A stretch of 64,000 bases of DNA from NCBI GenBank assembly GCA_022773945.1, contig JALFNS010000037.1, positions 1 through 64,000 of the forward strand, in the 5' to 3' direction. How positions within the stretch are numbered: position 1 is the stretch's first letter; each line of letters starts with the position of its first letter. The stretch comes from Clostridiales bacterium (GTDB lineage: Bacteria; Bacillota; Clostridia; Peptostreptococcales; Anaerovoracaceae). Made by a program: the position numbers and the translations under genes. Below, in pieces: positions 1-64,000 of the stretch. The notes under the pieces are model-generated. The model ran no database searches, was not told the origin of the DNA, and was given only the letters and a program-made list of their open reading frames with translations.

Positions 1-167
1 CCGGACTCGCGCCCTCACACAGTTGCAGCTGCTCCTGCGGAAGCGCAGCTGTACACCGCACCGGGAGGGAACACGCCACCCTGCCCATTGAGGATAAAGT
101 ACGTTTAAGCGGCCGCCGCTTTCGCGACATATGAGATATACCCCGGAGGGGTATTTTGCCCGGTCGT

Positions 168-206
168 TGTACACTTAGGAGGCCAAAACAGGGCTTCAGG
201 TGTACA
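168..206 (+). repeat. 39-bp near-palindromic repeat, upstream copy 1
   Basis: Begins TGTACACTTA and ends AGGTGTACA, so the outer 9 bases pair with each other (one G-T). The core reads GGCCAAAAC. A nearly identical copy lies at 359-397, and three copies in the opposite core orientation (GTTTTGGCC or GTTTT) lie at 3752-3905 beyond the APC permease. Confidence 0.8.
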
Positions 207-297
207 TGAGCTGCTTCAAAGAGTATCTTAGGTGCACTGAAAAGGGTAAAAACCGGTGTCAAACTGTAGATATTTAAATTTTTAGAGGGCATATGCA

Positions 298-332
298 TGT
301 ATAAAGGCCTCCAAAACAGCATTCAGGCATAA
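298..332 (+). repeat. Degenerate copy of the 39-bp repeat
   Basis: TGTATAAAGG, then CCAAAACAG and TTCAGG, align with the core and right half of the 168-206 repeat, but the outer palindrome arms are lost. I read it as a decayed copy. Confidence 0.5.
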
Positions 333-358
333 ATCGAGCTAGGGGGGTATCCTGATTT

Positions 359-397
359 TGTACACTTAGGAGGCCAAAACAGGGCTTTAGGTGTACA
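359..397 (+). repeat. 39-bp near-palindromic repeat, upstream copy 2
   Basis: Differs from the 168-206 copy at a single base (T for C in the GGGCTT-AGG part). Same orientation, same 39-bp length, ends TGTACAC and GTGTACA. Confidence 0.8.
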
Positions 398-573
398 TCA
401 CCAGCTCAGACTTAGCAGCTTATTACCGAGTAACCCCATTATTGTGAATTGCAAGTCAACGTTTTTATTTTCACAATATGGGCCTCAAGACCCATATTCT
501 TGTTCAAAAAAATCTGTATAATGGTATTAGATAATTAATTATACACCACCCATGATAATTATGGAGAATCGCG

Positions 574-1326
574 ATGAATCAGAATTTATGGGCCGGGGAT
601 TGGGAGAAAATTAACGAGATTATTCTGAAGCTCAACAGTGAAGAGGATATTATCACAGCACTGAACGGATTTCTGCTGGATCTGGAGGAACTGATTCCCT
701 ATGAGAAGGCATGCATCTATTTCTATGATCTCTCTGCTGAGGATATAGTCAAAACTTATCTCGGCCAGGGCTTCAGCGACAAGGAGCTGAAGGATTATGA
801 GCTCTACTACTGCAATATTGACGATGTGGTGGAGAAGATGAAGCCGAATCAAGAAGTGATAATAAGAAGCAGCGACGCCTTTGACTACAAGGAGAGAAAG
901 GAGACGGAGTATTTCAGAGACTACGTGGTTCCGGCTCATACCAAGGTGTCCCTGGACAGCAACTTCAGATGGGATGCAGACAACAAAGAATTCTGCATCG
1001 GCTCTCTGGACCTTTTCAGAGAGGAGAGAGACGTTGACTTTACGGAGAAGGAGATAGAAATCTGCAAAGTCTTCCAGCCCCACCTGGAGCTTAAGGCATC
1101 AAATTACGCATTCATGTTCGAGAATCTGGCAAGCAGGTATTCCCTGACCAGCACGGAGAAGGACATAGCGACCATGGTGCTCAAGGGGTATTCCAATGAG
1201 GAGATAGCGGAGACGAAGTATATTTCGATTTCAACGGTGAAGAAGCATGTCTCCAGAATACTGGAGAAGTCTGATTCCAAGTCGCGGATAGAGTTTATCT
1301 GCAAAGCCTCAGGGAACGAAAGATAA
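574..1326 (+). CDS. LuxR-family transcriptional regulator
   Basis: A 250-residue regulator. The last 60 residues form a LuxR/GerE helix-turn-helix: the stretch LTSTEKDIATMVLKGYSNEE, then IAE and ISISTVKKHVSRIL, is the usual recognition-helix pattern. The first 180 residues resemble a GAF-like sensor (CIYFYDL near 50, then alternating strands and helices), with no phospho-acceptor receiver motif, so it probably senses a small molecule. GGAGA at 562-566 supports this ATG. It is followed after 38 bp by a nitrilase-family hydrolase and an APC permease in the same direction, so it most likely controls uptake and hydrolysis of an amine or amide. The inducer is unknown. Confidence 0.85.
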   Translation: MNQNLWAGDWEKINEIILKLNSEEDIITALNGFLLDLEELIPYEKACIYFYDLSAEDIVKTYLGQGFSDKELKDYELYYCNIDDVVEKMKPNQEVIIRSSDAFDYKERKETEYFRDYVVPAHTKVSLDSNFRWDADNKEFCIGSLDLFREERDVDFTEKEIEICKVFQPHLELKASNYAFMFENLASRYSLTSTEKDIATMVLKGYSNEEIAETKYISISTVKKHVSRILEKSDSKSRIEFICKASGNER

Positions 1327-1364
1327 GAATTAAAGAACACACTATAACACGAAGGAGACAGTAT

Positions 1365-2258
1365 ATGAAAGACATAATTACTGTAGCTGCAGTGAATTTC
1401 AAAGTCGATGCAGCGAACAAGGAGAGCAATCTTTCGAGAATGTGCGGATTTCTCGAAGCTGCTGCCTGCAGGGGAGCGGATCTGGTGCTTTTCCCCGAAA
1501 TGTGTCTCATGGGATATGATTATTATGTAGATGAGAAAGTATCCCAGGAGGAGAAGATAAGAAACACGGAACTTATTACAGGACCTTCATGCAGCAGACT
1601 GGCTGAAATAACGAAGGCAAAAGGCGTATATACCGTATTCGGAATGGCAGAGAAGCTGGAAGACAAGCCGGATGCGTTTCTCTACAATTCGGCCGTTGCC
1701 ATAGGCCCTGAAGGCGTCATAGGATCATACAAGAAGATGCATCCCTTCGAAACGGAGAGCATATGGTGTGTTAAGGGAAGCGAGCCTTTCATGTTCGACA
1801 CCCCGTGGGGTCCGGTTTCAATAGGAATATGCTTCGATACGTATCAGTTCCCGGAACTTCAGAGATATTACTGCGGACAGGGCAGCCGCCTCTATCTCAA
1901 CCCGACCGCTGTAGTTGAGGAAATCCCGAAGGAAGGCAGCAGGCAGGCATTTATCGACTACTATGCACCGACTCTGGAGTACGGAGTGCTCTGCAACACG
2001 ATTTATGTTGCCAGCGCCAATCTGTGCGGCATGGACGATGTCAACTATTTCGGCGGCGGCAGCTGTATAATCGGTCCTAAAATCACGCCGTTCTACGAGA
2101 CCAACGTGCATTATTATGCAGGCAGCAAGGACAACGTGCAGGAGGGAATAGTCATGGAGACCATAGACCTCTCACTGGCTGCCAGAAGGCTCTTTGTAGA
2201 CAAGGAGCTCACAGGAGAACCGGACTACAGACCGGATATCTACAAGCAGTTTTTATAA
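1365..2258 (+). CDS. Carbon-nitrogen hydrolase (nitrilase superfamily amidase)
   Basis: A 297-residue cytoplasmic enzyme of the nitrilase superfamily, which hydrolyses amides, nitriles or carbamoyl groups through a Glu-Lys-Cys triad. All three are visible: E45 in LVLFPEMCLMGY, K124 in SYKKMHPFE and C156 in SIGICFDTY. Length is normal for the family. AAGGAG stands just before ATG 1365. It lies 12 bp upstream of an APC permease, so the permease probably brings in its substrate (an amino acid amide, N-carbamoyl amino acid or polyamine derivative). The exact substrate cannot be told. Confidence 0.88.
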   Translation: MKDIITVAAVNFKVDAANKESNLSRMCGFLEAAACRGADLVLFPEMCLMGYDYYVDEKVSQEEKIRNTELITGPSCSRLAEITKAKGVYTVFGMAEKLEDKPDAFLYNSAVAIGPEGVIGSYKKMHPFETESIWCVKGSEPFMFDTPWGPVSIGICFDTYQFPELQRYYCGQGSRLYLNPTAVVEEIPKEGSRQAFIDYYAPTLEYGVLCNTIYVASANLCGMDDVNYFGGGSCIIGPKITPFYETNVHYYAGSKDNVQEGIVMETIDLSLAARRLFVDKELTGEPDYRPDIYKQFL

Positions 2259-2270
2259 AGGAGGCCCCAT

Positions 2271-3599
2271 ATGAATGACAATACATTAAAGAGAACAATG
2301 AAGTTGCGTCATCTGGTAATATTCGGAATCGCATTTCTGACGCCGATGATTGCTTACACAATATACGGAGTAATAGCAACAACCTCGCACGGCGTGGAAT
2401 CAGGATCCATATGTTTCGCGGTAATTGCCATGCTCTTCACGGCATTGAGCTACGGCCACATGGCAAAAGCTTATCCGACTGCCGGTTCAACATATACCTA
2501 CACGAGAAAAGCAATCAACTCCAAACTGGGTGTAATCGCAGGATGGATTGTGCTTCTGGGATACGTATTCTTCCCGATGGCTATCTGGCTCATAGGAGCA
2601 TCCTTCATGAGTGCGGCTGTACCGGCAGTACCTTCGTGGGTATGGCTCCTCTGCTTCATCGTGATATCATCGGCAATCACTTTCTTCGGAGCTGAAGTGG
2701 GAAGCAAAATCAACTTCATCATGGTGGGAATACAGGTCGGTATTATTATCGCCTTCCTCGCATTCACCATCAAAGCTCTGACGGAGGGAATGGGAGAGGG
2801 AACTCTGGCTTCATTCTCACCGTTCTACAACCCTGATATAGATTTCAGCTATACCGTTGCAGGTGCAGCTGCAGCATGCTACTGCTTCCTGGGATTTGAC
2901 GCACTGACAACCTTCACGGAGGATGCGGTTGAACCTACAAAGAATATCCCGAGATCAATCATTCTGACGCTGCTCATATGCGGTGCAATATTCCTGGTTG
3001 TAACATATTTCACGCATCTGGTTCATCCGTCATTTGATTATGCCAACCCGGACAATGCGGCTTACGAGATAGCCGGTGAGATAGCACCGTCGGTATTCGG
3101 AGGAATCTTCCTCATAGGAACGATAGCCGGTCAGTTCGCGGCAGGACTGTCGGCTCAGGCGAGCGGAGCACGTCTCCTCTATGCAATGGGAAGAGACGGA
3201 GTTCTCCCGCAGAAGTTCTTCGGCAAGCTGAATGCAAAGACCAAGACACCGGCAAATGCCATTTTCCTGATCGGAGCCGTGGCACTCTTCGCCATATTCC
3301 TCGATGTTACAAAGGCTACAGCTTACATAAACTTCGGAGGCTTTGCGGCATTCTTCTTTGTAAATCTGTCAGTAATAGCACAGTATTATGTCAAGCAGAA
3401 GGAACGCTCACTGAAGGGAACGATACTCTACCTCATATTCCCTGTCCTGGGAGCACTGCTCTGCCTCTACCTCCTCATACATCTTGACAGGTTCGCAATC
3501 CTTCTGGGATGCGCATGGACTGTAGCGGGAGTGATATACCTGCTTATCCTGACGAAGGGACTGAAGAATGAACCGCCTGAGCTGGGAATTGACAATTAG
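2271..3599 (+). CDS. APC-family amino acid/amine permease
   Basis: A 442-residue integral membrane protein with about twelve hydrophobic segments, of the amino acid-polyamine-organocation superfamily. TM1 begins near residue 13 with LVIFGIAFLTPMIAY and contains the substrate-binding unwound region; PTAGSTYTYTRKAI and CFLGFDALTTFTED (TM6 region) are typical. A strong AAAGGAGG precedes ATG 2271, and it is 12 bp from the nitrilase gene, so both are on one message. Likely substrate is an amino acid or amine. The gene is last in the cassette and is followed by repeats. Confidence 0.88.
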   Translation: MNDNTLKRTMKLRHLVIFGIAFLTPMIAYTIYGVIATTSHGVESGSICFAVIAMLFTALSYGHMAKAYPTAGSTYTYTRKAINSKLGVIAGWIVLLGYVFFPMAIWLIGASFMSAAVPAVPSWVWLLCFIVISSAITFFGAEVGSKINFIMVGIQVGIIIAFLAFTIKALTEGMGEGTLASFSPFYNPDIDFSYTVAGAAAACYCFLGFDALTTFTEDAVEPTKNIPRSIILTLLICGAIFLVVTYFTHLVHPSFDYANPDNAAYEIAGEIAPSVFGGIFLIGTIAGQFAAGLSAQASGARLLYAMGRDGVLPQKFFGKLNAKTKTPANAIFLIGAVALFAIFLDVTKATAYINFGGFAAFFFVNLSVIAQYYVKQKERSLKGTILYLIFPVLGALLCLYLLIHLDRFAILLGCAWTVAGVIYLLILTKGLKNEPPELGIDN

Positions 3600-3751
3600 T
3601 CACATTGAAATTCCCCGGCTGCAAATGGTTTACCCGGCTGAGCAAATATAATATAATGTGAAAAAAGTGCTTGCAGGGTGGATGCTGGTTATAAGCATAA
3701 TCAGTTTGTTGCTTCCGGATTTTGCGAGGGGTGATATCGTTGTGAACCTAC

Positions 3752-3790
3752 TGTACACTTAAATTTCGTTTTTCCATTTTACCGGTTCGT
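3752..3790 (-). repeat. 39-bp repeat, downstream copy 1 (decayed right end)
   Basis: Starts TGTACACTTA, with GTTTTTCC at the same offset (base 17) as in the other downstream copies. The right arm no longer reads GTGTACA. The core lies in the opposite orientation to the copies at 168-397. Confidence 0.5.
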
Positions 3791-3802
3791 TTCATGTTTC
3801 TC

Positions 3803-3841
3803 TGCACACGTGACTGATGTTTTTCTCGCTTCGCGTGTACA
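3803..3841 (-). repeat. 39-bp repeat, downstream copy 2
   Basis: TGCACACGTGA at the left and GCGTGTACA at the right, exactly 39 bp, with GTTTTT at base 17. The arms pair over ten or eleven bases with one mismatch. Confidence 0.65.
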
Positions 3842-3866
3842 ATGAGCGCTTCAGAATCGTCGATAC

Positions 3867-3905
3867 TGTACACGTGAAGTGCGTTTTGGCCTTGTCACGT
3901 GCACA
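3867..3905 (-). repeat. 39-bp repeat, downstream copy 3
   Basis: TGTACACGTGA at the left pairs with TCACGTGCACA at the right (one mismatch). The core GTTTTGGCC is the reverse complement of the GGCCAAAAC core of the copies at 168-206 and 359-397. Confidence 0.75.
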
Positions 3906-3954
3906 GCACCGCAACTTCGGGAAACGTAGCTATGGCGAACAGCTTCGGTAACAT

Positions 3955-3988
3955 AAAAAAGAGATGTCTGAAGTGACATCTCTTTTTT
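3955..3988 (-). terminator. Intrinsic terminator (bidirectional) downstream of tRNA-Arg
   Basis: GAGATGTC pairs with GACATCTC around the loop TGAAGT, with six A on one side and six T on the other, so it can stop transcription in both directions. It directly follows the 3' end of the minus-strand tRNA gene. Confidence 0.85.
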
Positions 3989-3990
3989 AT

Positions 3991-4067
3991 TGGCGCGCCA
4001 TGAGGGACTCGAACCCCCAACCTTCGCATTCGTAGTGCGCGACTCTATCCAATTGAGCTAATGGCGC
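3991..4067 (-). tRNA. tRNA-Arg (anticodon ACG)
   Basis: Read on the minus strand the gene folds as a complete cloverleaf. The acceptor stem is GCGCCAT/ATGGCGC, the D arm GCTC/GAGT, the anticodon loop CTACGAA (anticodon ACG), and the T arm loop TTCGAGT. The CCA end is encoded. The lowest anticodon-stem pair is a G-A mismatch. The ACG anticodon would be modified to ICG and read CGU, CGC and CGA. Confidence 0.95.
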
Positions 4068-4077
4068 TCACTGATAT

Positions 4078-4108
4078 TTATTATACACTCTGGCGACTTT
4101 GTTTTCAA
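4078..4108 (-). promoter_or_regulatory. Sigma-A promoter for tRNA-Arg
   Basis: On the minus strand TTGAAA, a 17-bp spacer and TATAAT stand a few bases upstream of the tRNA 5' end. Confidence 0.8.
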
Positions 4109-4126
4109 TGTTTTATTTGGTATAAT
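4099..4126 (+). promoter_or_regulatory. Sigma-A promoter for the serine hydrolase gene
   Basis: TTGTTT, a 16-bp spacer and TATAAT at 4121-4126. The -10 box overlaps an upstream in-frame ATG at 4125, which therefore cannot be the start codon of the transcript made here. The promoter overlaps the divergent tRNA promoter. Confidence 0.7.
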
Positions 4127-4148
4127 GAAAACAAAAACGGGAGAAATT

Positions 4149-5288
4149 ATGATCGATAAGTTTATAGATGAAATGATGGATATTAACGATTTGCCCGGGC
4201 TGGTGCTGGGATACTGCATTGACGGCGGGTCCGGTTATAAGCAGCATGTCGCAGCCCGCGGATTTTTGGATGTCAGCCTTAAGGGCAGCGAAAATGAGAT
4301 GCGCCTCAAGCCCGATAATGTGTTTCACTGCGCTTCAGTGTCAAAGGTGATAACAGCAACCTGCATAATGAAGCTGGTGGAGGAGGGGAGACTGAATGTA
4401 TACGACAGGCTGTCCGATGTCCTGCCGAGCTTTCATATGAGCGACGAGAGGTGGGGTGAAATACGCCTCTGGAACATGCTCACCCATACATCGGGAATGG
4501 GCGATGTGGACGACTACCACTGGGACAGGCCGGAAACCGGCGATGATGCTCTGAGAAGATATGTATATGAATCCCCTGAGGTTAAGGATACACCGATGCT
4601 CTGGGATCCTCAGACAGCTCCCGGGTTTTACGGCGGAGACGAGAATCTTTTCAGATACAGCAATATAGCCTATGAGATACTGGGCGAGGTGGTCGAGGAG
4701 TGCTCCGGGATGAGCTTTGAGGATTTTGCAGAGGAGAAGGTATTCCGTCCTGCAGGAATGGAATGCACTACAATGAAAACCTTCGAGCGAAAAGAATGGG
4801 CTGACAGAACAGAGAATATGAAGCACGGCGATATGGCATTCCCTCATGAAAAGAAGGAGAACAGAGATATATGTCCGGCGGAGTATTATCCTTATACGAG
4901 AAGTCATGCTCCGAGTTCCACGCTGACGTCAACTGTAGGGGATCTTCTGAAGCTGGGACGGGCATTTCTGGACAGCGCATCGGGAAGAGACGAGAGGATT
5001 CTCCACAGGGAAACCTTCGACACTGTATGGCGGGATTATGCCACAGTGCCGAACAACGGAGAGAAGATGGGGCTGGGATGGTTTATGAGGAAACAGAAGG
5101 GGTACACCCTGATGGGACACGAGGGGACGGATGACGGCTTTCGTGCAAGCTTCTGGATATGTCCCGAGCTGCAGGCTGTGACAGTCGTGCTGTCGAATCT
5201 GTCGGGGGCACCTGTGAAGAAGATAAACAGGAAGCTCTTTGACAGAATTACAGATACTTCTTCACAAGGTGGAGGGGAAGACCGATAA
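4149..5288 (+). CDS. Class C beta-lactamase-like serine hydrolase
   Basis: A 379-residue protein of the beta-lactamase/penicillin-binding (class C, AmpC-like) fold. The nucleophile motif SVSK is at residues 63-66, the YSN motif at 170-172, and a HEG near the C-terminus takes the place of the KTG box. No signal peptide is seen, so it is probably a cytoplasmic esterase or peptidase rather than an antibiotic-destroying enzyme. The start at 4149 is chosen because GGGAG lies 7 bp upstream and the earlier ATG at 4125 sits in the -10 box. Its 3' end overlaps the convergent maf gene by 41 bp. Confidence 0.82.
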   Translation: MIDKFIDEMMDINDLPGLVLGYCIDGGSGYKQHVAARGFLDVSLKGSENEMRLKPDNVFHCASVSKVITATCIMKLVEEGRLNVYDRLSDVLPSFHMSDERWGEIRLWNMLTHTSGMGDVDDYHWDRPETGDDALRRYVYESPEVKDTPMLWDPQTAPGFYGGDENLFRYSNIAYEILGEVVEECSGMSFEDFAEEKVFRPAGMECTTMKTFERKEWADRTENMKHGDMAFPHEKKENRDICPAEYYPYTRSHAPSSTLTSTVGDLLKLGRAFLDSASGRDERILHRETFDTVWRDYATVPNNGEKMGLGWFMRKQKGYTLMGHEGTDDGFRASFWICPELQAVTVVLSNLSGAPVKKINRKLFDRITDTSSQGGGEDR

Positions 5289-5802
5289 CATTGTTCATAT
5301 CGCCTTCAATGCGGGTAACATATCTGCCGAAGGTGCCCTGTATGGCATAGCCGCCGGCTTTGTCATAGGGTTCTGAGGTGGCAACGTAGTCCTCGAGCTC
5401 ACGGCGGGAGTAGTCGCCGAAGTATACGGCGGTTTTATCGCAGAAGCATCTGCGGATTCCGTCCTTTATGATGCAGCAGCCGGTAATAACATGGTGAACG
5501 TCGTTTCGCATGCTGTACAGAGTTTCGAAGGCCCGGGTGCTGTCTGCAGGTTTTCCCAGAATTTTACCGTGATGAACCACCACCGTGTCTGCTGCCAGTA
5601 TAGGGAGGCTGCTGTCCGGACACATGTCCTCATATACTGCTGCGGCCTTGATGAAGGCCAGGTACATTGTGGCCGATTCGGGACTCATTTCAAAGGGAAT
5701 CTTTTCACGGACAGAAGCCGGCCTGACATCTATGTCATAGCCGGCTTTTTCTAACATTTCGATTCTCCTCGGTGATTTCGAGGCGAGTATAATTCTGCTC
5801 AT
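5248..5802 (-). CDS. maf: Maf-like nucleoside triphosphate pyrophosphatase
   Basis: A 184-residue Maf/YhdE protein. Family members hydrolyse dTTP/UTP or modified nucleotides to the monophosphate and are linked to septum control. Visible hallmarks are SKSPRR near the N-terminus, ILAADTVV with the catalytic aspartate, GKILGKP, and YDKAGGYAIQG near the C-terminus. GAGGAAA lies upstream of the ATG. It begins 4 bp after the stop of the zinc-ribbon membrane protein gene, so the two are co-transcribed. The C-terminal 13 codons overlap the convergent serine-hydrolase gene. Confidence 0.9.
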   Translation of the reverse strand: MSRIILASKSPRRIEMLEKAGYDIDVRPASVREKIPFEMSPESATMYLAFIKAAAVYEDMCPDSSLPILAADTVVVHHGKILGKPADSTRAFETLYSMRNDVHHVITGCCIIKDGIRRCFCDKTAVYFGDYSRRELEDYVATSEPYDKAGGYAIQGTFGRYVTRIEGDMNNVIGLPLHLVKKYL

Positions 5803-5806
5803 AAGA

Positions 5807-7183
5807 TTATTTCCTCAATGTGACGGTCTTGCTTCCGAGTTTTTCCTGACTGTTCTTGTCGTAGATGCTGAAGACAAGACTGCCTTCCTTCATGAACATA
5901 GGAACAGCTGAGGACAGGCGCGCGGTGCCTCTGGAGCCGTCCTTCCAGCCGCTGCCTATATCGGCAATCTCCTTGGAGCCGTTCGGCCAGGAGGCTTCGT
6001 AGTAGACGTTTTTCGTTTCGCCCGGAGGACCGCCGCTGACAAGAACGTGAAAATATATGATATCCGATCTGCCTGCCATGCTTATGTCTCCGGTGAAGTC
6101 TTCGGCCGCCAGATTGGCGATGACCTTGAAGCTCCATGCGTAGTACTTGTCGTATATTTCGTCGATACCTTCATATCCGGATTTTTTCAGCTCGTCCAGG
6201 TATTTCTCGAAGGTGCTGCCGCCCTTGGAAACGTTGGCGGAGACGTAACCGAACTTGGATTTCTCGATTTTGCCGCTTACCTTGTCGCTGTCCTTGATTT
6301 TAAGTGCGGAGCTGTAGAAGGAAATTGCATCCTCGTATTTTTTGTTCTCATAGGCAGAGTCACCTGCGGCAACATATGCATCGAAGAGAGGGGTTACAGT
6401 GTCCGCGTTCAGTGCTCCGGTAACACCGGCCTCAATTGCGGTGGAGATGTCCTCCACACGTTCCGCTTCGTTTTTATCTATGGCCGGCTTGATTGCATAG
6501 AAATAGGAGAACAGTCCGCCGCATACAGCCAGGACGGCTACAGCCGCGATGACGGCGATGAGCTTCTGCTTGCCGGAGAGTCGTCCCGACGGAATCTGAA
6601 CCTCCTCGTACTTGATAGGCATGCCGTCGTATTCTCCCGGGTTTTCTCCCGGTTTATGGAGTATATACAAAGACCTCAGCAGGTCGCGCTCCAGACCGCA
6701 GCTGGAGCAGCGGTCACCCTTGTTTGTCTTGCCGCAGCTGCATATCCAGAAATCCCCGTGCTCCTCGAAATAGTACTGAGGCTTGCTGGGATTGGCCTGG
6801 AAGGTTTCCATTATATCCTCGTAGTTTTCGTCCTCAGGCGAGATTTTAACAGGAACAAGTTCATCAGCTTCCTCTGACGGTTCTTCTGCGGATTCCTCAC
6901 GGTTGCCGTCATAGGTGAAATCCTCAATCGGGCGTGCAGGAGCGGGACCGAGATTCTGAGTCATGCTCATACGGTCTTTGTTATGGGTCTGTCGCTGCAG
7001 TTCCACCAGATCCTCAAGCTCCTCCGCAAACTGTGTGTTGCGGGAGGAATGGGATTTGCCCTCGGCATAATCCTCCGAGCCGCTGAGAATCTCCTCGATT
7101 TCACTGGTGGTAAGGGTTTCTGTGGTAAAACCACGTTCTTTTTTAAGCTTCCATTTATTACTTCTCAAACTACTTTTCTCCAT
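5807..7183 (-). CDS. Zinc-ribbon, single-pass membrane protein with repeat-like C-terminal part
   Basis: 458 residues, not a recognised named family. The N-terminal part is acidic and disordered-looking. A zinc ribbon with two CxxC-type pairs (CSCG and CSSCG) lies near residues 148-162. One transmembrane segment follows around residues 205-230 (KLIAVIAAVAVLAVCGGLF). The region after it contains a TPR-like stretch (AYENKKYEDAISFYSSAL) and a beta-rich end. The layout, cytosolic zinc ribbon then a membrane anchor then an outside domain, recalls many Clostridia envelope-stress proteins. No clear ribosome site precedes the ATG. It is co-transcribed with maf. Confidence 0.7.
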   Translation of the reverse strand: MEKSSLRSNKWKLKKERGFTTETLTTSEIEEILSGSEDYAEGKSHSSRNTQFAEELEDLVELQRQTHNKDRMSMTQNLGPAPARPIEDFTYDGNREESAEEPSEEADELVPVKISPEDENYEDIMETFQANPSKPQYYFEEHGDFWICSCGKTNKGDRCSSCGLERDLLRSLYILHKPGENPGEYDGMPIKYEEVQIPSGRLSGKQKLIAVIAAVAVLAVCGGLFSYFYAIKPAIDKNEAERVEDISTAIEAGVTGALNADTVTPLFDAYVAAGDSAYENKKYEDAISFYSSALKIKDSDKVSGKIEKSKFGYVSANVSKGGSTFEKYLDELKKSGYEGIDEIYDKYYAWSFKVIANLAAEDFTGDISMAGRSDIIYFHVLVSGGPPGETKNVYYEASWPNGSKEIADIGSGWKDGSRGTARLSSAVPMFMKEGSLVFSIYDKNSQEKLGSKTVTLRK

Positions 7184-7198
7184 CTGTTACACAGGTTA

Positions 7199-7227
7199 AG
7201 TATAACAGCAAAAGACAGCAGTAACAA
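7199..7227 (-). promoter_or_regulatory. Sigma-A promoter for the zinc-ribbon protein-maf operon
   Basis: On the minus strand TTGTTA, a 17-bp spacer and TATACT, ending 15 bp before ATG 7183. The leader would be only about eight bases and has no Shine-Dalgarno sequence. Confidence 0.65.
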
Positions 7228-7236
7228 TTAATATAT

Positions 7237-9549
7237 TTAAATATTATGCATCCCCAGGAAGGCCTGACCCAGCGCGATTCCACCGTCATTAGGGCTGACG
7301 GAGATGTTGTAGTAGGCATCGAAACCTTCTCTTCTGAGTCTGTCCAGAACTCCCTCCATGAGAAGTCTGTTCTGGAAGGTGCCGCCGGTCAGTGCTATCT
7401 GATTGACGCCTTCCAGTTCTCTTGATTTCAGACACTCTTCCAGAATTAAATCGGCTATGCGTTCGTGGAAGGAGAGGGCAAGATCGGCCGCAGGTCTTTT
7501 TCCCGGGTGAGCCTTTGCGAAGGCTGCCGCGTCCTCGAGCATGATGGCGCACTGGCCTTCATAGTCGTTGTAGTCTTTGATGCCAAGAAGTGCCGACACC
7601 CCATCGAAGAGGCGGCCCATGCTGGAGCTTCTGACCGTGTTTATGCCCTGTTTAAGGGCGGACATTATGAGAGGAGCCTTCGGATCGCCGCACAGGCGCT
7701 CTCTGCCGTAGTCGATGATATCCGAGATGTCAATCCGCAGAGCTTCGGAGTCGTCCTCACTTCCGGCGGACGGATATCCCTCTGAAACGGCATGTATGTA
7801 GCTGAGAGCGGATTTGCGGGCATCCTTCATGGAAGAATCACCGCCTATCATATCAACGTAGGCCAGGTGTGCCATGCGCTTCATATCGCCCTTCTCGCAG
7901 AGTAAAAATTCTCCTCCCCATATGCAGCCGTCGGTTCCGTAGCCCGTGCCGTCGAAGCAGACGCCCAGAACTTTGCCCGTCAGATTGTTTTCTGCCATTA
8001 CCGATGCGGCGTGGGCGTGGTGGTGCTGAACCATGAGCAGAGGAATGTCATGTTCCGATGCGTACCTTTCCGCGAAATCCCTCGTGTTGTAGAGCGGATG
8101 CATGTCGCAGACCGCAAGCTCAGGCTCGATACGAAAGAGAGCCTTCATTCTCTCCACGTTTTCCCCGTATATGGCTCTGTTCTCCTCCGTATCCATGTCG
8201 CCGAAATACTGGCTCATGTAGGTGAAGGGGCCTTTGCTCAGCGAGAAGGAATTCTTCAGCTGTCCGCCTGTGGCCAGGATTCCCTTCTTGCCCAGATTCG
8301 TTCCCGCGTTCAGATAGAGAGGAACCGGTGCATAGCCCTTGGAGCGGCGAATCATCTGCGGCTGGCCGTCGATTACCCTTGTTACCGAATCGTCGACCCT
8401 TACCTGAATGCGGCGCCTGTTGTATACGACTCCGCTGAGAAGAGGAGTAACCCCGTCAGTATCCGTTACAGAGGCGAGAGAATCGATTTCCTCGTCGTCT
8501 TTGATCATAGGCATGTCGGAGAAATTGGCGCTGGTGAATATCAGTGGACTTATACGGTCCAGAAGCATGTACTGCGCGCCGAAGCTGGGGAGAAAGGATC
8601 CGATGAAGCGGCTTCTCTCCAGATCGGAGAAATCCTTGCCTTCGTGTTCAGACCTGTCTTTTATCTCCGGAATCCTGTGCTCCAGGAGAATAATCGGTCT
8701 CGCCGATGAGTTCAGAAGACTCTCCTCCACCTCGTTGAGGCTGCAGTACTTCCTGATTTCATCCGTGCTTCTGAACATGACTGCGAAAGGCTTGCTCGGC
8801 CGGTTTTTGAGACTGCGCAGCTTCCTGACGGCTTCCCCGTTAAACGGATCGGCCACCAGATTGTAGCCGCCTACACTCTTGAAAGCTATAATATTGCCGC
8901 TCCTGAGAAGGGATGCGGCTCTGTCGAGAATTTCCTCGTCCGTCACCGGATTGGCTTCGGAGGGAGGGAAGCTTCTGAAGAGAAGCTGAGGGCCGCAGTC
9001 GTGACAGGATATGGTCTGTGCGTGGTGCCGCCTGTCGTGGAGATCTCCGTACTGACTCTCGCAAAATCCGCACATGGGGAAATCCTCCATTGTGGTGTTG
9101 TCCCTGTCATAAGGTATTCTGTCTATAATAGTGTAGCGGGGACCGCATATCATGCAGCTTATGAAAGGGTGCATGTATCTGGGGTTGTTCTCGTCGTAGA
9201 GTTCTTCGAGACAGTGGGGACATATGGCCAGATCTGCGGGAATCATGGCAGCTTCATCGTCACCGCTGCCGCTGCTGATGATTTCGAAGTCATCAAAAGA
9301 CCGGTACTCTGTAACGGTGCGACGTATGTGCACTATCTCAGAAGGACCGGGTTTCTCATCCTGAATGGCCTGAAGGAATCCGTCGATTTTTTCTGTGGTG
9401 TCGGTGACGGTAATCTCCACCAGACCTCCCACATTGAGGACGGTTCCCTTCATGTCGTGTTTTTCTGCAGTCTTAGCAACAAAGGGCCGGAAACCGACCC
9501 CCTGTACTATACCCCATAATTTAATTTCTTCTGTGTGTTTATCGTTCAT
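7237..9549 (-). CDS. hypF: HypF carbamoyltransferase, [NiFe]-hydrogenase maturation
   Basis: About 770 residues with the full HypF layout. There is an acylphosphatase domain (GIVQGVGFRPF), paired zinc fingers (CPHC, CMICG, CGFCE, CHDCG), a YrdC-like domain, and a Kae1-like C-terminal domain with the metal motif HHHAHAAS. HypF makes the thiocarbamoyl group on HypE that becomes the cyanide ligands of the nickel-iron site. The start is placed at 9549, giving an ATGA overlap with the hypB stop and suggesting translational coupling. An upstream in-frame ATG at 9582 would add 11 residues but has no ribosome site. No hypC, hypD, hypE or hydrogenase gene is in the window. Confidence 0.95.
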   Translation of the reverse strand: MNDKHTEEIKLWGIVQGVGFRPFVAKTAEKHDMKGTVLNVGGLVEITVTDTTEKIDGFLQAIQDEKPGPSEIVHIRRTVTEYRSFDDFEIISSGSGDDEAAMIPADLAICPHCLEELYDENNPRYMHPFISCMICGPRYTIIDRIPYDRDNTTMEDFPMCGFCESQYGDLHDRRHHAQTISCHDCGPQLLFRSFPPSEANPVTDEEILDRAASLLRSGNIIAFKSVGGYNLVADPFNGEAVRKLRSLKNRPSKPFAVMFRSTDEIRKYCSLNEVEESLLNSSARPIILLEHRIPEIKDRSEHEGKDFSDLERSRFIGSFLPSFGAQYMLLDRISPLIFTSANFSDMPMIKDDEEIDSLASVTDTDGVTPLLSGVVYNRRRIQVRVDDSVTRVIDGQPQMIRRSKGYAPVPLYLNAGTNLGKKGILATGGQLKNSFSLSKGPFTYMSQYFGDMDTEENRAIYGENVERMKALFRIEPELAVCDMHPLYNTRDFAERYASEHDIPLLMVQHHHAHAASVMAENNLTGKVLGVCFDGTGYGTDGCIWGGEFLLCEKGDMKRMAHLAYVDMIGGDSSMKDARKSALSYIHAVSEGYPSAGSEDDSEALRIDISDIIDYGRERLCGDPKAPLIMSALKQGINTVRSSSMGRLFDGVSALLGIKDYNDYEGQCAIMLEDAAAFAKAHPGKRPAADLALSFHERIADLILEECLKSRELEGVNQIALTGGTFQNRLLMEGVLDRLRREGFDAYYNISVSPNDGGIALGQAFLGMHNI

Positions 9550-10208
9550 GGTCTGATTGATGCTGCTTTCTCCTCGAGCCATGCGGCAACTTCCTCGAAG
9601 CCTTCGCCGGTCTTGCCCGACACCTTGAAAATAGGAACATCCTTGTTGAGGGCGCGAACGCCTTTTGTGAAGAATTCCTCATCGAAATCAAGATAAGGAA
9701 TCAGGTCCACCTTGTTAAGGATGATGATGTCAGCCTTCTCGAAAGCCAGCGGATATTTGTAAGGTTTGTCGCTTCCTTCCGTAACGGTTGATACGAGCAT
9801 CTTGACGTGTTCACCTATGCTGAACTCGGCCGGGCAGACAAGATTGCCTATATTCTCTATGAAGAGTATTCCGGGCTCGGTGAAGTGAACATGATGAGTC
9901 ATGTGCTCTATCATAGGTGCGTCCAGATGGCAGGCACCATAGGTGTTTATCTGGTGAGTTTCGATTCCCAGACTGTTGAGATCTTTAGTGTCCAGGTCGG
10001 ACTCGATGTCGCCTTCGATTACATAAGGCTTGGATTTAAGGTGCTTGAATATGTTTTTGAGAGTAGTGGTTTTACCTACTCCGGGAGCTCCCATCTCGTT
10101 TACCACGAGAATTCCGTGCTCCTCCATATGCTCCTTGACATGCTCGGCGATATGGTCGTTCTCGTCCAGTATGCCTTCCTGAATGTCTATCTTTCTGATA
10201 TCGTGCAT
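9546..10208 (-). CDS. hypB: HypB GTPase, nickel insertion for [NiFe] hydrogenase
   Basis: A 220-residue SIMIBI-class GTPase with the P-loop GAPGVGKT at residues 40-47, the switch region ending IENIGNLVCPAEF, and the base-specificity motif NKVD. The conserved CPAEF holds one of the metal-binding cysteines of the family. The N-terminal CxxCGC motif and histidine-rich tail seen in some HypB proteins are absent, so it lacks the high-affinity nickel store. It works with HypA to load nickel. It lies between hypA (18-bp gap) and hypF (overlapping ATGA). Confidence 0.95.
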   Translation of the reverse strand: MHDIRKIDIQEGILDENDHIAEHVKEHMEEHGILVVNEMGAPGVGKTTTLKNIFKHLKSKPYVIEGDIESDLDTKDLNSLGIETHQINTYGACHLDAPMIEHMTHHVHFTEPGILFIENIGNLVCPAEFSIGEHVKMLVSTVTEGSDKPYKYPLAFEKADIIILNKVDLIPYLDFDEEFFTKGVRALNKDVPIFKVSGKTGEGFEEVAAWLEEKAASIRP

Positions 10209-10227
10209 TGTGCTTCCTTTCTTGGTA

Positions 10228-10569
10228 TTATTCTATTTCGATGGTGTCGATGAAGAACTCCTTGCCGATGTCCGTCATTTCCCCCTGTCCGTCACAGTAC
10301 GGGCAGTCGAAGGTAAGGAGCTGCTTCTTGAAAAGTCTGCCGCATTTGTTGCAGCGCAGCTTAGGCTCCACATGCTGAATGTCAACCAGTGCACCCTCAC
10401 AGAGAGTACCCTCGGATATAATGTCGAAATACATCTGCACCGAGTCTCCCACGTAACCGGAGTAGTCTCCGATAACCAGATTGACCTTCGTGACTCTGGA
10501 GCCGCCGTTATCTCTGCAGTGTTTTTCTGCAATTTTTATAATATGTTGTGTAATTGGTAATTCATGCAT
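10228..10569 (-). CDS. hypA: HypA nickel metallochaperone
   Basis: A 113-residue HypA. It starts with the universal MHELPIT, whose His2 and Glu3 help bind nickel, and carries the zinc site CNKCG and CPYCDG near residues 72-92. It hands nickel to the hydrogenase large subunit together with HypB. Homology fixes the start at 10569, yet the -10 box ends only six bases upstream and there is no Shine-Dalgarno sequence, so the message may be leaderless. First gene of hypA-hypB-hypF. Confidence 0.95.
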   Translation of the reverse strand: MHELPITQHIIKIAEKHCRDNGGSRVTKVNLVIGDYSGYVGDSVQMYFDIISEGTLCEGALVDIQHVEPKLRCNKCGRLFKKQLLTFDCPYCDGQGEMTDIGKEFFIDTIEIE

Positions 10570-10575
10570 AATGAC

Positions 10576-10604
10576 ATTATAACGGAAAAATTTGTTTCAA
10601 ACAA
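10576..10604 (-). promoter_or_regulatory. Promoter of hypABF with palindromic -35 region
   Basis: On the minus strand TTGTTT, a 17-bp spacer and TATAAT. The -35 hexamer is one arm of a perfect 13-bp palindrome at 10592-10604 (TTGTTT, one base, AAACAA), a possible operator. The -10 box ends six bases from the hypA ATG. Confidence 0.75.
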
Positions 10605-10730
10605 CTAAAAGAGAAGGAAAAGAAGAGAGTATTTAGTTGTGTAATAATAAAATAATAATTACAAGCAATATCTGATACGAATCAACAAAAATGAGCGTGT
10701 CTATTTGTAATCAAAATACAAAAAGTACCA

Positions 10731-10759
10731 TTGACAACAGGAGGGTTGACAATTATAAT
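10731..10759 (+). promoter_or_regulatory. Consensus sigma-A promoter for metPS
   Basis: TTGACA at 10731-10736, a 17-bp spacer and TATAAT at 10754-10759: a perfect match to both hexamers. The 5' untranslated region is about 45 bases. I see no riboswitch in it. Confidence 0.9.
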
Positions 10760-10812
10760 TATGAGGTCGTTTTGTTTATATTTTTATTATTTCAGTTAGG
10801 AGAGTGAACCAA

Positions 10813-12306
10813 GTGAGAGAACAATGGAACACGAAACTCGGTTTTATACTCGCGGCCATCGGTTCAGCTGTAGGTCTGGGAAACCTGTGGAGATTCCCGT
10901 ATATCGCAGCAACCAACGGTGGAGGCGCGTTTATATTACCTTACTTATTCGCTATAATTACGGCAGGTATTCCTATTCTTATTCTGGAATACACCCTGGG
11001 CAAGACCTATAAGTCGGGAGCGCCGGGAGCTTTCGCCAGAATCAACAGGAAGTTTGAGGCTCTGGGATGGTTCCAGGTTGCAATATCTTTCATGATTATG
11101 GTGTATTACTTCGCCATAGTTGTATGGGTTATCTGCTACATCGGATATTCCTTCACACTGGCGTGGGGTGACGATGCCACGTCATTCTTCGTGGGAAGCG
11201 TGCTGGAGGCAACAAGTTCGGCCGACGGAACGGGCGGACTCAATGTTAAGCTTCTCATACCGTTCCTGATTGTATGGGCAATCGTAGCCTTCGTTATGTA
11301 CAGAGGAATCAACAAGGGTATAGACATGGCCTGCAAAATCTGCCTGCCTGTTCTTATGCTCTGCGTTATAATCATTGTCATAAGAGGACTGACTCTGCCG
11401 GGAGCAGTCGACGGTCTGGCATACATGTTCACGCCTGACTGGTCAAAGATTGCCAGTGCGGATGTATGGGTAGCTGCCTACGGACAGGTATTCTTCAGTC
11501 TTTCAATAGCCTTTGCAATTATGATCTCTTATTCCAGCTATCTGCCGGAGAAGGAAGACGTTGTAAACACAGCCTTCCTGACGGCATGTACGAATCACGG
11601 ATTCGAGATTTTCGCGGGAATCGGTATATTCTCAATTATCGGATACATGGCTTACGTTCAGGGCGTAGGTGTTGAAGACGTAGCTGCAGCAGGAGTGGGA
11701 CTCGCCTTCATGGTATTCCCTACAGCAGTAAGCACACTGCCTGCACTCAATGCACTCTTCGGACTGCTCTTCTTCCTGTCACTGTTCGCAGCAGGTATTA
11801 CTTCACTGATTTCAATAATACAGGCAGTAATCACAGGTATCCAGGACAAGTGGGAGATGACGCACACGAAGGCAACCACTATAGTGCTCGTGCCGGCATT
11901 CTTCGTGTCATTCATATTTATTACAAGATCCGGTTTGGATTATCTGGACTTCGCAGACTACATAGCCAACAACTTCGGTATAGTACTGGCAGGTGTTATT
12001 GAAGTTGTTCTCATCGGCTGGTTCTTCAAGCCTGAGAAGCTGAGAGCCGTTGCCAATCTGAATTCAAATTTCAGCATTGGCAAGTGGTGGACATGGTGCC
12101 TTAAGGTTGTAACCGTTGTAGTTCTGGGTTATACTTTTATCAGCAACATGACCGTGTTCTTCAAGGAAGGCTACTGCGGATATCCTATGTGGATAGGTTG
12201 GGTATGCATAGCATTCCTGGTTCTGGCAGCCATAGTTCTGACGGCAATCAAGGGCAAGCCGGGATTCTACGAGAAGCCTGAAGGTGCACCGGGATATGAT
12301 GATTAA
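10813..12306 (+). CDS. metP: Sodium-dependent NSS-family amino acid importer (MetP-like)
   Basis: A 497-residue neurotransmitter:sodium symporter. TM1 carries the family signature GSAVGLGNLWRFPY, and about eleven to twelve membrane segments follow. The GTG at 10813 is preferred: AGGAG at 10798-10802 is 10 bp upstream, while the GTG at 10804 is one base from it, and family members begin REQW. The immediately following 38-residue gene is a MetS-type small subunit, which makes this a MetPS-like methionine/alanine importer (the assignment rests on that pairing, known from Corynebacterium). Substrate preference is inferred. Confidence 0.88.
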   Translation: MREQWNTKLGFILAAIGSAVGLGNLWRFPYIAATNGGGAFILPYLFAIITAGIPILILEYTLGKTYKSGAPGAFARINRKFEALGWFQVAISFMIMVYYFAIVVWVICYIGYSFTLAWGDDATSFFVGSVLEATSSADGTGGLNVKLLIPFLIVWAIVAFVMYRGINKGIDMACKICLPVLMLCVIIIVIRGLTLPGAVDGLAYMFTPDWSKIASADVWVAAYGQVFFSLSIAFAIMISYSSYLPEKEDVVNTAFLTACTNHGFEIFAGIGIFSIIGYMAYVQGVGVEDVAAAGVGLAFMVFPTAVSTLPALNALFGLLFFLSLFAAGITSLISIIQAVITGIQDKWEMTHTKATTIVLVPAFFVSFIFITRSGLDYLDFADYIANNFGIVLAGVIEVVLIGWFFKPEKLRAVANLNSNFSIGKWWTWCLKVVTVVVLGYTFISNMTVFFKEGYCGYPMWIGWVCIAFLVLAAIVLTAIKGKPGFYEKPEGAPGYDD

Positions 12307-12323
12307 ATAAGGAGGAAACACAA

Positions 12324-12440
12324 ATGAGTGCTAGTGCAATTATAATGATGATTATTGCCTGCGGTGGATTGTGGGGCGGTGCCGCCGTATTCCTCGCCAT
12401 CATGCTTAAGGGCAAAGGCAATAAGGAAGAGAACAAATAA
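12324..12440 (+). CDS. metS: MetS-like small subunit of NSS importer
   Basis: A 38-residue protein starting MSASAIIMMIIACGG, with one hydrophobic helix (residues 4-28) and a short basic tail (KGKGNKEENK). This is the pattern of the methionine/alanine importer small-subunit family, always found directly after an NSS transporter gene. AAGGAGG lies 8 bp before the ATG, and the gene is 17 bp after metP, so it is translated from the same message. In the known system the small subunit is needed for transport activity. Confidence 0.85.
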   Translation: MSASAIIMMIIACGGLWGGAAVFLAIMLKGKGNKEENK

Positions 12441-12457
12441 ACATAAAGTGAGATTTT

Positions 12458-12488
12458 GCGGCACTATTCGTTATACGGGCAGTGCCGC
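12458..12488 (+). terminator. Hairpin between metS and the GPH symporter gene
   Basis: GCGGCACT pairs perfectly with AGTGCCGC over a 15-base loop. No T-run follows, so it may be only a weak or factor-dependent stop, or an mRNA-end stabiliser. Confidence 0.4.
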
Positions 12489-12515
12489 TGTGTTATATTA
12501 GGAAAGAAGATTTTT

Positions 12516-13919
12516 ATGGTGACATCGGGGAAGAAACTTACATTCGGAGCTAAATGCGGATATGGCTGTGCGGCGGTGGGTGACGCGGTAGCATATACAT
12601 TCATCAATACGTTCATACTGTTCTTTCTCACCACGGTGGCGGGTCTGCAGCCGGCGGTGGCGGGAACCATAACGGCACTGGGTTCAATATGGGATGCTCT
12701 GATTAATCCGGTGATAGGATATCTCTCAGATCATTCGAATTCTTCCATGGGTCGTCGCAGAGTGTATATGCTGGGCTTCTGTCTGCCTCTGCTGGCATCC
12801 ATGATACTTCTGTACACCACAGTGGAGTTCACTTACAGCATCAGAATTCTCTATTACGGATTCATGGTTATAGCCTACTGGACCTCATTTACGGGATTCT
12901 TCGTGCCGTTCTATGCCCTGGGTGCGGAGTATACACAGGACTATGAGGAGAGGACGGGTCTCAGATCATTCGCATCTTTCTTCAATACTATCGGAACATG
13001 CTTCAGCATGGCAATGCCTACGATAATAGTGGAATTTCTGGAGAGTCTGGGCATGACAACTTCTGCGGCATGGTCTGTTACAGCCGGTATTCTGGGAGTG
13101 ATTACGGTGACCAGCATAATACTCACGGTAGTGTTCTCGGCTTCCTATGACAGGAGAGGAGAGCGGCTGTCTTCGAAGACCGAGCGTTTAAGCCTGATCG
13201 GCATGTTCAGGGAGTATATTCAGCTGCTCAAGCTGAGGCCGCTGGTATGGCTGCTCCTGACATCTCTCTTCTTCCTGGTGGCTTATGCCATGTTCATCGC
13301 TGATTTCGTATATTTCCTGACATACAATCTGGGCTTCGACGGGGGAAAGATTTCTGCAGTAATGCTGCTCAGATGCCTGGTGTGCATGGTGTCGATACCG
13401 TTAATTGATGTTCTGTGCAGGAAGACGGACAAGCGCAGCGCCATGATGATTATAATGGCGGCTACGGGGGCCTGCTGTATAGGACTCAGATTTATAACTA
13501 TAGACAGCCTGCCTGCGCTTATTATATACGTATGTGTCGTGGGAGTCATAGGATCGGCTTACTGGCAGGTTATTCCGGCCATGTTTTATGATGTTTGTGA
13601 ATACGATGAATATGAGACGGGGCAGAGAAGAGAAGGAGCCATAGTTTCGGTTCAGGGTCTTGTCGAGGCTGCTGCCACTGGAATAGGAGCACAAATTCTG
13701 GGCGGGATTCTCCAGTTCGCCGGCTTCGACGGGAGCGGTGATGTTCAGGGAGAGCTGGCCCTTGAATGGATATACAACTGCACAACGTGGGTGCCTGTAA
13801 TATTCATGGCTGCTTCACTGTTCGCCCTGTACAAGTTTCCTATAACGAAGAAGAAGTTCAACGAGCTGAAGCGAAAGCTTGAGGAGAGAAAGAACGAGGA
13901 TAAGAGAAATGAAGAGTGA
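12516..13919 (+). CDS. GPH-family (glycoside-pentoside-hexuronide) cation symporter
   Basis: A 467-residue MFS transporter with twelve hydrophobic segments. The early motif SIWDALINPVIGYLSDHS followed by GRRR is the GPH (MelB-like) version of the MFS loop 2-3 motif, where the aspartates bind the coupling sodium or proton. The start is ATG 12516, with AGGAAAGAAG upstream; a longer reading from TTG 12456 would run through the hairpin and has no ribosome site. The sugar is unknown and no glycosidase is nearby. The stop overlaps the next gene start by 11 bp. Confidence 0.85.
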   Translation: MVTSGKKLTFGAKCGYGCAAVGDAVAYTFINTFILFFLTTVAGLQPAVAGTITALGSIWDALINPVIGYLSDHSNSSMGRRRVYMLGFCLPLLASMILLYTTVEFTYSIRILYYGFMVIAYWTSFTGFFVPFYALGAEYTQDYEERTGLRSFASFFNTIGTCFSMAMPTIIVEFLESLGMTTSAAWSVTAGILGVITVTSIILTVVFSASYDRRGERLSSKTERLSLIGMFREYIQLLKLRPLVWLLLTSLFFLVAYAMFIADFVYFLTYNLGFDGGKISAVMLLRCLVCMVSIPLIDVLCRKTDKRSAMMIIMAATGACCIGLRFITIDSLPALIIYVCVVGVIGSAYWQVIPAMFYDVCEYDEYETGQRREGAIVSVQGLVEAAATGIGAQILGGILQFAGFDGSGDVQGELALEWIYNCTTWVPVIFMAASLFALYKFPITKKKFNELKRKLEERKNEDKRNEE

Positions 13920-14382
13920 AGTACTTACGGGACAGGCGGCACTTGAGGTCCATGTCAGGAAAACGCTTGAGGAAAATAATGTGAATCAGGCTGAGACCAT
14001 GAACGGAATGATGAAATCCGCATGGGGAGGATGCTCCTATGAAGAGGGAACGATAACCTTTGAGTTTCCTGTACAGGAGTGGCAGGCCAACAGAGTGGGA
14101 AACATGCACGGAGGTGTCATATGCACAGCCTTCGACCTTACCATAGCTGCTCTGGCCAGATTCTATGCCAGAGAGAATTTCGCGCCTACGGTAAGTCTTG
14201 ACGTTAAATACATAAGACCTGTGAAGGTGGGTGACACCCTTGTGGTCACGGCGGAAATCACCAGCGCAGGGCGCAGAATAAGCCAGCTTACAGGGAGAGC
14301 TTTCTCCAAAAGCACCGGCAAGCTGGCTGCAACTGCTGCATCTGTATATCTCAATGCGGACACGTCGAAAGAAAAAAAATAA
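13909..14382 (+). CDS. PaaI-type hotdog thioesterase
   Basis: A 157-residue single hotdog domain. The motif NMHGGVICTAFDLT is the HGG signature of PaaI/YbaW-type thioesterases, with the aspartate that activates water. It would hydrolyse an acyl- or aryl-CoA. The start at 13909 has GAGGA 8 bp upstream and lies inside the last codons of the GPH symporter gene, so the two are coupled. A paralogue is at 33928-34395, with a similar HGG motif but different flanks. Confidence 0.85.
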   Translation: MKSEVLTGQAALEVHVRKTLEENNVNQAETMNGMMKSAWGGCSYEEGTITFEFPVQEWQANRVGNMHGGVICTAFDLTIAALARFYARENFAPTVSLDVKYIRPVKVGDTLVVTAEITSAGRRISQLTGRAFSKSTGKLAATAASVYLNADTSKEKK

Positions 14383-14406
14383 AGACCATCAGAGGAAGAT
14401 GGTCTT
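14372..14406 (-). terminator. Intrinsic terminator overlapping the end of the small membrane protein gene
   Basis: On the minus strand AAGACCATC pairs with GATGGTCTT, followed by TA and eight T. The 5' arm encodes the last residues of the 67-residue membrane protein, whose stop codon lies in the loop/stem. Confidence 0.8.
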
Positions 14407-14592
14407 AACGAGAACGATGAGAAATACAAGAATGAATATTGCATCCTCCAGAAGAAGGATAAGCTTGAGAATCATTCTCGCTTTTCTGGCGCCTCCGGCG
14501 TTCATGTCTCCTTTAACGTTTCCCGCCATGTTGCGCAGCAGGAAGAACATAAGAACAATACCGAACAGGAGACATACCAACAGAATAATCAT
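14389..14592 (-). CDS. Small two-helix membrane protein
   Basis: 67 residues: one hydrophobic helix at 1-20 (MIILLVCLLFGIVLMFFLL), a short loop with Gly and Arg (GDMNAGGARKAR), and a second helix at 42-65. AAAGG stands upstream of the ATG. It is monocistronic, ended by the terminator built into its last codons. The family is not recognised; similar proteins are common, unnamed parts of Gram-positive membranes. The dedicated terminator and ribosome site support it as a real gene. Confidence 0.65.
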   Translation of the reverse strand: MIILLVCLLFGIVLMFFLLRNMAGNVKGDMNAGGARKARMILKLILLLEDAIFILVFLIVLVKTIFL

Positions 14593-14682
14593 ATTTCCAG
14601 ACCTTTCAGTTCTAAATCACATCTGTAAAAACTTACAATTAATAGTAACAGAAAAAACCCCCGCATTCAAGACTCTCAGCCA

Positions 14683-15255
14683 TCAAAATCTGTCACTGTT
14701 GTTGAGCAGATTTCTCAGAGTGCCGGATTTAACGGTTTCCCGGCCCATAACCGTGTTGTAATATACGATTGAGGCATCCAGTCTGTCAGCATCTGTGCGG
14801 ATTATGGCGTATGAGCCGCCGCTTCCGTCTCGCGGCAGGGTGAGACTGCCCGGATTGATAAGACGCACCTGGGAGGTGTTCCTGCCGGCGTCGGCAGACC
14901 CGTCAAGCAGCAGATTGGCGCTCACGTGGGTGTGACCGTAAACTGCTGCACAGCAGCCTTCCTCGAGGGCTTTGTATACCAGTCTGTCAGTGCTGTAGCT
15001 GACTCCCTGAACGTGGCCGTGCACCAGGAGAATCCTGCCGAACTCCGTGTCGACTGTTTCGAAGTCTCCGGATCCTCCGCCGTCGCAGTTTCCTCTGACG
15101 GCGATGACGGGAACATTCAGTTCCTGCTCCAGCCTTAGACCGTCATCCCTGTAATCTCCGCCGTGGAGAATCAGGTCGATATTCTTAAGCTTGGGCCATA
15201 TATCCCTCACCTTATTAAGTTTGCCATGTGTATCGCTAATTGCCAGTATCTTCAT
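14683..15255 (-). CDS. YfcE/MJ0936-type metallophosphoesterase
   Basis: A 190-residue calcineurin-like phosphoesterase. Metal ligands are in the motifs ISDTHG (near the start), HGGDYRD, VRGNCDG (GNC replaces the usual GNHD), VHGH and YGHTH. Such proteins hydrolyse phosphodiesters; the true substrate is unsettled. The start is placed at ATG 15255 because MKILAISDTHG is the family start. An upstream in-frame ATG at 15285 lies before the -10 box. No Shine-Dalgarno is present. Confidence 0.88.
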   Translation of the reverse strand: MKILAISDTHGKLNKVRDIWPKLKNIDLILHGGDYRDDGLRLEQELNVPVIAVRGNCDGGGSGDFETVDTEFGRILLVHGHVQGVSYSTDRLVYKALEEGCCAAVYGHTHVSANLLLDGSADAGRNTSQVRLINPGSLTLPRDGSGGSYAIIRTDADRLDASIVYYNTVMGRETVKSGTLRNLLNNSDRF

Positions 15256-15262
15256 GCTCAAC

Positions 15263-15292
15263 AGTATAACACAGGGATGCGCCATGTCTCAA
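15263..15292 (-). promoter_or_regulatory. Promoter of the phosphoesterase gene (possible leaderless start)
   Basis: On the minus strand TTGAGA, an 18-bp spacer and TATACT. The -10 box ends 7 bases before ATG 15255, placing the transcription start at or within a base or two of the start codon. Confidence 0.6.
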
Positions 15293-15297
15293 TCCCC

Positions 15298-15326
15298 TTG
15301 CCTGTTATGTGAAATTGAAGTACAAT
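15298..15326 (+). promoter_or_regulatory. Probable promoter of the MoaA-like gene operon
   Basis: TTGCCT, a 17-bp spacer and TACAAT; a second -10-like TATAAT follows near 15330. The next gene starts at 15360 behind AGAAAGGA. Confidence 0.5.
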
Positions 15327-15359
15327 TATTATAATCAGACATAAGAAAGGATATATCCA

Positions 15360-15800
15360 ATGAGTGACATAAACAAAGAGATAAAAACAGTGGTTACGGA
15401 CGGTCAGGACCTGGAGGAGAAGGCTGAGAAGCTGAAGGCTGACGGAGTTGAGGAGGTCAGGGTTGTCGTAAATACTTTCAACTATACCAGATATTCGCAG
15501 TCCAACGACGGCAAGGAGCTGCAGCCTGTAATCGACGGGATAAACAAGGCAGTGGGACTGGGCCTCGGAATTCGCCTGGAGGTAGGACTCAAGGAAGGCT
15601 TCAACGACGATGAAATCCTCGATTTTCTCCAGCTGGCGCTGCTCCACAATTACGATATAGTATTTCTGCCTACAATTGACTACGATATCATCAGGAAGGC
15701 TATGCCGGCGCTGCGTCAGGTCAAGGGCGACTTCGGCGATGTTGAAATGTTCAAGTATCCGATGGCCAAGGGCCGCATAGGCTTCATGAAGAACAGGTAG
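15360..15800 (+). CDS. MoaA-like barrel fragment lacking iron-sulfur cysteines
   Basis: A 146-residue protein that reads like the middle of MoaA (GTP 3',8-cyclase). It has DLEEKAEKLKADGVEEVRV, then GINKAVGLGLGIRLEV, KEGFNDDEILDF (the MoaA GFNDDE motif), and a C-terminal KGRIGFM like MoaA's KGKIGF. The N-terminal radical-SAM CxxxCxxC is missing and the protein has no cysteines, so it cannot bind either iron-sulfur cluster. It is a complete gene with its own ribosome site, not an obvious pseudogene. It lies 7 bp upstream of a Fic-like gene. Function unknown; the MoaA relation is inference from motifs. Confidence 0.65.
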   Translation: MSDINKEIKTVVTDGQDLEEKAEKLKADGVEEVRVVVNTFNYTRYSQSNDGKELQPVIDGINKAVGLGLGIRLEVGLKEGFNDDEILDFLQLALLHNYDIVFLPTIDYDIIRKAMPALRQVKGDFGDVEMFKYPMAKGRIGFMKNR

Positions 15801-15807
15801 AGGGACT

Positions 15808-16554
15808 ATGGATTCGGATTTAAGAAGGTTAAGAGATACCCTTCACGGTATTCTCAGAGCAAATCCGGTGCTGGACAGAGCGTTGCACCGGGTTAACAGA
15901 ACCAATATGATCAAGTGCGCCCTGATAGCACGCAGCGAGAATCATGCGGATATCTCCGTATCGGGAATACTCGAGGGAGAGCTGGATCCGGATGTGGCAC
16001 TTGGAGATTATACATTCATCGAGAAAGCGCAGAACCTTGTCGGCGCGCTTTACAGCAGCCTGTCCATGGGAAATTCCGTAGACAGAAACCTGCTCCTGAA
16101 CTGCAGCAGAACTCTCACGGGAAATCCTGATGCATATTTTCGCAAAGGCAATCCGGTGGTGTACACTTTCAATCATGTGCCGCCCCACTGTTCCGATGTG
16201 GACAGGGAGCTGGGCGGGCTCATAAGAAGAGTGTATGCCGGAGACATGGACAATGACCCTGTTTACAGAGCGATGATTCTCCATAACGGGATTATAGGAA
16301 TATGGCCTTTTGATGAATTCTCGGCGGAGATAGGACTTTTCGCCATGAATTACTTTCTCATGGAGCAGGGCTTTATCCCCGTTACGTTCGCTATGCCGCG
16401 AAAGGAGTATCTCGATGTAACAGGTGACAATCTCAAAGGCAGAAGGCAGAAGGAATTCTATTACACACTGAGAGAAGCTATAGAGGAGAAACTGGAAGAA
16501 GCGATTCAGGCCTGCGAACGTTACACAGGAGGCGCTTATGAGGATAAAACTTGA
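15808..16554 (+). CDS. Fic-fold protein with degenerate catalytic motif
   Basis: 248 residues. The central part follows the Fic fold: NHVPPHCSDVDREL before the active site, and FAMNYFLMEQGFIPV with PRKEYLD after it. The catalytic motif HxFxxGNGRxxR is replaced by WPFDEFSAEIG at residues 166-176, so the histidine, GNGR loop and second arginine needed for AMP transfer are gone. An SGILEG at residues 52-57 still fits the Fic inhibitory motif (S/T)xxxE(G/N). It is probably a catalytically inactive pseudo-Fic. It sits 7 bp after the MoaA-like gene and overlaps the AI-2E transporter start by 17 bp. Confidence 0.7.
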   Translation: MDSDLRRLRDTLHGILRANPVLDRALHRVNRTNMIKCALIARSENHADISVSGILEGELDPDVALGDYTFIEKAQNLVGALYSSLSMGNSVDRNLLLNCSRTLTGNPDAYFRKGNPVVYTFNHVPPHCSDVDRELGGLIRRVYAGDMDNDPVYRAMILHNGIIGIWPFDEFSAEIGLFAMNYFLMEQGFIPVTFAMPRKEYLDVTGDNLKGRRQKEFYYTLREAIEEKLEEAIQACERYTGGAYEDKT

Positions 16555-17788
16555 GAAACAGCATTATCAGTGGGGGATGACGGCATTCCTGGTTATATGT
16601 GCCGGTCTTGCCCTGTTCTTCATAATTCACCGTTTTGATGATGTGAAGGGTGCGGGAAGTCTGTTCGTGCAGGTGCTGTCGCCGTTTATATACGGACTGG
16701 TGATGGCCTATCTGCTGTGCCCTGTATACAACTGGACCGTGAGCAGATTCTACAGGCTTCTGAACAGAGGCAGCCGCAAATTCAGGCACGATATGACCTT
16801 CTCCAAGGCCATAGGGTCAATTGTGTCCCTTGCCGTTCTGGTTATAGTCATAACGGGCGTAATATGGATGATAATACCGGGTCTGATTGACAGTATAGTC
16901 AATGTCGTGGATCTGATTCCGTCTGCAATGACCACCCTGAGTGAATGGGTGAATGTTACCTTCCGCAATATTCCCGTGGCCAAGGAGACCATGGACGAGT
17001 GGATCAGCTATTTCACGCAGTTCGCTATGGATTTTGCGAAGGAAAAGATTCTGCCGGGCACCGAGTCTATAGCCATAGGCATTTCCACAACCATTATCGG
17101 AGCTGTCGGTGCTGTTATGGATTTTTTCATCGGCATAATAATATGCATGTACTTCCTCAACATCAAGGATACTCTGGCTGCTCAGGCGCGAAAGGTTATC
17201 GTGGCATTCTGCAAGGAGGAGACAGCACAGGAGATACTGGAAGGCGCTGCATATACAAACAGGACTTTCGGAGGCTTCATCAACGGCAAGATTATCGATT
17301 CCATAATAATCGGAGTCATCTGCTTCCTGTTCATGAGTCTCTTCGGCTGGGAGTACACGCTGCTCATCAGCTGTATAATAGGAATAACGAATATAATACC
17401 TTTCTTCGGACCTTTTATCGGAGCCATACCGTCGGCACTGCTTCTGCTCATGGTAAATCCTATGCATGCGGTGTATTTCCTTATATTCATTCTGCTGCTT
17501 CAGCAGTTTGACGGCAACATTCTGGGACCTAAGATACTGGGTGACACTACCGGACTTGCCAGCTTCTGGGTGCTCTTCTCCATACTTGTGGGCGGAGGAC
17601 TCTTCGGATTTGTGGGCATGGTGCTCGGCGTGCCGGTGTTCGCGGTGATTTACGCATACTGCTCCAGAGGGGTGAACAGGCGACTCAAGAAAAAGGGATT
17701 CTCGGATAATCTCTCCGACTACAGAGTGGACAGGTACCGGACCGGGGAAAGGAGAAAGAAAGATAAAGATGATACAGGAATTGAATAG
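16538..17788 (+). CDS. AI-2E family (PerM/YhhT-like) transporter
   Basis: A 416-residue membrane protein with about eight hydrophobic segments of the AI-2E exporter family. NIIPFFGPFIGAIPSALL, then DGNILGPKILGDTTGLASF and WVLFSILVGGGLFG, are characteristic. Members export autoinducer-2 or act as sodium/proton antiporters; the role here is not known. AGGAGG lies before ATG 16538, inside the upstream Fic-like gene. It overlaps murB by 20 bp, so it is part of one operon. The cytosolic C-terminus is rich in Lys and Arg. Confidence 0.88.
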   Translation: MRIKLEKQHYQWGMTAFLVICAGLALFFIIHRFDDVKGAGSLFVQVLSPFIYGLVMAYLLCPVYNWTVSRFYRLLNRGSRKFRHDMTFSKAIGSIVSLAVLVIVITGVIWMIIPGLIDSIVNVVDLIPSAMTTLSEWVNVTFRNIPVAKETMDEWISYFTQFAMDFAKEKILPGTESIAIGISTTIIGAVGAVMDFFIGIIICMYFLNIKDTLAAQARKVIVAFCKEETAQEILEGAAYTNRTFGGFINGKIIDSIIIGVICFLFMSLFGWEYTLLISCIIGITNIIPFFGPFIGAIPSALLLLMVNPMHAVYFLIFILLLQQFDGNILGPKILGDTTGLASFWVLFSILVGGGLFGFVGMVLGVPVFAVIYAYCSRGVNRRLKKKGFSDNLSDYRVDRYRTGERRKKDKDDTGIE

Positions 17789-19406
17789 CATTCTTCCTCG
17801 GGAAGCGATCAGGGAGAATGCACCAATGTCAGAATACACATCCTTCAGAGCCGGGGGAACGGCAGACCTGCTTGTTGAGCCGGAGACGGAGGAACAGCTG
17901 GAAAAAGTGCTCAAACTGCTCTACTCATGGAATGTTCCATATTACATTCTGGGGAACGGCTCCAATGTTCTCGTCAGAGACGGCGGGTACAGAGGCGTTA
18001 TTGTCAGACCGGGCAGCGGATTCAGCTACATAAGAAGAGAAGGCTGCAGGCTGGTTTGCGGCTGCGGAGTGCTGATGTCTGCAGTTGCCAGGGCGGCGGC
18101 CGAGGCGGGACTTGCAGGTTTCGAATTCGCATCCGGAATTCCGGGCAGCATCGGCGGTGCCGTGTTCATGAATGCGGGAGCCTACGGCGGAGAGATGAAG
18201 GATATTCTGGAGAGCGTCCGGGTGATTTCACGCCACGGAGACAGTGTGAAAACTGTAAGCGCCGAAGAGCTCAGTATGGGATACAGGCATACAGCGCTTC
18301 ATGAAAGCGGAGATGTGGTGATGGAAGTCACGCTGAAGCTTGAAGAAGGAGATTCCGGGGAAATAAGGAAGAAGATGGCCGAGCTCACGGAGAAGAGAAA
18401 CTCCAAGCAGCCGGTTAATTATCCAAGTGCAGGAAGCTTTTTCAAGCGTCCGGAGGGCTACTTCGCGGGCAAGCTCGTAGAAGATGCGGGATGCAAAGGC
18501 CTCACCGTGGGAGGTGCACAGGTTTCGACGAAGCACAGCGGTTTCGTGATAAACACCGGCGGCGCCACAGCTTCCGATATACTTCAGCTTAAGGATATAG
18601 TGACTGCCAGAGTTATGGAAAAGTTCGGAGTTAAGCTTGAGCCTGAAGTAAGGATAATCGGAGAAGAGATAAAAGAAAAAAAATACGAGATGATATTCGA
18701 TCTCCACACCCACACCACCTATTCACACGGCAAGGGTTCGGTGGAGGATAATGTGAGAGCAGGGATAAAAAAAGGCCTGGAATACATAGCAATATCCGAT
18801 CACGGACCGGGACATCTCTTCTATGGAATAAACAGGAACGATTTCGTCAACCTGAGAAATGACGTGGAGAAGATGAACGTCAAATATCCGAAGACAAAGG
18901 TGCGCCTCAGCGTGGAGGCCAACACCGTTCACGGCGGTAACGGGCTTGATATTCGTCCCGAGGAGTTCGGTGAATTTGATTTTATCATTGGAGGTTTCCA
19001 TTTCGGTCTATTCGGATGCAGCTCCATAAGAAACTGGCTGTGGAGTCACGGAATCAGAATCGGTGAGGAGAGCCTGAAGAGAAAGAATACCGAGATGATA
19101 GTAAAGGCACTGAGGGAGAACAATCTGGCGGTGCTTACTCATCCGGGAGACAAGGGACCTTTTGATATAGGAGAGATAGCCAGAGTATGCAGCGAGACGG
19201 ATACTCTCATGGAGATAAACTGCCGTCACGGACACCTGACGACCGAAGAAATCAGGGAGGCGGCCGAGGTTCCGGGAGTGAGATTCCTCATCAGCAGCGA
19301 CGCTCATGTGCCCGAGGCTGTGGGAATATTTGAGCCGGGACTTGAGAGAGCGCTCGAGGCGGGGCTGGATATATCCAGAATCGTGAACATCAGGGAGAAG
19401 AAATGA
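17769..19406 (+). CDS. murB: MurB fused to a PHP-domain phosphoesterase
   Basis: 545 residues in one frame. Residues 1-303 are type II MurB (UDP-N-acetylenolpyruvoylglucosamine reductase): the FAD motif YILGNGSNVLVRDGG, GIPGSIGGAVFMNAGAYGGE, and the catalytic serine region SAGSFFKRP. Residues 308-545 are a complete PHP phosphoesterase: DLHTHTTYSHG, ISDHGPGH, ANTV, LTHPGD and SSDAH carry the metal-binding histidines and aspartates. The join is at an A8 run (18676-18683); losing one A gives a stop at 18691-18693 that overlaps an ATG at 18690. So the fusion may be real, made by slippage, or a sequencing artefact. MurB makes UDP-MurNAc for peptidoglycan. Confidence 0.85.
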   Translation: MIQELNSILPREAIRENAPMSEYTSFRAGGTADLLVEPETEEQLEKVLKLLYSWNVPYYILGNGSNVLVRDGGYRGVIVRPGSGFSYIRREGCRLVCGCGVLMSAVARAAAEAGLAGFEFASGIPGSIGGAVFMNAGAYGGEMKDILESVRVISRHGDSVKTVSAEELSMGYRHTALHESGDVVMEVTLKLEEGDSGEIRKKMAELTEKRNSKQPVNYPSAGSFFKRPEGYFAGKLVEDAGCKGLTVGGAQVSTKHSGFVINTGGATASDILQLKDIVTARVMEKFGVKLEPEVRIIGEEIKEKKYEMIFDLHTHTTYSHGKGSVEDNVRAGIKKGLEYIAISDHGPGHLFYGINRNDFVNLRNDVEKMNVKYPKTKVRLSVEANTVHGGNGLDIRPEEFGEFDFIIGGFHFGLFGCSSIRNWLWSHGIRIGEESLKRKNTEMIVKALRENNLAVLTHPGDKGPFDIGEIARVCSETDTLMEINCRHGHLTTEEIREAAEVPGVRFLISSDAHVPEAVGIFEPGLERALEAGLDISRIVNIREKK

Positions 19407-20248
19407 AGATAATAATAGTTACAGGACTGTCGGGAGCAGGCAAGACACATGCTATGGACTGCCTTGAGGATATGGGGTACTATGCCATAGACAACATGCC
19501 ACCGGCCCTCATCAAAAACTTCATAGACATGGCGATGAGCGGCAAGGGCATAGACAAGGCCGCATTCGGAATCGATGTGAGGGGCGGAATACTCTTCGAC
19601 GACTTCAGGGCAGCACTGGAAGGTCTCAAGCAGGATGGAATCGATTACAAGATTCTCTATCTGGAGGCTACGGACAGGGCACTGGCGAGAAGATATAACG
19701 AAACACGCAGAGACCATCCCCTGGCAGAGGGACAGACTGTCGGCAAGGGAATCCGCCGGGAGCGAAAGAAACTGGAGGAAATACGAAAGGAAGCCGATTA
19801 TATTATAGACACTTCGAATCTTAAGACATCCCAGCTGGCGGCGGAAATAGAGAATATAGTGTCCGCCGGAGAGGATGAGAGAGTTTTCGTGGTGCGTGTC
19901 ATGTCCTTCGGGTACAAGAACGGAATGCCTGTATCTGCCGACATGGTGTTTGATGCGCGCTTCATACCGAATCCTTATTATGTGAAGTCCCTCAAGGAAC
20001 TCACGGGAAACGATTCCAAGGTGAGCAGCTACGTGCTCAAGCATGATGTGGCACAGCAGTTTATGGCGAGCGTAACCAGGATGATAGATGCGCTGATTCC
20101 CTATTACAGAAAAGAGGGTAAATACAGCCTGAACGTCTGCTTCGGGTGCACGGGGGGCCACCACAGATCCGTGGCACTGGCAAACGAACTGCAGAAACGT
20201 CTGACTGAGCTGGGCATCAGAACAACAGTATCCCACAGAGATCTATAG
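19403..20248 (+). CDS. rapZ: RapZ/YvcJ nucleotide-binding RNase adapter
   Basis: 281 residues. The P-loop GLSGAGKT is at the start, followed by DCLEDMGYYAIDNMPP, typical of RapZ. The C-terminal half has the sugar-binding domain ending CTGGHHRSVA, a motif that in E. coli RapZ binds glucosamine-6-phosphate. In Gram-positive bacteria YvcJ is tied to competence and cell-wall precursor control. It starts in an ATGA overlap with the PHP gene. The usual next gene yvcK/glmR is absent here. Confidence 0.92.
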   Translation: MKIIIVTGLSGAGKTHAMDCLEDMGYYAIDNMPPALIKNFIDMAMSGKGIDKAAFGIDVRGGILFDDFRAALEGLKQDGIDYKILYLEATDRALARRYNETRRDHPLAEGQTVGKGIRRERKKLEEIRKEADYIIDTSNLKTSQLAAEIENIVSAGEDERVFVVRVMSFGYKNGMPVSADMVFDARFIPNPYYVKSLKELTGNDSKVSSYVLKHDVAQQFMASVTRMIDALIPYYRKEGKYSLNVCFGCTGGHHRSVALANELQKRLTELGIRTTVSHRDL

Positions 20249-20251
20249 TGA

Positions 20252-20280
20252 TTGATTTAATCACCGACAGGTGTTAAAAT
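20252..20280 (+). promoter_or_regulatory. Sigma-A promoter for kce
   Basis: TTGATT, a 17-bp spacer and TAAAAT just after the rapZ stop, giving the kce gene its own start inside the rapZ-whiA cluster. Confidence 0.7.
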
Positions 20281-20315
20281 TATTTCGATGATTTTAGAGA
20301 AAAGGAGATATTGCT

Positions 20316-21149
20316 ATGGAAAAACTTATTATTGCTGCCTGCATTTGCGGCGCAGAGGTGACTAAGGAGCACAATCCTGCTGTTCCTTACACGGTGGAGG
20401 AGATTGTCAGAGAGGCCAAGTCCGCTTATGATGCGGGAGCTGCCGTTATCCATCTTCACGTGAGAGAAGATGACGGAACTCCGACTCAGAGCGCTGCCAG
20501 ATTCCAGGAGTGCATGGATGCCATCTACAAGGAATGTCCTGACGTTATCATTCAGCCGTCCACAGGCGGAGCTGTAGGAATGACAGACCTGGAGAGACTG
20601 GATTCCACAAACGTTACGCCGACACCGGAATTCGTAACCCTTGACTGCGGAACGTGCAACTTCGGAGGAGACGAGATTTTCGTCAATACTGACAACACCA
20701 TCAAAAATTTCGCGAAGATAATGCAGGAGAAGGGCATGAAGCCTGAACTGGAATGCTTCGACAAGGGAATGGTGGATATCGTTCTCAAGACTGCCGGACG
20801 CAAAGGCTATCTGGACATGCCTATGCATTTTGACTTCGTTCTGGGAGTGCAGATGGCAGCTACAGTGAGAGATCTGAGCTTCTGTGTGGATTCACTTCCG
20901 CCGGGATGCACCTGGACCGGATGCGCCATCGGCAAGGATGAATTCGCTATAGCTGCAGCATCGATTATAATGGGCGGACACGTGAGAGTAGGCTTCGAGG
21001 ATAACCTCTATCTCGAGAAGGGCGTTCTCGCCAAGAGCAACGGAGAGCTCGTAGAGAAGGTTGTGAGAATAGCTAAGGAACTGGGAAGAGAAATCGCCAC
21101 TCCTGATGAAGCCAGAGAGATTCTCAGCATACCGCCGAGAAAGAAATAA
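20316..21149 (+). CDS. kce: 3-keto-5-aminohexanoate cleavage enzyme family protein (BKACE)
   Basis: A 277-residue zinc enzyme of the beta-keto acid cleavage family. Zinc ligands HLHVRED lie near residues 46-52, IIQPSTGGAVG near 75-85, and MPMHFDFVLG carries further active-site residues. Closest to Kce of lysine fermentation, which swaps 3-keto-5-aminohexanoate and acetyl-CoA for acetoacetate and 3-aminobutyryl-CoA. The other genes of that pathway (kamA, kamDE, kdd, kal) are not in the window, so another beta-keto acid substrate is possible. AAAGGAG precedes the ATG. It has its own promoter and terminator and separates rapZ from whiA. Confidence 0.85.
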   Translation: MEKLIIAACICGAEVTKEHNPAVPYTVEEIVREAKSAYDAGAAVIHLHVREDDGTPTQSAARFQECMDAIYKECPDVIIQPSTGGAVGMTDLERLDSTNVTPTPEFVTLDCGTCNFGGDEIFVNTDNTIKNFAKIMQEKGMKPELECFDKGMVDIVLKTAGRKGYLDMPMHFDFVLGVQMAATVRDLSFCVDSLPPGCTWTGCAIGKDEFAIAAASIIMGGHVRVGFEDNLYLEKGVLAKSNGELVEKVVRIAKELGREIATPDEAREILSIPPRKK

Positions 21150-21168
21150 AACCCTAAGGAAAACATCG

Positions 21169-21200
21169 AACCGGAAGCCTCAGGTTTCCGGTTTGTTTTT
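21169..21200 (+). terminator. Intrinsic terminator after kce
   Basis: AACCGGAA pairs with TTCCGGTT over the loop GCCTCAGGT, then TGTTTTT. Confirms kce is monocistronic. Confidence 0.85.
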
Positions 21201-21233
21201 ACCCGATACAGAGCACACCGAGGAGAGTGTAAT

Positions 21234-22175
21234 ATGTCCTTTGCGACTGAGACTAAAAACGAACTTTCGAGAATCACACCCGAGAAGAAATGCTGCATGC
21301 TGGCTGAGATAGGCGGATTCATGCGTTTCGCAGGAAGCGTCGGTCTGGCCGGTCTGGGCAAGTTCAGAATATCCATGACAACGCCCCATCTGGCCGTGGT
21401 GCGTCATTACAAGGCGCTGATAAAATCATATTTTCAAGTGGATACGGAGATAGAGGCGGGTCAGGGAGAGGGCTTCGCCAGAGGCAAGTCCTACACGATA
21501 ACCATAGGCCCTGAAAACAACAGCGAGATGATTCTCAGAGAAGTGGGGATTCTCATAGTAAGGGAAGGATTCAATACCATAAGTGACGGTATCTACGAGG
21601 GTCTGGTGAGGACCAAATGCTGCCGAAAGGCATATCTGAGAGGGGCATTCCTGGCGGCGGGAACCGTCAGCTCGCCGGATAAGAGCTATCATCTGGAAAT
21701 AGCAGCGTCCACCGAGACACAGGCCAGGGATCTGAGAAGACTGATAAACACCTTCGTGGATATTTCCCCTAAGGTAATAGAGAGAAAGAAGGGATGGGGA
21801 GTTTACCTCAAAGCCAGGGAGCAGATTGCCGACACTCTGGCCATAATGGGAGCATCCTCCAAATTCTTTGAATATCTGGATGTGATTATGAGGAAGGATA
21901 TCTATACGAAAGCCGGCAAGGCGGAGCGGCTGGATCTGGCGAATATGGACAAGGCCCTGAAGGCCTCGGAGAAACAGAGGGCGGATATAATGAAAATCGC
22001 CGAAAAGAAGGGCCTCGACTATCTCTCGCCTAAGCTGAGAGAGGTTGCCGAGGCCAGACTGGAGCATCCGGATGTGGGCATCGAGGAACTGGGAAAACTT
22101 CTGGACCCTCCACTGAGCAAGTCCGGCGTGAACAACAGACTGAGAAGAATAAGTGAAGCGGCAAAGGAACTGTAA
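21234..22175 (+). CDS. whiA: WhiA sporulation/cell-division DNA-binding regulator
   Basis: 313 residues. The N-terminal LAGLIDADG-homing-endonuclease-like fold (SFATETKNELSRI, then GTVSSPDKSYHLEI) and the C-terminal helix-turn-helix (LEHPDVGIEELGKLLDPPLS, SKSGVNNRLRRI) are typical WhiA. In Bacillus it affects chromosome segregation and division; in Streptomyces it controls sporulation. AGGAGA lies upstream of ATG 21234. It is 2 bp from rlmD, so both are translated from one message. WhiA usually follows rapZ-yvcK; here kce stands between. Confidence 0.93.
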   Translation: MSFATETKNELSRITPEKKCCMLAEIGGFMRFAGSVGLAGLGKFRISMTTPHLAVVRHYKALIKSYFQVDTEIEAGQGEGFARGKSYTITIGPENNSEMILREVGILIVREGFNTISDGIYEGLVRTKCCRKAYLRGAFLAAGTVSSPDKSYHLEIAASTETQARDLRRLINTFVDISPKVIERKKGWGVYLKAREQIADTLAIMGASSKFFEYLDVIMRKDIYTKAGKAERLDLANMDKALKASEKQRADIMKIAEKKGLDYLSPKLREVAEARLEHPDVGIEELGKLLDPPLSKSGVNNRLRRISEAAKEL

Positions 22176-22177
22176 TT

Positions 22178-23665
22178 ATGAAAAAAGGACAGATAACAGA
22201 ACTCACAATAGAGGATATGAGCGCGGAGGGCGCAGGAATAGGCAGAGCGGTAACTGAGGAAAACCCCGGAGAAGGACTGGTAGTCTTTGTGCAGGGAACG
22301 GTGCCGGGGGATAAGGTTACGGCTGAGCTGACGAAGGTCAAGAAACGCTATGCCATCGGCAGACTCGTCGATGTACTGGAAGAATCCCCCGATCGCAGGA
22401 GTGAAGATGAGATATGCCCGTATCTCAGCCGCTGCGGGGGCTGTTCAATGGGTGCGCTCCGCTACGGCAGACAGGCTGCTCTCAAGGAACAGCAGGTGAA
22501 GAGCAAACTGGAGCACCTGGGCAAGGTGGACTTTGAGAAGGAGACAGTGTTCAATCCTATAATAACCTCGGAGGAAGTGGGTTACAGGAACAAGGCGTCA
22601 ATGGCTGTTTCAACCGGAGGATACATTACGGAGAAGGGCGGAATTCGCCGTCCTGTTCACGAGCCGAGGATAGGCTTTCGTGTGAGAAAGTCCCACGAAG
22701 TGGTGGATTGCGGATTTTGCAGGATTCAGAAGGATACAGTAATGGCGGCGGCAGAGGCTCTCAGGCGATTCATGGAAGAGGACGGAATCTGTTCCTTTGA
22801 CAGGCGCTGGGGCAAAGGTCTCATGGAGGCGATGACGGTCAGAACCGCCGAAGGAACAGGCGAGGTTATGGTCATCCTTCACATTCACGGCAAAGGAATT
22901 CCCGGAGCGCCGAAGCTGATTCGATATCTGGATGAATACATCTACGAGGCGGGCGGCTCGCTGGAGTCGGTGGCAATAAGGCGTCTTGACGGCAGTCACG
23001 GAGAGGAGATTCAGATAATCGCAGGGGCTCCTGTAATCATTGACGAAATACCTCATCCTGCTGACCCGGAAAGAGTGCTGACATTCGAGATTTCTCCGGA
23101 CAGTTTCTATCAGGTTAACAGCAGGCAGATGATAAACCTCTATGATAAGGTCAGGGGATATGCATTTCACGACGGGTGCGACAACCCGGTGATACTCGAT
23201 CTGTACTGCGGAATCGGAACCATCGGTCTCTATCTGGCCGACAGAGCCGAGGCAGTGCTGGGAATCGAAGTGGTTCCCGACGGAGTGCGCGATGCCAACA
23301 GAAACGCCGTTATCAACAGAGTGGTCAATGCCAGATACGTCTGCGCAAAGGCCGAAGAATTCATCCCGCAGGCTCTGGAAGGAACGTCGGGAGAGGATAA
23401 GGAGCTTGAGGAGCTTGTCGGCAGGGCCGACGTGGCAATACTGGATCCGCCGAGGGCCGGAGCAGGACGGGAGCTTCTGGAAGCCATAAGCCGGGCAGGC
23501 ATTGACCGGATAATCTACGTGTCCTGCGACCCGGCGACACTGGCCAGAGACATCGCATACCTGCGAGAAGAAGGCTACATCCTGAAGGAAGTCACCCCGG
23601 TAGACATGTTCTGCGAAACCGGGCACGTGGAGTGCTGCAGCCTCTTAGCGAGGTCGAGCCGATAG
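22178..23665 (+). CDS. rlmD: 23S rRNA (uracil-5-)-methyltransferase, RlmD/RlmCD type
   Basis: 495 residues. A TRAM domain comes first (ITELTIEDMSAEGAGIGR), then the iron-sulfur cluster motif CPYLSRCGGCSMG with a fourth cysteine near VVDCGFC, then a Rossmann methyltransferase domain (ILDLYCGIGTIGLYL), DPPRAG, and the catalytic cysteine in YVSCDP. It methylates U residues of 23S rRNA. The last 11 codons (ending CSLLARSSR) lie inside a 44-bp direct repeat that recurs 105 bp downstream, as if an insertion once replaced or duplicated the 3' end. The C-terminus is unusual for the family. Confidence 0.9.
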   Translation: MKKGQITELTIEDMSAEGAGIGRAVTEENPGEGLVVFVQGTVPGDKVTAELTKVKKRYAIGRLVDVLEESPDRRSEDEICPYLSRCGGCSMGALRYGRQAALKEQQVKSKLEHLGKVDFEKETVFNPIITSEEVGYRNKASMAVSTGGYITEKGGIRRPVHEPRIGFRVRKSHEVVDCGFCRIQKDTVMAAAEALRRFMEEDGICSFDRRWGKGLMEAMTVRTAEGTGEVMVILHIHGKGIPGAPKLIRYLDEYIYEAGGSLESVAIRRLDGSHGEEIQIIAGAPVIIDEIPHPADPERVLTFEISPDSFYQVNSRQMINLYDKVRGYAFHDGCDNPVILDLYCGIGTIGLYLADRAEAVLGIEVVPDGVRDANRNAVINRVVNARYVCAKAEEFIPQALEGTSGEDKELEELVGRADVAILDPPRAGAGRELLEAISRAGIDRIIYVSCDPATLARDIAYLREEGYILKEVTPVDMFCETGHVECCSLLARSSR

Positions 23666-23676
23666 GCGAAGAGCGA
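23633..23676 (+). repeat. 44-bp direct repeat, copy 1 (3' end of rlmD)
   Basis: Starts GTGCTGCAGCC and contains GTCGAGCCGATAGGCGAAG. It matches 23738-23781 at all but three positions and covers the rlmD stop codon. Confidence 0.8.
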
Positions 23677-23698
23677 GGTTAGAGATGCGCCTGCCAGA

Positions 23699-23728
23699 GG
23701 GGTCGAAATCTGTGATTTCGGGGACCCC
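23699..23728 (+). other. Hairpin between the direct repeats
   Basis: GGGGTC pairs with GACCCC and the inner GAAATC with GATTTC around a TGT loop; three G bulge on one side. There is no T-run, so it is not a clear terminator. It may be part of an integration remnant. Confidence 0.5.
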
Positions 23729-23737
23729 GGGACGGCG

Positions 23738-23781
23738 TGTTGCAGCCTCTTAGTGAAGTCGAGCCGATAGGCGAAGAGCGA
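23738..23781 (+). repeat. 44-bp direct repeat, copy 2
   Basis: Starts GTGTTGCAGCC; differs from 23633-23676 at three positions. In the same frame as rlmD it would encode a near copy of the rlmD C-terminus ending with a stop codon. Confidence 0.8.
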
Positions 23782-23916
23782 TTGGTAGAAGAATAAACTT
23801 TGCAGCAGATATGGGACTGATTAAGGGACCGCTCACAAGCAGGGAAATCATTTACCTAATGATTTCCCTGCTTCTTTCTGTTAATTACCCCTTCATGATT
23901 TGTCTTTCTCTTACTT

Positions 23917-25161
23917 TCAGATTGTTTTTTCCCCCAAAAACAAGTCAATCGCGTTTATATGATGAACGCCCTCCTGCTGGTCACGGAATTTATCAAGTGA
24001 AATGATATAACGAGGATATCCATCTCTTATATCTCTGAATGGCCTGTACTCTCTCTCTTTAATTCTTTCTGTGGCTTTCATACTCTCGCCCTGTAAAGTA
24101 TAAACTACCTGAATATATGCATACTCGCCGCTTTTGTTTCGTGCTATAAAGTCACACTCCAGCTTTCCTATCTTCCCGATACTGATTTGATAATCATGGC
24201 TTGCTAAATATAGATAAACAATGTTTTCAAGTGAAGGGCCAAAACTTAATCTGTTGTCCGTATTCATGGCAAAGTATATAGCCGGATCCGATAAATAGTA
24301 CTTCTGGTCTCTCTTTAAGGATTTTTTACTTTTTAGATCGAAACGGTTACATTCATATACTATCTTTGCTTTTTTCAGATCTTCAATATACCCTCTGACT
24401 GTTGATGCTTTTGTTTTGTATCCTTCCTTTTCCAGGCATTCAAGCAGATTGTTAAGCGAAAATGGCGCCGAGTAGTTATTTAAAAGAAACGACTGAACTC
24501 GTTCATAAACCGGAACATTCGAAATTCGCTTTCTTGCTTTTACATCCTTCTCAAATATTTCGGATATGATTCCCCGGGTATATGTCTGCCTTGTCTGGAC
24601 ATCATCAAACTCTAACGTTTTCGGAAATCCACCGTTCAACAAATATTCTTCAAATTCCACATACATGTCCTGATTTACTTTCTTACCAAAGAACTTTTTC
24701 ATATCAAGATACTCAGCAAAGTCCAGTGTAAAAGTTTCGAAATTAAGGTATCTGCCCGTAAGCTTTGTGGAAATCTCGTCGCTGAGAAGATATGAATTGG
24801 ATCCTGTAAGAAATATCGAGTAACCTTCTTCCGCATACGCATGAATGACACTCTCAAAGGCGGAAACATTCTGAATCTCATCTATAAACAGATAATACTT
24901 TTCTTCATTGCCAAGCATCGATTCTATTTTTGCTTCCAGCGCTTCAGGCGATTTTATGTTCTTATAACCTCTTCTGTCCAGAGGAATGTATATGATTTGT
25001 GACTCGTCTATGCCATTTGAAAGCAGTTCATTCATAATAGCTTTCATGATACACGATTTGCCGCATCGTCTAATTCCGGTAATTACTTTAATGATATCCG
25101 AATCATAGAAAGGGCGAATCTTTTTAAGGTATTTCTCTCTGGGATATATATTCTTAAACAT
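23917..25161 (-). CDS. AAA ATPase of the DUF4143 family
   Basis: About 414 residues. An N-terminal P-loop (ITGIRRCGKSCIM), Walker B-like YLFIDEIQN, sensor motif FLTGSNSYLLS, a winged-helix middle part, and a C-terminal DUF4143 region with a nuclease-like LECDFIARNKSGEYAYIQVV. These stand-alone ATPases are common in mobile and accessory DNA; their job is unknown. The start is ATG 25161, with GAGGAGA 6 bp upstream; a longer reading to 25212 has no ribosome site. The gene is clearly more AT-rich than its neighbours, which suggests transfer. Confidence 0.85.
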   Translation of the reverse strand: MFKNIYPREKYLKKIRPFYDSDIIKVITGIRRCGKSCIMKAIMNELLSNGIDESQIIYIPLDRRGYKNIKSPEALEAKIESMLGNEEKYYLFIDEIQNVSAFESVIHAYAEEGYSIFLTGSNSYLLSDEISTKLTGRYLNFETFTLDFAEYLDMKKFFGKKVNQDMYVEFEEYLLNGGFPKTLEFDDVQTRQTYTRGIISEIFEKDVKARKRISNVPVYERVQSFLLNNYSAPFSLNNLLECLEKEGYKTKASTVRGYIEDLKKAKIVYECNRFDLKSKKSLKRDQKYYLSDPAIYFAMNTDNRLSFGPSLENIVYLYLASHDYQISIGKIGKLECDFIARNKSGEYAYIQVVYTLQGESMKATERIKEREYRPFRDIRDGYPRYIISLDKFRDQQEGVHHINAIDLFLGEKTI

Positions 25162-25317
25162 CCGGTTCTCCTCGCTTTCATAGCACAACCATATCACAAT
25201 TTGTTTGTTCACGGTACTATTTTTTTAATTTTTGCATTTTTAGCACCCTGAATCGGCGTTTTTATTATGTGATGAGAATATCCGGAGCTTCCGGAGAATG
25301 CAGAAGATAAACGGGCT

Positions 25318-25346
25318 TTGACTACAGGGAGCTGAATTGGTATTAT
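25318..25346 (+). promoter_or_regulatory. Sigma-A promoter of the macro-domain gene
   Basis: TTGACT, a 17-bp spacer and TATTAT, 20 bp upstream of ATG 25367. Confidence 0.65.
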
Positions 25347-25366
25347 TATTTCAGAGGTGAGAAGAT

Positions 25367-26371
25367 ATGCCATTTCAGATTATACGAAACGATATAACCA
25401 AGGTGAAGGCCGACGCCATAGTCAATACGGCCAACCCGCTGCCAATTGTGGGCAGCGGGACGGACAGCGCCGTGTATAATGCTGCCGGCAGGAGGGCTTT
25501 GCTTAAGGAGCGGCAGAAGATCGGAAACATTGCTCCCGGTGAAGCTGCGAGCACCGGTGCCTTCCGCCTTGATGCGAAATACATAATCCATACAGTAGGC
25601 CCCGCGTGGGTTGACGGGAAACACAGAGAGAGGGAGACGCTTCGCTCATGCTATGCCAATTCACTGGCTCTGGCGGATGAACTCTCCTGTGAGAGCATCG
25701 CATTTCCTCTCATAGCGACGGGGGTCTACGGTTTCCCTAAGGATGAAGCTCTGCAGATAGCACTGGATGAGATTAACAGATTTCTCCTTCAGCATGAGAT
25801 GGATGTAGTGCTCGTCGTATTCGACCGCAAATCCTTCGAGCTCTCCGGGAAGCTGGTAGGAGATATAGATGAATATCTGGAAGAGCACGAATTCGTATAT
25901 GAAGCGGAGCGCCGCAGGTACAGGACAACCAGTATCGCTTGTCCGAAACCGGTTATGTATGAGAACGAACACGAAGATGCGATTTGCTGCAGTCTGACTG
26001 ATATGAGTCTGGAGGAGATGCTGGATAACCGTGGAGAAACTTTTCAGCAGCGCCTTCTGGAGCTGATAGACGAGAGCGGCATGGACGATGTCACAGTGTA
26101 TAAGAAGGCTAATATCGACAGAAAGCTTTTCTCCAAGATACGCAGTAAGGAGGATTACAATCCGAAGAAGAAGACGGCAGTGGCCTTAGCCATTGCTCTG
26201 CAGCTGGATATGCAGACCATGGAGGATCTGCTCGGCAGAGCCGGGATTGCCCTTTCTCCGAGCAGCAAGTTTGATCTGATTATCACCTATTTTGTGACGA
26301 ATAAAGATTATAATATGTATGATATAAACGCGGCTCTGTTCAAATATGGCCTGCCTCTGCTGGGTGCATAG
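25367..26371 (+). CDS. Macro-domain protein with C-terminal helical domain
   Basis: 334 residues. Residues 1-165 are a macro domain that binds ADP-ribose or its derivatives: DAIVNTANPLP, GSGTDSAVYNAAG, IIHTVGP and FPLIATGVYGFPKDEA are the ligand loops. The rest (about 205-334) is helical with an XRE-like DNA- or RNA-binding look (VYKKANIDRKLFSKI, then TAVALAIALQL). It would remove ADP-ribose from a target or sense it. A monocistronic unit with promoter and terminator, followed by a VWA gene in the same direction. Confidence 0.85.
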   Translation: MPFQIIRNDITKVKADAIVNTANPLPIVGSGTDSAVYNAAGRRALLKERQKIGNIAPGEAASTGAFRLDAKYIIHTVGPAWVDGKHRERETLRSCYANSLALADELSCESIAFPLIATGVYGFPKDEALQIALDEINRFLLQHEMDVVLVVFDRKSFELSGKLVGDIDEYLEEHEFVYEAERRRYRTTSIACPKPVMYENEHEDAICCSLTDMSLEEMLDNRGETFQQRLLELIDESGMDDVTVYKKANIDRKLFSKIRSKEDYNPKKKTAVALAIALQLDMQTMEDLLGRAGIALSPSSKFDLIITYFVTNKDYNMYDINAALFKYGLPLLGA

Positions 26372-26384
26372 AACAGATGCAATT

Positions 26385-26409
26385 GTCGCCCGACGGGCGA
26401 CCTTTTTTT
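26385..26409 (+). terminator. Intrinsic terminator after the macro-domain gene
   Basis: GTCGCCC pairs with GGGCGAC around a 3-base loop, followed by seven T. Confidence 0.9.
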
Positions 26410-26471
26410 ATTTCGCTTCGGTTAAAATGAAATCACAACATCAAAGTAATTAAGAAACAGGAGGGATGACT

Positions 26472-27128
26472 ATGAAAAAGACAGAGCTTGTATTCATATT
26501 AGACCGCAGCGGATCCATGTCGGGAATGGAGAAGGATACCATAGGAGGCTTCAATTCAATGCTGAAGAAACAGCGCGAGGAGCCGGGAGATGTTCTTGTT
26601 TCAACAGTGCTCTTCGATAACGAAACAGAGGTTATCCATGATCGCGTATCTCTTGAGGAAGTGCCGGAACTTACGGAGAAGGAATATTATGTGCGCGGCT
26701 GTACGGCGCTTCTCGATGCGGTGGGCGGGGCGATACATCATATCGGGAACGTGCACAAGTATGCACGTTCTGAGGATGTACCGGACAGGACGCTCTTCGT
26801 TATAACAACGGACGGAATGGAAAACTCCAGCTGTCGTTACAGCTACGATAAGGTGCGCAGAATGATAGAACGTCAGAAGGAACGTTACGGCTGGGAGTTT
26901 ATCTTTCTAGGCGCCAATATCGATGCGGCAGCGGAAGCAGGAAGATTCGGAATCGACTCGTCAATGGCAGCAGATTATCACTGCGATGAAACCGGTACAG
27001 CTGTCAACTTCAAGGCTATAGGTGAGGCGATAACCTGTGTTAGGGAATGCTCTGCACCATTAAACAGCGAATGGAAAAAAGAAATCGATGAGGATTTCAG
27101 AAGAAGAGGCGGGTCGTGCAGGCGTTAA
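26472..27128 (+). CDS. VWA-domain protein
   Basis: 218 residues forming one von Willebrand factor A domain. The metal ion-dependent adhesion site is complete: DRSGSMS near residue 12, CTALLDAVGG for the threonine, and TTDGMEN for the aspartate. No signal peptide or membrane helix is seen, so it is cytoplasmic, like TerY-type VWA proteins. The start at 26472 is preferred: AGGAGG at 26459-26464 abuts the ATG at 26466 but is 7 bp from 26472. Partners are unknown; macro and VWA genes are sometimes neighbours in stress or defence islands. Confidence 0.85.
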   Translation: MKKTELVFILDRSGSMSGMEKDTIGGFNSMLKKQREEPGDVLVSTVLFDNETEVIHDRVSLEEVPELTEKEYYVRGCTALLDAVGGAIHHIGNVHKYARSEDVPDRTLFVITTDGMENSSCRYSYDKVRRMIERQKERYGWEFIFLGANIDAAAEAGRFGIDSSMAADYHCDETGTAVNFKAIGEAITCVRECSAPLNSEWKKEIDEDFRRRGGSCRR

Positions 27129-27622
27129 ATACTGATATGCTCCAGTTCCAGCAGCCTGATTTTCTTGTCCAGACCGCTGGCATAGCCTGTGAGGCTGCCG
27201 TCTGAGCCTATTACTCTGTGGCAGGGGATTATTATTGAAATCTCGTTGTGACCGACGGCACCGCCCACTGCCTGAGCTGACATCTTGTCTATGCCCCGAT
27301 CGGCCGCGATGCGGCGGGCAATTTCTACGTAAGTGGTTGTCGTGCCGTAGGGTATTTCGAGAAGAATCTTCCAGACTGCCATCCTGAAGGAGGTTCCCAC
27401 GGGATGGAGAGGAGGCGTAAAGTCGGGATTTCTGCCGGAGAAGTAAATATCAAGCCAGCGGGAGGCTTCCTTCAGAATGGCAGTCTCCCGCTCTGTATGT
27501 TCTGTGTCAATGTTTTCTCCATAGTACTTGTCTTCGTCGAACCACACTCCGGTGAGACCGACTTCATCTGCTGCCAGAAGCAGCTCGCCCAGCGGCGAAT
27601 CGTAGTGTTTAGTGTAAATCAT
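27125..27622 (-). CDS. ogt: Methylated-DNA-protein-cysteine methyltransferase
   Basis: 165 residues from ATG 27622. It repairs O6-methylguanine by moving the alkyl group to its own cysteine. The motif IIIPCHRVIGSDGSLTGYA holds the acceptor Cys, and ARRIAADRGI the helix-turn-helix. A TATAAT at 27629-27634 ends six bases before this ATG, so upstream in-frame ATGs at 27628 and beyond cannot be used from that promoter, and the message would lack a leader. The gene overlaps the convergent VWA gene by 4 bp. Confidence 0.9.
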   Translation of the reverse strand: MIYTKHYDSPLGELLLAADEVGLTGVWFDEDKYYGENIDTEHTERETAILKEASRWLDIYFSGRNPDFTPPLHPVGTSFRMAVWKILLEIPYGTTTTYVEIARRIAADRGIDKMSAQAVGGAVGHNEISIIIPCHRVIGSDGSLTGYASGLDKKIRLLELEHISI

Positions 27623-27628
27623 GAGCAT

Positions 27629-27657
27629 ATTATAGCATATGATTGCAAATGTAACCA
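27629..27657 (-). promoter_or_regulatory. Promoter of ogt (possible leaderless start)
   Basis: On the minus strand TGGTTA (weak), a 17-bp spacer and a perfect TATAAT, six bases from ATG 27622. It overlaps the divergent promoter of the dinJ-PIN pair. Confidence 0.55.
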
Positions 27658-27678
27658 TATGATGATAAAATGTATACA
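27643..27678 (+). promoter_or_regulatory. Promoter and candidate operator of the DinJ-PIN module
   Basis: TTGCAA, a 17-bp spacer and TAAAAT (27666-27671), followed at once by the palindrome TGTATACA at 27671-27678. Antitoxins of this type usually bind such a palindrome to repress their own operon; that is inference here. Confidence 0.55.
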
Positions 27679-27697
27679 CATGATTGGAGGAATAATT

Positions 27698-27979
27698 ATG
27701 ACTAGTGCGTTAGTACAATTTCGTACAGATGAAGCTGAAAAGGATGCAGCGATAGAAATTTGCGAAAAGCTCGGAATGACTCTGCCGTCATATTTAAGAA
27801 TGTGTGTATCGCGCCTTGTTCAGGAGCAAGGAGTTCCGTTTAGCATGAAATTATCAAATGAAACCGAGAATACAGGTGTTGCGGCAATGAAGAAGGCAAG
27901 CTTGATAGCTTCAAAGCTGGGAATATCAGATATGACACTTGATGAAATAAATGCAGAAATTGCGGAAGCAAGGAAGTAG
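27698..27979 (+). CDS. RelB/DinJ-family antitoxin
   Basis: 93 residues. The N-terminal ribbon-helix-helix reads ALVQFRTDEAEKDAAIEICE, then LGMTLPSYLRMCVSRLVQE, as in RelB/DinJ antitoxins. The C-terminal half (after VPFSMKL) is the part that should wrap the toxin. TTGGAGG lies 8 bp before ATG 27698. It is 9 bp upstream of a PIN-domain toxin gene rather than the usual RelE/YafQ partner. Confidence 0.85.
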   Translation: MTSALVQFRTDEAEKDAAIEICEKLGMTLPSYLRMCVSRLVQEQGVPFSMKLSNETENTGVAAMKKASLIASKLGISDMTLDEINAEIAEARK

Positions 27980-27988
27980 CGAATCATT

Positions 27989-28447
27989 ATGAAATACTAT
28001 GCCGTAATAGATACAAACGTTGTTGTGTCTGCAATGCTGAAATGGAATTCCGCACCGGGAAGTGTAGTGGAGCTGGCGGTAACCGGAACAATAGTGCCCC
28101 TTCTTAATTCGGAAATCGTTGCAGAATATAGAGCGGTTTTGTCCAGACCTAAATTCGGTTTGACAGCAGATATCGTTGAAGATTTTATTGGAGCATTGGA
28201 GAAGAACGGAATATATGCAGAACCGAATGCAACAAATGTCGATATGCCGGACCCGAAGGACCGCGTGTTCTATGAAGTAGTTATGGGGGAACGTCAACGG
28301 GAGGATGCATATCTTGTTACCGGAAATATCAAACATTTTCCTGAAAAACCTTTCGTCGTGACACCCAGGCAGATGTTAAACATAATTATCAGTGATTTAG
28401 GTATGGGAAGCCGGATGCAGGAGACAGCAATAGACTTTGAAGTTTGA
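27989..28447 (+). CDS. PIN-domain ribonuclease toxin
   Basis: 152 residues of the PIN_3 type. Acidic metal ligands are in AVIDTNVVVSAM (D8), LLNSEIVAEYRAVL (the glutamate pair), and DPKDRVFYEV (two aspartates); AYLVTGNIKHF is the family's last motif. Such proteins cut RNA and are held off by the neighbouring antitoxin. It is translated 9 bp after the DinJ-type gene. Target RNA is unknown. The C-terminal 20 residues extend past the PIN core. Confidence 0.85.
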   Translation: MKYYAVIDTNVVVSAMLKWNSAPGSVVELAVTGTIVPLLNSEIVAEYRAVLSRPKFGLTADIVEDFIGALEKNGIYAEPNATNVDMPDPKDRVFYEVVMGERQREDAYLVTGNIKHFPEKPFVVTPRQMLNIIISDLGMGSRMQETAIDFEV

Positions 28448-28458
28448 AAAACATAGTC

Positions 28459-28487
28459 TTTAAATCGGTAGCCGCATGTGGTATCAT
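28459..28487 (+). promoter_or_regulatory. Possible promoter of panBC
   Basis: TTTAAA, a 17-bp spacer and TATCAT. The transcript would start near 28494, leaving about 230 nt before panB. Confidence 0.4.
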
Positions 28488-28493
28488 CATCGG

Positions 28494-28724
28494 TGGATGG
28501 ATGGTATTCAGCTCGAGGCGGCTGAAACTGTACCGGTTAAATGAGACAGAAAAATATAGCCGTCAGGCATTTCACGGGAACAAAGGCATTCGGCGACGGC
28601 CGAAGCTTTAGTCGTTATGTGAGATGTGCTTTTTGAATGCTGATTCATCCCATGTCCGGGGCGGTGACGCCTGCAGGATGTGAGGATGTTTTTTATTGTG
28701 ATTTTGACAGAAAGGAACACTCAG
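28494..28724 (+). promoter_or_regulatory. Structured leader of panBC with terminator
   Basis: No gene seen. It contains a stem GCCGTC/GACGGC at 28559-28600 and ends with an intrinsic terminator at 28646-28694, just before the panB ribosome site. A GGATGG-rich segment (about 28494-28504) is complementary to the CATCC arm of the terminator, so an antiterminator is possible. Attenuation of pantothenate synthesis is plausible; the known pan RNA motif occurs upstream of panB in related bacteria, but I could not match its consensus. Confidence 0.5.
28646..28694 (+). terminator. Terminator (attenuator) in the panB leader
   Basis: CATCC pairs with GGATG, CATGTCC with GGATGTG (two G-U pairs) and GGCG with CGCC around GTGA; six T follow at 28689-28694. 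It stands 30 bp upstream of the panB start, where a terminator makes sense only as a control point. Confidence 0.7.
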
Positions 28725-29576
28725 ATGAAAAAGACAGTTGCGGGATTTCTGAAGATGAAAGCCAGGGGTGAGAAGATTTCGATGCTGACATGCTATGATT
28801 ATTCTACAGCCGTGCTCATAGAGGAAGCGGGAACTGATATGATTCTCGTGGGGGATTCACTCGGAAACACGATGCTGGGTTATGAGGACACCCTGGCCGT
28901 TACCATGGAGAATATGATACACCACGGGGCAGCTGTATGCAGAGGCACAAGTGATGTATTCGTCGTTGTCGACATGCCGTTTATGTCCTACCAGACATCG
29001 GTGTATGACGCACTTGTCAATGCGGGAAGGCTCGTCAAGGAGACGGGATGCAACGCCGTCAAGCTTGAAGGCGGAGCCGCAGTCTGCGACAGAATAGAAG
29101 CTATTACGGAGGCGGGAATTCCGGTTGTTGCGCACATAGGAATGACACCTCAGTCAATAAATGCCTTCGGCGGATTCAAGGTACAGGGCAAGAACGAGGA
29201 AAAGGCCAGGAAGATACTCGATGACGCATACAAGGTGCAGGAGGCGGGAGCCTTCGCCGTAGTTCTGGAGTGTGTCCCTTCACCGCTTGCACAGCTTATA
29301 AGCGAGAAACTCACCATACCTACCATAGGAATAGGAGCCGGCGCCGGCTGCGACGGACAGGTTCTCGTATGGCAGGATATGACGGGAGTCTTCAGAGGCT
29401 TCGCTCCTAAGTTCGTCAGAAGATATGCGGATTTGGGCGAGACCATGGTGGAGGCTTTCAGAAGCTACGACAGAGACGTTAAATCCGGCGCATTTCCGGA
29501 AGACAAGCATGGATTCTCCATGGATGAGGAAGTGATAGAGAAGGTGAGAGAATATGATAACAGCAGAGAGGGTTGA
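28725..29576 (+). CDS. panB: Ketopantoate hydroxymethyltransferase
   Basis: 283 residues. First step of pantothenate synthesis: adds a hydroxymethyl group from methylenetetrahydrofolate to 2-oxoisovalerate. Seen are SMLTCYDYSTAVLIEEAG, DMILVGDSLGNTMLG (magnesium-binding aspartate), VVDMPFMSYQ, AVKLEGG, and HIGMTPQSINAFGGFKVQG. AAAGGA lies before ATG 28725; an in-frame ATG at 28680 is inside the leader terminator and is not used. It overlaps panC by 23 bp. Confidence 0.96.
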   Translation: MKKTVAGFLKMKARGEKISMLTCYDYSTAVLIEEAGTDMILVGDSLGNTMLGYEDTLAVTMENMIHHGAAVCRGTSDVFVVVDMPFMSYQTSVYDALVNAGRLVKETGCNAVKLEGGAAVCDRIEAITEAGIPVVAHIGMTPQSINAFGGFKVQGKNEEKARKILDDAYKVQEAGAFAVVLECVPSPLAQLISEKLTIPTIGIGAGAGCDGQVLVWQDMTGVFRGFAPKFVRRYADLGETMVEAFRSYDRDVKSGAFPEDKHGFSMDEEVIEKVREYDNSREG

Positions 29577-30402
29577 TCAGGTCAGAGAGACAGTGGCCGA
29601 ATGGAGGAGAGAAGGACTCTCTGTAGGTCTTGTTCCAACGATGGGAGCGCTTCATGAGGGCCATGCATCGCTGGTGAGAAAGGCTGCGGAGGAGTGCGAC
29701 AGAGTTATTGCCTCCGTATTCGTTAATCCGACTCAGTTCGGCAGGAACGAAGACCTTGACAGTTACCCGAGAGATTTCGAGAGAGACTGCGAAATCCTGG
29801 AGCGGGAAGGCTGCAGCATGGTGTTTCATCCCGAGGTTGCAGAGATGTATCCGGAGGGATTCTCCACATACGTGACCCCGGAGGGGGGCATGACCGGATG
29901 CCTTTGCGGGAGGAGCAGACCGGGGCATTTCAGAGGCGTTTGCACCGTGGTATCCAAGCTCTTCAATATCACCACACCCGACAGAGCGTATTTCGGCGAG
30001 AAGGACGCTCAGCAGCTGGCCGTGATTAAGAGAATGGTCAGAGACCTTAATATACCTGTAACCGTATGCGGCTGCCCTACGGTACGGGAGGCGGACGGAC
30101 TGGCGAAATCCAGCAGAAACAAGTATCTGAGCCCGGAGGAGCGGCGCGATGCGGCTGTGCTCTATGAAGCTCTTCAGGCAGGTCGCAGAGTGATAGAAGC
30201 CGGCGGGGGACATGCAAAGTCTGCGGATGTGCTCCGGGCAGTCAGGGAGACTCTTGAGAGACTGCCTTCGGTAAGAATCGACTATGTGGAGGTCGTGGAC
30301 GGCGAAAGTCTGAGTCCTGTGGATATGTGCGGGCCGGGAACACTGGTGGCGGCGGCCGTATTCATTGGAGAAACCCGTCTTATAGACAATTTTACCGTTT
30401 AA
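29554..30402 (+). CDS. panC: Pantothenate synthetase
   Basis: 282 residues. Joins pantoate and beta-alanine using ATP. Class I nucleotide-binding signatures are PTMGALHEGHASLV and the KMSKS-like AKSSRNKYLS; FVNPTQFGRNEDLDSYPR and FGEKDAQQLAVI bind the substrates. It begins within panB and is translated by coupling. panD (aspartate decarboxylase) is not present, so beta-alanine must come from elsewhere in the genome. Confidence 0.96.
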   Translation: MITAERVDQVRETVAEWRREGLSVGLVPTMGALHEGHASLVRKAAEECDRVIASVFVNPTQFGRNEDLDSYPRDFERDCEILEREGCSMVFHPEVAEMYPEGFSTYVTPEGGMTGCLCGRSRPGHFRGVCTVVSKLFNITTPDRAYFGEKDAQQLAVIKRMVRDLNIPVTVCGCPTVREADGLAKSSRNKYLSPEERRDAAVLYEALQAGRRVIEAGGGHAKSADVLRAVRETLERLPSVRIDYVEVVDGESLSPVDMCGPGTLVAAAVFIGETRLIDNFTV

Positions 30403-30426
30403 GGAACACCCTGCGCGTGTTATAAT
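30398..30426 (+). promoter_or_regulatory. Promoter of the purC operon
   Basis: TTTAAG (weak), a 17-bp spacer and a perfect TATAAT. It overlaps the panC stop and gives a leader of about 30 bases. Confidence 0.55.
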
Positions 30427-30461
30427 AAATTGGAATACATGAAGGAAAGCGAGGCAGTATA

Positions 30462-31181
30462 ATGAATATTGAGAAAAAAGAACAGTTGTATGAAGGCAAG
30501 GCGAAGAAGGTGTACCGCACCGACAATCCGGACCTTCTGATCGTGGATTACAAGGACGATGCCACTGCTTTTAACGGACTCAAGAAGGGTACGATTACAG
30601 GCAAAGGCGTCATAAACAACAGAATGAGCAATCTTCTCATGCAGCTTCTCGCAAAGGCCGGAATACCGACTCACTACGTTGAGGAACTGAGTGAGAGGGA
30701 AACGGTGGTAAAGAAGGTGGATATAGTTCCTCTGGAGGTTATCATCAGAAACATTTCGGCAGGCTCCTTCGCCAAGAGATACGGCGTTGAAGAGGGAATA
30801 GTATTCGATGAGCCGGTGATAGAGTTCTCCTACAAGAACGACGATCTGGGCGATCCTCTTATCAATGCATATCATGCCAGAGCCCTGAAGCTGGCGACGG
30901 CAGAGGAAATAGAGACAATCAAGAAGTACGCGTTCATGGTCAACGAAGAGCTTAAGAAGTTCTGGGATGAATGCGGAGTTACTCTGGTGGACTTCAAGCT
31001 GGAGTTCGGTAAAACTTCCGACGGCAGCATAGTTCTCGCCGATGAAATCAGTCCTGACACATGCAGACTCTGGGACAAGAAGACCGGAGAAAAGCTGGAC
31101 AAGGACAGATTCAGAAGAGATCTGGGCGGCGTGGAAGACGCTTATTCGGAAGTAATGAAGAGACTGCTTGAACACATATAA
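30462..31181 (+). CDS. purC: SAICAR synthetase
   Basis: 239 residues. Purine step 8, joining CAIR and aspartate with ATP. Typical features: [13 protein letters not shown] (ATP loop), [26 protein letters not shown] and LVDFKLEFG with the late [18 protein letters not shown] lies 7-8 bp upstream of the ATG. It heads a long run of co-directional genes: purA, purB, thioesterase, metY, metA, flavin reductase. Confidence 0.96.
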
Positions 31182-31202
31182 CGCATATGAACGGAGGATT
31201 AG

Positions 31203-32498
31203 ATGTCACATTGTGCAATCGTAGGAATAAACTGGGGAGATGAAGGCAAAGGCCGTATGGTGGACCTTCTGACGGAGGAGTATGACATAGTCGTGCGCTT
31301 CCAGGGAGGCGGCAACGCGGGACATACCGTAATAAACGACAAGGGCAAGTTCGCCCTCCATCTTCTTCCGTCCGGAATATTCCGTGAAGGAGTTGTCAAC
31401 ATACTGGGTAACGGAGTTGCCCTGGACCCTGAGAACCTGTGGAAGGAAATGGAGCAGGTCATGGCGCAGGGAGTGGATATAACTCCGGAAAATCTCAGAA
31501 TAAGTGACAGAGCATCCCTTCTAATGCCTTGGCACAGGCTTCTGGACGAGCTGGAGGAGAAACGTCTCAGGGACAAGAAATACGGATCCACCAAACAGGG
31601 TATTGCACCTTTCTATTCGGACAAGTATCAGAAGAAGACCATAATGGCCGGCGAGCTCTTTTATCCGGAGAGGATGAAACAGCACCTTAAAGACATACTT
31701 GAATGGAAGAACCTGATAATAGAGAATGTTTACGGAGCGAAAGGCTACACCATTGAGGAAATAATGAAATGGGCGGACGACTTCTGCGAGAAGATAAAGC
31801 CTTTCATATGCGATACGGGAGATTATCTGAGACAGGCGGAGAAGGAGGGAAAGAAAATTCTCTTCGAGGCTCAGCTGGGTTCACTCAGAGATCTTGACTA
31901 CGGAATATACCCGTACACCACATCCTCGAACACCATGGCCGCATATGCGCCGGCCGGCTCGGGACTGCCGTCAGCCAGACCGGACAAGGTTATCGGTGTT
32001 GTCAAGGCCTACTCAACCTGCGTGGGTGAGGGACCTTTCGTCTGCGAGATGTTCGGAGATGAAGCGGAGGAGCTCAGGAAGGCAGGAGCAGAGTACGGAG
32101 CCAAGACGGGACGTCCGAGAAGAGTGGGACCTCTGGATACAGTGGCGACACGTTACGGAGTTCAGGTGCAGGCCGCCACGGAGGTGGCGCTTACCAAGCT
32201 GGATGTTCTCAGCTACATGGATAGAATTCCCGTATGCACAGGCTATGAAATAGACGGGGAGGTAACAGACAGATTCCCGTTCCCGATGGCTATGGAGGAT
32301 GCGAGTCCTGTCATCGAGTACATGGAAGGCTGGAAGTGTGACATTTCAGGCGTTCGCCGCTGGGAGGACCTGCCGCCTCAGGCCAGAGCCTACGTGGAAT
32401 ACGTTGAGAAGGCTGTTGAATGTCCGATAACCTACGTTTCCGTGGGTCCGGAGAGAGACAGCATGATATACAGAAATAAGGAGACAGATAATGACTGA
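31203..32498 (+). CDS. purA: Adenylosuccinate synthetase
   Basis: 431 residues. Converts IMP and aspartate to adenylosuccinate using GTP. Motifs: GINWGDEGKGRMVD (GTP loop, catalytic Asp), FQGGGNAGHTV with the catalytic His, STKQGIAP, and TSSNTMAAYA. It reads 21 bp after purC with CGGAGG before the ATG and overlaps purB by 8 bp. Together with purB it runs the AMP branch. Confidence 0.96.
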   Translation: MSHCAIVGINWGDEGKGRMVDLLTEEYDIVVRFQGGGNAGHTVINDKGKFALHLLPSGIFREGVVNILGNGVALDPENLWKEMEQVMAQGVDITPENLRISDRASLLMPWHRLLDELEEKRLRDKKYGSTKQGIAPFYSDKYQKKTIMAGELFYPERMKQHLKDILEWKNLIIENVYGAKGYTIEEIMKWADDFCEKIKPFICDTGDYLRQAEKEGKKILFEAQLGSLRDLDYGIYPYTTSSNTMAAYAPAGSGLPSARPDKVIGVVKAYSTCVGEGPFVCEMFGDEAEELRKAGAEYGAKTGRPRRVGPLDTVATRYGVQVQAATEVALTKLDVLSYMDRIPVCTGYEIDGEVTDRFPFPMAMEDASPVIEYMEGWKCDISGVRRWEDLPPQARAYVEYVEKAVECPITYVSVGPERDSMIYRNKETDND

Positions 32499-33906
32499 CA
32501 GATATGAATCGCCGCTGTCCACAAGATATGCCTCGGAATATATGCTCAATCTCTTTTCACAGGACACCAGGTACAGAACCTGGAGGAAGCTGTGGATATC
32601 CCTCGCCAGAGCGGAGATGAAGCTGGGGCTTCCGATTACGGAGAACCAGGTGAAAGAGATGGAGGAACACATCGAGGAGATCGACTACGAATGTGTCAGA
32701 CAGCGTGAGAAGGAAGTGCGTCACGACGTTATGGCTCACGTGTATGCCTACGGCAAGGTGGCACCTTCAGCGGCCGGAATAATTCATCTGGGAGCGACCA
32801 GCTGCTATGTGACGGATAATGCGGATATAGTAATATACAGAGACGGTCTTCTCTATCTCAGAGGAGAGCTTCTCAAGGTTATTAAGAACCTTGCGGACTT
32901 TGCGATGAAATACAGAGAACTCCCGACCCTGGGATATACTCACTATCAGCCGGCACAGCCGGTTACGGTCGGCAAGAGAGCCACTCTCTGGATGCAGGAT
33001 TTCGTTTCGGATCTTGAGGAACTGGATTTCGTAATCGGAAGCATGAAGTTCCTGGGATGCAGGGGCACAACGGGTACGGAGGCAAGCTTCATGGACCTCT
33101 TCGAAGGCGACGAGAGCAAAATCCGCAGCATGAACCGCATGATCAGCGAGGACTTCGGATTCGAGGAATGCTTCAGCGTGTGCGGACAGACTTATCCGAG
33201 AAAGCTGGACAGCAGGATACTGAACTGCCTCTCGTCGATTGCTCAGAGCTGCAGCAGAATGGCCAACGATATAAGGCTGCTTCAGCATGACAGACAGATA
33301 GAGGAGCCTTTCGAGAAGAACCAGATAGGATCCTCGGCGATGGCATATAAGAGAAATCCTATGAGGAGCGAGAGAATCTGTTCACTGTCACGGTATCTAA
33401 TGTCAGATGCGGCCAATGCTCAGATGACGGCTTCGGTTCAGTGGCTGGAGAGAACACTGGATGACTCGGCCAACAGGAGAATATCGATGCCGGAGGGATT
33501 CCTCTGCGCAGATGCCATACTCAGGCTGGCTCAGAACGTTACCGACGGTCTTCACGTTAACGAGAAGGTAGTTGAGAATACGCTCATGGAGTATCTGCCG
33601 TTCATAGCCACTGAGAATCTCATGATGGAGGCAGTGAAGAGAGGCGGCAACCGTCAGGAGCTTCATGAGATAATAAGAAAATCGTCCATGGAAGCGACGG
33701 CGGTGATGAAGAGCGGCGGCAAATGCGATCTGCCGGCGCGACTGGCCCGCGAGGAAGCCTTCGGAATGACCGAAGAGGAAATATACGAGCTTCTCAGACC
33801 TGAACTGTATACGGGCAGATGCGCCCATCAGGTTGAGGAGTATGTGAAGGAGCTCGAGCCTCTGATCAGCGAGGCTTCGGGTGAAATGGCCGAGATAGAT
33901 TTATAG
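32491..33906 (+). CDS. purB: Adenylosuccinate lyase
   Basis: 471 residues. Splits fumarate from adenylosuccinate and from SAICAR, so it serves both purC and purA. Seen are HDVMAHVYAY, LGATSCYVTDNAD (catalytic region), the family signature around GSSAMAYKRNPMRSERICSL, and the histidine site THYQPAQPVT. It starts 8 bp before the purA stop. It is closer to the eukaryote-like, longer type than to the 430-residue B. subtilis form. Confidence 0.96.
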   Translation: MTDRYESPLSTRYASEYMLNLFSQDTRYRTWRKLWISLARAEMKLGLPITENQVKEMEEHIEEIDYECVRQREKEVRHDVMAHVYAYGKVAPSAAGIIHLGATSCYVTDNADIVIYRDGLLYLRGELLKVIKNLADFAMKYRELPTLGYTHYQPAQPVTVGKRATLWMQDFVSDLEELDFVIGSMKFLGCRGTTGTEASFMDLFEGDESKIRSMNRMISEDFGFEECFSVCGQTYPRKLDSRILNCLSSIAQSCSRMANDIRLLQHDRQIEEPFEKNQIGSSAMAYKRNPMRSERICSLSRYLMSDAANAQMTASVQWLERTLDDSANRRISMPEGFLCADAILRLAQNVTDGLHVNEKVVENTLMEYLPFIATENLMMEAVKRGGNRQELHEIIRKSSMEATAVMKSGGKCDLPARLAREEAFGMTEEEIYELLRPELYTGRCAHQVEEYVKELEPLISEASGEMAEIDL

Positions 33907-33927
33907 ACCGGCAAGCAAGAGGGAGAG

Positions 33928-34395
33928 ATGATGACTATGGTAAACTTTGAAGAACGCGTTAAGAGAATAATCAAGGAAATCAAAGGATATGGCTTCGGAA
34001 TGCTCAACGATATGATAGATCCCCAGTATGTGGACTGCAATCCGGAGAAGAAATCATGCAGAGTCAGATACAAGAAGTTCAAGTGGGAGGATAACGGCAG
34101 GGGCGAAGTCCACGGTGGAGTGATATCCGCGATGATGGACACAACTATGGGAATCAATGCCATAGCCCTGACAGACGGAGCTGTATCCACTGCTGACATG
34201 AACGTAAGCTTCCTCAAGCCTTTCAGAGGCAGATCCTTCATAATAGAGTCGGAGGCTGTGCAGGTGGGAAGCCGTGTGATCAGACTAGAAGCCAGAGCAT
34301 ACGATGAAGAGACGGGCAAGTGTCTGGCTATTTCAACAGGCTCCTTCATGCACGTCGATTACGAGCACCCGGAAGGAAAGAAATTAGGAGTATAG
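33928..34395 (+). CDS. PaaI-type hotdog thioesterase (second copy)
   Basis: 155 residues with one hotdog domain. EVHGGVISAMMDTTMG is the active-site HGG motif, and TADMNVSFLKPF the central strand. A CoA thioesterase by family; substrate unknown. Start codons at 33928, 33931 and 33937 are all possible behind GAGGGAG. It sits between purB and metY, one base from the latter, and is a distant paralogue of the gene at 13909-14382. Confidence 0.82.
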   Translation: MMTMVNFEERVKRIIKEIKGYGFGMLNDMIDPQYVDCNPEKKSCRVRYKKFKWEDNGRGEVHGGVISAMMDTTMGINAIALTDGAVSTADMNVSFLKPFRGRSFIIESEAVQVGSRVIRLEARAYDEETGKCLAISTGSFMHVDYEHPEGKKLGV

Positions 34396-34396
34396 A

Positions 34397-35689
34397 ATGA
34401 AGAACAAAGGATTTGAAACCAAGTGCGTGCACGGAGCATATCAGGCGGAGAGCGGTCAGCCTCAGAATCTGCCTATAGTTCAGAGCACAACATACAGATA
34501 TTACAACGGACAGGACGTGGCTGAGCTTTTCGATCTGGACAGCCCTAATCATATGTATGCCAGACTGGGAAGCCCTACGGTGGATGCGCTGGAACAGAAG
34601 ATGGCGCTTCTCGAGAACGGAACCGCCGGCATGGCGACTTCATCTGGACAGTCGGCCAATCTCATAGCTCTGCTCAACATATGTCAGGCGGGAGACCACA
34701 TAATAAGCGCCACCAACATATACGGAGGTACATACAACCTCTTCGCCGTAACCATGAAGAAGATGGGCATCGATGTGGAGTTTATCGACCAGGATATATC
34801 GGCAGAGGAAATCGTCGCACATAAAAAGCCGAACACCAGGGCGCTCTTCGGTGAGACTCTGGGAAACCCTGCTCTCAGCGTGCTGGATATAGAGAAGTTC
34901 GCCAGGGCTGCCGGAGAAATGGGAGTACCGCTCATCGTGGACAACACACTTGCAACACCGGCACTCTGCAGACCTATCGATTACGGTGCGGATATAGTTA
35001 CACATTCAACCACCAAGTTCTCTGACGGACACGGAACGAGTGTGGGAGGATGCGTCATCGAAAGCGGCCGCTTCGACTGGAACATCACCGACGAAAACGG
35101 CAACAAGAAGTATCCGAGCATGGCGGAGCCTGACGAAAGCTATCACGGACTGAATTTCTATGAGAAGTTCGGCGAAGCCGCATTCTGCACAAGGCTCAAG
35201 GCGGTTCTCGTCAGAGATCTGGGCTGCACAATGGCTCCGATGAACGCCTACCTGACTCATCAGGGACTGCAGACTCTCGATGTTCGTATGGAGAGACACG
35301 TTAAGAATGCAAAAGCCGTGGCGGAATACCTGAACAACCATCCTAAAATTGACTGGGTTGTATACCCGGGTCTCGAGGGAGACAAATACTATGAGGAAGC
35401 CTGCAAGTACATGCCTAAGGGGGCAGGAGCCGTTATGAGCTTCGTTGTCAAGGGCGGCAGAGCGGCCGGAGAGAAGCTCATGGAATGCCTCAAGCTGTCA
35501 AGCATAGTGGTTCACGTGGGAGACATACGCACCAGCGTTCTTCACCCTGCAAGCACCACACACAGACAGCTCAGCGAGGAAGCTCAGCTGGCGGCAGGAA
35601 TCGATCCGGGTCTCATCAGACTTTCGGTTGGCCTTGAAACCCTTGAAGACATAATCGCCGATTTCGAGCAGGCGCTTGAACAGATATAG
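34397..35689 (+). CDS. metY: O-acetylhomoserine sulfhydrylase
   Basis: 430 residues. PLP enzyme making homocysteine from O-acetylhomoserine and sulfide. The family pattern is clear: ETKCVHGAYQ, IVQSTTYRY, SGQSANLIALL, and the PLP lysine in THSTTKFSDGHGTSVGG. It is directly followed by metA, its substrate-making partner. No SAM riboswitch is seen before it because it lies inside the purC operon, only 1 bp after the thioesterase. Confidence 0.95.
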   Translation: MKNKGFETKCVHGAYQAESGQPQNLPIVQSTTYRYYNGQDVAELFDLDSPNHMYARLGSPTVDALEQKMALLENGTAGMATSSGQSANLIALLNICQAGDHIISATNIYGGTYNLFAVTMKKMGIDVEFIDQDISAEEIVAHKKPNTRALFGETLGNPALSVLDIEKFARAAGEMGVPLIVDNTLATPALCRPIDYGADIVTHSTTKFSDGHGTSVGGCVIESGRFDWNITDENGNKKYPSMAEPDESYHGLNFYEKFGEAAFCTRLKAVLVRDLGCTMAPMNAYLTHQGLQTLDVRMERHVKNAKAVAEYLNNHPKIDWVVYPGLEGDKYYEEACKYMPKGAGAVMSFVVKGGRAAGEKLMECLKLSSIVVHVGDIRTSVLHPASTTHRQLSEEAQLAAGIDPGLIRLSVGLETLEDIIADFEQALEQI

Positions 35690-35713
35690 CTACAGAAGAA
35701 AAAGAGGATATAG

Positions 35714-36670
35714 ATGCCACTTATAATACCTAACAACCTTCCTGCAGCGGATACTCTGCAGCAGGAGAATATATTCACCATGCGTGAGAGACGGGCCTCC
35801 CTGCAGGACATACGTCCCCTCAAGGTGGTAATCGTCAATCTCATGCCTACCAAGATAGATACGGAAACACAGCTTGCCAGAGTGCTGGCCAACAGTCCTC
35901 TCCAGGTGGAGATGACGCTGGTGGCCATGGGGAGCCATGAGTCCAAGAATGTTTCCCGTGAGCATATGAAGACCTTCTACAAGACGATCGATGAAATCAA
36001 GAAGGACTACTTCGACGGAATGATTCTCACGGGTGCACCTATAGAACAGATGGATTTCGAGAAGGTTGACTACTGGAGCGAGCTCTGTGAGATATTCGAG
36101 TTCGCTAAAACCCATGTGTACAGCAGCATGTTCATCTGTTGGGGCGCTCAGGCTGCTTTGTACTACTACTACGGAATACCTAAGCACATTATGGATGAGA
36201 AGGTTTTCGGTGTGTTCGAGCACAGAGTTGTCAGACCGCATAACCCTCTGGTAAGAGGCTTCGACGAGGTGTTTTACGCTCCTCATTCCAGACATACGGA
36301 GGTCTACAGGGAGGATATCGAGAAGCAGAAGGAACTGAGAATTCTGGCGGATTCACCGGAGGTGGGACCTCACATTATCTCCACCGAGAACGGGCGGCAG
36401 ATATTCGTCTTGGGACATCAGGAGTACGACAAGGCCACTCTGGCTCACGAGTATTTCAGAGATGTGAACAAGGGACTTGACATCAAGGTGCCTGCCAACT
36501 ATTTTAAAAATGACGATCCGGATGATGAGATTCTCTTCAGATGGAGAGGTCATGCCAGCCTGCTCTTCAGCAACTGGCTGAACTATTATCTCTACCAGGC
36601 TACGCCTTATAATCTGGACGATCTGCGGGACGGCAAGGAAGACGCGTGGCGCGAGGCCTTTGCAGACTGA
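35714..36670 (+). CDS. metA: Homoserine O-acyltransferase (MetA)
   Basis: 318 residues of the class I glutamine amidotransferase-like MetA fold. The acyl-enzyme cysteine is in FICWGAQAALYYYYG, near residue 142, with HSRHTEV and the Glu and His of LGHQEYD downstream. Many Clostridia and Bacillus MetA proteins use acetyl-CoA, which would fit the neighbouring metY. The start has AAAGAGGA before it. It follows metY by 24 bp. Confidence 0.94.
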   Translation: MPLIIPNNLPAADTLQQENIFTMRERRASLQDIRPLKVVIVNLMPTKIDTETQLARVLANSPLQVEMTLVAMGSHESKNVSREHMKTFYKTIDEIKKDYFDGMILTGAPIEQMDFEKVDYWSELCEIFEFAKTHVYSSMFICWGAQAALYYYYGIPKHIMDEKVFGVFEHRVVRPHNPLVRGFDEVFYAPHSRHTEVYREDIEKQKELRILADSPEVGPHIISTENGRQIFVLGHQEYDKATLAHEYFRDVNKGLDIKVPANYFKNDDPDDEILFRWRGHASLLFSNWLNYYLYQATPYNLDDLRDGKEDAWREAFAD

Positions 36671-36684
36671 TAAGAGGGCGAAAC

Positions 36685-37389
36685 ATGACTAAAACTGCAT
36701 TCAAGCCGGGCACAATGCTTAATCCCGTGCCCGCGGTAATGGTAAGCTGCGGCAAGGACAAACCGAATATAGTGACAGTGGCATGGACGGGCATCGTCAA
36801 TTCGGAGCCGCCTATGACTTACATATCCCTGAGAAAGGAGAGATACTCCCACGGAATAATCTCACGGGAAAAGGAGTTTGTAATCAATCTGACCACGAAG
36901 GATCTAGCATTCGCCACAGACTGGTGCGGTGTCAGGTCCGGCAGAGACTGTGACAAGTGGAAGGAGCAGAATCTCACACCTCAGCAGAGCCGGACGGTCG
37001 GCTGTCCGGGAATAGAGGAGTCCCCTGTAAACATAGAGTGCAGAGTCACTCAGGTTCTGGAGCTGGGAAGCCATGATATGTTTCTGGCTGAGATTGTCGC
37101 GGTCACAGTTGATGAGGGGCTTATAGACGCAGACGGAAGCCTCAGACTGGACAGGGCGGGACTGATAGCATATAATCACGGTCACTACTACCCGCTGGAC
37201 AACAGAGAGCTGGGACGCTTCGGATTCTCCGTGATGAAACCGCGCACCAGGAAACGGTACGAGGCTCAGAAACGAGGCAGAAACCGTGATGCACATCGCG
37301 GAGCAGATAAAAGGAAACGTCAAAGTAAGAGCGGAGGTACACGTAATGGAGAAGAAAAAGAGAAACAGAACCGCCGAAAAGGCCGTTAA
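36685..37389 (+). CDS. Flavin reductase-like (FMN-binding split barrel) protein with basic tail
   Basis: 234 residues from ATG 36685 (an earlier in-frame ATG at 36646 lies inside metA). The first 180 residues form a flavin reductase-like domain: MLNPVPAVMVSCG, NIVTVAWTGIVNSEPPM, then EFVINLTTKDLAFATDWCG. The last 50 residues are almost all Lys, Arg, Gly and Glu and run 44 bp into the next gene, so the tail may be a late read-through extension. The electron acceptor is unknown; a link to sulfur metabolism is only suggested by metY-metA. Confidence 0.8.
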   Translation: MTKTAFKPGTMLNPVPAVMVSCGKDKPNIVTVAWTGIVNSEPPMTYISLRKERYSHGIISREKEFVINLTTKDLAFATDWCGVRSGRDCDKWKEQNLTPQQSRTVGCPGIEESPVNIECRVTQVLELGSHDMFLAEIVAVTVDEGLIDADGSLRLDRAGLIAYNHGHYYPLDNRELGRFGFSVMKPRTRKRYEAQKRGRNRDAHRGADKRKRQSKSGGTRNGEEKEKQNRRKGR

Positions 37390-37672
37390 GGCAAGACTTA
37401 AGAAGACACATCTCAAGGGATGGCTGATTCTGGGATCCGAACCTGCACCGGAGGGAGTATGGAATGTGTATTTCATCAGGCCGCTCGGTCTGAGCAATTA
37501 CCTCTATCGTATAGATGCTACGGAGCAGGGGGATATTCTCTCGGGAATCATCCCGGTGAAGAACCCGGAGGATTTCCCGGAGTACATGCAGAATGCGCCT
37601 GTGCCGGGAACCGCAGAGGCTCTGAAGCCGACAGACAATGAGAAGAAAAGTTACAAAGGATACAACAGATAG
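37346..37672 (+). CDS. Conserved-looking hypothetical protein, 108 residues
   Basis: Starts at ATG 37346 with GGAGG 8 bp upstream. A basic N-terminus (MEKKKRNRTAEKAVKARLKK) is followed by a beta-rich core (GWLILGSEPAPEGVWNVYFI and GLSNYLYRID) and an acidic then basic end. Family not recognised. It overlaps the flavin reductase gene by 44 bp and ends 26 bp before fbp, so it is co-transcribed with them. Confidence 0.65.
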   Translation: MEKKKRNRTAEKAVKARLKKTHLKGWLILGSEPAPEGVWNVYFIRPLGLSNYLYRIDATEQGDILSGIIPVKNPEDFPEYMQNAPVPGTAEALKPTDNEKKSYKGYNR

Positions 37673-37698
37673 CATTTTTAATGCAGGAGGAAACGGTT

Positions 37699-39657
37699 TT
37701 GGTAGATACCAACTTGCTCAAGCTTCTTTCTAAGAAGTATCCCGACATACAGTCGGCTACGGAGGAAATAGTAAATTTAAGCGCAATACTCAGTCTTCCC
37801 AAGGGAACTGAGTATTTTCTCAGTGACCTTCACGGGGAATATGAAGCCTTTGCGCATATGCTGAAGAGCGCATCAGGCGTAATCAAGGAAAAAATCGATT
37901 ATATTTTCGGGCCGGACCTGACCTCGGAGGAGAGGGAGGATCTGGCCGCTCTTGTCTACAATGCGGAGGCTGAAATAAGCCGGCGCAAAAAAAGCGAGCG
38001 TGATTTCGACAAATGGTGCAAGGAATCAATAATGCGGCTCACGCTCATTCTCAAGTCCGTTACGGACAAATACACACAGTCCAAAGTCCACAAGAGACTT
38101 CCCAAGCAGTACGCATATATCATAGACGAACTTCTTCATGCTGATGCAAAATCCAATATGGGAGACTACTATTCCCAGATTCTCAAAACCCTGGTGGAGT
38201 TCGATCAGGCGGAGGATTTCATAATAGAAATGACCAATGTCATAAGCAGACTGGCTGTTGACAGGCTGCACATAATCGGGGACATATGGGACAGAGGAGC
38301 TCATCCTGACAAGATAATGGACTTCCTCATGGATTATCACGATGTTGATTTCCAGTGGGGAAACCATGACATACTGTGGATGGGAGCGGCTACGGGAAAC
38401 TGGGCATGCATAACCAACGTTCTGAGGAACAATATCAAATACAACAACTTTGATATGATGGAGGTCGGCTACGGAATCAACCTGAGACCGCTGGCTTCCA
38501 TGGCAGAGAAGATTTACGGGGACGACCCGTGCGAATGCTTCAGAATGAAGCGAATTGAGGAGAATGAGTACGACCCTGTTGACGATGCTCTGGCGGCCAA
38601 GATGAACAAGGCCATAACCATATGCCAGTTCAAGGTTGAAGGTCAGAGAATCATGGCTCATCCGGAATACAATCTGGATCACAGGCTGCTTCTTGATAAG
38701 ATTGATTACGAGAAGGGAACGATAAAGCTTCGTGACGGGGTGTTCCCTCTCATGGATACCAATTTCCCGACAATCGACCCGGAGGACCCATACAGACTTA
38801 CAGAGGACGAGGAGCAGATGCTCAATGCCATAGAGGCAAGCTTCGTTCAGAACGACAAGCTCCAGTCACACATCAGGTTCATGTTCACCTACGGATCGCT
38901 CTACAAGGTTGTAAACGGCAATCTTCTCTTCCACGGATGTATTCCTATGGATGAGGAAGGCAACTTCATTGACTGTACAGTCAACGGCCATACAGCCAGA
39001 GGCAAGGCCTATCTGGATTATCTGGACGCGCAGGTGAGATATGCCTACTTCAATCCGGACGAATCGGAGGAGACCGGAAGAAACGGAGACCTCATGTGGT
39101 TCCTCTGGCTGAGCAAGAGCAGTCCGCTCTTCGGCAAGGATCAGATGACGACGCTGGAGAGGTGCCTCGTGGCCGACAAGAGGACGCACAAGGAGTACAC
39201 CGTACCATACTACAAACTAATTAACAGAAAGGATATATGCGAGAAGATTCTTCTGGAATTCGGCCTCGATCCCGAGACTTCGATTATTCTCAACGGGCAT
39301 GTTCCCGTTAAGATCAAGGACGGAGAGAGTCCGGTCAAGGGCGGCGGCAAACTATTTGTAATCGACGGTGGAATGTCCAAGGCCTACCAGAAGACCACGG
39401 GAATAGCCGGGTACACTTTCTTCATAAATTCCAAATACATGGCGCTGGCTGAACACAAGCCTTACAGCCCTCTCAAGCCTGACGGAACCCAGGAGTTCCA
39501 CTCGCCGAACATAACCATAGTACGCAACATGAAGAAGCGTATGCTGGTCGGTGATACCGATCTGGGTGAAGAGCTGAAGAGGGAGAGAGGAGAGCTTATC
39601 GAACTGGTCAAAGCCTACAGAAACGGTACCATGAAGGAGAAAAACTCCTTCCGCTAA
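37699..39657 (+). CDS. fbp: Class III fructose-1,6-bisphosphatase
   Basis: About 652 residues of the Firmicutes class III enzyme, unrelated to the usual FBPases. It is a gluconeogenic phosphatase with metallophosphoesterase-like motifs: FLSDLHGEYEAF, IIGDIWDRGAHPDKIMDFL, QWGNHDILWMG and LNGHVPVK. The start is uncertain. ATG 37681 has no ribosome site, whereas AGGAGG at 37685-37690 is 8 bp before TTG 37699, so TTG is preferred. The two choices differ by six residues. Confidence 0.93.
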   Translation: MVDTNLLKLLSKKYPDIQSATEEIVNLSAILSLPKGTEYFLSDLHGEYEAFAHMLKSASGVIKEKIDYIFGPDLTSEEREDLAALVYNAEAEISRRKKSERDFDKWCKESIMRLTLILKSVTDKYTQSKVHKRLPKQYAYIIDELLHADAKSNMGDYYSQILKTLVEFDQAEDFIIEMTNVISRLAVDRLHIIGDIWDRGAHPDKIMDFLMDYHDVDFQWGNHDILWMGAATGNWACITNVLRNNIKYNNFDMMEVGYGINLRPLASMAEKIYGDDPCECFRMKRIEENEYDPVDDALAAKMNKAITICQFKVEGQRIMAHPEYNLDHRLLLDKIDYEKGTIKLRDGVFPLMDTNFPTIDPEDPYRLTEDEEQMLNAIEASFVQNDKLQSHIRFMFTYGSLYKVVNGNLLFHGCIPMDEEGNFIDCTVNGHTARGKAYLDYLDAQVRYAYFNPDESEETGRNGDLMWFLWLSKSSPLFGKDQMTTLERCLVADKRTHKEYTVPYYKLINRKDICEKILLEFGLDPETSIILNGHVPVKIKDGESPVKGGGKLFVIDGGMSKAYQKTTGIAGYTFFINSKYMALAEHKPYSPLKPDGTQEFHSPNITIVRNMKKRMLVGDTDLGEELKRERGELIELVKAYRNGTMKEKNSFR

Positions 39658-39797
39658 AACATAGCAAGATAGTAAGTTTCTAAAATGAGAAAAACGAAAA
39701 TCTATCCTTGTAATGAGGCGTGATTTATGGTTAAATGGTACTGTATGATTTGTTATAAAAATAACAAAACGTTATTATTAATTAAGGAGGCAATATA
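39658..39797. promoter_or_regulatory. Intergenic control region before bcd
   Basis: AT-rich. Holds a plausible promoter TTGTAA-17-TTAAAT (39708-39736) and just downstream a Rex-type operator, followed by TAAGGAGG before bcd. A second inverted repeat, ATAAC-AAAAC-GTTAT (39761-39775), shares one arm with the Rex site. Confidence 0.7.
39750..39767. promoter_or_regulatory. Rex-like (NADH/NAD+-sensing repressor) operator
   Basis: TTGTTAT-AAAA-ATAACAA is a perfect 18-bp palindrome that matches the Clostridia Rex consensus TTGTTA-N6-TAACAA. It stands just downstream of the predicted -10 box, a repressor position. Rex is known to control butyryl-CoA dehydrogenase genes in Clostridium. The assignment is inference from the match and context. 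Confidence 0.75.
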
Positions 39798-40940
39798 ATG
39801 AACTTTTCACTGACGAAGGAACAAGAATTCGTAAGAAAAATGGTAAGAGATTTTGCCGAAACAGAGGTTGAACCTCTGGCTGCAGAGATCGACGCGGAGC
39901 ACAGATTCCCGGTTGAGACTGTAGAGAAAATGGCAAAATACGGCTTACTCGGCGTTCCGTTCCCAACTGAGTACGGCGGAGCAGGCGGAGACCATATCTC
40001 CTACGCAATCACTGTTGAAGAGCTTTCCAAGAAGTGCGCATCAACAGGCGTTATCTGTTCAGCTCATACTTCACTCTGCTGCTGGCCTATCTTTAACTGG
40101 GGTACAGAAGAGCAGAGACAGAAGTACCTTCCTGATCTGCTTTCAGGCAGAAAGCTTGGTGCTTTCGGACTTACAGAGCCAAACGCAGGAACAGACGCAT
40201 CCGGACAGCAGACAAGAGCTGAGAAGGATGGCGATTCTTACATCCTGAACGGAGCTAAGGTATTCATCACTAACGGTGGATATGCTGACACTTTCGTTGT
40301 AATGGCTATGACAGACAAGTCCAAGGGAAATCACGGAATCAGCGCTTTCATCGTTGAAAAGGGTGACGAAGGATTCTCAATCGGTAAGACAGAAGATAAG
40401 ATGGGTATCTGTGCATCATCAACTACAGAGCTTATCTTCCAGAACTGCAGAATTCCTGCTGACAGACTTCTTGGTGAAGAAGGACAGGGCTTCAAGGTTG
40501 CTATGTCAACTCTCGACGGCGGACGTATCGGTATCGCTTCACAGGCTCTGGGTATCGCACAGGGAGCTCTCGACGTAACAGTTGAGTACATGAAGGCCAG
40601 AAAGCAGTTCGGTAAGAGCTTATCAAAGTTCCAGGGACTTCAGTTCGTAGTAGCAGATCTGGAAACTCAGATTCAGGCTGCAAGACTGCTGGTTTACAGA
40701 GCAGCAGACATGAAAGACAAGCACCTTCCTTATGGCCCTGCAGCTTCAATGGCTAAGCTGTTTGCCGCTGAGACAGCTATGAACGTTACTACTAAGTGCG
40801 TACAGCTCCACGGTGGATACGGCTATACTAAGGATTATCCGGTAGAAAGAATGATGAGAGACGCTAAGATCACTGAAATCTATGAAGGTACTTCAGAAGT
40901 TCAGAGAATGGTAATCGCTGCATCAGTTCTTGGTAAATAA
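39798..40940 (+). CDS. bcd: Butyryl-CoA dehydrogenase-type acyl-CoA dehydrogenase
   Basis: 380 residues. Flavoprotein of the acyl-CoA dehydrogenase family: [16 protein letters not shown] (substrate/FAD loop), [12 protein letters not shown], and the catalytic glutamate in [11 protein letters not shown] near the C-terminus. Next to etfB and a ferredoxin-type etfA it should form the Bcd/Etf complex that reduces crotonyl-CoA to butyryl-CoA and drives ferredoxin reduction by bifurcation. GGAGG precedes the ATG. Codon use (GCT, ACT, GTT, AAG) differs from the neighbours and indicates very high expression. crt, hbd and thl are not in the window. Confidence 0.93.
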
Positions 40941-40961
40941 TTAGAGAGGGAGGAAAATATA

Positions 40962-41768
40962 ATGGCATTTAATATTATAGTATGCGCAAAGCAGGTTCCT
41001 GATACTAATGTTATCAAAATCAATCCTAAGACAGGAACACTGATCAGAGACGGCGTACCTAGCATCCTGAACAACGACGATGCTAACGCTCTCGAGCAGG
41101 CTCTTCAGATTAAGGATAAGTATGACGACGTTCATATCACAGTTATCACAATGGGACCTCCACAGGCTAACGATCTGCTCTTCGAGTGCATCGCAAAGGG
41201 CGCTGACGAGGGTATCCTGGTTTCCGACAGAGCAGTTGGCGGATCCGATACTTGGGCAACTTCAAACACACTGGAAGCTGCAGTAAGAAAATGGGTCAAG
41301 GAAAACGGCGAATACGACCTTATCTTCACCGGAAGACAGGCTATCGACGGAGATACTGCACAGGTTGGACCTCAGCTTGCTGAGAAATTAGGACTGCCTC
41401 AGGTATCATATGTTGAAGAATTCGAACTGGCAGAAGACAGAAAGTCAGTAACAGTTAAGAGACAGCTGGAAGACGGATATGAGCTCATCGAAGTTCAGCT
41501 CCCTTGCCTGCTGACTACAATCAAAGAACTGAACACTCCTAGATACATGACAATTTCCGGAATCTACGGTGAGAAGGAAATGAAGGTTTGGAATGCTAAG
41601 GACATCGAGGTTGACCTCACTAAGGTTGGTCTGGAAGCATCACCTACAAACGTATTCAGATCATTCACACCAGCTCCTAAGCAGCCAGGCGTTAAGATCG
41701 AAGGCGATACTGAGAATGCTCAGGCTAAGAACTTACTGATCAAGCTTAAGGGTAAGCATGTAATCTAA
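40962..41768 (+). CDS. etfB: Electron transfer flavoprotein beta subunit
   Basis: 268 residues. Holds the bifurcating-type FAD/NADH site in the Etf pair: ICAKQVPDTNVIKIN, DDANALEQALQIKD, then DTAQVGPQLAEKLGLPQVSY, the family signature. It follows bcd by 21 bp with GGAGG before its ATG, and shares the high-expression codon pattern. Confidence 0.94.
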   Translation: MAFNIIVCAKQVPDTNVIKINPKTGTLIRDGVPSILNNDDANALEQALQIKDKYDDVHITVITMGPPQANDLLFECIAKGADEGILVSDRAVGGSDTWATSNTLEAAVRKWVKENGEYDLIFTGRQAIDGDTAQVGPQLAEKLGLPQVSYVEEFELAEDRKSVTVKRQLEDGYELIEVQLPCLLTTIKELNTPRYMTISGIYGEKEMKVWNAKDIEVDLTKVGLEASPTNVFRSFTPAPKQPGVKIEGDTENAQAKNLLIKLKGKHVI

Positions 41769-41787
41769 GAAGGAGGAGGAATTTTAA

Positions 41788-43095
41788 ATGGCTATTAACA
41801 TTATCAAAGAAAAATGTATAGGATGCGGACAGTGCTTTAAGAGCTGCCCTAAGGATGCATTTTATTTCGAACCATATGATGGCAACAAGCTCGGTAAGGT
41901 TGCTGCTATCGGACCTAGCTGTGACTTCTGTAACCAGTGTCTGACTTCATGTAAGTTCGGTGCTATCGAAGAAAAGAAGATCGAAGTACAGGCTGACCTC
42001 GGCGAGTACAAGCACGTTTGGGTATTTGCTGAGCAGAGAAACGGCAAGCTCATGAACGTTGCTCTGGAGCTGATCGGTGAAGGATACAGACTGGCTAAGG
42101 AAATCAGTGAAGATACTCAGGTATGCGCCGTTCTTATCGGTGCTTCAGAGGATATCGATCCGCTGGCAGCAGAGTGCTTCGCATACGGAGCTGAGAAGGT
42201 TTACAAGATTGCAAGCCCTGAACTCAAGAACTACACAACTGACGGTTACACATATGCACTGAAGGAAGCTATCGATGAGTACAAGCCTGAAATCGTACTC
42301 TATGGTGCTACTCACATCGGACGTGACTTCGCTCCTAGAATCGCTGCAAGATGCAACACAGGTCTTACAGCTGACTGTACAAGACTCGACGTTAGAGTTT
42401 CAAGCTACATCGAATACACTTCCAAGAATACTACTCTTGATACTTCAACTCTGGACCCTAACGATCCATCAACAGGTATCAAGCAGACTCGTCCTGCATT
42501 CGGCGGAAACCTTATGGCTACTATCATCTGCCCTAGAACAAGACCGCAGATGTCAACAGTAAGACCTGGCGTAATGCAGAAGAGAGAGCCGGTAGAAGGC
42601 GCTACAGGCGAGATCGTTGACGTTAAGACTACTGTTTCAGCTGATGATATCCACATCACTATCAAGGACATCGTTAAGTCAGCTAAGGAAATGGTTTCAC
42701 TGACAGACGCAGACATCATCTGCTCAGGCGGAAGAGGTCTGGGAGATGCTTCCGGATTCGAGCTCATCAAGCAGTTCGCTGACAAGGTTGGCGGAGTTGT
42801 TGGTTCATCAAGAGCAGCTGTAGATGCTGGCTGGATCGATCACTCACACCAGGTTGGACAGACAGGAACTACTGTTAAGCCTAAAATCTACTTCGCATGC
42901 GGTATCTCCGGTGCTATCCAGCATCTGGCAGGAATGCAGACTTCAGATTGCATCGTAGCAATCAACAAGGACGCTGACGCTCCTATCTTCGAAGTTGCTG
43001 ACTACGGTATCGTAGGTGACCTGTACAAGGTAATCCCTGAGATTATCGCTGAGTGGGACAACGCAGAAGCTCTCTACGACGCTTCAACTAAATAA
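41788..43095 (+). CDS. etfA: Electron transfer flavoprotein alpha subunit with N-terminal 2[4Fe-4S] ferredoxin domain
   Basis: 435 residues. The first 60 residues are a ferredoxin with two clusters: [12 protein letters not shown] and [11 protein letters not shown]. The rest is EtfA, with the C-terminal FAD motif [33 protein letters not shown] and [14 protein letters not shown]. The extra ferredoxin domain is found in some bifurcating Etf alpha subunits of Clostridia and would offer an exit path for low-potential electrons. AAGGAGG precedes the ATG. Last gene of the operon. Confidence 0.94.
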
Positions 43096-43122
43096 GTTCT
43101 TCAGTAAAAGTTCAATTTAAGG

Positions 43123-43153
43123 GGGCTGTCGCTCGTGCGACGGCCTCTTTTTT
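43123..43153 (+). terminator. Intrinsic terminator after etfA
   Basis: GCTGTCGC pairs with GCGACGGC around TCGT, followed by CTC and six T. Confidence 0.9.
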
Positions 43154-43210
43154 AATGAACTGACCAAATCCCGGAACAGTTTGCACATAAAAATGTGGTA
43201 ACCCCGTACA

Positions 43211-43243
43211 ATAAAAGAAGCTGCCGCTTAACGTGACAGCTTC
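43211..43243 (-). terminator. Intrinsic terminator for the penicillin-binding protein gene
   Basis: On the minus strand GAAGCTG pairs with CAGCTTC over a 13-base partly paired loop, followed by TTTTAT, about 20 bp after the stop codon. Confidence 0.75.
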
Positions 43244-43265
43244 ATGTTATTATTGACTATAGATG

Positions 43266-46241
43266 TTACGGGTTCGTAACTACTCCACCTTCTCCCGATG
43301 GTGTTACCGGTGACGAAGGAGTGGTTTCCGGTGGCGTAGTCTCAGCAGGTGCCGTGGTAATAGGCATCGTTGTAGGTGGCAGGGTCGTCTCTACCGTAGT
43401 CGTCTCAGTTGTTTCCTTCTTATCCTTATCTTTATCGTCTTTTTCTTTCTTCACCTTGGCATAGGTTCCTTCGATGTAGTATTCACCCTTGACGGATGTT
43501 ACGTTATCAGGCTTCTCGAAGAAGGATGCACGCGGAATGTTTTCACATACGCGTCTCATGATGTTGGCCCAGAAGGTACATGCCTTAGGTGAACTGTCTC
43601 CCAGATCCATATTGATGTCATTACCCATCCACAGAGCCATTGTGTACTGTGGTGTGAAGCCTGAGAACCAGATATCGTATTTGTCACTTGTTGTACCTGT
43701 TTTACCGCCGACAGGCTGGTATCCGATGTTGGCGTTAGTTGCACCGCCGTTTGTTACAACGGTTCTGAGCACATCAGTCATAATCCATGCTACGCCCTCA
43801 TCGTAAACCTTCGTTTCTTCGGTTTCCTTCTGGAGCTTCACATTGCCCTTGCTGTCTTCAACTCTGGTGTAGAATACAGGGGTCTTGTAAACGCCTCCGT
43901 TAGGGAAGGTGGCGAAGGCTGCGGTTTCCTCCAGAGGGGAGATGCCTCGCGTGAGACCTCCCAGAGCCAGAGCTGCAGGGTTGGCGTCGGCTTCATCATC
44001 TATTGATGTTATGCCGACCTTCTTGAGCATATTGATGGAATACTCGGCCCCTTCGTTTCTTTCTATCTGCAGGTAAGTCTTGTAAGCGCAGACGTTAACC
44101 GACTGCTGAACTGCGGTACGCAGGCTCATGTCGCCTTTGTAGCCGTTATATACGTTCTTAGGCCATACCTTGCCGTTGCCGTCTTTAGTGGCGGCGTCGT
44201 TGATGATACTGCCTGCAGTAATGTATTTACCCCAGTCACTGCCTTCACTTGTATCCAGATTCATGCTCTTGCCTTCCTCTTCATACTCGTATGACATCTG
44301 AAGTGCCGGACCGTAAATTGCCAGCGGCTTGATTGAGGATCCCGGCTGTCTCGGGTTGACTGCTCTGTTATAGAGCTGCTTGCCTGTGACGCCGCGGCCG
44401 CCCATCATGGCCTTGATTTCGCCTGTGTCGTTTTCCATTATTACGGCTGCTGCCTGAGGCTGACGCACCTTCTGCTTGAGTGTGTAGTAGTTTTCACTCA
44501 CACTGTATGTGTCGCCGTCCTTGGAGAACATATCCTTGTAGTCAGGATTGCTGAAGAAGTCCGCCGATATTATGCAGTTGCCGCTGCTGTCCAAAGTCTT
44601 GTAGCCCTGTGGAACGGAGATGACTCCACCTTCGATAAAGTAGAATATTCCGTCCTCCTTGAGGTACATGCCCTTGAACTCGATGCTCACATCAGGTTTA
44701 TCGTTAACCTCTGTCTGATAGAGATTGAGCCGGTTGCCCTTGTAAATGGTCATGCTTCCGTCACTGTTCATCTTGTATTCGCCTTTTTTGAAGGTGAATT
44801 TCTTGTCGGAAATCATGTTGGAGTAGTTATAGGCCAGGAGCTTGCCTTCCTCGCTCACCATGTCTCCGTCAGCATTGGTTCTCGTGTAGGCAACGCTTGA
44901 ATAGTTGGTGGACTTGCTGAATTCGTCCTCCATTATATTCTGTATGTCGGAGTCCATTGTGGTATAGATTTTGAGACCGCTGGTGTAGAGCATGGTCTTG
45001 GCTTCCGCCTCACTGACTCCGTACTCTGCGATAAGATCATCTGTCAGCTGCTCGATGGCATAGTCCGTGAAATATGAGGAAGCGCTTGCATCGGATGCCT
45101 CGCCGATTTTGATGTGACTCTTCAGGTTGGCGTTCTGTGCCTCTTCCATCTGTGCGGTTGTAATATACCCTTTATCGGCCATGTTGCTCAGGACAAGGTT
45201 TCTTCTGTCCTCTGAAGCGTTGTTGTAACGGTAGGTTACGCTTCCGCTCTTCTTGATTATAGGAAGCTCGCTTCTGAGGTTGTTGTAATCCGCATAGACC
45301 AGAGCATAGGTATCAGGCAGCTGCGGAAGAGCTGCGAGAGAAGCGCACTCCAGAAGGTCGCAGTCCGTAATGGATTTGTCGAAGTAGGACTGTGCGGCGG
45401 CTTCCACTCCGTAGGAATTGAAGCCCAGATATATGGTGTTCAGATACGCTTCCATTATCTGCTCCTTGCTCATGTTTTTCTCAAGAACAATGGTGCAGTA
45501 CATTTCGGTAATCTTTCTGGTGAGAGATCTCTCAGACTTGATTTCCGAGAGGTATACGTTTCTGGCCAGCTGCTGTGTTACGGTACTTGTTCCGCTGACA
45601 CGTCCGCCTCCGAAGATGCTGTCCTTGACCGCGCCGACCATACGCACGAAGTTGAAGCCGTTGTGCGTCCAGAACTTCTTGTCCTCCAGAGAGACGATGG
45701 CATTTACCATATCCTCAGGAATGTCCTTGTACTTGACTACGGTTCTGTTGCCGTCTTCGGAATAGAGACTCTCAATTTCCTTGCCTTCGGAATCGTACAT
45801 TACGGACCGCTGGCTGATCTGTGAATAGATGTTGTCGGTGTCTATGGCAGGGGCCTTGATGAAGACCAGCCCCACGAATATTCCCACCGCAACAACCATG
45901 GCCATGCCCAAAAGGAAAATGAACTTGAAGGTCTTCTTGACGCCTGATTCCCGGGCGGTTTTTTTAACACGACCGCTTCCCGCGAATTTCTCGGCGGCCT
46001 CTCTTCTTCTGGCCTTCCTGTCATTCCCGGATGAAGAAGCTGCGGAAGCCGCTTTCTTTTTACCGGCAGAACGTCGCCCCGAAGAAGCGGACCGACCGGC
46101 GGTTCCGGATGAATTACGGTAATTTTTACTGGATCCGTAGTAGAAATCATCGCTGCTTTCCGACGAATCCTCTACATTGTCAAACTTGGCAAAAAAGTCA
46201 TCATCGTTGAAGCTGTTATTCTTTTTATTTCTGTCAGACAA
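43266..46241 (-). CDS. pbpA: Class A penicillin-binding protein (transglycosylase/transpeptidase)
   Basis: 991 residues. A 105-residue basic, Ser-rich cytosolic tail comes first, then a membrane helix near 106-128, a GT51 transglycosylase (VSLEDKKFWTHNGFN with the catalytic Glu, then GTSTVTQQLARN), and a transpeptidase with SxxK in GSSIKPL, SVN, and KTGTTS. The last 45 residues are Thr, Pro and acidic repeats. It polymerises and cross-links peptidoglycan. The start is TTG 46241, with AGGAGG 8 bp upstream. The length exceeds the usual 700-900 because of the tails. The gene symbol is generic. Confidence 0.93.
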   Translation of the reverse strand: MSDRNKKNNSFNDDDFFAKFDNVEDSSESSDDFYYGSSKNYRNSSGTAGRSASSGRRSAGKKKAASAASSSGNDRKARRREAAEKFAGSGRVKKTARESGVKKTFKFIFLLGMAMVVAVGIFVGLVFIKAPAIDTDNIYSQISQRSVMYDSEGKEIESLYSEDGNRTVVKYKDIPEDMVNAIVSLEDKKFWTHNGFNFVRMVGAVKDSIFGGGRVSGTSTVTQQLARNVYLSEIKSERSLTRKITEMYCTIVLEKNMSKEQIMEAYLNTIYLGFNSYGVEAAAQSYFDKSITDCDLLECASLAALPQLPDTYALVYADYNNLRSELPIIKKSGSVTYRYNNASEDRRNLVLSNMADKGYITTAQMEEAQNANLKSHIKIGEASDASASSYFTDYAIEQLTDDLIAEYGVSEAEAKTMLYTSGLKIYTTMDSDIQNIMEDEFSKSTNYSSVAYTRTNADGDMVSEEGKLLAYNYSNMISDKKFTFKKGEYKMNSDGSMTIYKGNRLNLYQTEVNDKPDVSIEFKGMYLKEDGIFYFIEGGVISVPQGYKTLDSSGNCIISADFFSNPDYKDMFSKDGDTYSVSENYYTLKQKVRQPQAAAVIMENDTGEIKAMMGGRGVTGKQLYNRAVNPRQPGSSIKPLAIYGPALQMSYEYEEEGKSMNLDTSEGSDWGKYITAGSIINDAATKDGNGKVWPKNVYNGYKGDMSLRTAVQQSVNVCAYKTYLQIERNEGAEYSINMLKKVGITSIDDEADANPAALALGGLTRGISPLEETAAFATFPNGGVYKTPVFYTRVEDSKGNVKLQKETEETKVYDEGVAWIMTDVLRTVVTNGGATNANIGYQPVGGKTGTTSDKYDIWFSGFTPQYTMALWMGNDINMDLGDSSPKACTFWANIMRRVCENIPRASFFEKPDNVTSVKGEYYIEGTYAKVKKEKDDKDKDKKETTETTTVETTLPPTTMPITTAPAETTPPETTPSSPVTPSGEGGVVTNP

Positions 46242-46337
46242 GACTCTATCCTCCTGTGTAATTTATCCTTAATAATCTCTGTTACAGTATACCATAGGGC
46301 ACTGATAAAAAGTAATGTAAAAAAATAGAAATAATGA

Positions 46338-46343
46338 TATAAT
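46338..46343 (+). promoter_or_regulatory. Likely -10 box of comEC
   Basis: TATAAT, 35 bp before ATG 46379, in the divergent region between the penicillin-binding protein gene and comEC. The -35 (near 46315) is weak. Confidence 0.45.
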
Positions 46344-46378
46344 ATGTAAATAAACGGTTATGTTAAGGGGTTAGGATT

Positions 46379-48685
46379 ATGGTGAGAAGACCTTTGATTT
46401 TTCTTGGCGGAGGTATGGTTGTATCGGCCTTTGCGCTGAGATACGCGGATGACATGTTTATGATGATTTCCTGTCTGTGGGCGCTGTTTGCATCATGGAT
46501 TCTGGCGGGTAGGAAACGGTGGGGCGCAGTCGTGTTTCTGCTGGCTTTTGCTGTGGGAGCAGCGGGCGGAACACTGATTGACAGAGACGGCGGCCTGCCG
46601 GAGGAGGCGGAGAATTTCACCATGCGCGGTGAGGTGACGGGGGTGTGGGAGAAGGAAAGCTCAAAGGGAGATAAATACATACAGCTTGAGCTGAAGGGCA
46701 ATGGCAGAGTGCTGGCAAACTGTTACGGAGATCGGGAAGCGAAGGGCAAACTGCCGCTTCCCGGATGGACAGTAGAGGTCAGGGGGAGCATATCACAGCC
46801 GGAGGGACAGCGGAATCCGGGGTGTTTCGATTACGCTCTCTACCTCAAGTCCCGGGGAGTGCAGAGGGTGATGCAGGTTGACGATATGCAGGTTATCAGC
46901 AGCAGAAACACGTTCAAGGGAAGTCTTCATGCCGTAAGGGAAAAGTGCATGAAGTCGGTTGAGTATGCAGTGGGAGAGGAACATGCAGCTGTTCTCGCCG
47001 GGCTTCTTTTCGGCGACAGGAGTGAGATGGATGATGAACTCATAAGCACTTTTCAGAAGAACGGGACGGCCCACATACTGGCGGTCAGCGGGCTGCATAT
47101 AGGGATAATATACAGGTTTATTCTGCTTCTCAGGAGGGGGCTGGCGAAAGTTTCATCTTGGGTGCCCGGAGAGAAAAGCTGGGTGTTTTTTGTCGTGACA
47201 GGGCTGTTCTTTCTCTGTTATACGGTGCTGGCGGATTTCTCTCCCTCCGTGGTGAGAGCCGTGATTATGGTCATGCTTCATATGCTGGCGAATATGACAG
47301 GCAGGCGATATGATCTGACGAGCGGTGCCTTTGCAGTGGCGGCTGCATCGCTGGCGGTAAATCCGTGGACGGTGTTCAATGTCAGCTTTCAGATGAGCTT
47401 CCTGGCAGTTCTCACAATGGCGGTGCTTCTGCCCTATATCAGGAGGACTTTCGGTGGTCTGATGGCAGGCGGAGTGGCGGTTCAGCTGGGACTGGGGCCC
47501 TTCATGGTTTACACTTTCAACATAGTGTCCCCTCTGGCGGTGTTTATCAATATTCCGGTGGTTTTCCTGGCGGGAGCGGTGATACCGTCGGGACTGTGCA
47601 CACTGGTGGCAGCGCCGCTGGCCGGGACGGTCGTATATGATGTGACTGCCCGGGTAACCGCTTTTCTCTGCGATCTGCTGATTATGATAAACAGAGGGGC
47701 CTGCATCGAGGGAGTGACGAGCTTCGATGCGGTTAGTCCGCCGGTATGGGCGGTTGCGGCCTGGTATCTTGTGATGGTGTTTTTTCTCAGCGAGGAAGGC
47801 AGATTCGCCATAATGCGCAAAGGCAGAAAATGCGCCGTACGGGCGGCAGTAGCTGTCATCATATTGACGGTCGCCGCAGGTTACATGTTTCAGTCGGATT
47901 TCAGGGATGCAGATGCGGTTTTTGTGGACGTGGGGCAGGGCAGCTGCCTTTGCGTTAGGGATGATGACAGGGTGTATCTCTTCGATGGAGGCGGCAAGGA
48001 CGGATACAGTGTGGGCGAGAAGGTTCTGAAACCGTATCTTCTCAAAAACGGTATGAGGAGGGTGGACGGAGCCTTCGTCACCCATCTGCACACGGATCAC
48101 TATAAGGGCATATGCGAACTGGCGAAGGCGGGGATGGTACGGAAGCTGTATGTGTATGAAGGCTGCATGAGCAGAGAAAAGGAGATAATCAGGGATACGG
48201 GGCTTGCGCGCGACAGGATAGTATATGTTCACGGCGGCATGAGAATAGGCGGAGCTGTTGAGGTTCTGAGACCGGCGGCAGGAGCGGCTCCTGATGAATA
48301 TAATGAAGAGGATGAAAACAGCTTCAGTCTGGTGTTCAGAATGGTGTTTGAAGGCAGTGAAGGAATCACCTCTATTCTGGTGACGGGAGACGTTGATGAC
48401 AGTGTGGAGAGAGAAATATGCGAGAGCTGGCAGAGCAGAGGAGACACGATACTGAGCGTGGCCCATCACGGAAGCAGATTCAGTACATGCGAGGAGCTTC
48501 TGGACAGGATAAATCCTGTGATGGCAGTGATACAGGTGGGCAGGAACAATTACGGGCATCCGTCGCCGGAAGTTCTGGGGCGTCTTGAGGACAGGAACAT
48601 TCCCGTTTACAGAAACGATGAGCAGGGGGCAGTGGGACTGGTCATAGATGAAGGCAGGGTTAAAGAAGTGAAGACAGTGAAATAA
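46379..48685 (+). CDS. comEC: ComEC/Rec2 DNA-uptake channel
   Basis: 768 residues. N-terminal membrane and DUF4131 region, then the ComEC core with HILAVSGLHIGIIY and SPSVVRAVIMV, about ten membrane helices, and a C-terminal metallo-beta-lactamase domain (VDVGQGSCL, THLHTDHYKG, VAHHGSRFS). It passes single-stranded DNA through the membrane in competence; the C-terminal domain may act as the nuclease. GGGGTTAGG stands before the ATG. No comEA or other late competence gene is next to it. Confidence 0.93.
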   Translation: MVRRPLIFLGGGMVVSAFALRYADDMFMMISCLWALFASWILAGRKRWGAVVFLLAFAVGAAGGTLIDRDGGLPEEAENFTMRGEVTGVWEKESSKGDKYIQLELKGNGRVLANCYGDREAKGKLPLPGWTVEVRGSISQPEGQRNPGCFDYALYLKSRGVQRVMQVDDMQVISSRNTFKGSLHAVREKCMKSVEYAVGEEHAAVLAGLLFGDRSEMDDELISTFQKNGTAHILAVSGLHIGIIYRFILLLRRGLAKVSSWVPGEKSWVFFVVTGLFFLCYTVLADFSPSVVRAVIMVMLHMLANMTGRRYDLTSGAFAVAAASLAVNPWTVFNVSFQMSFLAVLTMAVLLPYIRRTFGGLMAGGVAVQLGLGPFMVYTFNIVSPLAVFINIPVVFLAGAVIPSGLCTLVAAPLAGTVVYDVTARVTAFLCDLLIMINRGACIEGVTSFDAVSPPVWAVAAWYLVMVFFLSEEGRFAIMRKGRKCAVRAAVAVIILTVAAGYMFQSDFRDADAVFVDVGQGSCLCVRDDDRVYLFDGGGKDGYSVGEKVLKPYLLKNGMRRVDGAFVTHLHTDHYKGICELAKAGMVRKLYVYEGCMSREKEIIRDTGLARDRIVYVHGGMRIGGAVEVLRPAAGAAPDEYNEEDENSFSLVFRMVFEGSEGITSILVTGDVDDSVEREICESWQSRGDTILSVAHHGSRFSTCEELLDRINPVMAVIQVGRNNYGHPSPEVLGRLEDRNIPVYRNDEQGAVGLVIDEGRVKEVKTVK

Positions 48686-48690
48686 AGGCA

Positions 48691-48715
48691 CCAGCCGGCT
48701 TAATCAGCCGGCTGG
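48691..48715 (-). terminator. Terminator hairpin overlapping the end of dapB
   Basis: CCAGCCGGC pairs perfectly with GCCGGCTGG. On the minus strand the 5' arm encodes the last codons of dapB and TGCCTTTATTT follows, a modest T-run. It also lies just after the comEC stop. Confidence 0.65.
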
Positions 48716-49365
48716 AGAATGTCATCCAGAGAGTAGAATCCCGGAGAGGTTTTCATGTTCAGTGCTGCCTTGACAGCGCCTGTGGCGAAGATTCTTCTGC
48801 TCTGTGCGTGGTGTTCTATTGTAATCTGTTCGTTGTCCCCGAAGAAGGTAACTGCGTGTCTTCCCGCTTCGGTGCCGCCGCGGAGGGCGTGAACGCCTGA
48901 GATTCTGTCGCTGCCGCCCATATCCTCTATGAGAGTTTTGGCAGTGCCGCTGGGAGCATCGAGCTTCTTCTTGTGATGAGCTTCAACAACCTCTGCGTCC
49001 CAGTCCTCTTCACTGAGCAGGCTGCATGCCAGCTTCAGAAGCTTTCTCATCGTATATATTCCGTATGAATAGTTGGAACTGTAGAGAACGGGAATTTTTG
49101 CTGAAGCGGCCTTCATTGCATTCATCTGGTCATCGCTCAGTCCTGTAGTTCCGCATACAAGAGGGATGCCGCGCTCCAGCGCGTAGGCGAGAGCTCCGTC
49201 ATGGCTGTCTGCAGTGGCGAATTCGATAACTATGTCCGGAGATCCATTGGAGATTTCTCCGCTGATATCGATAACGCTTGCAACACGTATACCTTCTGTA
49301 CCGTTTATGACGTTTTCGATTTCGTGGCCCATGCGGCCGTAGCCGTATATCGCTGCTCCTAACAT
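48700..49365 (-). CDS. dapB: 4-hydroxy-tetrahydrodipicolinate reductase
   Basis: 221 residues, shorter than the usual 245-270, a size seen in some Clostridia. NAD(P)H-binding GYGRMGHE near the start, VIEFATADSH, VCGTTGLSD, SSNYSYGIYTM, EVVEAHHKKKLDAPSGTA with the catalytic His and Lys, and the late AQSRRIFATGAVKAAL. It reduces the DapA product towards lysine. It overlaps dapA by 7 bp and ends in a terminator. Confidence 0.94.
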   Translation of the reverse strand: MLGAAIYGYGRMGHEIENVINGTEGIRVASVIDISGEISNGSPDIVIEFATADSHDGALAYALERGIPLVCGTTGLSDDQMNAMKAASAKIPVLYSSNYSYGIYTMRKLLKLACSLLSEEDWDAEVVEAHHKKKLDAPSGTAKTLIEDMGGSDRISGVHALRGGTEAGRHAVTFFGDNEQITIEHHAQSRRIFATGAVKAALNMKTSPGFYSLDDILQPAD

Positions 49366-50243
49366 TCAATTCCTGCCTTTCTCATAGACTCTCTCAGTCT
49401 GCTGACATGTTCCTCGGTGGCGTGCCAGAGAGGTCTTCTGTATCCGCCTACATTCATACCCATAATGTTCATTGCTTCCTTTATCATGATAGGATTTACC
49501 TCGATGAATAGGTCCTTGATCAGAGGCATGAGTCTGAGCTGCTCGGCTGTGGCTGCCTGTGCGTCTCCGTTGAGGTAGGTCATTACCATATCGTGGGTCT
49601 CCTTAGGCATCATGTTTGCCAGCACTGATATCACGCCGCTTCCGCCCATGGAGAGAATCGGGAGAATCATATCGTCGTTGCCGCTGTAGATGGCGAAGTT
49701 CTCGTTCGCCAGGTGAGCTATCTCAGCCACATAGGACATGTTGCCGCTGGCTTCCTTGATGCCTGTGATTCTGTCGTGCTGAGCCAGCTCCTCGAGGATT
49801 TCAGCCTTGATGTTTATGCCTGTTCTTCCCGGAATGTTGTAGATGATTTCAGGAATCTCGATGGCATCCGCAACGTCGGCGAAGTGATGGTACATTCCCA
49901 TGTCATTCGCCTTGTTGTAGTACGGCGAGATGTTGAGAATGGCATCTGCTCCCAGATCCTGGAGCATGAGGCTCTTCTCTATAACCGTATCAGTGCTGTT
50001 GGATCCGCTGCTGGCGATAACCGGAATTCTGCCGTTGACACGGTTAACCGTGAACTTGCAGATGTCACAGTCCTCCTCGTGTGACATGGTCGGGGACTCG
50101 CTTGTCGTTCCCAGAATGAGGAGGGCGTCGGTATCGTTTTCCAGATGGAAGTCTATAAGCTGTCCGAGCACGTCGAAATTAACCGATCCGTCTTCGTCAA
50201 AAGGTGTGATTAATGCTACTATTGATCCTGTGATTCTTTCCAT
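49359..50243 (-). CDS. dapA: 4-hydroxy-tetrahydrodipicolinate synthase
   Basis: 294 residues. A TIM-barrel aldolase joining pyruvate and aspartate semialdehyde. Seen: GSIVALITPFDEDGSVNFD, LGTTSESPTMSHEE (GTTGE-type loop), YNIPGRTGINIKAE with the catalytic tyrosine, and the Schiff-base lysine in ITGIKEASGN. Commits aspartate carbon to lysine and cell-wall DAP. Often inhibited by lysine. AGGAG lies ahead of the ATG. Confidence 0.95.
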   Translation of the reverse strand: MERITGSIVALITPFDEDGSVNFDVLGQLIDFHLENDTDALLILGTTSESPTMSHEEDCDICKFTVNRVNGRIPVIASSGSNSTDTVIEKSLMLQDLGADAILNISPYYNKANDMGMYHHFADVADAIEIPEIIYNIPGRTGINIKAEILEELAQHDRITGIKEASGNMSYVAEIAHLANENFAIYSGNDDMILPILSMGGSGVISVLANMMPKETHDMVMTYLNGDAQAATAEQLRLMPLIKDLFIEVNPIMIKEAMNIMGMNVGGYRRPLWHATEEHVSRLRESMRKAGIEC

Positions 50244-50278
50244 TTTGTCTGTCTCCTTGTTATTACTGTTTCTATAGC

Positions 50279-51544
50279 TTATTCAACGTCCAGATTCATC
50301 ATGTCCTCGTAGGTCTCGCGTCTCAGAACGAGACGGTGTGAGCTTCCATTGATGAAGACTACCGGTGGACGACCGAGTCTGTTGTAGTTTGATGCCATGC
50401 TGTATCCGTATGCGCCTGTGGCGTGAACGAGCAACAGGTCGCCGGGGAAGGTTTCGGGAAGCCGGGCTTCCTTGATGAGGATGTCTCCCGATTCGCAGCA
50501 TTTGCCTGCCAGAGTGTATGTTCTGTCCGGCGCCTCATCGTTTCTCGTTATGTTGCGGCAGGTGTATTCCGCTTCGTACAGGGCCGGCCTGATGTTGTCG
50601 GCCATACCGCCGTCGATGAAGACGTACTCCCTGGAATCGGTGGATTTGCGGCATCCCGCCGTGTAGAGAGTGTAACCGCTGTCACCGACAATGCTTCTGC
50701 CCGGTTCTATCATCAGGCGCTTCAGCGGCAGATTGCGGCGGGTCACTTCCTCCTCGCAAAGGCTTATGATCCTGCGGCACACACTTTCTGTGGATGGCGG
50801 GTTGTCTTCATGGGTGTATCTGATGGCGAAGCCGCCGCCCAGATCAAGATCTCTTACATCTATACCGTGCCGGTCATGCATCATGCCTATGAATTCGAAC
50901 ATCACGCGGATTTCCATGGCGAAGGCCTCGGATTCGAGAATCTGGGAACCTATATGTGAGTGAAATCCTGCGAAGGTCAGGTAAGGGCAGGCTTCAATTA
51001 TATTGACCATGGAGATTATGGCATCGGTCTTATCGATTGAGATGCCGAATTTGGAGTCCTTGGTCGCTGTGGCTATGTACTCGTGAGTGTGAGCCTCAAC
51101 TCCCGGGTTCAGCCTGATGAGAATGTCCATAGGCTGCTTCAGGCTGTTGGCGATGCTTCTTACCAGCTTCAGCTCGTCCTCGTTGTCCACGATGATGTGA
51201 CCGTGTCCCAGTCTGAAGAAATCTTCTATTTCTCCCGGGGTCTTGTTGTTTCCGTGAAAATGTATCCGCTCCGCGGAGGCTCCGGCCTTTGCGAGACAGT
51301 ATATCTCACCGCCGCTTACGGCGTCGAAGTGGAGACCTTCCTCCATGGCGATTCCGGCGATGGCTGTGCAGAGGAACGCCTTGGACGCGTAGAGCACTGC
51401 GGTTTCGAATATGTCGGAACGGAAATTTTCCGTGTAGGCTCGCATGGTCTGTCTTATGGCGTCCTCATCATATACCATGAGAGGCGTTCCGTATTCACCG
51501 GCAAGCTCCTTCAGCAGAGAAGGATCGGGGTAAGTTAATGACAT
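50279..51544 (-). CDS. lysA: Diaminopimelate decarboxylase
   Basis: 421 residues. PLP enzyme converting meso-DAP to lysine. The PLP lysine is in VLYASKAFLCTA, HFHGNNKT follows, IGSQILE, and the conserved VGDSGYTLYT and AGKCCESGDIL near the C-terminus (CESGD motif from the second subunit). It is 10 bp from ddh and 35 bp from dapA. GGAGGA precedes the ATG. Confidence 0.95.
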   Translation of the reverse strand: MSLTYPDPSLLKELAGEYGTPLMVYDEDAIRQTMRAYTENFRSDIFETAVLYASKAFLCTAIAGIAMEEGLHFDAVSGGEIYCLAKAGASAERIHFHGNNKTPGEIEDFFRLGHGHIIVDNEDELKLVRSIANSLKQPMDILIRLNPGVEAHTHEYIATATKDSKFGISIDKTDAIISMVNIIEACPYLTFAGFHSHIGSQILESEAFAMEIRVMFEFIGMMHDRHGIDVRDLDLGGGFAIRYTHEDNPPSTESVCRRIISLCEEEVTRRNLPLKRLMIEPGRSIVGDSGYTLYTAGCRKSTDSREYVFIDGGMADNIRPALYEAEYTCRNITRNDEAPDRTYTLAGKCCESGDILIKEARLPETFPGDLLLVHATGAYGYSMASNYNRLGRPPVVFINGSSHRLVLRRETYEDMMNLDVE

Positions 51545-51554
51545 GTTATCCTCC

Positions 51555-52532
51555 TTATATCATCCTTTCGAGAAGGCTGCGGCTGTCTGTCTGAATCAGG
51601 TATGAAGGGGCGATGTCCGCCATTGTTATGCAGCCTGTTCTGCCTTCGCTTCGCATTCTGTACACGGCTCTTGCTGCCGAAACAAGCACGCTGCCTGTGA
51701 AGTAAGGGTTGGAGTCGAGCTTGAGGCTGTATTCGATAATATTGTTGTACTCCTCGGCTGTTCTGCCCGAGTGGAGAACGAATCCGCCGTGTGCCATGCT
51801 GCTGTGGTTTCTGTCAAGCTCCTCCTGGGAAATGAAGTGGACCGTGGTATCGTAATCGGAGAAGTAGTTCGGCATGTTCACTATCTGCTCGCGAATAGCT
51901 TCGGTATCGGCGCCTTCTTCTGCGACAACGTAGCATTCTCTGGTGTGCTTCTGTCTTGTTGTCAGTTCGGGAGTCTCGCCGGCTCTGATCTGTTCGAGAG
52001 CTTCCTCTACAGGAAGTGTATACTGTCTGGCGTCGGCAACACCATCAATTCTCCTGATAGCATCCGAATGACCCTGGGAGAGACCTTTGCCCCAGAAGGT
52101 GTATGTTGTGCCTCCCGGCAGTGCGGCTTCCGCATATACTCTGTTTATTGAGAAGAGACCCGGGTCCCAGCCGCAGGATATGGCTGCCAGAGTGCCTGCT
52201 TCTTCGGCTGCCGCCTGTGTCTCGTCGAAGTGCTGCAGAATTTTAGCATGGGTATCGAAGCTGTCCACCACGTTGAACATGGAGGCGTAGAGCGGTGTCT
52301 GGCCCATGAGATCGTTGGCGCTGCCGCCGCAGAGAATCATAACATCGATACTGTCCCTGTATTCCGGAGCCTTATCGGCACTGAGAACTGGAACACCCTC
52401 CGTTGCGATTTCCACAGTCGCAGGATCTCTTCTCGTGAAGACTGCCGCGAGCGTCATGTCGCTGTTTCTTGTAATCGCGTTCTCCACGCCTCTTGCCAGA
52501 TTGCCGTAACCCATAATTCCGATTCTTATCAT
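51555..52532 (-). CDS. ddh: meso-Diaminopimelate dehydrogenase
   Basis: 325 residues. NADPH enzyme that aminates tetrahydrodipicolinate to meso-DAP in one step, bypassing the acyl branch. The NADP loop IGIMGYGNLARGVE, CGGSANDL, DSFDTHAKI, and ISCGWDPGLFSINRV with FWGKGLSQGHSDAIRRI are all characteristic. First gene of ddh-lysA-dapA-dapB. AAAGGTGG is 6 bp before the ATG. It lies behind a long structured leader ending in a terminator. Confidence 0.95.
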   Translation of the reverse strand: MIRIGIMGYGNLARGVENAITRNSDMTLAAVFTRRDPATVEIATEGVPVLSADKAPEYRDSIDVMILCGGSANDLMGQTPLYASMFNVVDSFDTHAKILQHFDETQAAAEEAGTLAAISCGWDPGLFSINRVYAEAALPGGTTYTFWGKGLSQGHSDAIRRIDGVADARQYTLPVEEALEQIRAGETPELTTRQKHTRECYVVAEEGADTEAIREQIVNMPNYFSDYDTTVHFISQEELDRNHSSMAHGGFVLHSGRTAEEYNNIIEYSLKLDSNPYFTGSVLVSAARAVYRMRSEGRTGCITMADIAPSYLIQTDSRSLLERMI

Positions 52533-52558
52533 GTTTGTCCACCTTTCTTCTGAATAAT

Positions 52559-52589
52559 AAAAAATATCGCCGCACTGTCATGCGACGAT
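52559..52589 (-). terminator. Attenuator terminator upstream of ddh
   Basis: On the minus strand AUCGUCGCA (52589-52581) pairs with UGCGGCGAU (52574-52566) over UGACAG, nine pairs with one G-U, then A and six U. It lies 27 bp before ATG 52532. Confidence 0.85.
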
Positions 52590-52689
52590 ACCAGAATCTC
52601 AACTGATAGCAATTTTTCTAAACATCGTCACATGAGCAATCAAAGTGCATCTCCCCATGAAACGATGTTGTTGTTTCAAAGGCAGATGT

Positions 52690-52731
52690 CTAAGGTTTGC
52701 TCTGTTTCAACGAATTAAAAATTGTCATCAT
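52690..52731 (-). CDS. Possible leader peptide of the ddh operon (13 residues)
   Basis: ATG ATG ACA start, reading MMTIFNSLKQSKP and a TAG stop, so two lysine codons close to the end. AAGGAG lies 12 bp upstream (a bit long). The stop codon is one base from hairpin H1, so a ribosome paused at or near the stop would mask the left arm of H1. Translation is plausible, not proven. Confidence 0.45.
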   Translation of the reverse strand: MMTIFNSLKQSKP

Positions 52732-52765
52732 GTTTTTTACTAACTCCTTTTTCTTAACTGGGCTC

Positions 52766-52794
52766 ATTTTAGCACCGTGAAAACCGGCTGTCAA
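52766..52794 (-). promoter_or_regulatory. Sigma-A promoter of the ddh operon
   Basis: On the minus strand TTGACA (52794-52789), a 17-bp spacer and TAAAAT (52771-52766). Transcription would start near 52759. Confidence 0.85.
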
Positions 52795-52868
52795 GAAAAA
52801 ATTGTGACAAACAACAAAAAAACTCAAAACTTTTTATTAACTGCAAACACCCTGTTGAAGGGGGCAAT

Positions 52869-52898
52869 AAAAAAGGACCGTCATTGGCTGGACGGTCC
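52869..52898 (-). terminator. Intrinsic terminator after the 25-residue peptide gene
   Basis: GGACCGTC pairs with GACGGTCC perfectly around an 8-base loop, followed by six T on the minus strand (and A-rich sequence on the other side). Confidence 0.9.
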
Positions 52899-52929
52899 AG
52901 AAAAAAATAGGTGAATTTTTTATCTTTGA

Positions 52930-53007
52930 CTATCTTCCGTAAACAACTAAATCAATCAGCATAGCAGCGTCCTTAATTGTTTCAACGATTGAATTTACAG
53001 CTTTCAT
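52930..53007 (-). CDS. Small 25-residue amphipathic peptide
   Basis: Starts MKAVNSIVETIKDAAM and ends LIDLVVYGR before a TAG stop. Hydrophobic residues (V4, I7, V8, I11, A14, A15, I18, V21, V22) recur in helical spacing with Lys, Glu and Asp between, giving an amphipathic helix of about zero net charge; no cysteine. AGAGGG is 6 bp before ATG 53007. It has its own consensus promoter and a strong terminator, so it is a complete transcription unit of about 180 nt. No family recognised; candidates are a signalling or pore-type peptide, or a type I toxin. Confidence 0.6.
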   Translation of the reverse strand: MKAVNSIVETIKDAAMLIDLVVYGR

Positions 53008-53055
53008 TAATATCCCTCTTTTCCTTAATTGCTGTTTTTCTTCCTTACAGCTATA

Positions 53056-53084
53056 AGTATACTGTTTATGTTGTTGTTTGTCAA
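53056..53084 (-). promoter_or_regulatory. Consensus promoter of the 25-residue peptide gene
   Basis: On the minus strand TTGACA, a 17-bp spacer and TATACT. The bases before the -35 and the early transcript resemble those of the ddh promoter about 290 bp away. Confidence 0.85.
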
Positions 53085-53276
53085 GGAAAAAACGGTACTA
53101 ACTTGCTGTATTAAGCTCAAAAAACACCGCAAACTGGTATATTAGTATTCTGAATTGCGTGATAAATACCCCAAGTTATGATGGTTATAAAATCTTAAAT
53201 CCCAGTAAATTCAAGGGTTTCGGGAATTATTGCCGTTGGGGCGCTTAAAAAAAGAAATGTGTACTTCTTTGCGCAG

Positions 53277-53468
53277 CTATTTCGTCTTTATCAGTTTGTA
53301 GAGAAACCAGACGGTTACAACGAGTCCGACGATACCCAGAGCCGCTCCCGAGGCCTGAGAGTGTCCTGAGAAGTAACCGTTGTAGTAGCCCAGCCCGGTT
53401 ATGGCAACCACCATGCCCAGAGCGCAGCAGATTGTATACAGAAGCTTTTTGCCGTAATTCATATCCAT
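53277..53468 (-). CDS. Small two-helix membrane protein (63 residues)
   Basis: Hydrophobic stretches at about 9-26 (LLYTICCALGMVVAITGLG) and 42-58 (ALGIVGLVVTVWFLYKL), ending LIKTK. GGGAGG lies 3 bp before ATG 53468, or 9 bp before the in-frame ATG 53462, which is the better spaced start. No family recognised. A run of seven T after an AAAGAA/TTTCTTT hairpin just past the stop (near 53250) could serve as a terminator. Confidence 0.6.
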   Translation of the reverse strand: MDMNYGKKLLYTICCALGMVVAITGLGYYNGYFSGHSQASGAALGIVGLVVTVWFLYKLIKTK

Positions 53469-53523
53469 TATCCTCCCGGTTTCAGTTGATGGTTAAATTA
53501 TAATACGATAATCAAAGTCATGA

Positions 53524-54309
<786 letters not shown>

Positions 54310-54324
54310 ACGGAGGAAGATAAA

Positions 54325-54882
54325 ATGAGCGAATTTACAATGGAAGCACTGGAAGAAAAAATCCAGAAAAGTGAAGCTATGCTCAGGGAAAACCTGGCAA
54401 CAGTGAGAGCAGGCAGAGCAAACGCTGCCCTCGTGGACAAGGTTATGGTGGATTACTACGGAATGCCTACTCCGCTTAAATCCCTGGCCAACATAAGCGT
54501 TCCCGAACCGAGAACTCTTCTCATATCACCATTTGATCCGAAGAGCATTCCGGAGATAGAGAAAGCCATAAATGCGGCTAACATCGGAATCAACCCGGCT
54601 AATGACGGCAAGGTAATAAGACTTCAGATTCCGCAGGTTACGGAAGAGAGAAGAAAGGAACTCACCAAGACCGTCAAGAAGATGGGTGAGGAGACCAAGG
54701 TTGCTGTCAGAAATCTGAGAAGAGATGCCAATGATAAGGTTAAGAAGCTTGAGAAGGCCGGTGAATATACTGAGGATGACATGAAGGAAACCCTCGATGA
54801 GATTCAGAAGGCTACAGATCAGGCCGTTAAAACAATAGACGAAATAGTGGCAGCCAAGGAAACTGAAATTATGGAGGTCTAA
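54325..54882 (+). CDS. frr: Ribosome recycling factor
   Basis: 185 residues. Shaped like a tRNA, it splits the post-termination ribosome with EF-G. TVRAGRANAALVDKVMVDYYG and the long C-terminal helices (RRKELTKTVKKMGEETKVAVR, shown in part) are typical. CGGAGGA is upstream. A terminator follows its stop. Confidence 0.96.
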   Translation: MSEFTMEALEEKIQKSEAMLRENLATVRAGRANAALVDKVMVDYYGMPTPLKSLANISVPEPRTLLISPFDPKSIPEIEKAINAANIGINPANDGKVIRLQIPQVTEERRKELTKTVKKMGEETKVAVRNLRRDANDKVKKLEKAGEYTEDDMKETLDEIQKATDQAVKTIDEIVAAKETEIMEV

Positions 54883-54896
54883 ACCCAGATAACATG

Positions 54897-54927
54897 AGCC
54901 GGAGGAGTACTTCTCACGGCTTTTTTT
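54897..54927 (+). terminator. Intrinsic terminator after frr
   Basis: AGCCG pairs with CGGCT, with an inner GGAG/TCTC possible; seven T follow. The next gene, uppS, starts 33 bp further on, so some read-through may be intended. Confidence 0.8.
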
Positions 54928-54960
54928 GAAGTTACAGGTCATGGAACACAACAGGAAGAT

Positions 54961-55689
54961 ATGATGAAGCTTGACAGAGACAGAATGCCCGAGCATGTGG
55001 CGATAATAATGGACGGAAACGGCAGATGGGCGAAAGGCAGGGGCGTGCCCAGGCTGATGGGGCACAGGGCCGGAATGGAAGCAATGAAGAAGATTGTGGA
55101 CCATTCGGATAAGCTGGGAATCAGGCACCTGACGGTATACGCTTTTTCAACGGAGAACTGGAAACGTTCAGTGGAGGAGGTCTCCGGCATATTCAAGCTC
55201 CTTGTAACCTTCGTTAACAGGGATCTGAGAGAGCTGATCGAAAACAACGTTAAAGTCAGAATTCTGGGAGATTACAGCACAATTCCCGAGGATTCAAAAA
55301 AAGCGCTCGAGAAGACTCTCAGAGACACGGAGAACAACACAGGTCTTCAGTTCAACATCGCTCTGAATTACGGAGGCAGGGACGAGATAACGAGAAGCGT
55401 GAGAAAGCTGGCACGACTTGCTGCCGACGGTGAGATAAGTCCGGAGGAAATAACCGAGGATATGGTTTCTGATTATCTGTGGACCGGATCGGCGAATGCG
55501 GATTCACCGGATCCCGAGCTCATTATCAGAACAAGCGGAGAGATAAGACTGTCCAATTTTCTCCTCTGGCAGGCGGCTTACAGTGAAATCGTCATAAGCG
55601 ATGTTCTCTGGCCGGATTTCGATGAGAAGGAATACGAAAGGTGTATTGCAGAATATCAGTCGAGAGACAGAAGATTCGGAGGAAGATAG
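54961..55689 (+). CDS. uppS: Undecaprenyl diphosphate synthase
   Basis: 242 residues. Makes C55-PP, the cell-wall lipid carrier. HVAIIMDGNGRWAKGRG (catalytic Asp), HRAGMEAMKKIV, FSTENWKR, and the C-terminal PELIIRTSGEIRLSNFLLWQ are all present. First gene of uppS-cdsA-dxr-rseP-ispG, a conserved block. GGAAGAT lies near its start. Confidence 0.96.
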   Translation: MMKLDRDRMPEHVAIIMDGNGRWAKGRGVPRLMGHRAGMEAMKKIVDHSDKLGIRHLTVYAFSTENWKRSVEEVSGIFKLLVTFVNRDLRELIENNVKVRILGDYSTIPEDSKKALEKTLRDTENNTGLQFNIALNYGGRDEITRSVRKLARLAADGEISPEEITEDMVSDYLWTGSANADSPDPELIIRTSGEIRLSNFLLWQAAYSEIVISDVLWPDFDEKEYERCIAEYQSRDRRFGGR

Positions 55690-55692
55690 AGT

Positions 55693-56496
55693 ATGAAAAC
55701 TAGAATTATTTCGGGACTTGTAATGGCACCCCTCCTGGTGATACTCATATTCAGAGGATATGTGCTTTATGCGGGTTGTATCATTATCAGCCTTATGGGT
55801 GTGTATGAATTCTTCAGGGGATTCAGAGAGCTGGAGATAAAGCCGTCCTATCCTATAGCGGCGGTATCGGTAATATGCCTCTACGCCATGGGAATATTCA
55901 TGAATCTGGGAATTATAGATGCCCATCCGTGGGAGAGTCTGTGGATTTTCGCCACTGTTGTGGCATGTCTTCTCTATCTCTTTAAAATTGAGAAACGGAA
56001 GCTGGATGATGCCATGGTTACGCTGACGGGAATTCTCTATGTGGGATTCTTCTGTTTCCATATGGGAATGCTGGGAATGAACGAAGAATTCGGCATTCTC
56101 GTCTGGATGGCTGTAATCACAGCATTCGGAACAGATATATGCGCATATTTCGCGGGAGTGGCTCTGGGCAGGCACAAGCTCTGTCCCGTTATCAGCCCGA
56201 AAAAAACCTGGGAAGGCGCCGTCGGAGGCGTGCTGGGTGCAGTAATTCTCAGCGGAGTGTTCGGATTCTTCTTTATGCGCGAGTATCTGATACACTGCAT
56301 GATTATAGGTCTTCTGGGCAGCATAGTGTCCATGTTCGGAGATCTGACAGCATCCATATTCAAGAGGAAGATGGGAATCAAAGACTACGGCAATCTTATA
56401 CCGGGTCACGGAGGAATTCTGGACAGATTCGACAGTGTGCTGTTCACATCACCTTTGGTGTACTATTATGTGGAACTGGTTCTGATGCAGTGTTAA
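55693..56496 (+). CDS. cdsA: Phosphatidate cytidylyltransferase
   Basis: 267 residues, about eight membrane helices. Makes CDP-diacylglycerol. The signature near the C-terminus reads GLLGSIVSMFGDLTASIFKR, then KDYGNLIPGHGGILDRFDS. It is 3 bp after uppS. Confidence 0.95.
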   Translation: MKTRIISGLVMAPLLVILIFRGYVLYAGCIIISLMGVYEFFRGFRELEIKPSYPIAAVSVICLYAMGIFMNLGIIDAHPWESLWIFATVVACLLYLFKIEKRKLDDAMVTLTGILYVGFFCFHMGMLGMNEEFGILVWMAVITAFGTDICAYFAGVALGRHKLCPVISPKKTWEGAVGGVLGAVILSGVFGFFFMREYLIHCMIIGLLGSIVSMFGDLTASIFKRKMGIKDYGNLIPGHGGILDRFDSVLFTSPLVYYYVELVLMQC

Positions 56497-56506
56497 GGGG
56501 ACGAAG

Positions 56507-57694
56507 ATGAAGAGAATATCAATTCTTGGAAGTACAGGGTCAATAGGAACACAGGCCCTTGATGTAATAGACAGGAACAGGGACAAGCTCTCTGTTGCGG
56601 CTCTCAGCTGCAGCAGGAGTCTGGAGCTTCTGGCGGAGCAGACGGTGAAATTCCGTCCCGCTGCCGTCTCAATAGAGGACGAGTCAGGAGCAAAGGCCTA
56701 CAGGGACATAATGAAATCCCGCAGTGATTATATGCCTGAGATTTTTGTCGGCGGCGAAGGTCTTAAGACTATCGCATCCATGGAGGATGCGGATATGATT
56801 CTCAATTCCCTCATGGGAATGAGAGGACTTGAGCCTACGATGGCGGCAGTGGAAGCGGGCAAGGATATAGCCTTTGCGAATAAGGAGACCCTGGTGGCAG
56901 GAGGAAGCATAGTTATGGAGGCTGTCCGCAGGAAGGGTGTCAGGCTTCTCCCCGTGGACAGCGAACACAGTGCGATATTCCAGTCACTGCAGGGAAATGA
57001 AGGAAATCCGATTCGGCGGATAATACTGACGGCGTCCGGCGGTCCCTTCAGAGGGTATTCCAGGGAGCAGCTGGAAAAGGTGACTCTGGAGCAGGCGCTT
57101 AAGCATCCCAACTGGTCCATGGGAAGCAAGATAACCATAGATTCGGCGACGATGATGAACAAAGGCCTGGAGATTATAGAGGCAATGTGGCTGTTCGATG
57201 TGCCGGTGGAAAGGATACAGGCGGTGGTACATCCGCAGAGCGTGCTTCATTCGGCAGTTGAGTATGAGGACGGCTCCGTGGTAGGACAGATGGGAAATCC
57301 TGATATGAGAGTTCCCATAGCCTATGCCTTCTCCTACCCTGACAGACTGAACCTTACGAATGAGGACGGTGGAGTTGCATCTCTGGACCTGTTCTCTTTT
57401 GATGGCGGTCTCACCTTCAGTCCGGTGGACACAGATGTGTTCAGAACCGTGGAATTCGCATGTGAGGCGGCGAGAAGAGGCGGAAGCATGCCGGCTGCGC
57501 TTAACGGTGCCAATGAAGTGCTCGTGGACGGCTTCCTGAAAGGCAGGATAAGGTTCACGGACATTCAGGATACGCTTGAGCGTGTAATGGACAGGTATGA
57601 GCCGGTATACGATCTCAGCCTGGAGACGATACTCGAGGAGGACAGCAAAGCAAGAAGATACACGGAGAAGATAATGGAGCATGGAATCATATGA
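56507..57694 (+). CDS. dxr: 1-deoxy-D-xylulose 5-phosphate reductoisomerase
   Basis: 395 residues. First committed step of the MEP pathway for isoprenoids. NADPH loop SILGSTGSIGTQALDV, FANKETLVAGG, PVDSEHSAIFQSLQG, and the late INSAEV-like NGANEVLVDGFL. It overlaps rseP by 4 bp. Confidence 0.96.
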   Translation: MKRISILGSTGSIGTQALDVIDRNRDKLSVAALSCSRSLELLAEQTVKFRPAAVSIEDESGAKAYRDIMKSRSDYMPEIFVGGEGLKTIASMEDADMILNSLMGMRGLEPTMAAVEAGKDIAFANKETLVAGGSIVMEAVRRKGVRLLPVDSEHSAIFQSLQGNEGNPIRRIILTASGGPFRGYSREQLEKVTLEQALKHPNWSMGSKITIDSATMMNKGLEIIEAMWLFDVPVERIQAVVHPQSVLHSAVEYEDGSVVGQMGNPDMRVPIAYAFSYPDRLNLTNEDGGVASLDLFSFDGGLTFSPVDTDVFRTVEFACEAARRGGSMPAALNGANEVLVDGFLKGRIRFTDIQDTLERVMDRYEPVYDLSLETILEEDSKARRYTEKIMEHGII

Positions 57695-58692
57695 CGATAA
57701 TATACGCGATTTTAATATTCTGTTTTCTCATATTTGTTCATGAGCTGGGGCACTTCACAGTGGCCAAGTGCTGCGGCGTCAAGGTGAACGAGTTCGCTGT
57801 AGGTATGGGTCCCGCATTTTTCAGGAAGCAGCGCGGGGAAACTCTGTATTCACTGAGGGTGTTTCCCATAGGAGGTTTCTGCGCCATGGAGGGTGAGGAC
57901 GAGGATTCGGAGGATCCGAGGGCATTCAACAACAAGCCTGCATGGCAGAGAGCATGCGTTCTGATTGCAGGTTCTTTCATGAACTTCATAACCTGCGTTG
58001 TGCTGCTTATAATCATAGCATTTTATCTGGGAACTGCCACGACGACCATTGACAGCATTGAGAAGGATTCGCCTGCAGCGGCAGCCGGCTTCAAGGCAGG
58101 AGACGAGATAGTGGCGGTGGACGGTGAGCGCACCGATGAGTGGCAGGATGTCATAACACTCATAGGAGACAGCAAGGCGGATGAGGCCGCCGTTACCGTT
58201 AACCGCGACGGCAGCGAAATCCTACTGAACACAGAGCTGGTCTACAATGAGGAGGCCGGAAGAAACATGATAGGCATAACCTCCAGATCCGAGAGGAATC
58301 CGGCAACCGCTGTATCACAGGGCGTCAAGAACACGGGCAGCATGACCGTGCTCATGTTCAAAACCATAGGTCAGATCTTCACGGGAGATGTGTCCGTGAA
58401 GGAGCTGAGCGGTCCGGTGGGAATAGTCTACGCCACCAATGAGGCGGCCAAGTCCGGAGTGATATATGTGCTTTATCTGGCGGCGCTGCTGAGCCTGAAC
58501 CTGGCAATATTCAACATGCTGCCGTTTCCTGCGCTGGACGGAGGCAGACTGCTGTTTCTCGGTATCAGGAAGGTTACGGGAGAGAGAGTTTCCGAAGAGA
58601 CGGAGGGCAAAATCCATTTCATAGGAATATGCCTGCTCATGGCTCTCATGGTCTATGTGACCTTCAATGACGTTATAAGATTTATAATATGA
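57691..58692 (+). CDS. rseP: RseP-type site-2 intramembrane metalloprotease
   Basis: 333 residues. Zinc motif HELGH at residues 17-21 in the first helix, a PDZ domain in the middle (SPAAAAGFKAGDEIVAVDGE), and NMLPFPALDGGRLLF with the third zinc ligand. Cuts anti-sigma factors and signal-peptide remnants within the membrane. Part of the dxr block. Confidence 0.95.
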   Translation: MTIIYAILIFCFLIFVHELGHFTVAKCCGVKVNEFAVGMGPAFFRKQRGETLYSLRVFPIGGFCAMEGEDEDSEDPRAFNNKPAWQRACVLIAGSFMNFITCVVLLIIIAFYLGTATTTIDSIEKDSPAAAAGFKAGDEIVAVDGERTDEWQDVITLIGDSKADEAAVTVNRDGSEILLNTELVYNEEAGRNMIGITSRSERNPATAVSQGVKNTGSMTVLMFKTIGQIFTGDVSVKELSGPVGIVYATNEAAKSGVIYVLYLAALLSLNLAIFNMLPFPALDGGRLLFLGIRKVTGERVSEETEGKIHFIGICLLMALMVYVTFNDVIRFII

Positions 58693-58707
58693 GATAGGGC
58701 GATATAA

Positions 58708-59772
58708 GTGAAAAAGCAAGTAAAAGTCGGAAATATCAATATAGGCGGAGACGCACCTGTGTCAATTCAGTCCATGTGCAATACCGCCACTGAGGATGTT
58801 GAGTCTACGGTTGCTCAGCTCAGAAGGCTGGAGAATGCGGGCTGCGAAATAGCACGCCTGACGGTGCCGTCTCAGGAGGCCGTGGAAGCTTTTGCTGTGA
58901 TAAAGCAGCAGGTGGATATCCCTCTGGTTGCCGACATTCATTTTGACTACAGACTGGCCATCGGCGCCATAGACGCCGGTGCGGACAAGATAAGAATAAA
59001 TCCGGGAAATATCGGAGGAGAGGATAAGATCAGACAGGTCGCCGAGAAGGCCGGTGATGCCGGCATTCCTATAAGAGTGGGAGTAAACTCCGGATCTCTG
59101 GAAAGGGATATCATTGAGGCAAATGGCGGAGTGACGGCCGAAGGACTGGCGGAGAGCGCCATGAGAAATGTCGCACTGCTGGAAAAGTGCGGATTTGAGG
59201 ATATTGTGGTTTCTCTCAAGTCATCCGATGTGAAAATGAACTGCCGGGCCTACAGACTTGTTGACGGCATGTGTGACTACCCTCTTCACATAGGAGTCAC
59301 CGAGGCGGGTACACCGGAAATGGGCAGAATCAAATCGGCCGCAGGTCTGGGAGCTCTTCTTCTGGACGGCATAGGCGACACAATGAGAGTGTCTCTGACG
59401 GCCGATCCTGTGGAGGAAGTGGTTTTTGCACGTAAGCTCCTGGAGGCCACAGGGCTGAGACAGAGCGATTTCGAGATTGTATCCTGTCCTACATGCGGCA
59501 GAACGCAGGTGGACCTGGAGAAACTGGCCAATGAAGCGGAGAGGCGGCTGACGGCGCTATATCGCGAGAAGCAGGGGCTTCGCAGGGGACTCAAGGTGGC
59601 CGTCATGGGATGTGCCGTGAACGGACCGGGAGAGGCGGCAGGAGCAGATATTGGTGTTGCCTGCGGCAGAGGAGAAGGGCTTCTCTTCACCGGCGGCAGG
59701 ACGGTCAGGAAGGTTCCTGAAGAAGACATAGTAAACGAACTTATCAGAATGGCAGAGGAGTACAGCAGATAA
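58708..59772 (+). CDS. ispG: 4-hydroxy-3-methylbut-2-enyl diphosphate synthase
   Basis: 354 residues from a GTG start (58708). Later MEP-pathway step using a [4Fe-4S] cluster: VADIHFDYRLA, RINPGNIGG, and the cluster cysteines in SCPTCGRTQVDL and GCAVNGPGEA with the glutamate. GATAGGG is upstream. The stop overlaps the polC start by one base. Confidence 0.95.
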   Translation: MKKQVKVGNINIGGDAPVSIQSMCNTATEDVESTVAQLRRLENAGCEIARLTVPSQEAVEAFAVIKQQVDIPLVADIHFDYRLAIGAIDAGADKIRINPGNIGGEDKIRQVAEKAGDAGIPIRVGVNSGSLERDIIEANGGVTAEGLAESAMRNVALLEKCGFEDIVVSLKSSDVKMNCRAYRLVDGMCDYPLHIGVTEAGTPEMGRIKSAAGLGALLLDGIGDTMRVSLTADPVEEVVFARKLLEATGLRQSDFEIVSCPTCGRTQVDLEKLANEAERRLTALYREKQGLRRGLKVAVMGCAVNGPGEAAGADIGVACGRGEGLLFTGGRTVRKVPEEDIVNELIRMAEEYSR

Positions 59773-62700
59773 TGGAAGAGCTTCTGAAGAGTGTAATTGA
59801 CTTTTCAAAGAATGACAAATTCAAAAAGGAAGATCTCAGAATAGACATCAGGAAAGCCGCGATAGACAGCAACAGCTTCAGATTAACTCTGGAGCTGGTG
59901 CTGAATTTTGTTTTATCACCGGAGACGGTGGACAGATTCCGAACCGGGATTATGAGAAAGGTAAAGGGCATCAGAGATGTTGAGCTTAACATAATCTATG
60001 AAGAGGGATCGCAGAGAGAAATTCCCGTCAGAGAGAAGGCTCACGTAGAGCCTTCCGGGGAGAAACCATTCAGGGGAAAGGAAAGAAGGAAGAGAGACAG
60101 ATATACTCCTGTCAGAGGAAATCTCATTCTGGGCAGAAATTCCATACAGGGAGAGGAGACACCTCTGGAGGAAGTCACCTCAGAGAGTGGCAGGGTTATA
60201 GTCTCGGGAGAAGTGTTCAAATGCGAGAGCAGAACAATAAGAGAGAACACCAAGCTGGCCAGCATATATATTACTGACAACATGACCAGCCTTTGCGTGA
60301 AGGCCTTCGTTCAGGATGAGAAGTGGGATGATATAACAGAACATCTGAAAAAGGGAACGGGGGCTCTCATTGAGGGAATGGCACAGTGGGACAGATTCGA
60401 CAACTGTGTGACGGTTATGGCGGATGCCATAGAGAAGAGAGAGCGTGTAACGCGTGAGGACACCTGCGAGCACAAGCGTGTGGAGCTTCACGCTCACACG
60501 AAGATGAGCGCCATGGACGGACTCAATGAGGTGGGAAATCTCATTAAGACGGCGGCTGCATGGGGGCAGCCGGCAGTGGCGATTACGGACCACGGCGTTG
60601 TGCAGAGCTTCCCTGAGGCCGCCAGAACGGCAGACAAGCTCAGGAAGAACGACGGCCGGGAAATCAAGATAATCTACGGTATGGAGGGCTATGTGTTCGA
60701 CGACAGGGACTGCAGAAACCCTGACGGAAGCATCGATTACAAGAGCCGACCCACAAACCATATCATCCTGCTGGCGGCAACCCAGGAGGGTCTGAAAAAC
60801 ATATATAAGCTTGTTTCCTATTCCCACCTGAACTATTTTTACAAGAGACCGCGACTTCCAAAGTCGGTAATCGCGGAAAACAGAGAAGGAATAATTATCG
60901 GCTCAGCCTGTGAGGCGGGCGAGCTCTATCGTGCTGTCGCCGGAGGCAGACCGGCTGAAGAGGTTGACAGAATATGCGATTTCTATGACTACTTCGAGAT
61001 TCAGCCTCTCATAAACAACAAGTTTATGATTGAGAAAGGCATGGTAAGCGGCAACGATGAGCTCATGGATATAAACAGGCGCATAGTTGAGCTGGGCCGG
61101 GAGAAGAACAAGCCTGTTGTTGCCACCACGGATGCCCACTACGGGGAACCGGGAGATGCCGTGTACAGAAACATTCTCATGGCGGGAATGGGCTACAAGG
61201 ATGCCGAGAACGGACAGGGCCTCTACATGAGAACCACGAATGAAATGCTTGAGGAATTCGCCTATCTTGGTGAGGAGACGGCTTTTCAGGTGGTTGTTGA
61301 GAACACCTGCAGGATTGCCGATATGATAGACGGCGGCATAAGACCTGTACCTAAGGACAAGTATCCGCCTAAGATTCCTCATGCAGAGGAAACCCTCAGA
61401 GAGACATGCATGAGCAAGGCTCATGAGATATACGGAAACCCTCTGCCCGACGTTATAGGGGAGAGACTGGAGACGGAGCTCAACTCCATAATAAGCAACG
61501 GTTATGCGGTCATGTACGTTTCGGCTCAGAAACTGGTGCACAAGTCAATGGAGGACGGATATCTGGTAGGCTCCAGAGGTTCCGTGGGATCCTCACTGGC
61601 TGCCACCATGGCCGGAATAACTGAAGTCAACCCGCTTGAGCCGCATTACATATGCCCGAAGTGCAAGCATCTGGAGTGGGGGGACATGAACCTCTACGAC
61701 TGTGGAATTGATATGCCGGAGAAGGAATGTCCCGAGTGCGGAACCATGATGAACAGGGACGGATTCACAATTCCTTTCGCCACGTTCCTGGGATTCTCGG
61801 GTAACAAGGAACCGGATATCGACCTGAATTTCGCGGGAGAGTATCAGGCGGTCGCTCACAGGTATGTGGGAGAGATTTTCGGCGAGGAGAACGTGTACAA
61901 GGCGGGAACAATAGGCACCGTGGCGGACAAGACCGCCTACGGATATGTGATGAAATTTGCCGAGGAGTTCAACAAGCCGATGAACAAGTTCGAGGCGGAA
62001 AGACTGACTCAGGGGTGCACCGGGGTGAAACGAACCACGGGGCAGCATCCGGGTGGTATAATAATAGTGCCTGAAGGACATGAAATATATGAGTTCTGTC
62101 CGGTGCAGCATCCGGCGAACGATGTGAACTCCGATGTGATTACCACACATTACGAATACCATGATATAGATCAGAATCTGCTCAAGCTGGATATACTGGG
62201 ACACAACATACCGTCCATGATAAGACAGCTCCAGGACATGACAGGTGTTGACCCTATGAAGGCCGACCTTACAGACAGAAAGGTTCTGTCCATATTCAAC
62301 GGAGTCGAAGCGCTTGATATCAAGGACCCGGAATACAGGTTCGTGCACGGAACCTACGGAATACCGGAATTCGGAACATCCTTCGTGCGCGGAATGCTCG
62401 ATGATATACATCCCGAGAGATTCGCGGATCTGGTGCGCATATCCGGGTTCTCTCACGGAACGGACGTGTGGCTGAACAATGCCCAGGATTATATCAGGGA
62501 CGGTGTCGCCACCATGAGAGAGGTTATCTCAACACGTGACGACATAATGAACTACCTGATTCTCAAGGGAATAGACAACGAGATGTCCTTCAAGATAATG
62601 GAGGACGTTCGTAAGAACAGGCCGCTGAAGGAGGAGCAGCTGCAGGTTATGAAGGAGCACGATGTGCCGGACTGGTACATAGATTCCTGCATCAAGATAC

Positions 62701-63242
62701 AGTACATGTTCCCGAGAGCTCATGCGGTTGCCTATGTTATGATGTCCTTCCGTATGGCCTGGTACAAGGTGTACTATCCCGTTGAATTTTATGCCACTTA
62801 TTTCACGAGTGTGGTGGCCAACTTCGACTGTGATGTGATTCTGCGCGGCGGACAGGCATGTCTGGACAGAATAGAAGAGATAAAGAGCATGGGAAACAAT
62901 GCTACGGCCAAGGAACAGGGCGACGTTCTCGTTCTCGAGGTGGCCTACGAGATGTATTCCAGAGGATATTCATTCCATCCGGCAAGGCTGGGGCTTTCTG
63001 ACGCCACCAGATTCACGGCTCACGAGGGCAAGGTTGTACTGCCTTTCGTGGCTATTCCGGGAATGGGAGAAGGCGCGGCCAAATCCTTCGTCAGAGCTTA
63101 CGAGGAGAAGCCCTACGAAACCGTGGAGGAAATCGGAGAACGGGGCAAAGTCAACAAATCGGCAATCGAGGAGCTCCGTCGCCACGGAGTTCTGGAGGGA
63201 ATGCCGGAGACAGCACAGATCAGTTTTTTTCAGTTTATGTAG
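59772..63242 (+). CDS. polC: DNA polymerase III alpha subunit, PolC type, lacking the exonuclease domain
   Basis: 1156 residues; ordinary PolC is about 1430. Order: N-terminal domain, OB fold (to about 220), PHP (ELHAHTKMSAMDG near 235, TDHGVV near 270), then directly the second PHP part (RPTNHIILLAATQEGLKNIY near 323). In other PolC proteins the 3'-5' exonuclease is inserted between these two PHP parts; here only about 15 residues join them, so no DEDD motifs (FDVETTG) exist. The polymerase core is intact: zinc ribbon CPKC and CPECG, PDIDLNF with catalytic aspartates near 682-684, HGTDVWL, and the clamp-binding end QISFF. It is translated right after ispG (TAATG). Confidence 0.93.
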   Translation: MEELLKSVIDFSKNDKFKKEDLRIDIRKAAIDSNSFRLTLELVLNFVLSPETVDRFRTGIMRKVKGIRDVELNIIYEEGSQREIPVREKAHVEPSGEKPFRGKERRKRDRYTPVRGNLILGRNSIQGEETPLEEVTSESGRVIVSGEVFKCESRTIRENTKLASIYITDNMTSLCVKAFVQDEKWDDITEHLKKGTGALIEGMAQWDRFDNCVTVMADAIEKRERVTREDTCEHKRVELHAHTKMSAMDGLNEVGNLIKTAAAWGQPAVAITDHGVVQSFPEAARTADKLRKNDGREIKIIYGMEGYVFDDRDCRNPDGSIDYKSRPTNHIILLAATQEGLKNIYKLVSYSHLNYFYKRPRLPKSVIAENREGIIIGSACEAGELYRAVAGGRPAEEVDRICDFYDYFEIQPLINNKFMIEKGMVSGNDELMDINRRIVELGREKNKPVVATTDAHYGEPGDAVYRNILMAGMGYKDAENGQGLYMRTTNEMLEEFAYLGEETAFQVVVENTCRIADMIDGGIRPVPKDKYPPKIPHAEETLRETCMSKAHEIYGNPLPDVIGERLETELNSIISNGYAVMYVSAQKLVHKSMEDGYLVGSRGSVGSSLAATMAGITEVNPLEPHYICPKCKHLEWGDMNLYDCGIDMPEKECPECGTMMNRDGFTIPFATFLGFSGNKEPDIDLNFAGEYQAVAHRYVGEIFGEENVYKAGTIGTVADKTAYGYVMKFAEEFNKPMNKFEAERLTQGCTGVKRTTGQHPGGIIIVPEGHEIYEFCPVQHPANDVNSDVITTHYEYHDIDQNLLKLDILGHNIPSMIRQLQDMTGVDPMKADLTDRKVLSIFNGVEALDIKDPEYRFVHGTYGIPEFGTSFVRGMLDDIHPERFADLVRISGFSHGTDVWLNNAQDYIRDGVATMREVISTRDDIMNYLILKGIDNEMSFKIMEDVRKNRPLKEEQLQVMKEHDVPDWYIDSCIKIQYMFPRAHAVAYVMMSFRMAWYKVYYPVEFYATYFTSVVANFDCDVILRGGQACLDRIEEIKSMGNNATAKEQGDVLVLEVAYEMYSRGYSFHPARLGLSDATRFTAHEGKVVLPFVAIPGMGEGAAKSFVRAYEEKPYETVEEIGERGKVNKSAIEELRRHGVLEGMPETAQISFFQFM

Positions 63243-63261
63243 ATAAAGGAACAGTTACAAG

Positions 63262-64000
63262 ATGACAGTAGATTTCGCAAACAACAGGTACATACTTGAC
63301 GGCGCCATGGGAACAATGATGCAGCAGGCGGGAATGAAGGAGGGCGAAGACTCCACGGAATTCGCCATGAACAACCCGCAGGTTGTGGCAGATATTCACA
63401 GAGCCTATATTGAAGCGGGAGCGGATTTCATATATGCACCCACATTCAATCTGAACAGGGAGAAAGCAGAAGCGCTGGGAGGCAGTCTGCGCAGCGTCGT
63501 TATGAAGCTGGCAGAGCCGACAACAGCGGTCAGGGACAAGGCTGCCGAGGAAGGCCGTCGCGTATATGCGACTCTGGATATGGGTCCTACAGGCAGAATG
63601 ATTGAGCCTATGGGAGACATGACCTTCGAGGAGGCCTATGACATCTACAGTGAAATAGCAGCTGCCGGCAGAGATGCGGGCTGCGATGCGGCGGTAATAG
63701 AGACCATGACAAGTCTTTACGAGACCAGAGCCGCTCTTCTGGCAGTTAAGGAGAATACGGACCTGCCCGTTATGGTGTCCATGTCATTTGAGGAGAACGG
63801 CAGAACCTTCACGGGAACGGATATCGAGTCGATGGTTCTGACTCTGGAGGGAATGGGGGCCGATGCCATAGGAATCAACTGCTCCCTGGGGCCGGCTCAG
63901 ATACTGCCCCTTATAGAGAAGATGATGGACCTGACAGATCTGCCTGTATTCGCCAAGCCGAATGCGGGACTCCCCGATCCGCTCACGGGAGAATATAATA
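63262..64000 (+). CDS. metH: Methionine synthase/homocysteine methyltransferase, N-terminal part (cut by window end)
   Basis: The first 246 residues. The homocysteine-binding domain: ILDGAMGTMMQQAG, ADFIYAPTFNLNR, AAVIETMTSLYETRAAL, and GINCSLGP with the first zinc cysteine near residue 207. Further zinc cysteines, the methyltetrahydrofolate and cobalamin domains would lie beyond 64000. It could also be a short stand-alone homocysteine methyltransferase. AAAGGA lies upstream. It follows polC by 19 bp. Confidence 0.85.
   Translation, partial: MTVDFANNRYILDGAMGTMMQQAGMKEGEDSTEFAMNNPQVVADIHRAYIEAGADFIYAPTFNLNREKAEALGGSLRSVVMKLAEPTTAVRDKAAEEGRRVYATLDMGPTGRMIEPMGDMTFEEAYDIYSEIAAAGRDAGCDAAVIETMTSLYETRAALLAVKENTDLPVMVSMSFEENGRTFTGTDIESMVLTLEGMGADAIGINCSLGPAQILPLIEKMMDLTDLPVFAKPNAGLPDPLTGEYN

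Follow-up and report, generated by a model that had tools for sequence, protein, structure and literature searches.

A model of attenuation, as in the Escherichia coli trp operon, is treated in an article whose accessible sections do not mention lysine (PMC1183508). Other papers deal with histidine leader peptides in bacilli, where sensors have been exchanged between species (PMC2965389), ilv leaders in Staphylococcus and Listeria (PMC5794164, PMC5864092), and actinobacterial attenuators together with the LEU element before leuA (PMC1262725). For lysine genes, the accessible text of the last paper names the L-box riboswitch as an RNA control, describes attenuators for other amino acids and reports no conserved RNA structures before actinobacterial lysine operons. 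Among the matches listed from the literature and Rfam, with subscription papers mostly outside the scope, none was an attenuator that couples a lysine leader peptide to a terminator switch.

We analysed the leader before ddh in a 64 000-nt stretch of a Clostridiales genome (contig JALFNS010000037.1, hereafter the window; its genome is G000). With trp-type attenuators it shares a short open reading frame (ORF) with cognate codons, an ORF strand that is predicted to pair with segment 2, a segment 2 that can pair with the terminator 5′ arm, an intrinsic terminator and a cognate biosynthetic operon. It differs from them in its lysine codons and in a conserved 41-nt hairpin that follows the stop codon immediately and separates the ORF strand from segment 2, and its known occurrence is so far limited to four genomes of a single Bacillota genus. 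Like the L-box (RF00168), which relatives have ahead of ddh or in the vicinity of lysA, the leader would control lysine genes, but the window contains no RF00168 and the one elsewhere in G000 precedes a Na+/H+ antiporter family gene. In the LEU element, as far as the accessible part of PMC1262725 describes it, cognate leader codons likewise pair with a downstream regulatory strand and a pseudoknot was proposed; that element concerns another amino acid and another phylum, and the partner of its codon run is the Shine-Dalgarno box of leuA, whereas that of the ddh-leader codons would be the antiterminator strand. The ddh leader has a partial parallel in SEP5 of Sinorhizobium meliloti, for which a leader peptide containing Thr and Lys codons before an aspartate-related gene has been suggested; SEP5 has six Thr and three Lys codons, however, and the accessible text of PMC10117765 offers it as a suggestion and describes no antiterminator/terminator switch. 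The lysine-codon attenuator is thus most likely a variant of a well-known kind whose specificity we did not find described.

Layout of the operon and its leader

All features of the operon lie on the minus strand of the window: ddh (meso-diaminopimelate dehydrogenase, 51555..52532, TIGR01921), lysA (diaminopimelate decarboxylase, 50279..51544, TIGR01048), dapA (49359..50243, TIGR00674) and dapB (48700..49365, TIGR00036). The four proteins all score above the cut-offs of their curated NCBIfam models. DapB is short (221 aa), and the better of its two TIGR00036 stretches covers profile positions 71–177 of 270.

A sequence-only reading of this DNA had described a promoter, a hairpin (H1), a 12-pair antiterminator and a 9-pair terminator with a U6 tail in front of ddh, all of which we recovered. 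The promoter, TTGACA-17-TAAAAT with a TG preceding the second hexamer, lies at 52766..52794 (11/12 matches), and promoter-like boxes were read by eye at the same place in three relatives (G027, G016 and G063). The leader between promoter and ddh, which starts at 52532, is about 230 bases long. Absent from that reading were a leader ORF and its pairing with the downstream part of the leader, the tail. A Shine-Dalgarno sequence AAAGGAG (52750-52744) is followed by the ORF at 52690..52731 (alternative start 52728), whose DNA, ATGATGACAATTTTTAATTCGTTGAAACAGAGCAAACCTTAG, encodes MMTIFNSLKQSKP and whose stop codon ends one base ahead of H1.

Within the K-Q-S-K codons of the ORF (segment A), the 5′ arm of a predicted helix P1, ACAGAGCAA (52697..52705), faces the 3′ arm TTGCTC-A-TGT (52630..52639) at the start of tail segment D. 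Folding of the whole leader adds a predicted helix P0, in which CAATTTTT and CGTTG in the early leader codons (52708..52724) pair with AAAAATTG and CGATG (52610..52627), respectively. H1 (segments B and C, 52648..52688) forms 14 pairs in 16 positions around a 9-base loop; in folds of three of the four genomes, segment C (AACATCGTTTCATGGG, 52654..52669) can pair with the tail instead of with segment B. The antiterminator joins its 5′ half in segment D (52635-52624) to its 3′ half, segment E (52589-52578), by 12 pairs including one G-U, and segment E overlaps the 5′ arm of the intrinsic terminator (52559..52589). The 9-pair terminator stem, ATCGTCGCA/TGCGGCGAT, also has one G-U and is followed by one A and T6 ahead of ddh. 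Over the 148 nt from 52707 to 52560, the predicted fold was more stable than 200/200 dinucleotide shuffles (z −4.1).

At the gathering score, Rfam matched only a tRNA in the whole window, with no RF00168 and no T-box, and a T-box search of 52450-53300 at a relaxed threshold gave no match. What Rfam models matched weakly at the relaxed threshold in and around the leader (a snoRNA, two microRNA models and, on the other strand, Phe_leader) fell far short of the cut-offs and was rejected. The leader thus matches no known Rfam family, in agreement with the earlier reading of it as a candidate new element. One of the weak microRNA-model matches draws the outer GAGCAA/UUGCUC pairing, which is part of P1.

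Relatives carrying the leader

Among 49 genomes of the genus, four including G000 carry a convincing copy of the leader, one per genome and each before ddh or lysA. Strong DNA-search matches besides the window were those in G027, where the leader precedes ddh (contig JAQXIX010000038.1, a Bacillota MAG), and in G016, where it directly precedes lysA. The G016 leader-lysA unit and a ddh (64% identical) are on different contigs (C59 and C54), so that the leader there stands before lysA and not before ddh. A covariance model (R1) built from the window, G027 and G016 copies only was then the means by which the fourth copy was found, in G063, at 33.9 bits; it precedes ddh and lysA, a context that is not part of the model. 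Over the 49 genomes R1 gave five matches at E ≤ 1, of which the fifth (G061, E 0.22) adjoins an apparent response-regulator gene, judged by eye, and was dropped. Over 18 lysA loci of the genus, G063 was the sole match.

Searches with R1 over 393 genomes of the order, where G063 was not among the matches, and with a second model, R2, over 349 genomes of the family and 391 of the class yielded no convincing copy beyond the known four; these searches used strict filters and scored few candidates per genome, and diverged relatives may escape them. Weak matches were dropped in G346, a near-perfect palindrome, and in G038, G680 and G699, which by eye were not ahead of recognisable lysine genes. A search across relatives, as the sequence-only reading had proposed, gave a leader before ddh or lysA in 4/49 genomes of the genus; over 100 ddh loci (L105-L107 left out) R1 gave two weak matches (E 0.27 and 3.3). 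In a rough scan for Lys-rich leader ORFs, 10 of 81 ddh upstream regions were flagged; two of them (L028 and L131) hold this same leader, and four of the remaining eight have a common sequence resembling the final part of some other protein. In L038 and L083, small ORFs with Lys codons were also seen close to T-runs upstream of ddh.

Coding evidence for the leader ORF

The window peptide MMTIFNSLKQSKP has as its counterparts MTQIFNKVNIGKQSKR, MSMIFNMVNIKKQSKKP and MYNLQFTAFNKKCGKP in the relatives. The Shine-Dalgarno sequence, start, frame and stop are retained in all four genomes, from which translation is predicted, and wherever the three close copies differ by a gap, it spans whole codons. 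The stop codon varies (TAG, TGA, TAA and TGA) and lies 0-1 base ahead of H1 in every copy. Lysine makes up 12 of the 58 leader-peptide residues after the start, compared with 135/3352 (4.0%) in ten window proteins (binomial 3e-6, for copies that are related to one another). With G016 and G063 alone, so that two lineages are counted, it is 7/31 (p 2e-4), an excess that is modest when set against the local intergenic AAA/AAG frequency of 7.4% (p ∼0.007), and the window ORF has two Lys codons only. Lys codons flank the P1 arm in 4/4 copies despite changed middle codons (KQSK versus KCGK), and the peptides end in Lys-Pro-stop in three copies and Lys-Arg-stop in G027.

Conservation and covariation of the helices

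Covariation was counted in an alignment of the four leader copies (A4), three of which are close to one another; the 10 rows of another alignment (A3) included reverse-strand and chance matches. Three of the A4 rows had supplied the structure of the model to which A4 was fitted, and its counts therefore lean towards that structure, with the G063 row serving as the independent test. Among seven counted pairs of P1, three were changed on both sides, two were invariant, one was changed on one side and one was broken in G063. H1 had one two-sided change, one one-sided change and 12 invariant pairs among its 14. The combined covariation score of P1 and H1 was reached by 0/500 column shuffles, while a measure of further pair types was not above the shuffles, with 500/500 as high for P1/H1 and 367/500 for the terminator. 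In the terminator 36/36 cells were paired and four of the nine pairs were changed on both sides, a count reached by 15/500 shuffles and a score reached by none of 500. The antiterminator was paired in 97.8% of 45 cells with two two-sided changes (52/500 shuffles as high). The mutually exclusive antiterminator and terminator that the sequence-only reading had seen before ddh are kept in three relatives with two-sided changes.

That reading had also taken an H-type pseudoknot between the H1 loop and the tail as the OFF state, and had named covariation of the loop-tail and antiterminator pairs as a check. The antiterminator has its two two-sided changes; the loop-tail pairing has none. The loop AACATC is indeed complementary to GATGTT at 52626-52621 in the window, but among its six pairs in A4 there was no two-sided change, 83% of the lettered cells pair, and G063 has gaps in all six loop columns. 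The complementarity is real in the window but is not conserved as a pseudoknot, and we rejected the pseudoknot OFF state as the main mechanism, given the lack of any two-sided change in the loop-tail pairs and their absence from G063, the most diverged of the copies. Since P1 covaries and the loop-tail pairing does not, the OFF state is better explained by pairing of the codons with the tail through P0 and P1. The alternative pairing of the H1 3′ arm (segment C) with the tail showed no two-sided change in A4 either. The H1 arms are identical in three genomes and its upper part is shortened in G063; this conservation, which goes beyond what pairing needs, is only partly explained and is the least explained part of the system.

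Folding tests of the switch

When the leader was folded as far as the terminator loop, the minimum-energy structure in 4/4 genomes had the codons and the tail paired so as to enclose H1, and it lacked the antiterminator. With the ORF free, the mean pair probability of the core antiterminator was 0.23, 0.00, 0.00 and 0.03 in the window, G027, G016 and G063, respectively, compared with medians of 0.999, 0.954, 0.99 and 0.995 when the ORF was dinucleotide-shuffled. Only 1, 0, 1 and 1 of 300 shuffles, in the same order, left the antiterminator as low, and the ability of the coding strand to block the antiterminator is accordingly not due to chance.

In equilibrium folds with a ribosome placed on a C-terminal Lys codon, the antiterminator probability was predicted to be 0.83-1.00 in 4/4 genomes. 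In the window and G063, every ribosome position along the ORF frees the antiterminator, so that the Lys codons do not stand out by folding alone and amino acid specificity there must come from timing and release. A ribosome at the stop codon still leaves the antiterminator favoured (0.94, 0.57, 0.76 and 0.78 in the window, G027, G016 and G063), which implies that the OFF state requires ribosome release or kinetics; it is less favoured than with the ribosome on Lys codons in 4/4 genomes.

When the ribosome was placed at the stop codon before the terminator arm was made, the tail was held upstream with a probability of 0.88 in the window, 0.85 in G027 and 0.88 in G016, and 16, 0 and 5 of 300 shuffles of the covering segment, respectively, did as well. 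A ribosome on the first control Lys codons left the tail almost free (0.07 in G027 and 0.11 in G016), and one on the last such codon had it held once more (0.85 and 0.87). In G063 the value with the ribosome at the stop codon was 0.32, at chance level (183/300 shuffles as good). Because G063 gives no support and covariation is lacking, we keep this second lock only as an inference.

Model of the switch and alternative explanations

There is a genuine transcription attenuator before ddh, most likely of the lysine-codon, ribosome-mediated type. The best reading, to which we assign a probability of about 0.72, is a trp-type attenuator that senses charged tRNA-Lys. RNA polymerase would transcribe a leader with a 13-codon ORF ending Lys-Gln-Ser-Lys-Pro-stop, which is presumably translated. 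When the ORF is free, its ribosome released or never loaded, the codons would pair with the tail via P0 and P1 with H1 between them, the antiterminator would be blocked and the terminator would halt transcription. When charged tRNA-Lys is scarce, a ribosome would linger on the Lys codons and mask the P0/P1 strand, and the released tail would pair with the terminator 5′ arm and let ddh-lysA-dapA-dapB be transcribed. Kinetics would probably play a part. In three of the four genomes, a ribosome that has reached the last Lys codon or the stop codon would disrupt the 5′ side of H1, and the 3′ side may then bind the tail again before the terminator arm has been transcribed, as a possible second OFF lock that would resemble trp logic plus an added hairpin. 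Comparison of the copies supports the ORF, P1, antiterminator, terminator and gene context of this scheme, and lysine is its probable signal. The sequence-only reading was right to take the leader of the lysine/DAP operon for a transcription attenuator and to guess, beside DAP, at lysine, the likely signal; where it left the choice between a ligand and leader-peptide translation as what shuts the operon, the evidence favours translation, and a metabolite aptamer is not needed to explain the leader.

Such an aptamer, formed by H1 and the tail, would bind lysine, DAP or a related compound and thereby favour the terminator, the ORF being incidental or constrained only as RNA. The H1 arms, identical in three genomes in spite of LysA proteins that in the two relatives share only 74-76% with that of the window, look like a target of sequence recognition, lysine genes lie downstream, and the sister genome G033 uses a lysine riboswitch. 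We nevertheless consider a metabolite riboswitch unlikely, given that sequence change in the ORF has spared its Shine-Dalgarno sequence, start, Lys codons, frame and stop position, that the loop-tail pairing is absent and upper H1 shortened in G063, and that the leader has no Rfam match. Equally unlikely in our estimate is a dual sensor, the joint claim that H1 adds to a Lys-codon attenuator a sequence-specific site for lysine, another metabolite or a protein and that the system arose by exchange with the lysine riboswitch; if it were true, the operon would read both tRNA-Lys charging and that additional signal.

The position-independence of the equilibrium folds in the window and G063 is what one would expect if any slow or stalled ribosome on the ORF antiterminated and lysine were not special. 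Against such a general translation sensor, Lys codons stand at both ends of the P1 arm in 4/4 copies, and in all four genomes the single convincing copy lies ahead of lysine genes; we regard it as a little less probable still than a riboswitch. An arrest peptide is highly improbable: like TnaC, the nascent Lys-Pro-stop (Lys-Arg-stop in G027) would stall at the stop codon on a small molecule. Lys-Pro ahead of the stop in 3/4 copies, the fixed position of the stop 0-1 base 5′ of H1 and the antiterminator that remains favoured with a ribosome there would suit it, but G027 ends in Lys-Arg, the peptides vary elsewhere, and a ribosome at the stop gives a weaker antiterminator than one on the Lys codons in 4/4 genomes.

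Lysine riboswitches in the genus

If the lysine-codon attenuator stands in place of the relatives' L-box, it would be a clear natural replacement of one RNA sensor by another within one genus, and one that contrasts the sensed signals, free lysine for the L-box and charged tRNA-Lys for the attenuator. The sister genome G033 has RF00168 before ddh (82.9 bits). There are 23 lysA-like places in 22 genomes of the genus, and RF00168 was found in the fetched stretch of 11 of the 16 lysA loci scanned. The other five loci were those of G063, which has the leader described here, G005 and G072, which have no RF00168 near lysA, G069, where it lies at the edge of the lysA locus, and G012, where none was found. 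A whole-genome scan detected RF00168 in at least 23 of the 49 genomes, a lower bound in that the scan missed a copy in G024 (L145, 53.4 bits) seen in the lysA-locus scan.

In the LysA tree, the three close carriers of the leader group together (96/98) with G033 as their sister (99/97), and G063 falls outside on a long branch (82/73). This placement requires two changes of the leader label, and the history may have involved two gains, one loss or a transfer.

Among the four carrier genomes, G000 and G027 each have one RF00168, G016 has two and G063 none, and it never lies on the contig of the leader. Na+/H+ antiporter family proteins of the PF03553 type are L-box targets. In both G000 and G027 the RF00168 precedes such a gene; in G000 the riboswitch and the gene are at 2322-2493 and 626-2224 of L161, respectively (contig C40, minus strand). 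The window genome may therefore combine two kinds of lysine control, an L-box before the antiporter-family gene, whose product may move lysine, and a leader peptide before the biosynthesis genes, so that import and synthesis may answer to different signals.

A separate short gene near the leader

Another short gene was seen on the minus strand at 53084-52875, with a strong promoter (TTGACA-17-TATACT), a ribosome-binding site and its own terminator. Its ORF (53007-52930) encodes 25 residues, MKAVNSIVETIKDAAMLIDLVVYGR. DNA matches to this gene were found in 7 other genomes among the 49 of the genus searched, and in six of these seven a related peptide, 23-35 aa long, could be read, with the copies of G027, G016 and G063 lying off the contig that carries the lysine leader.
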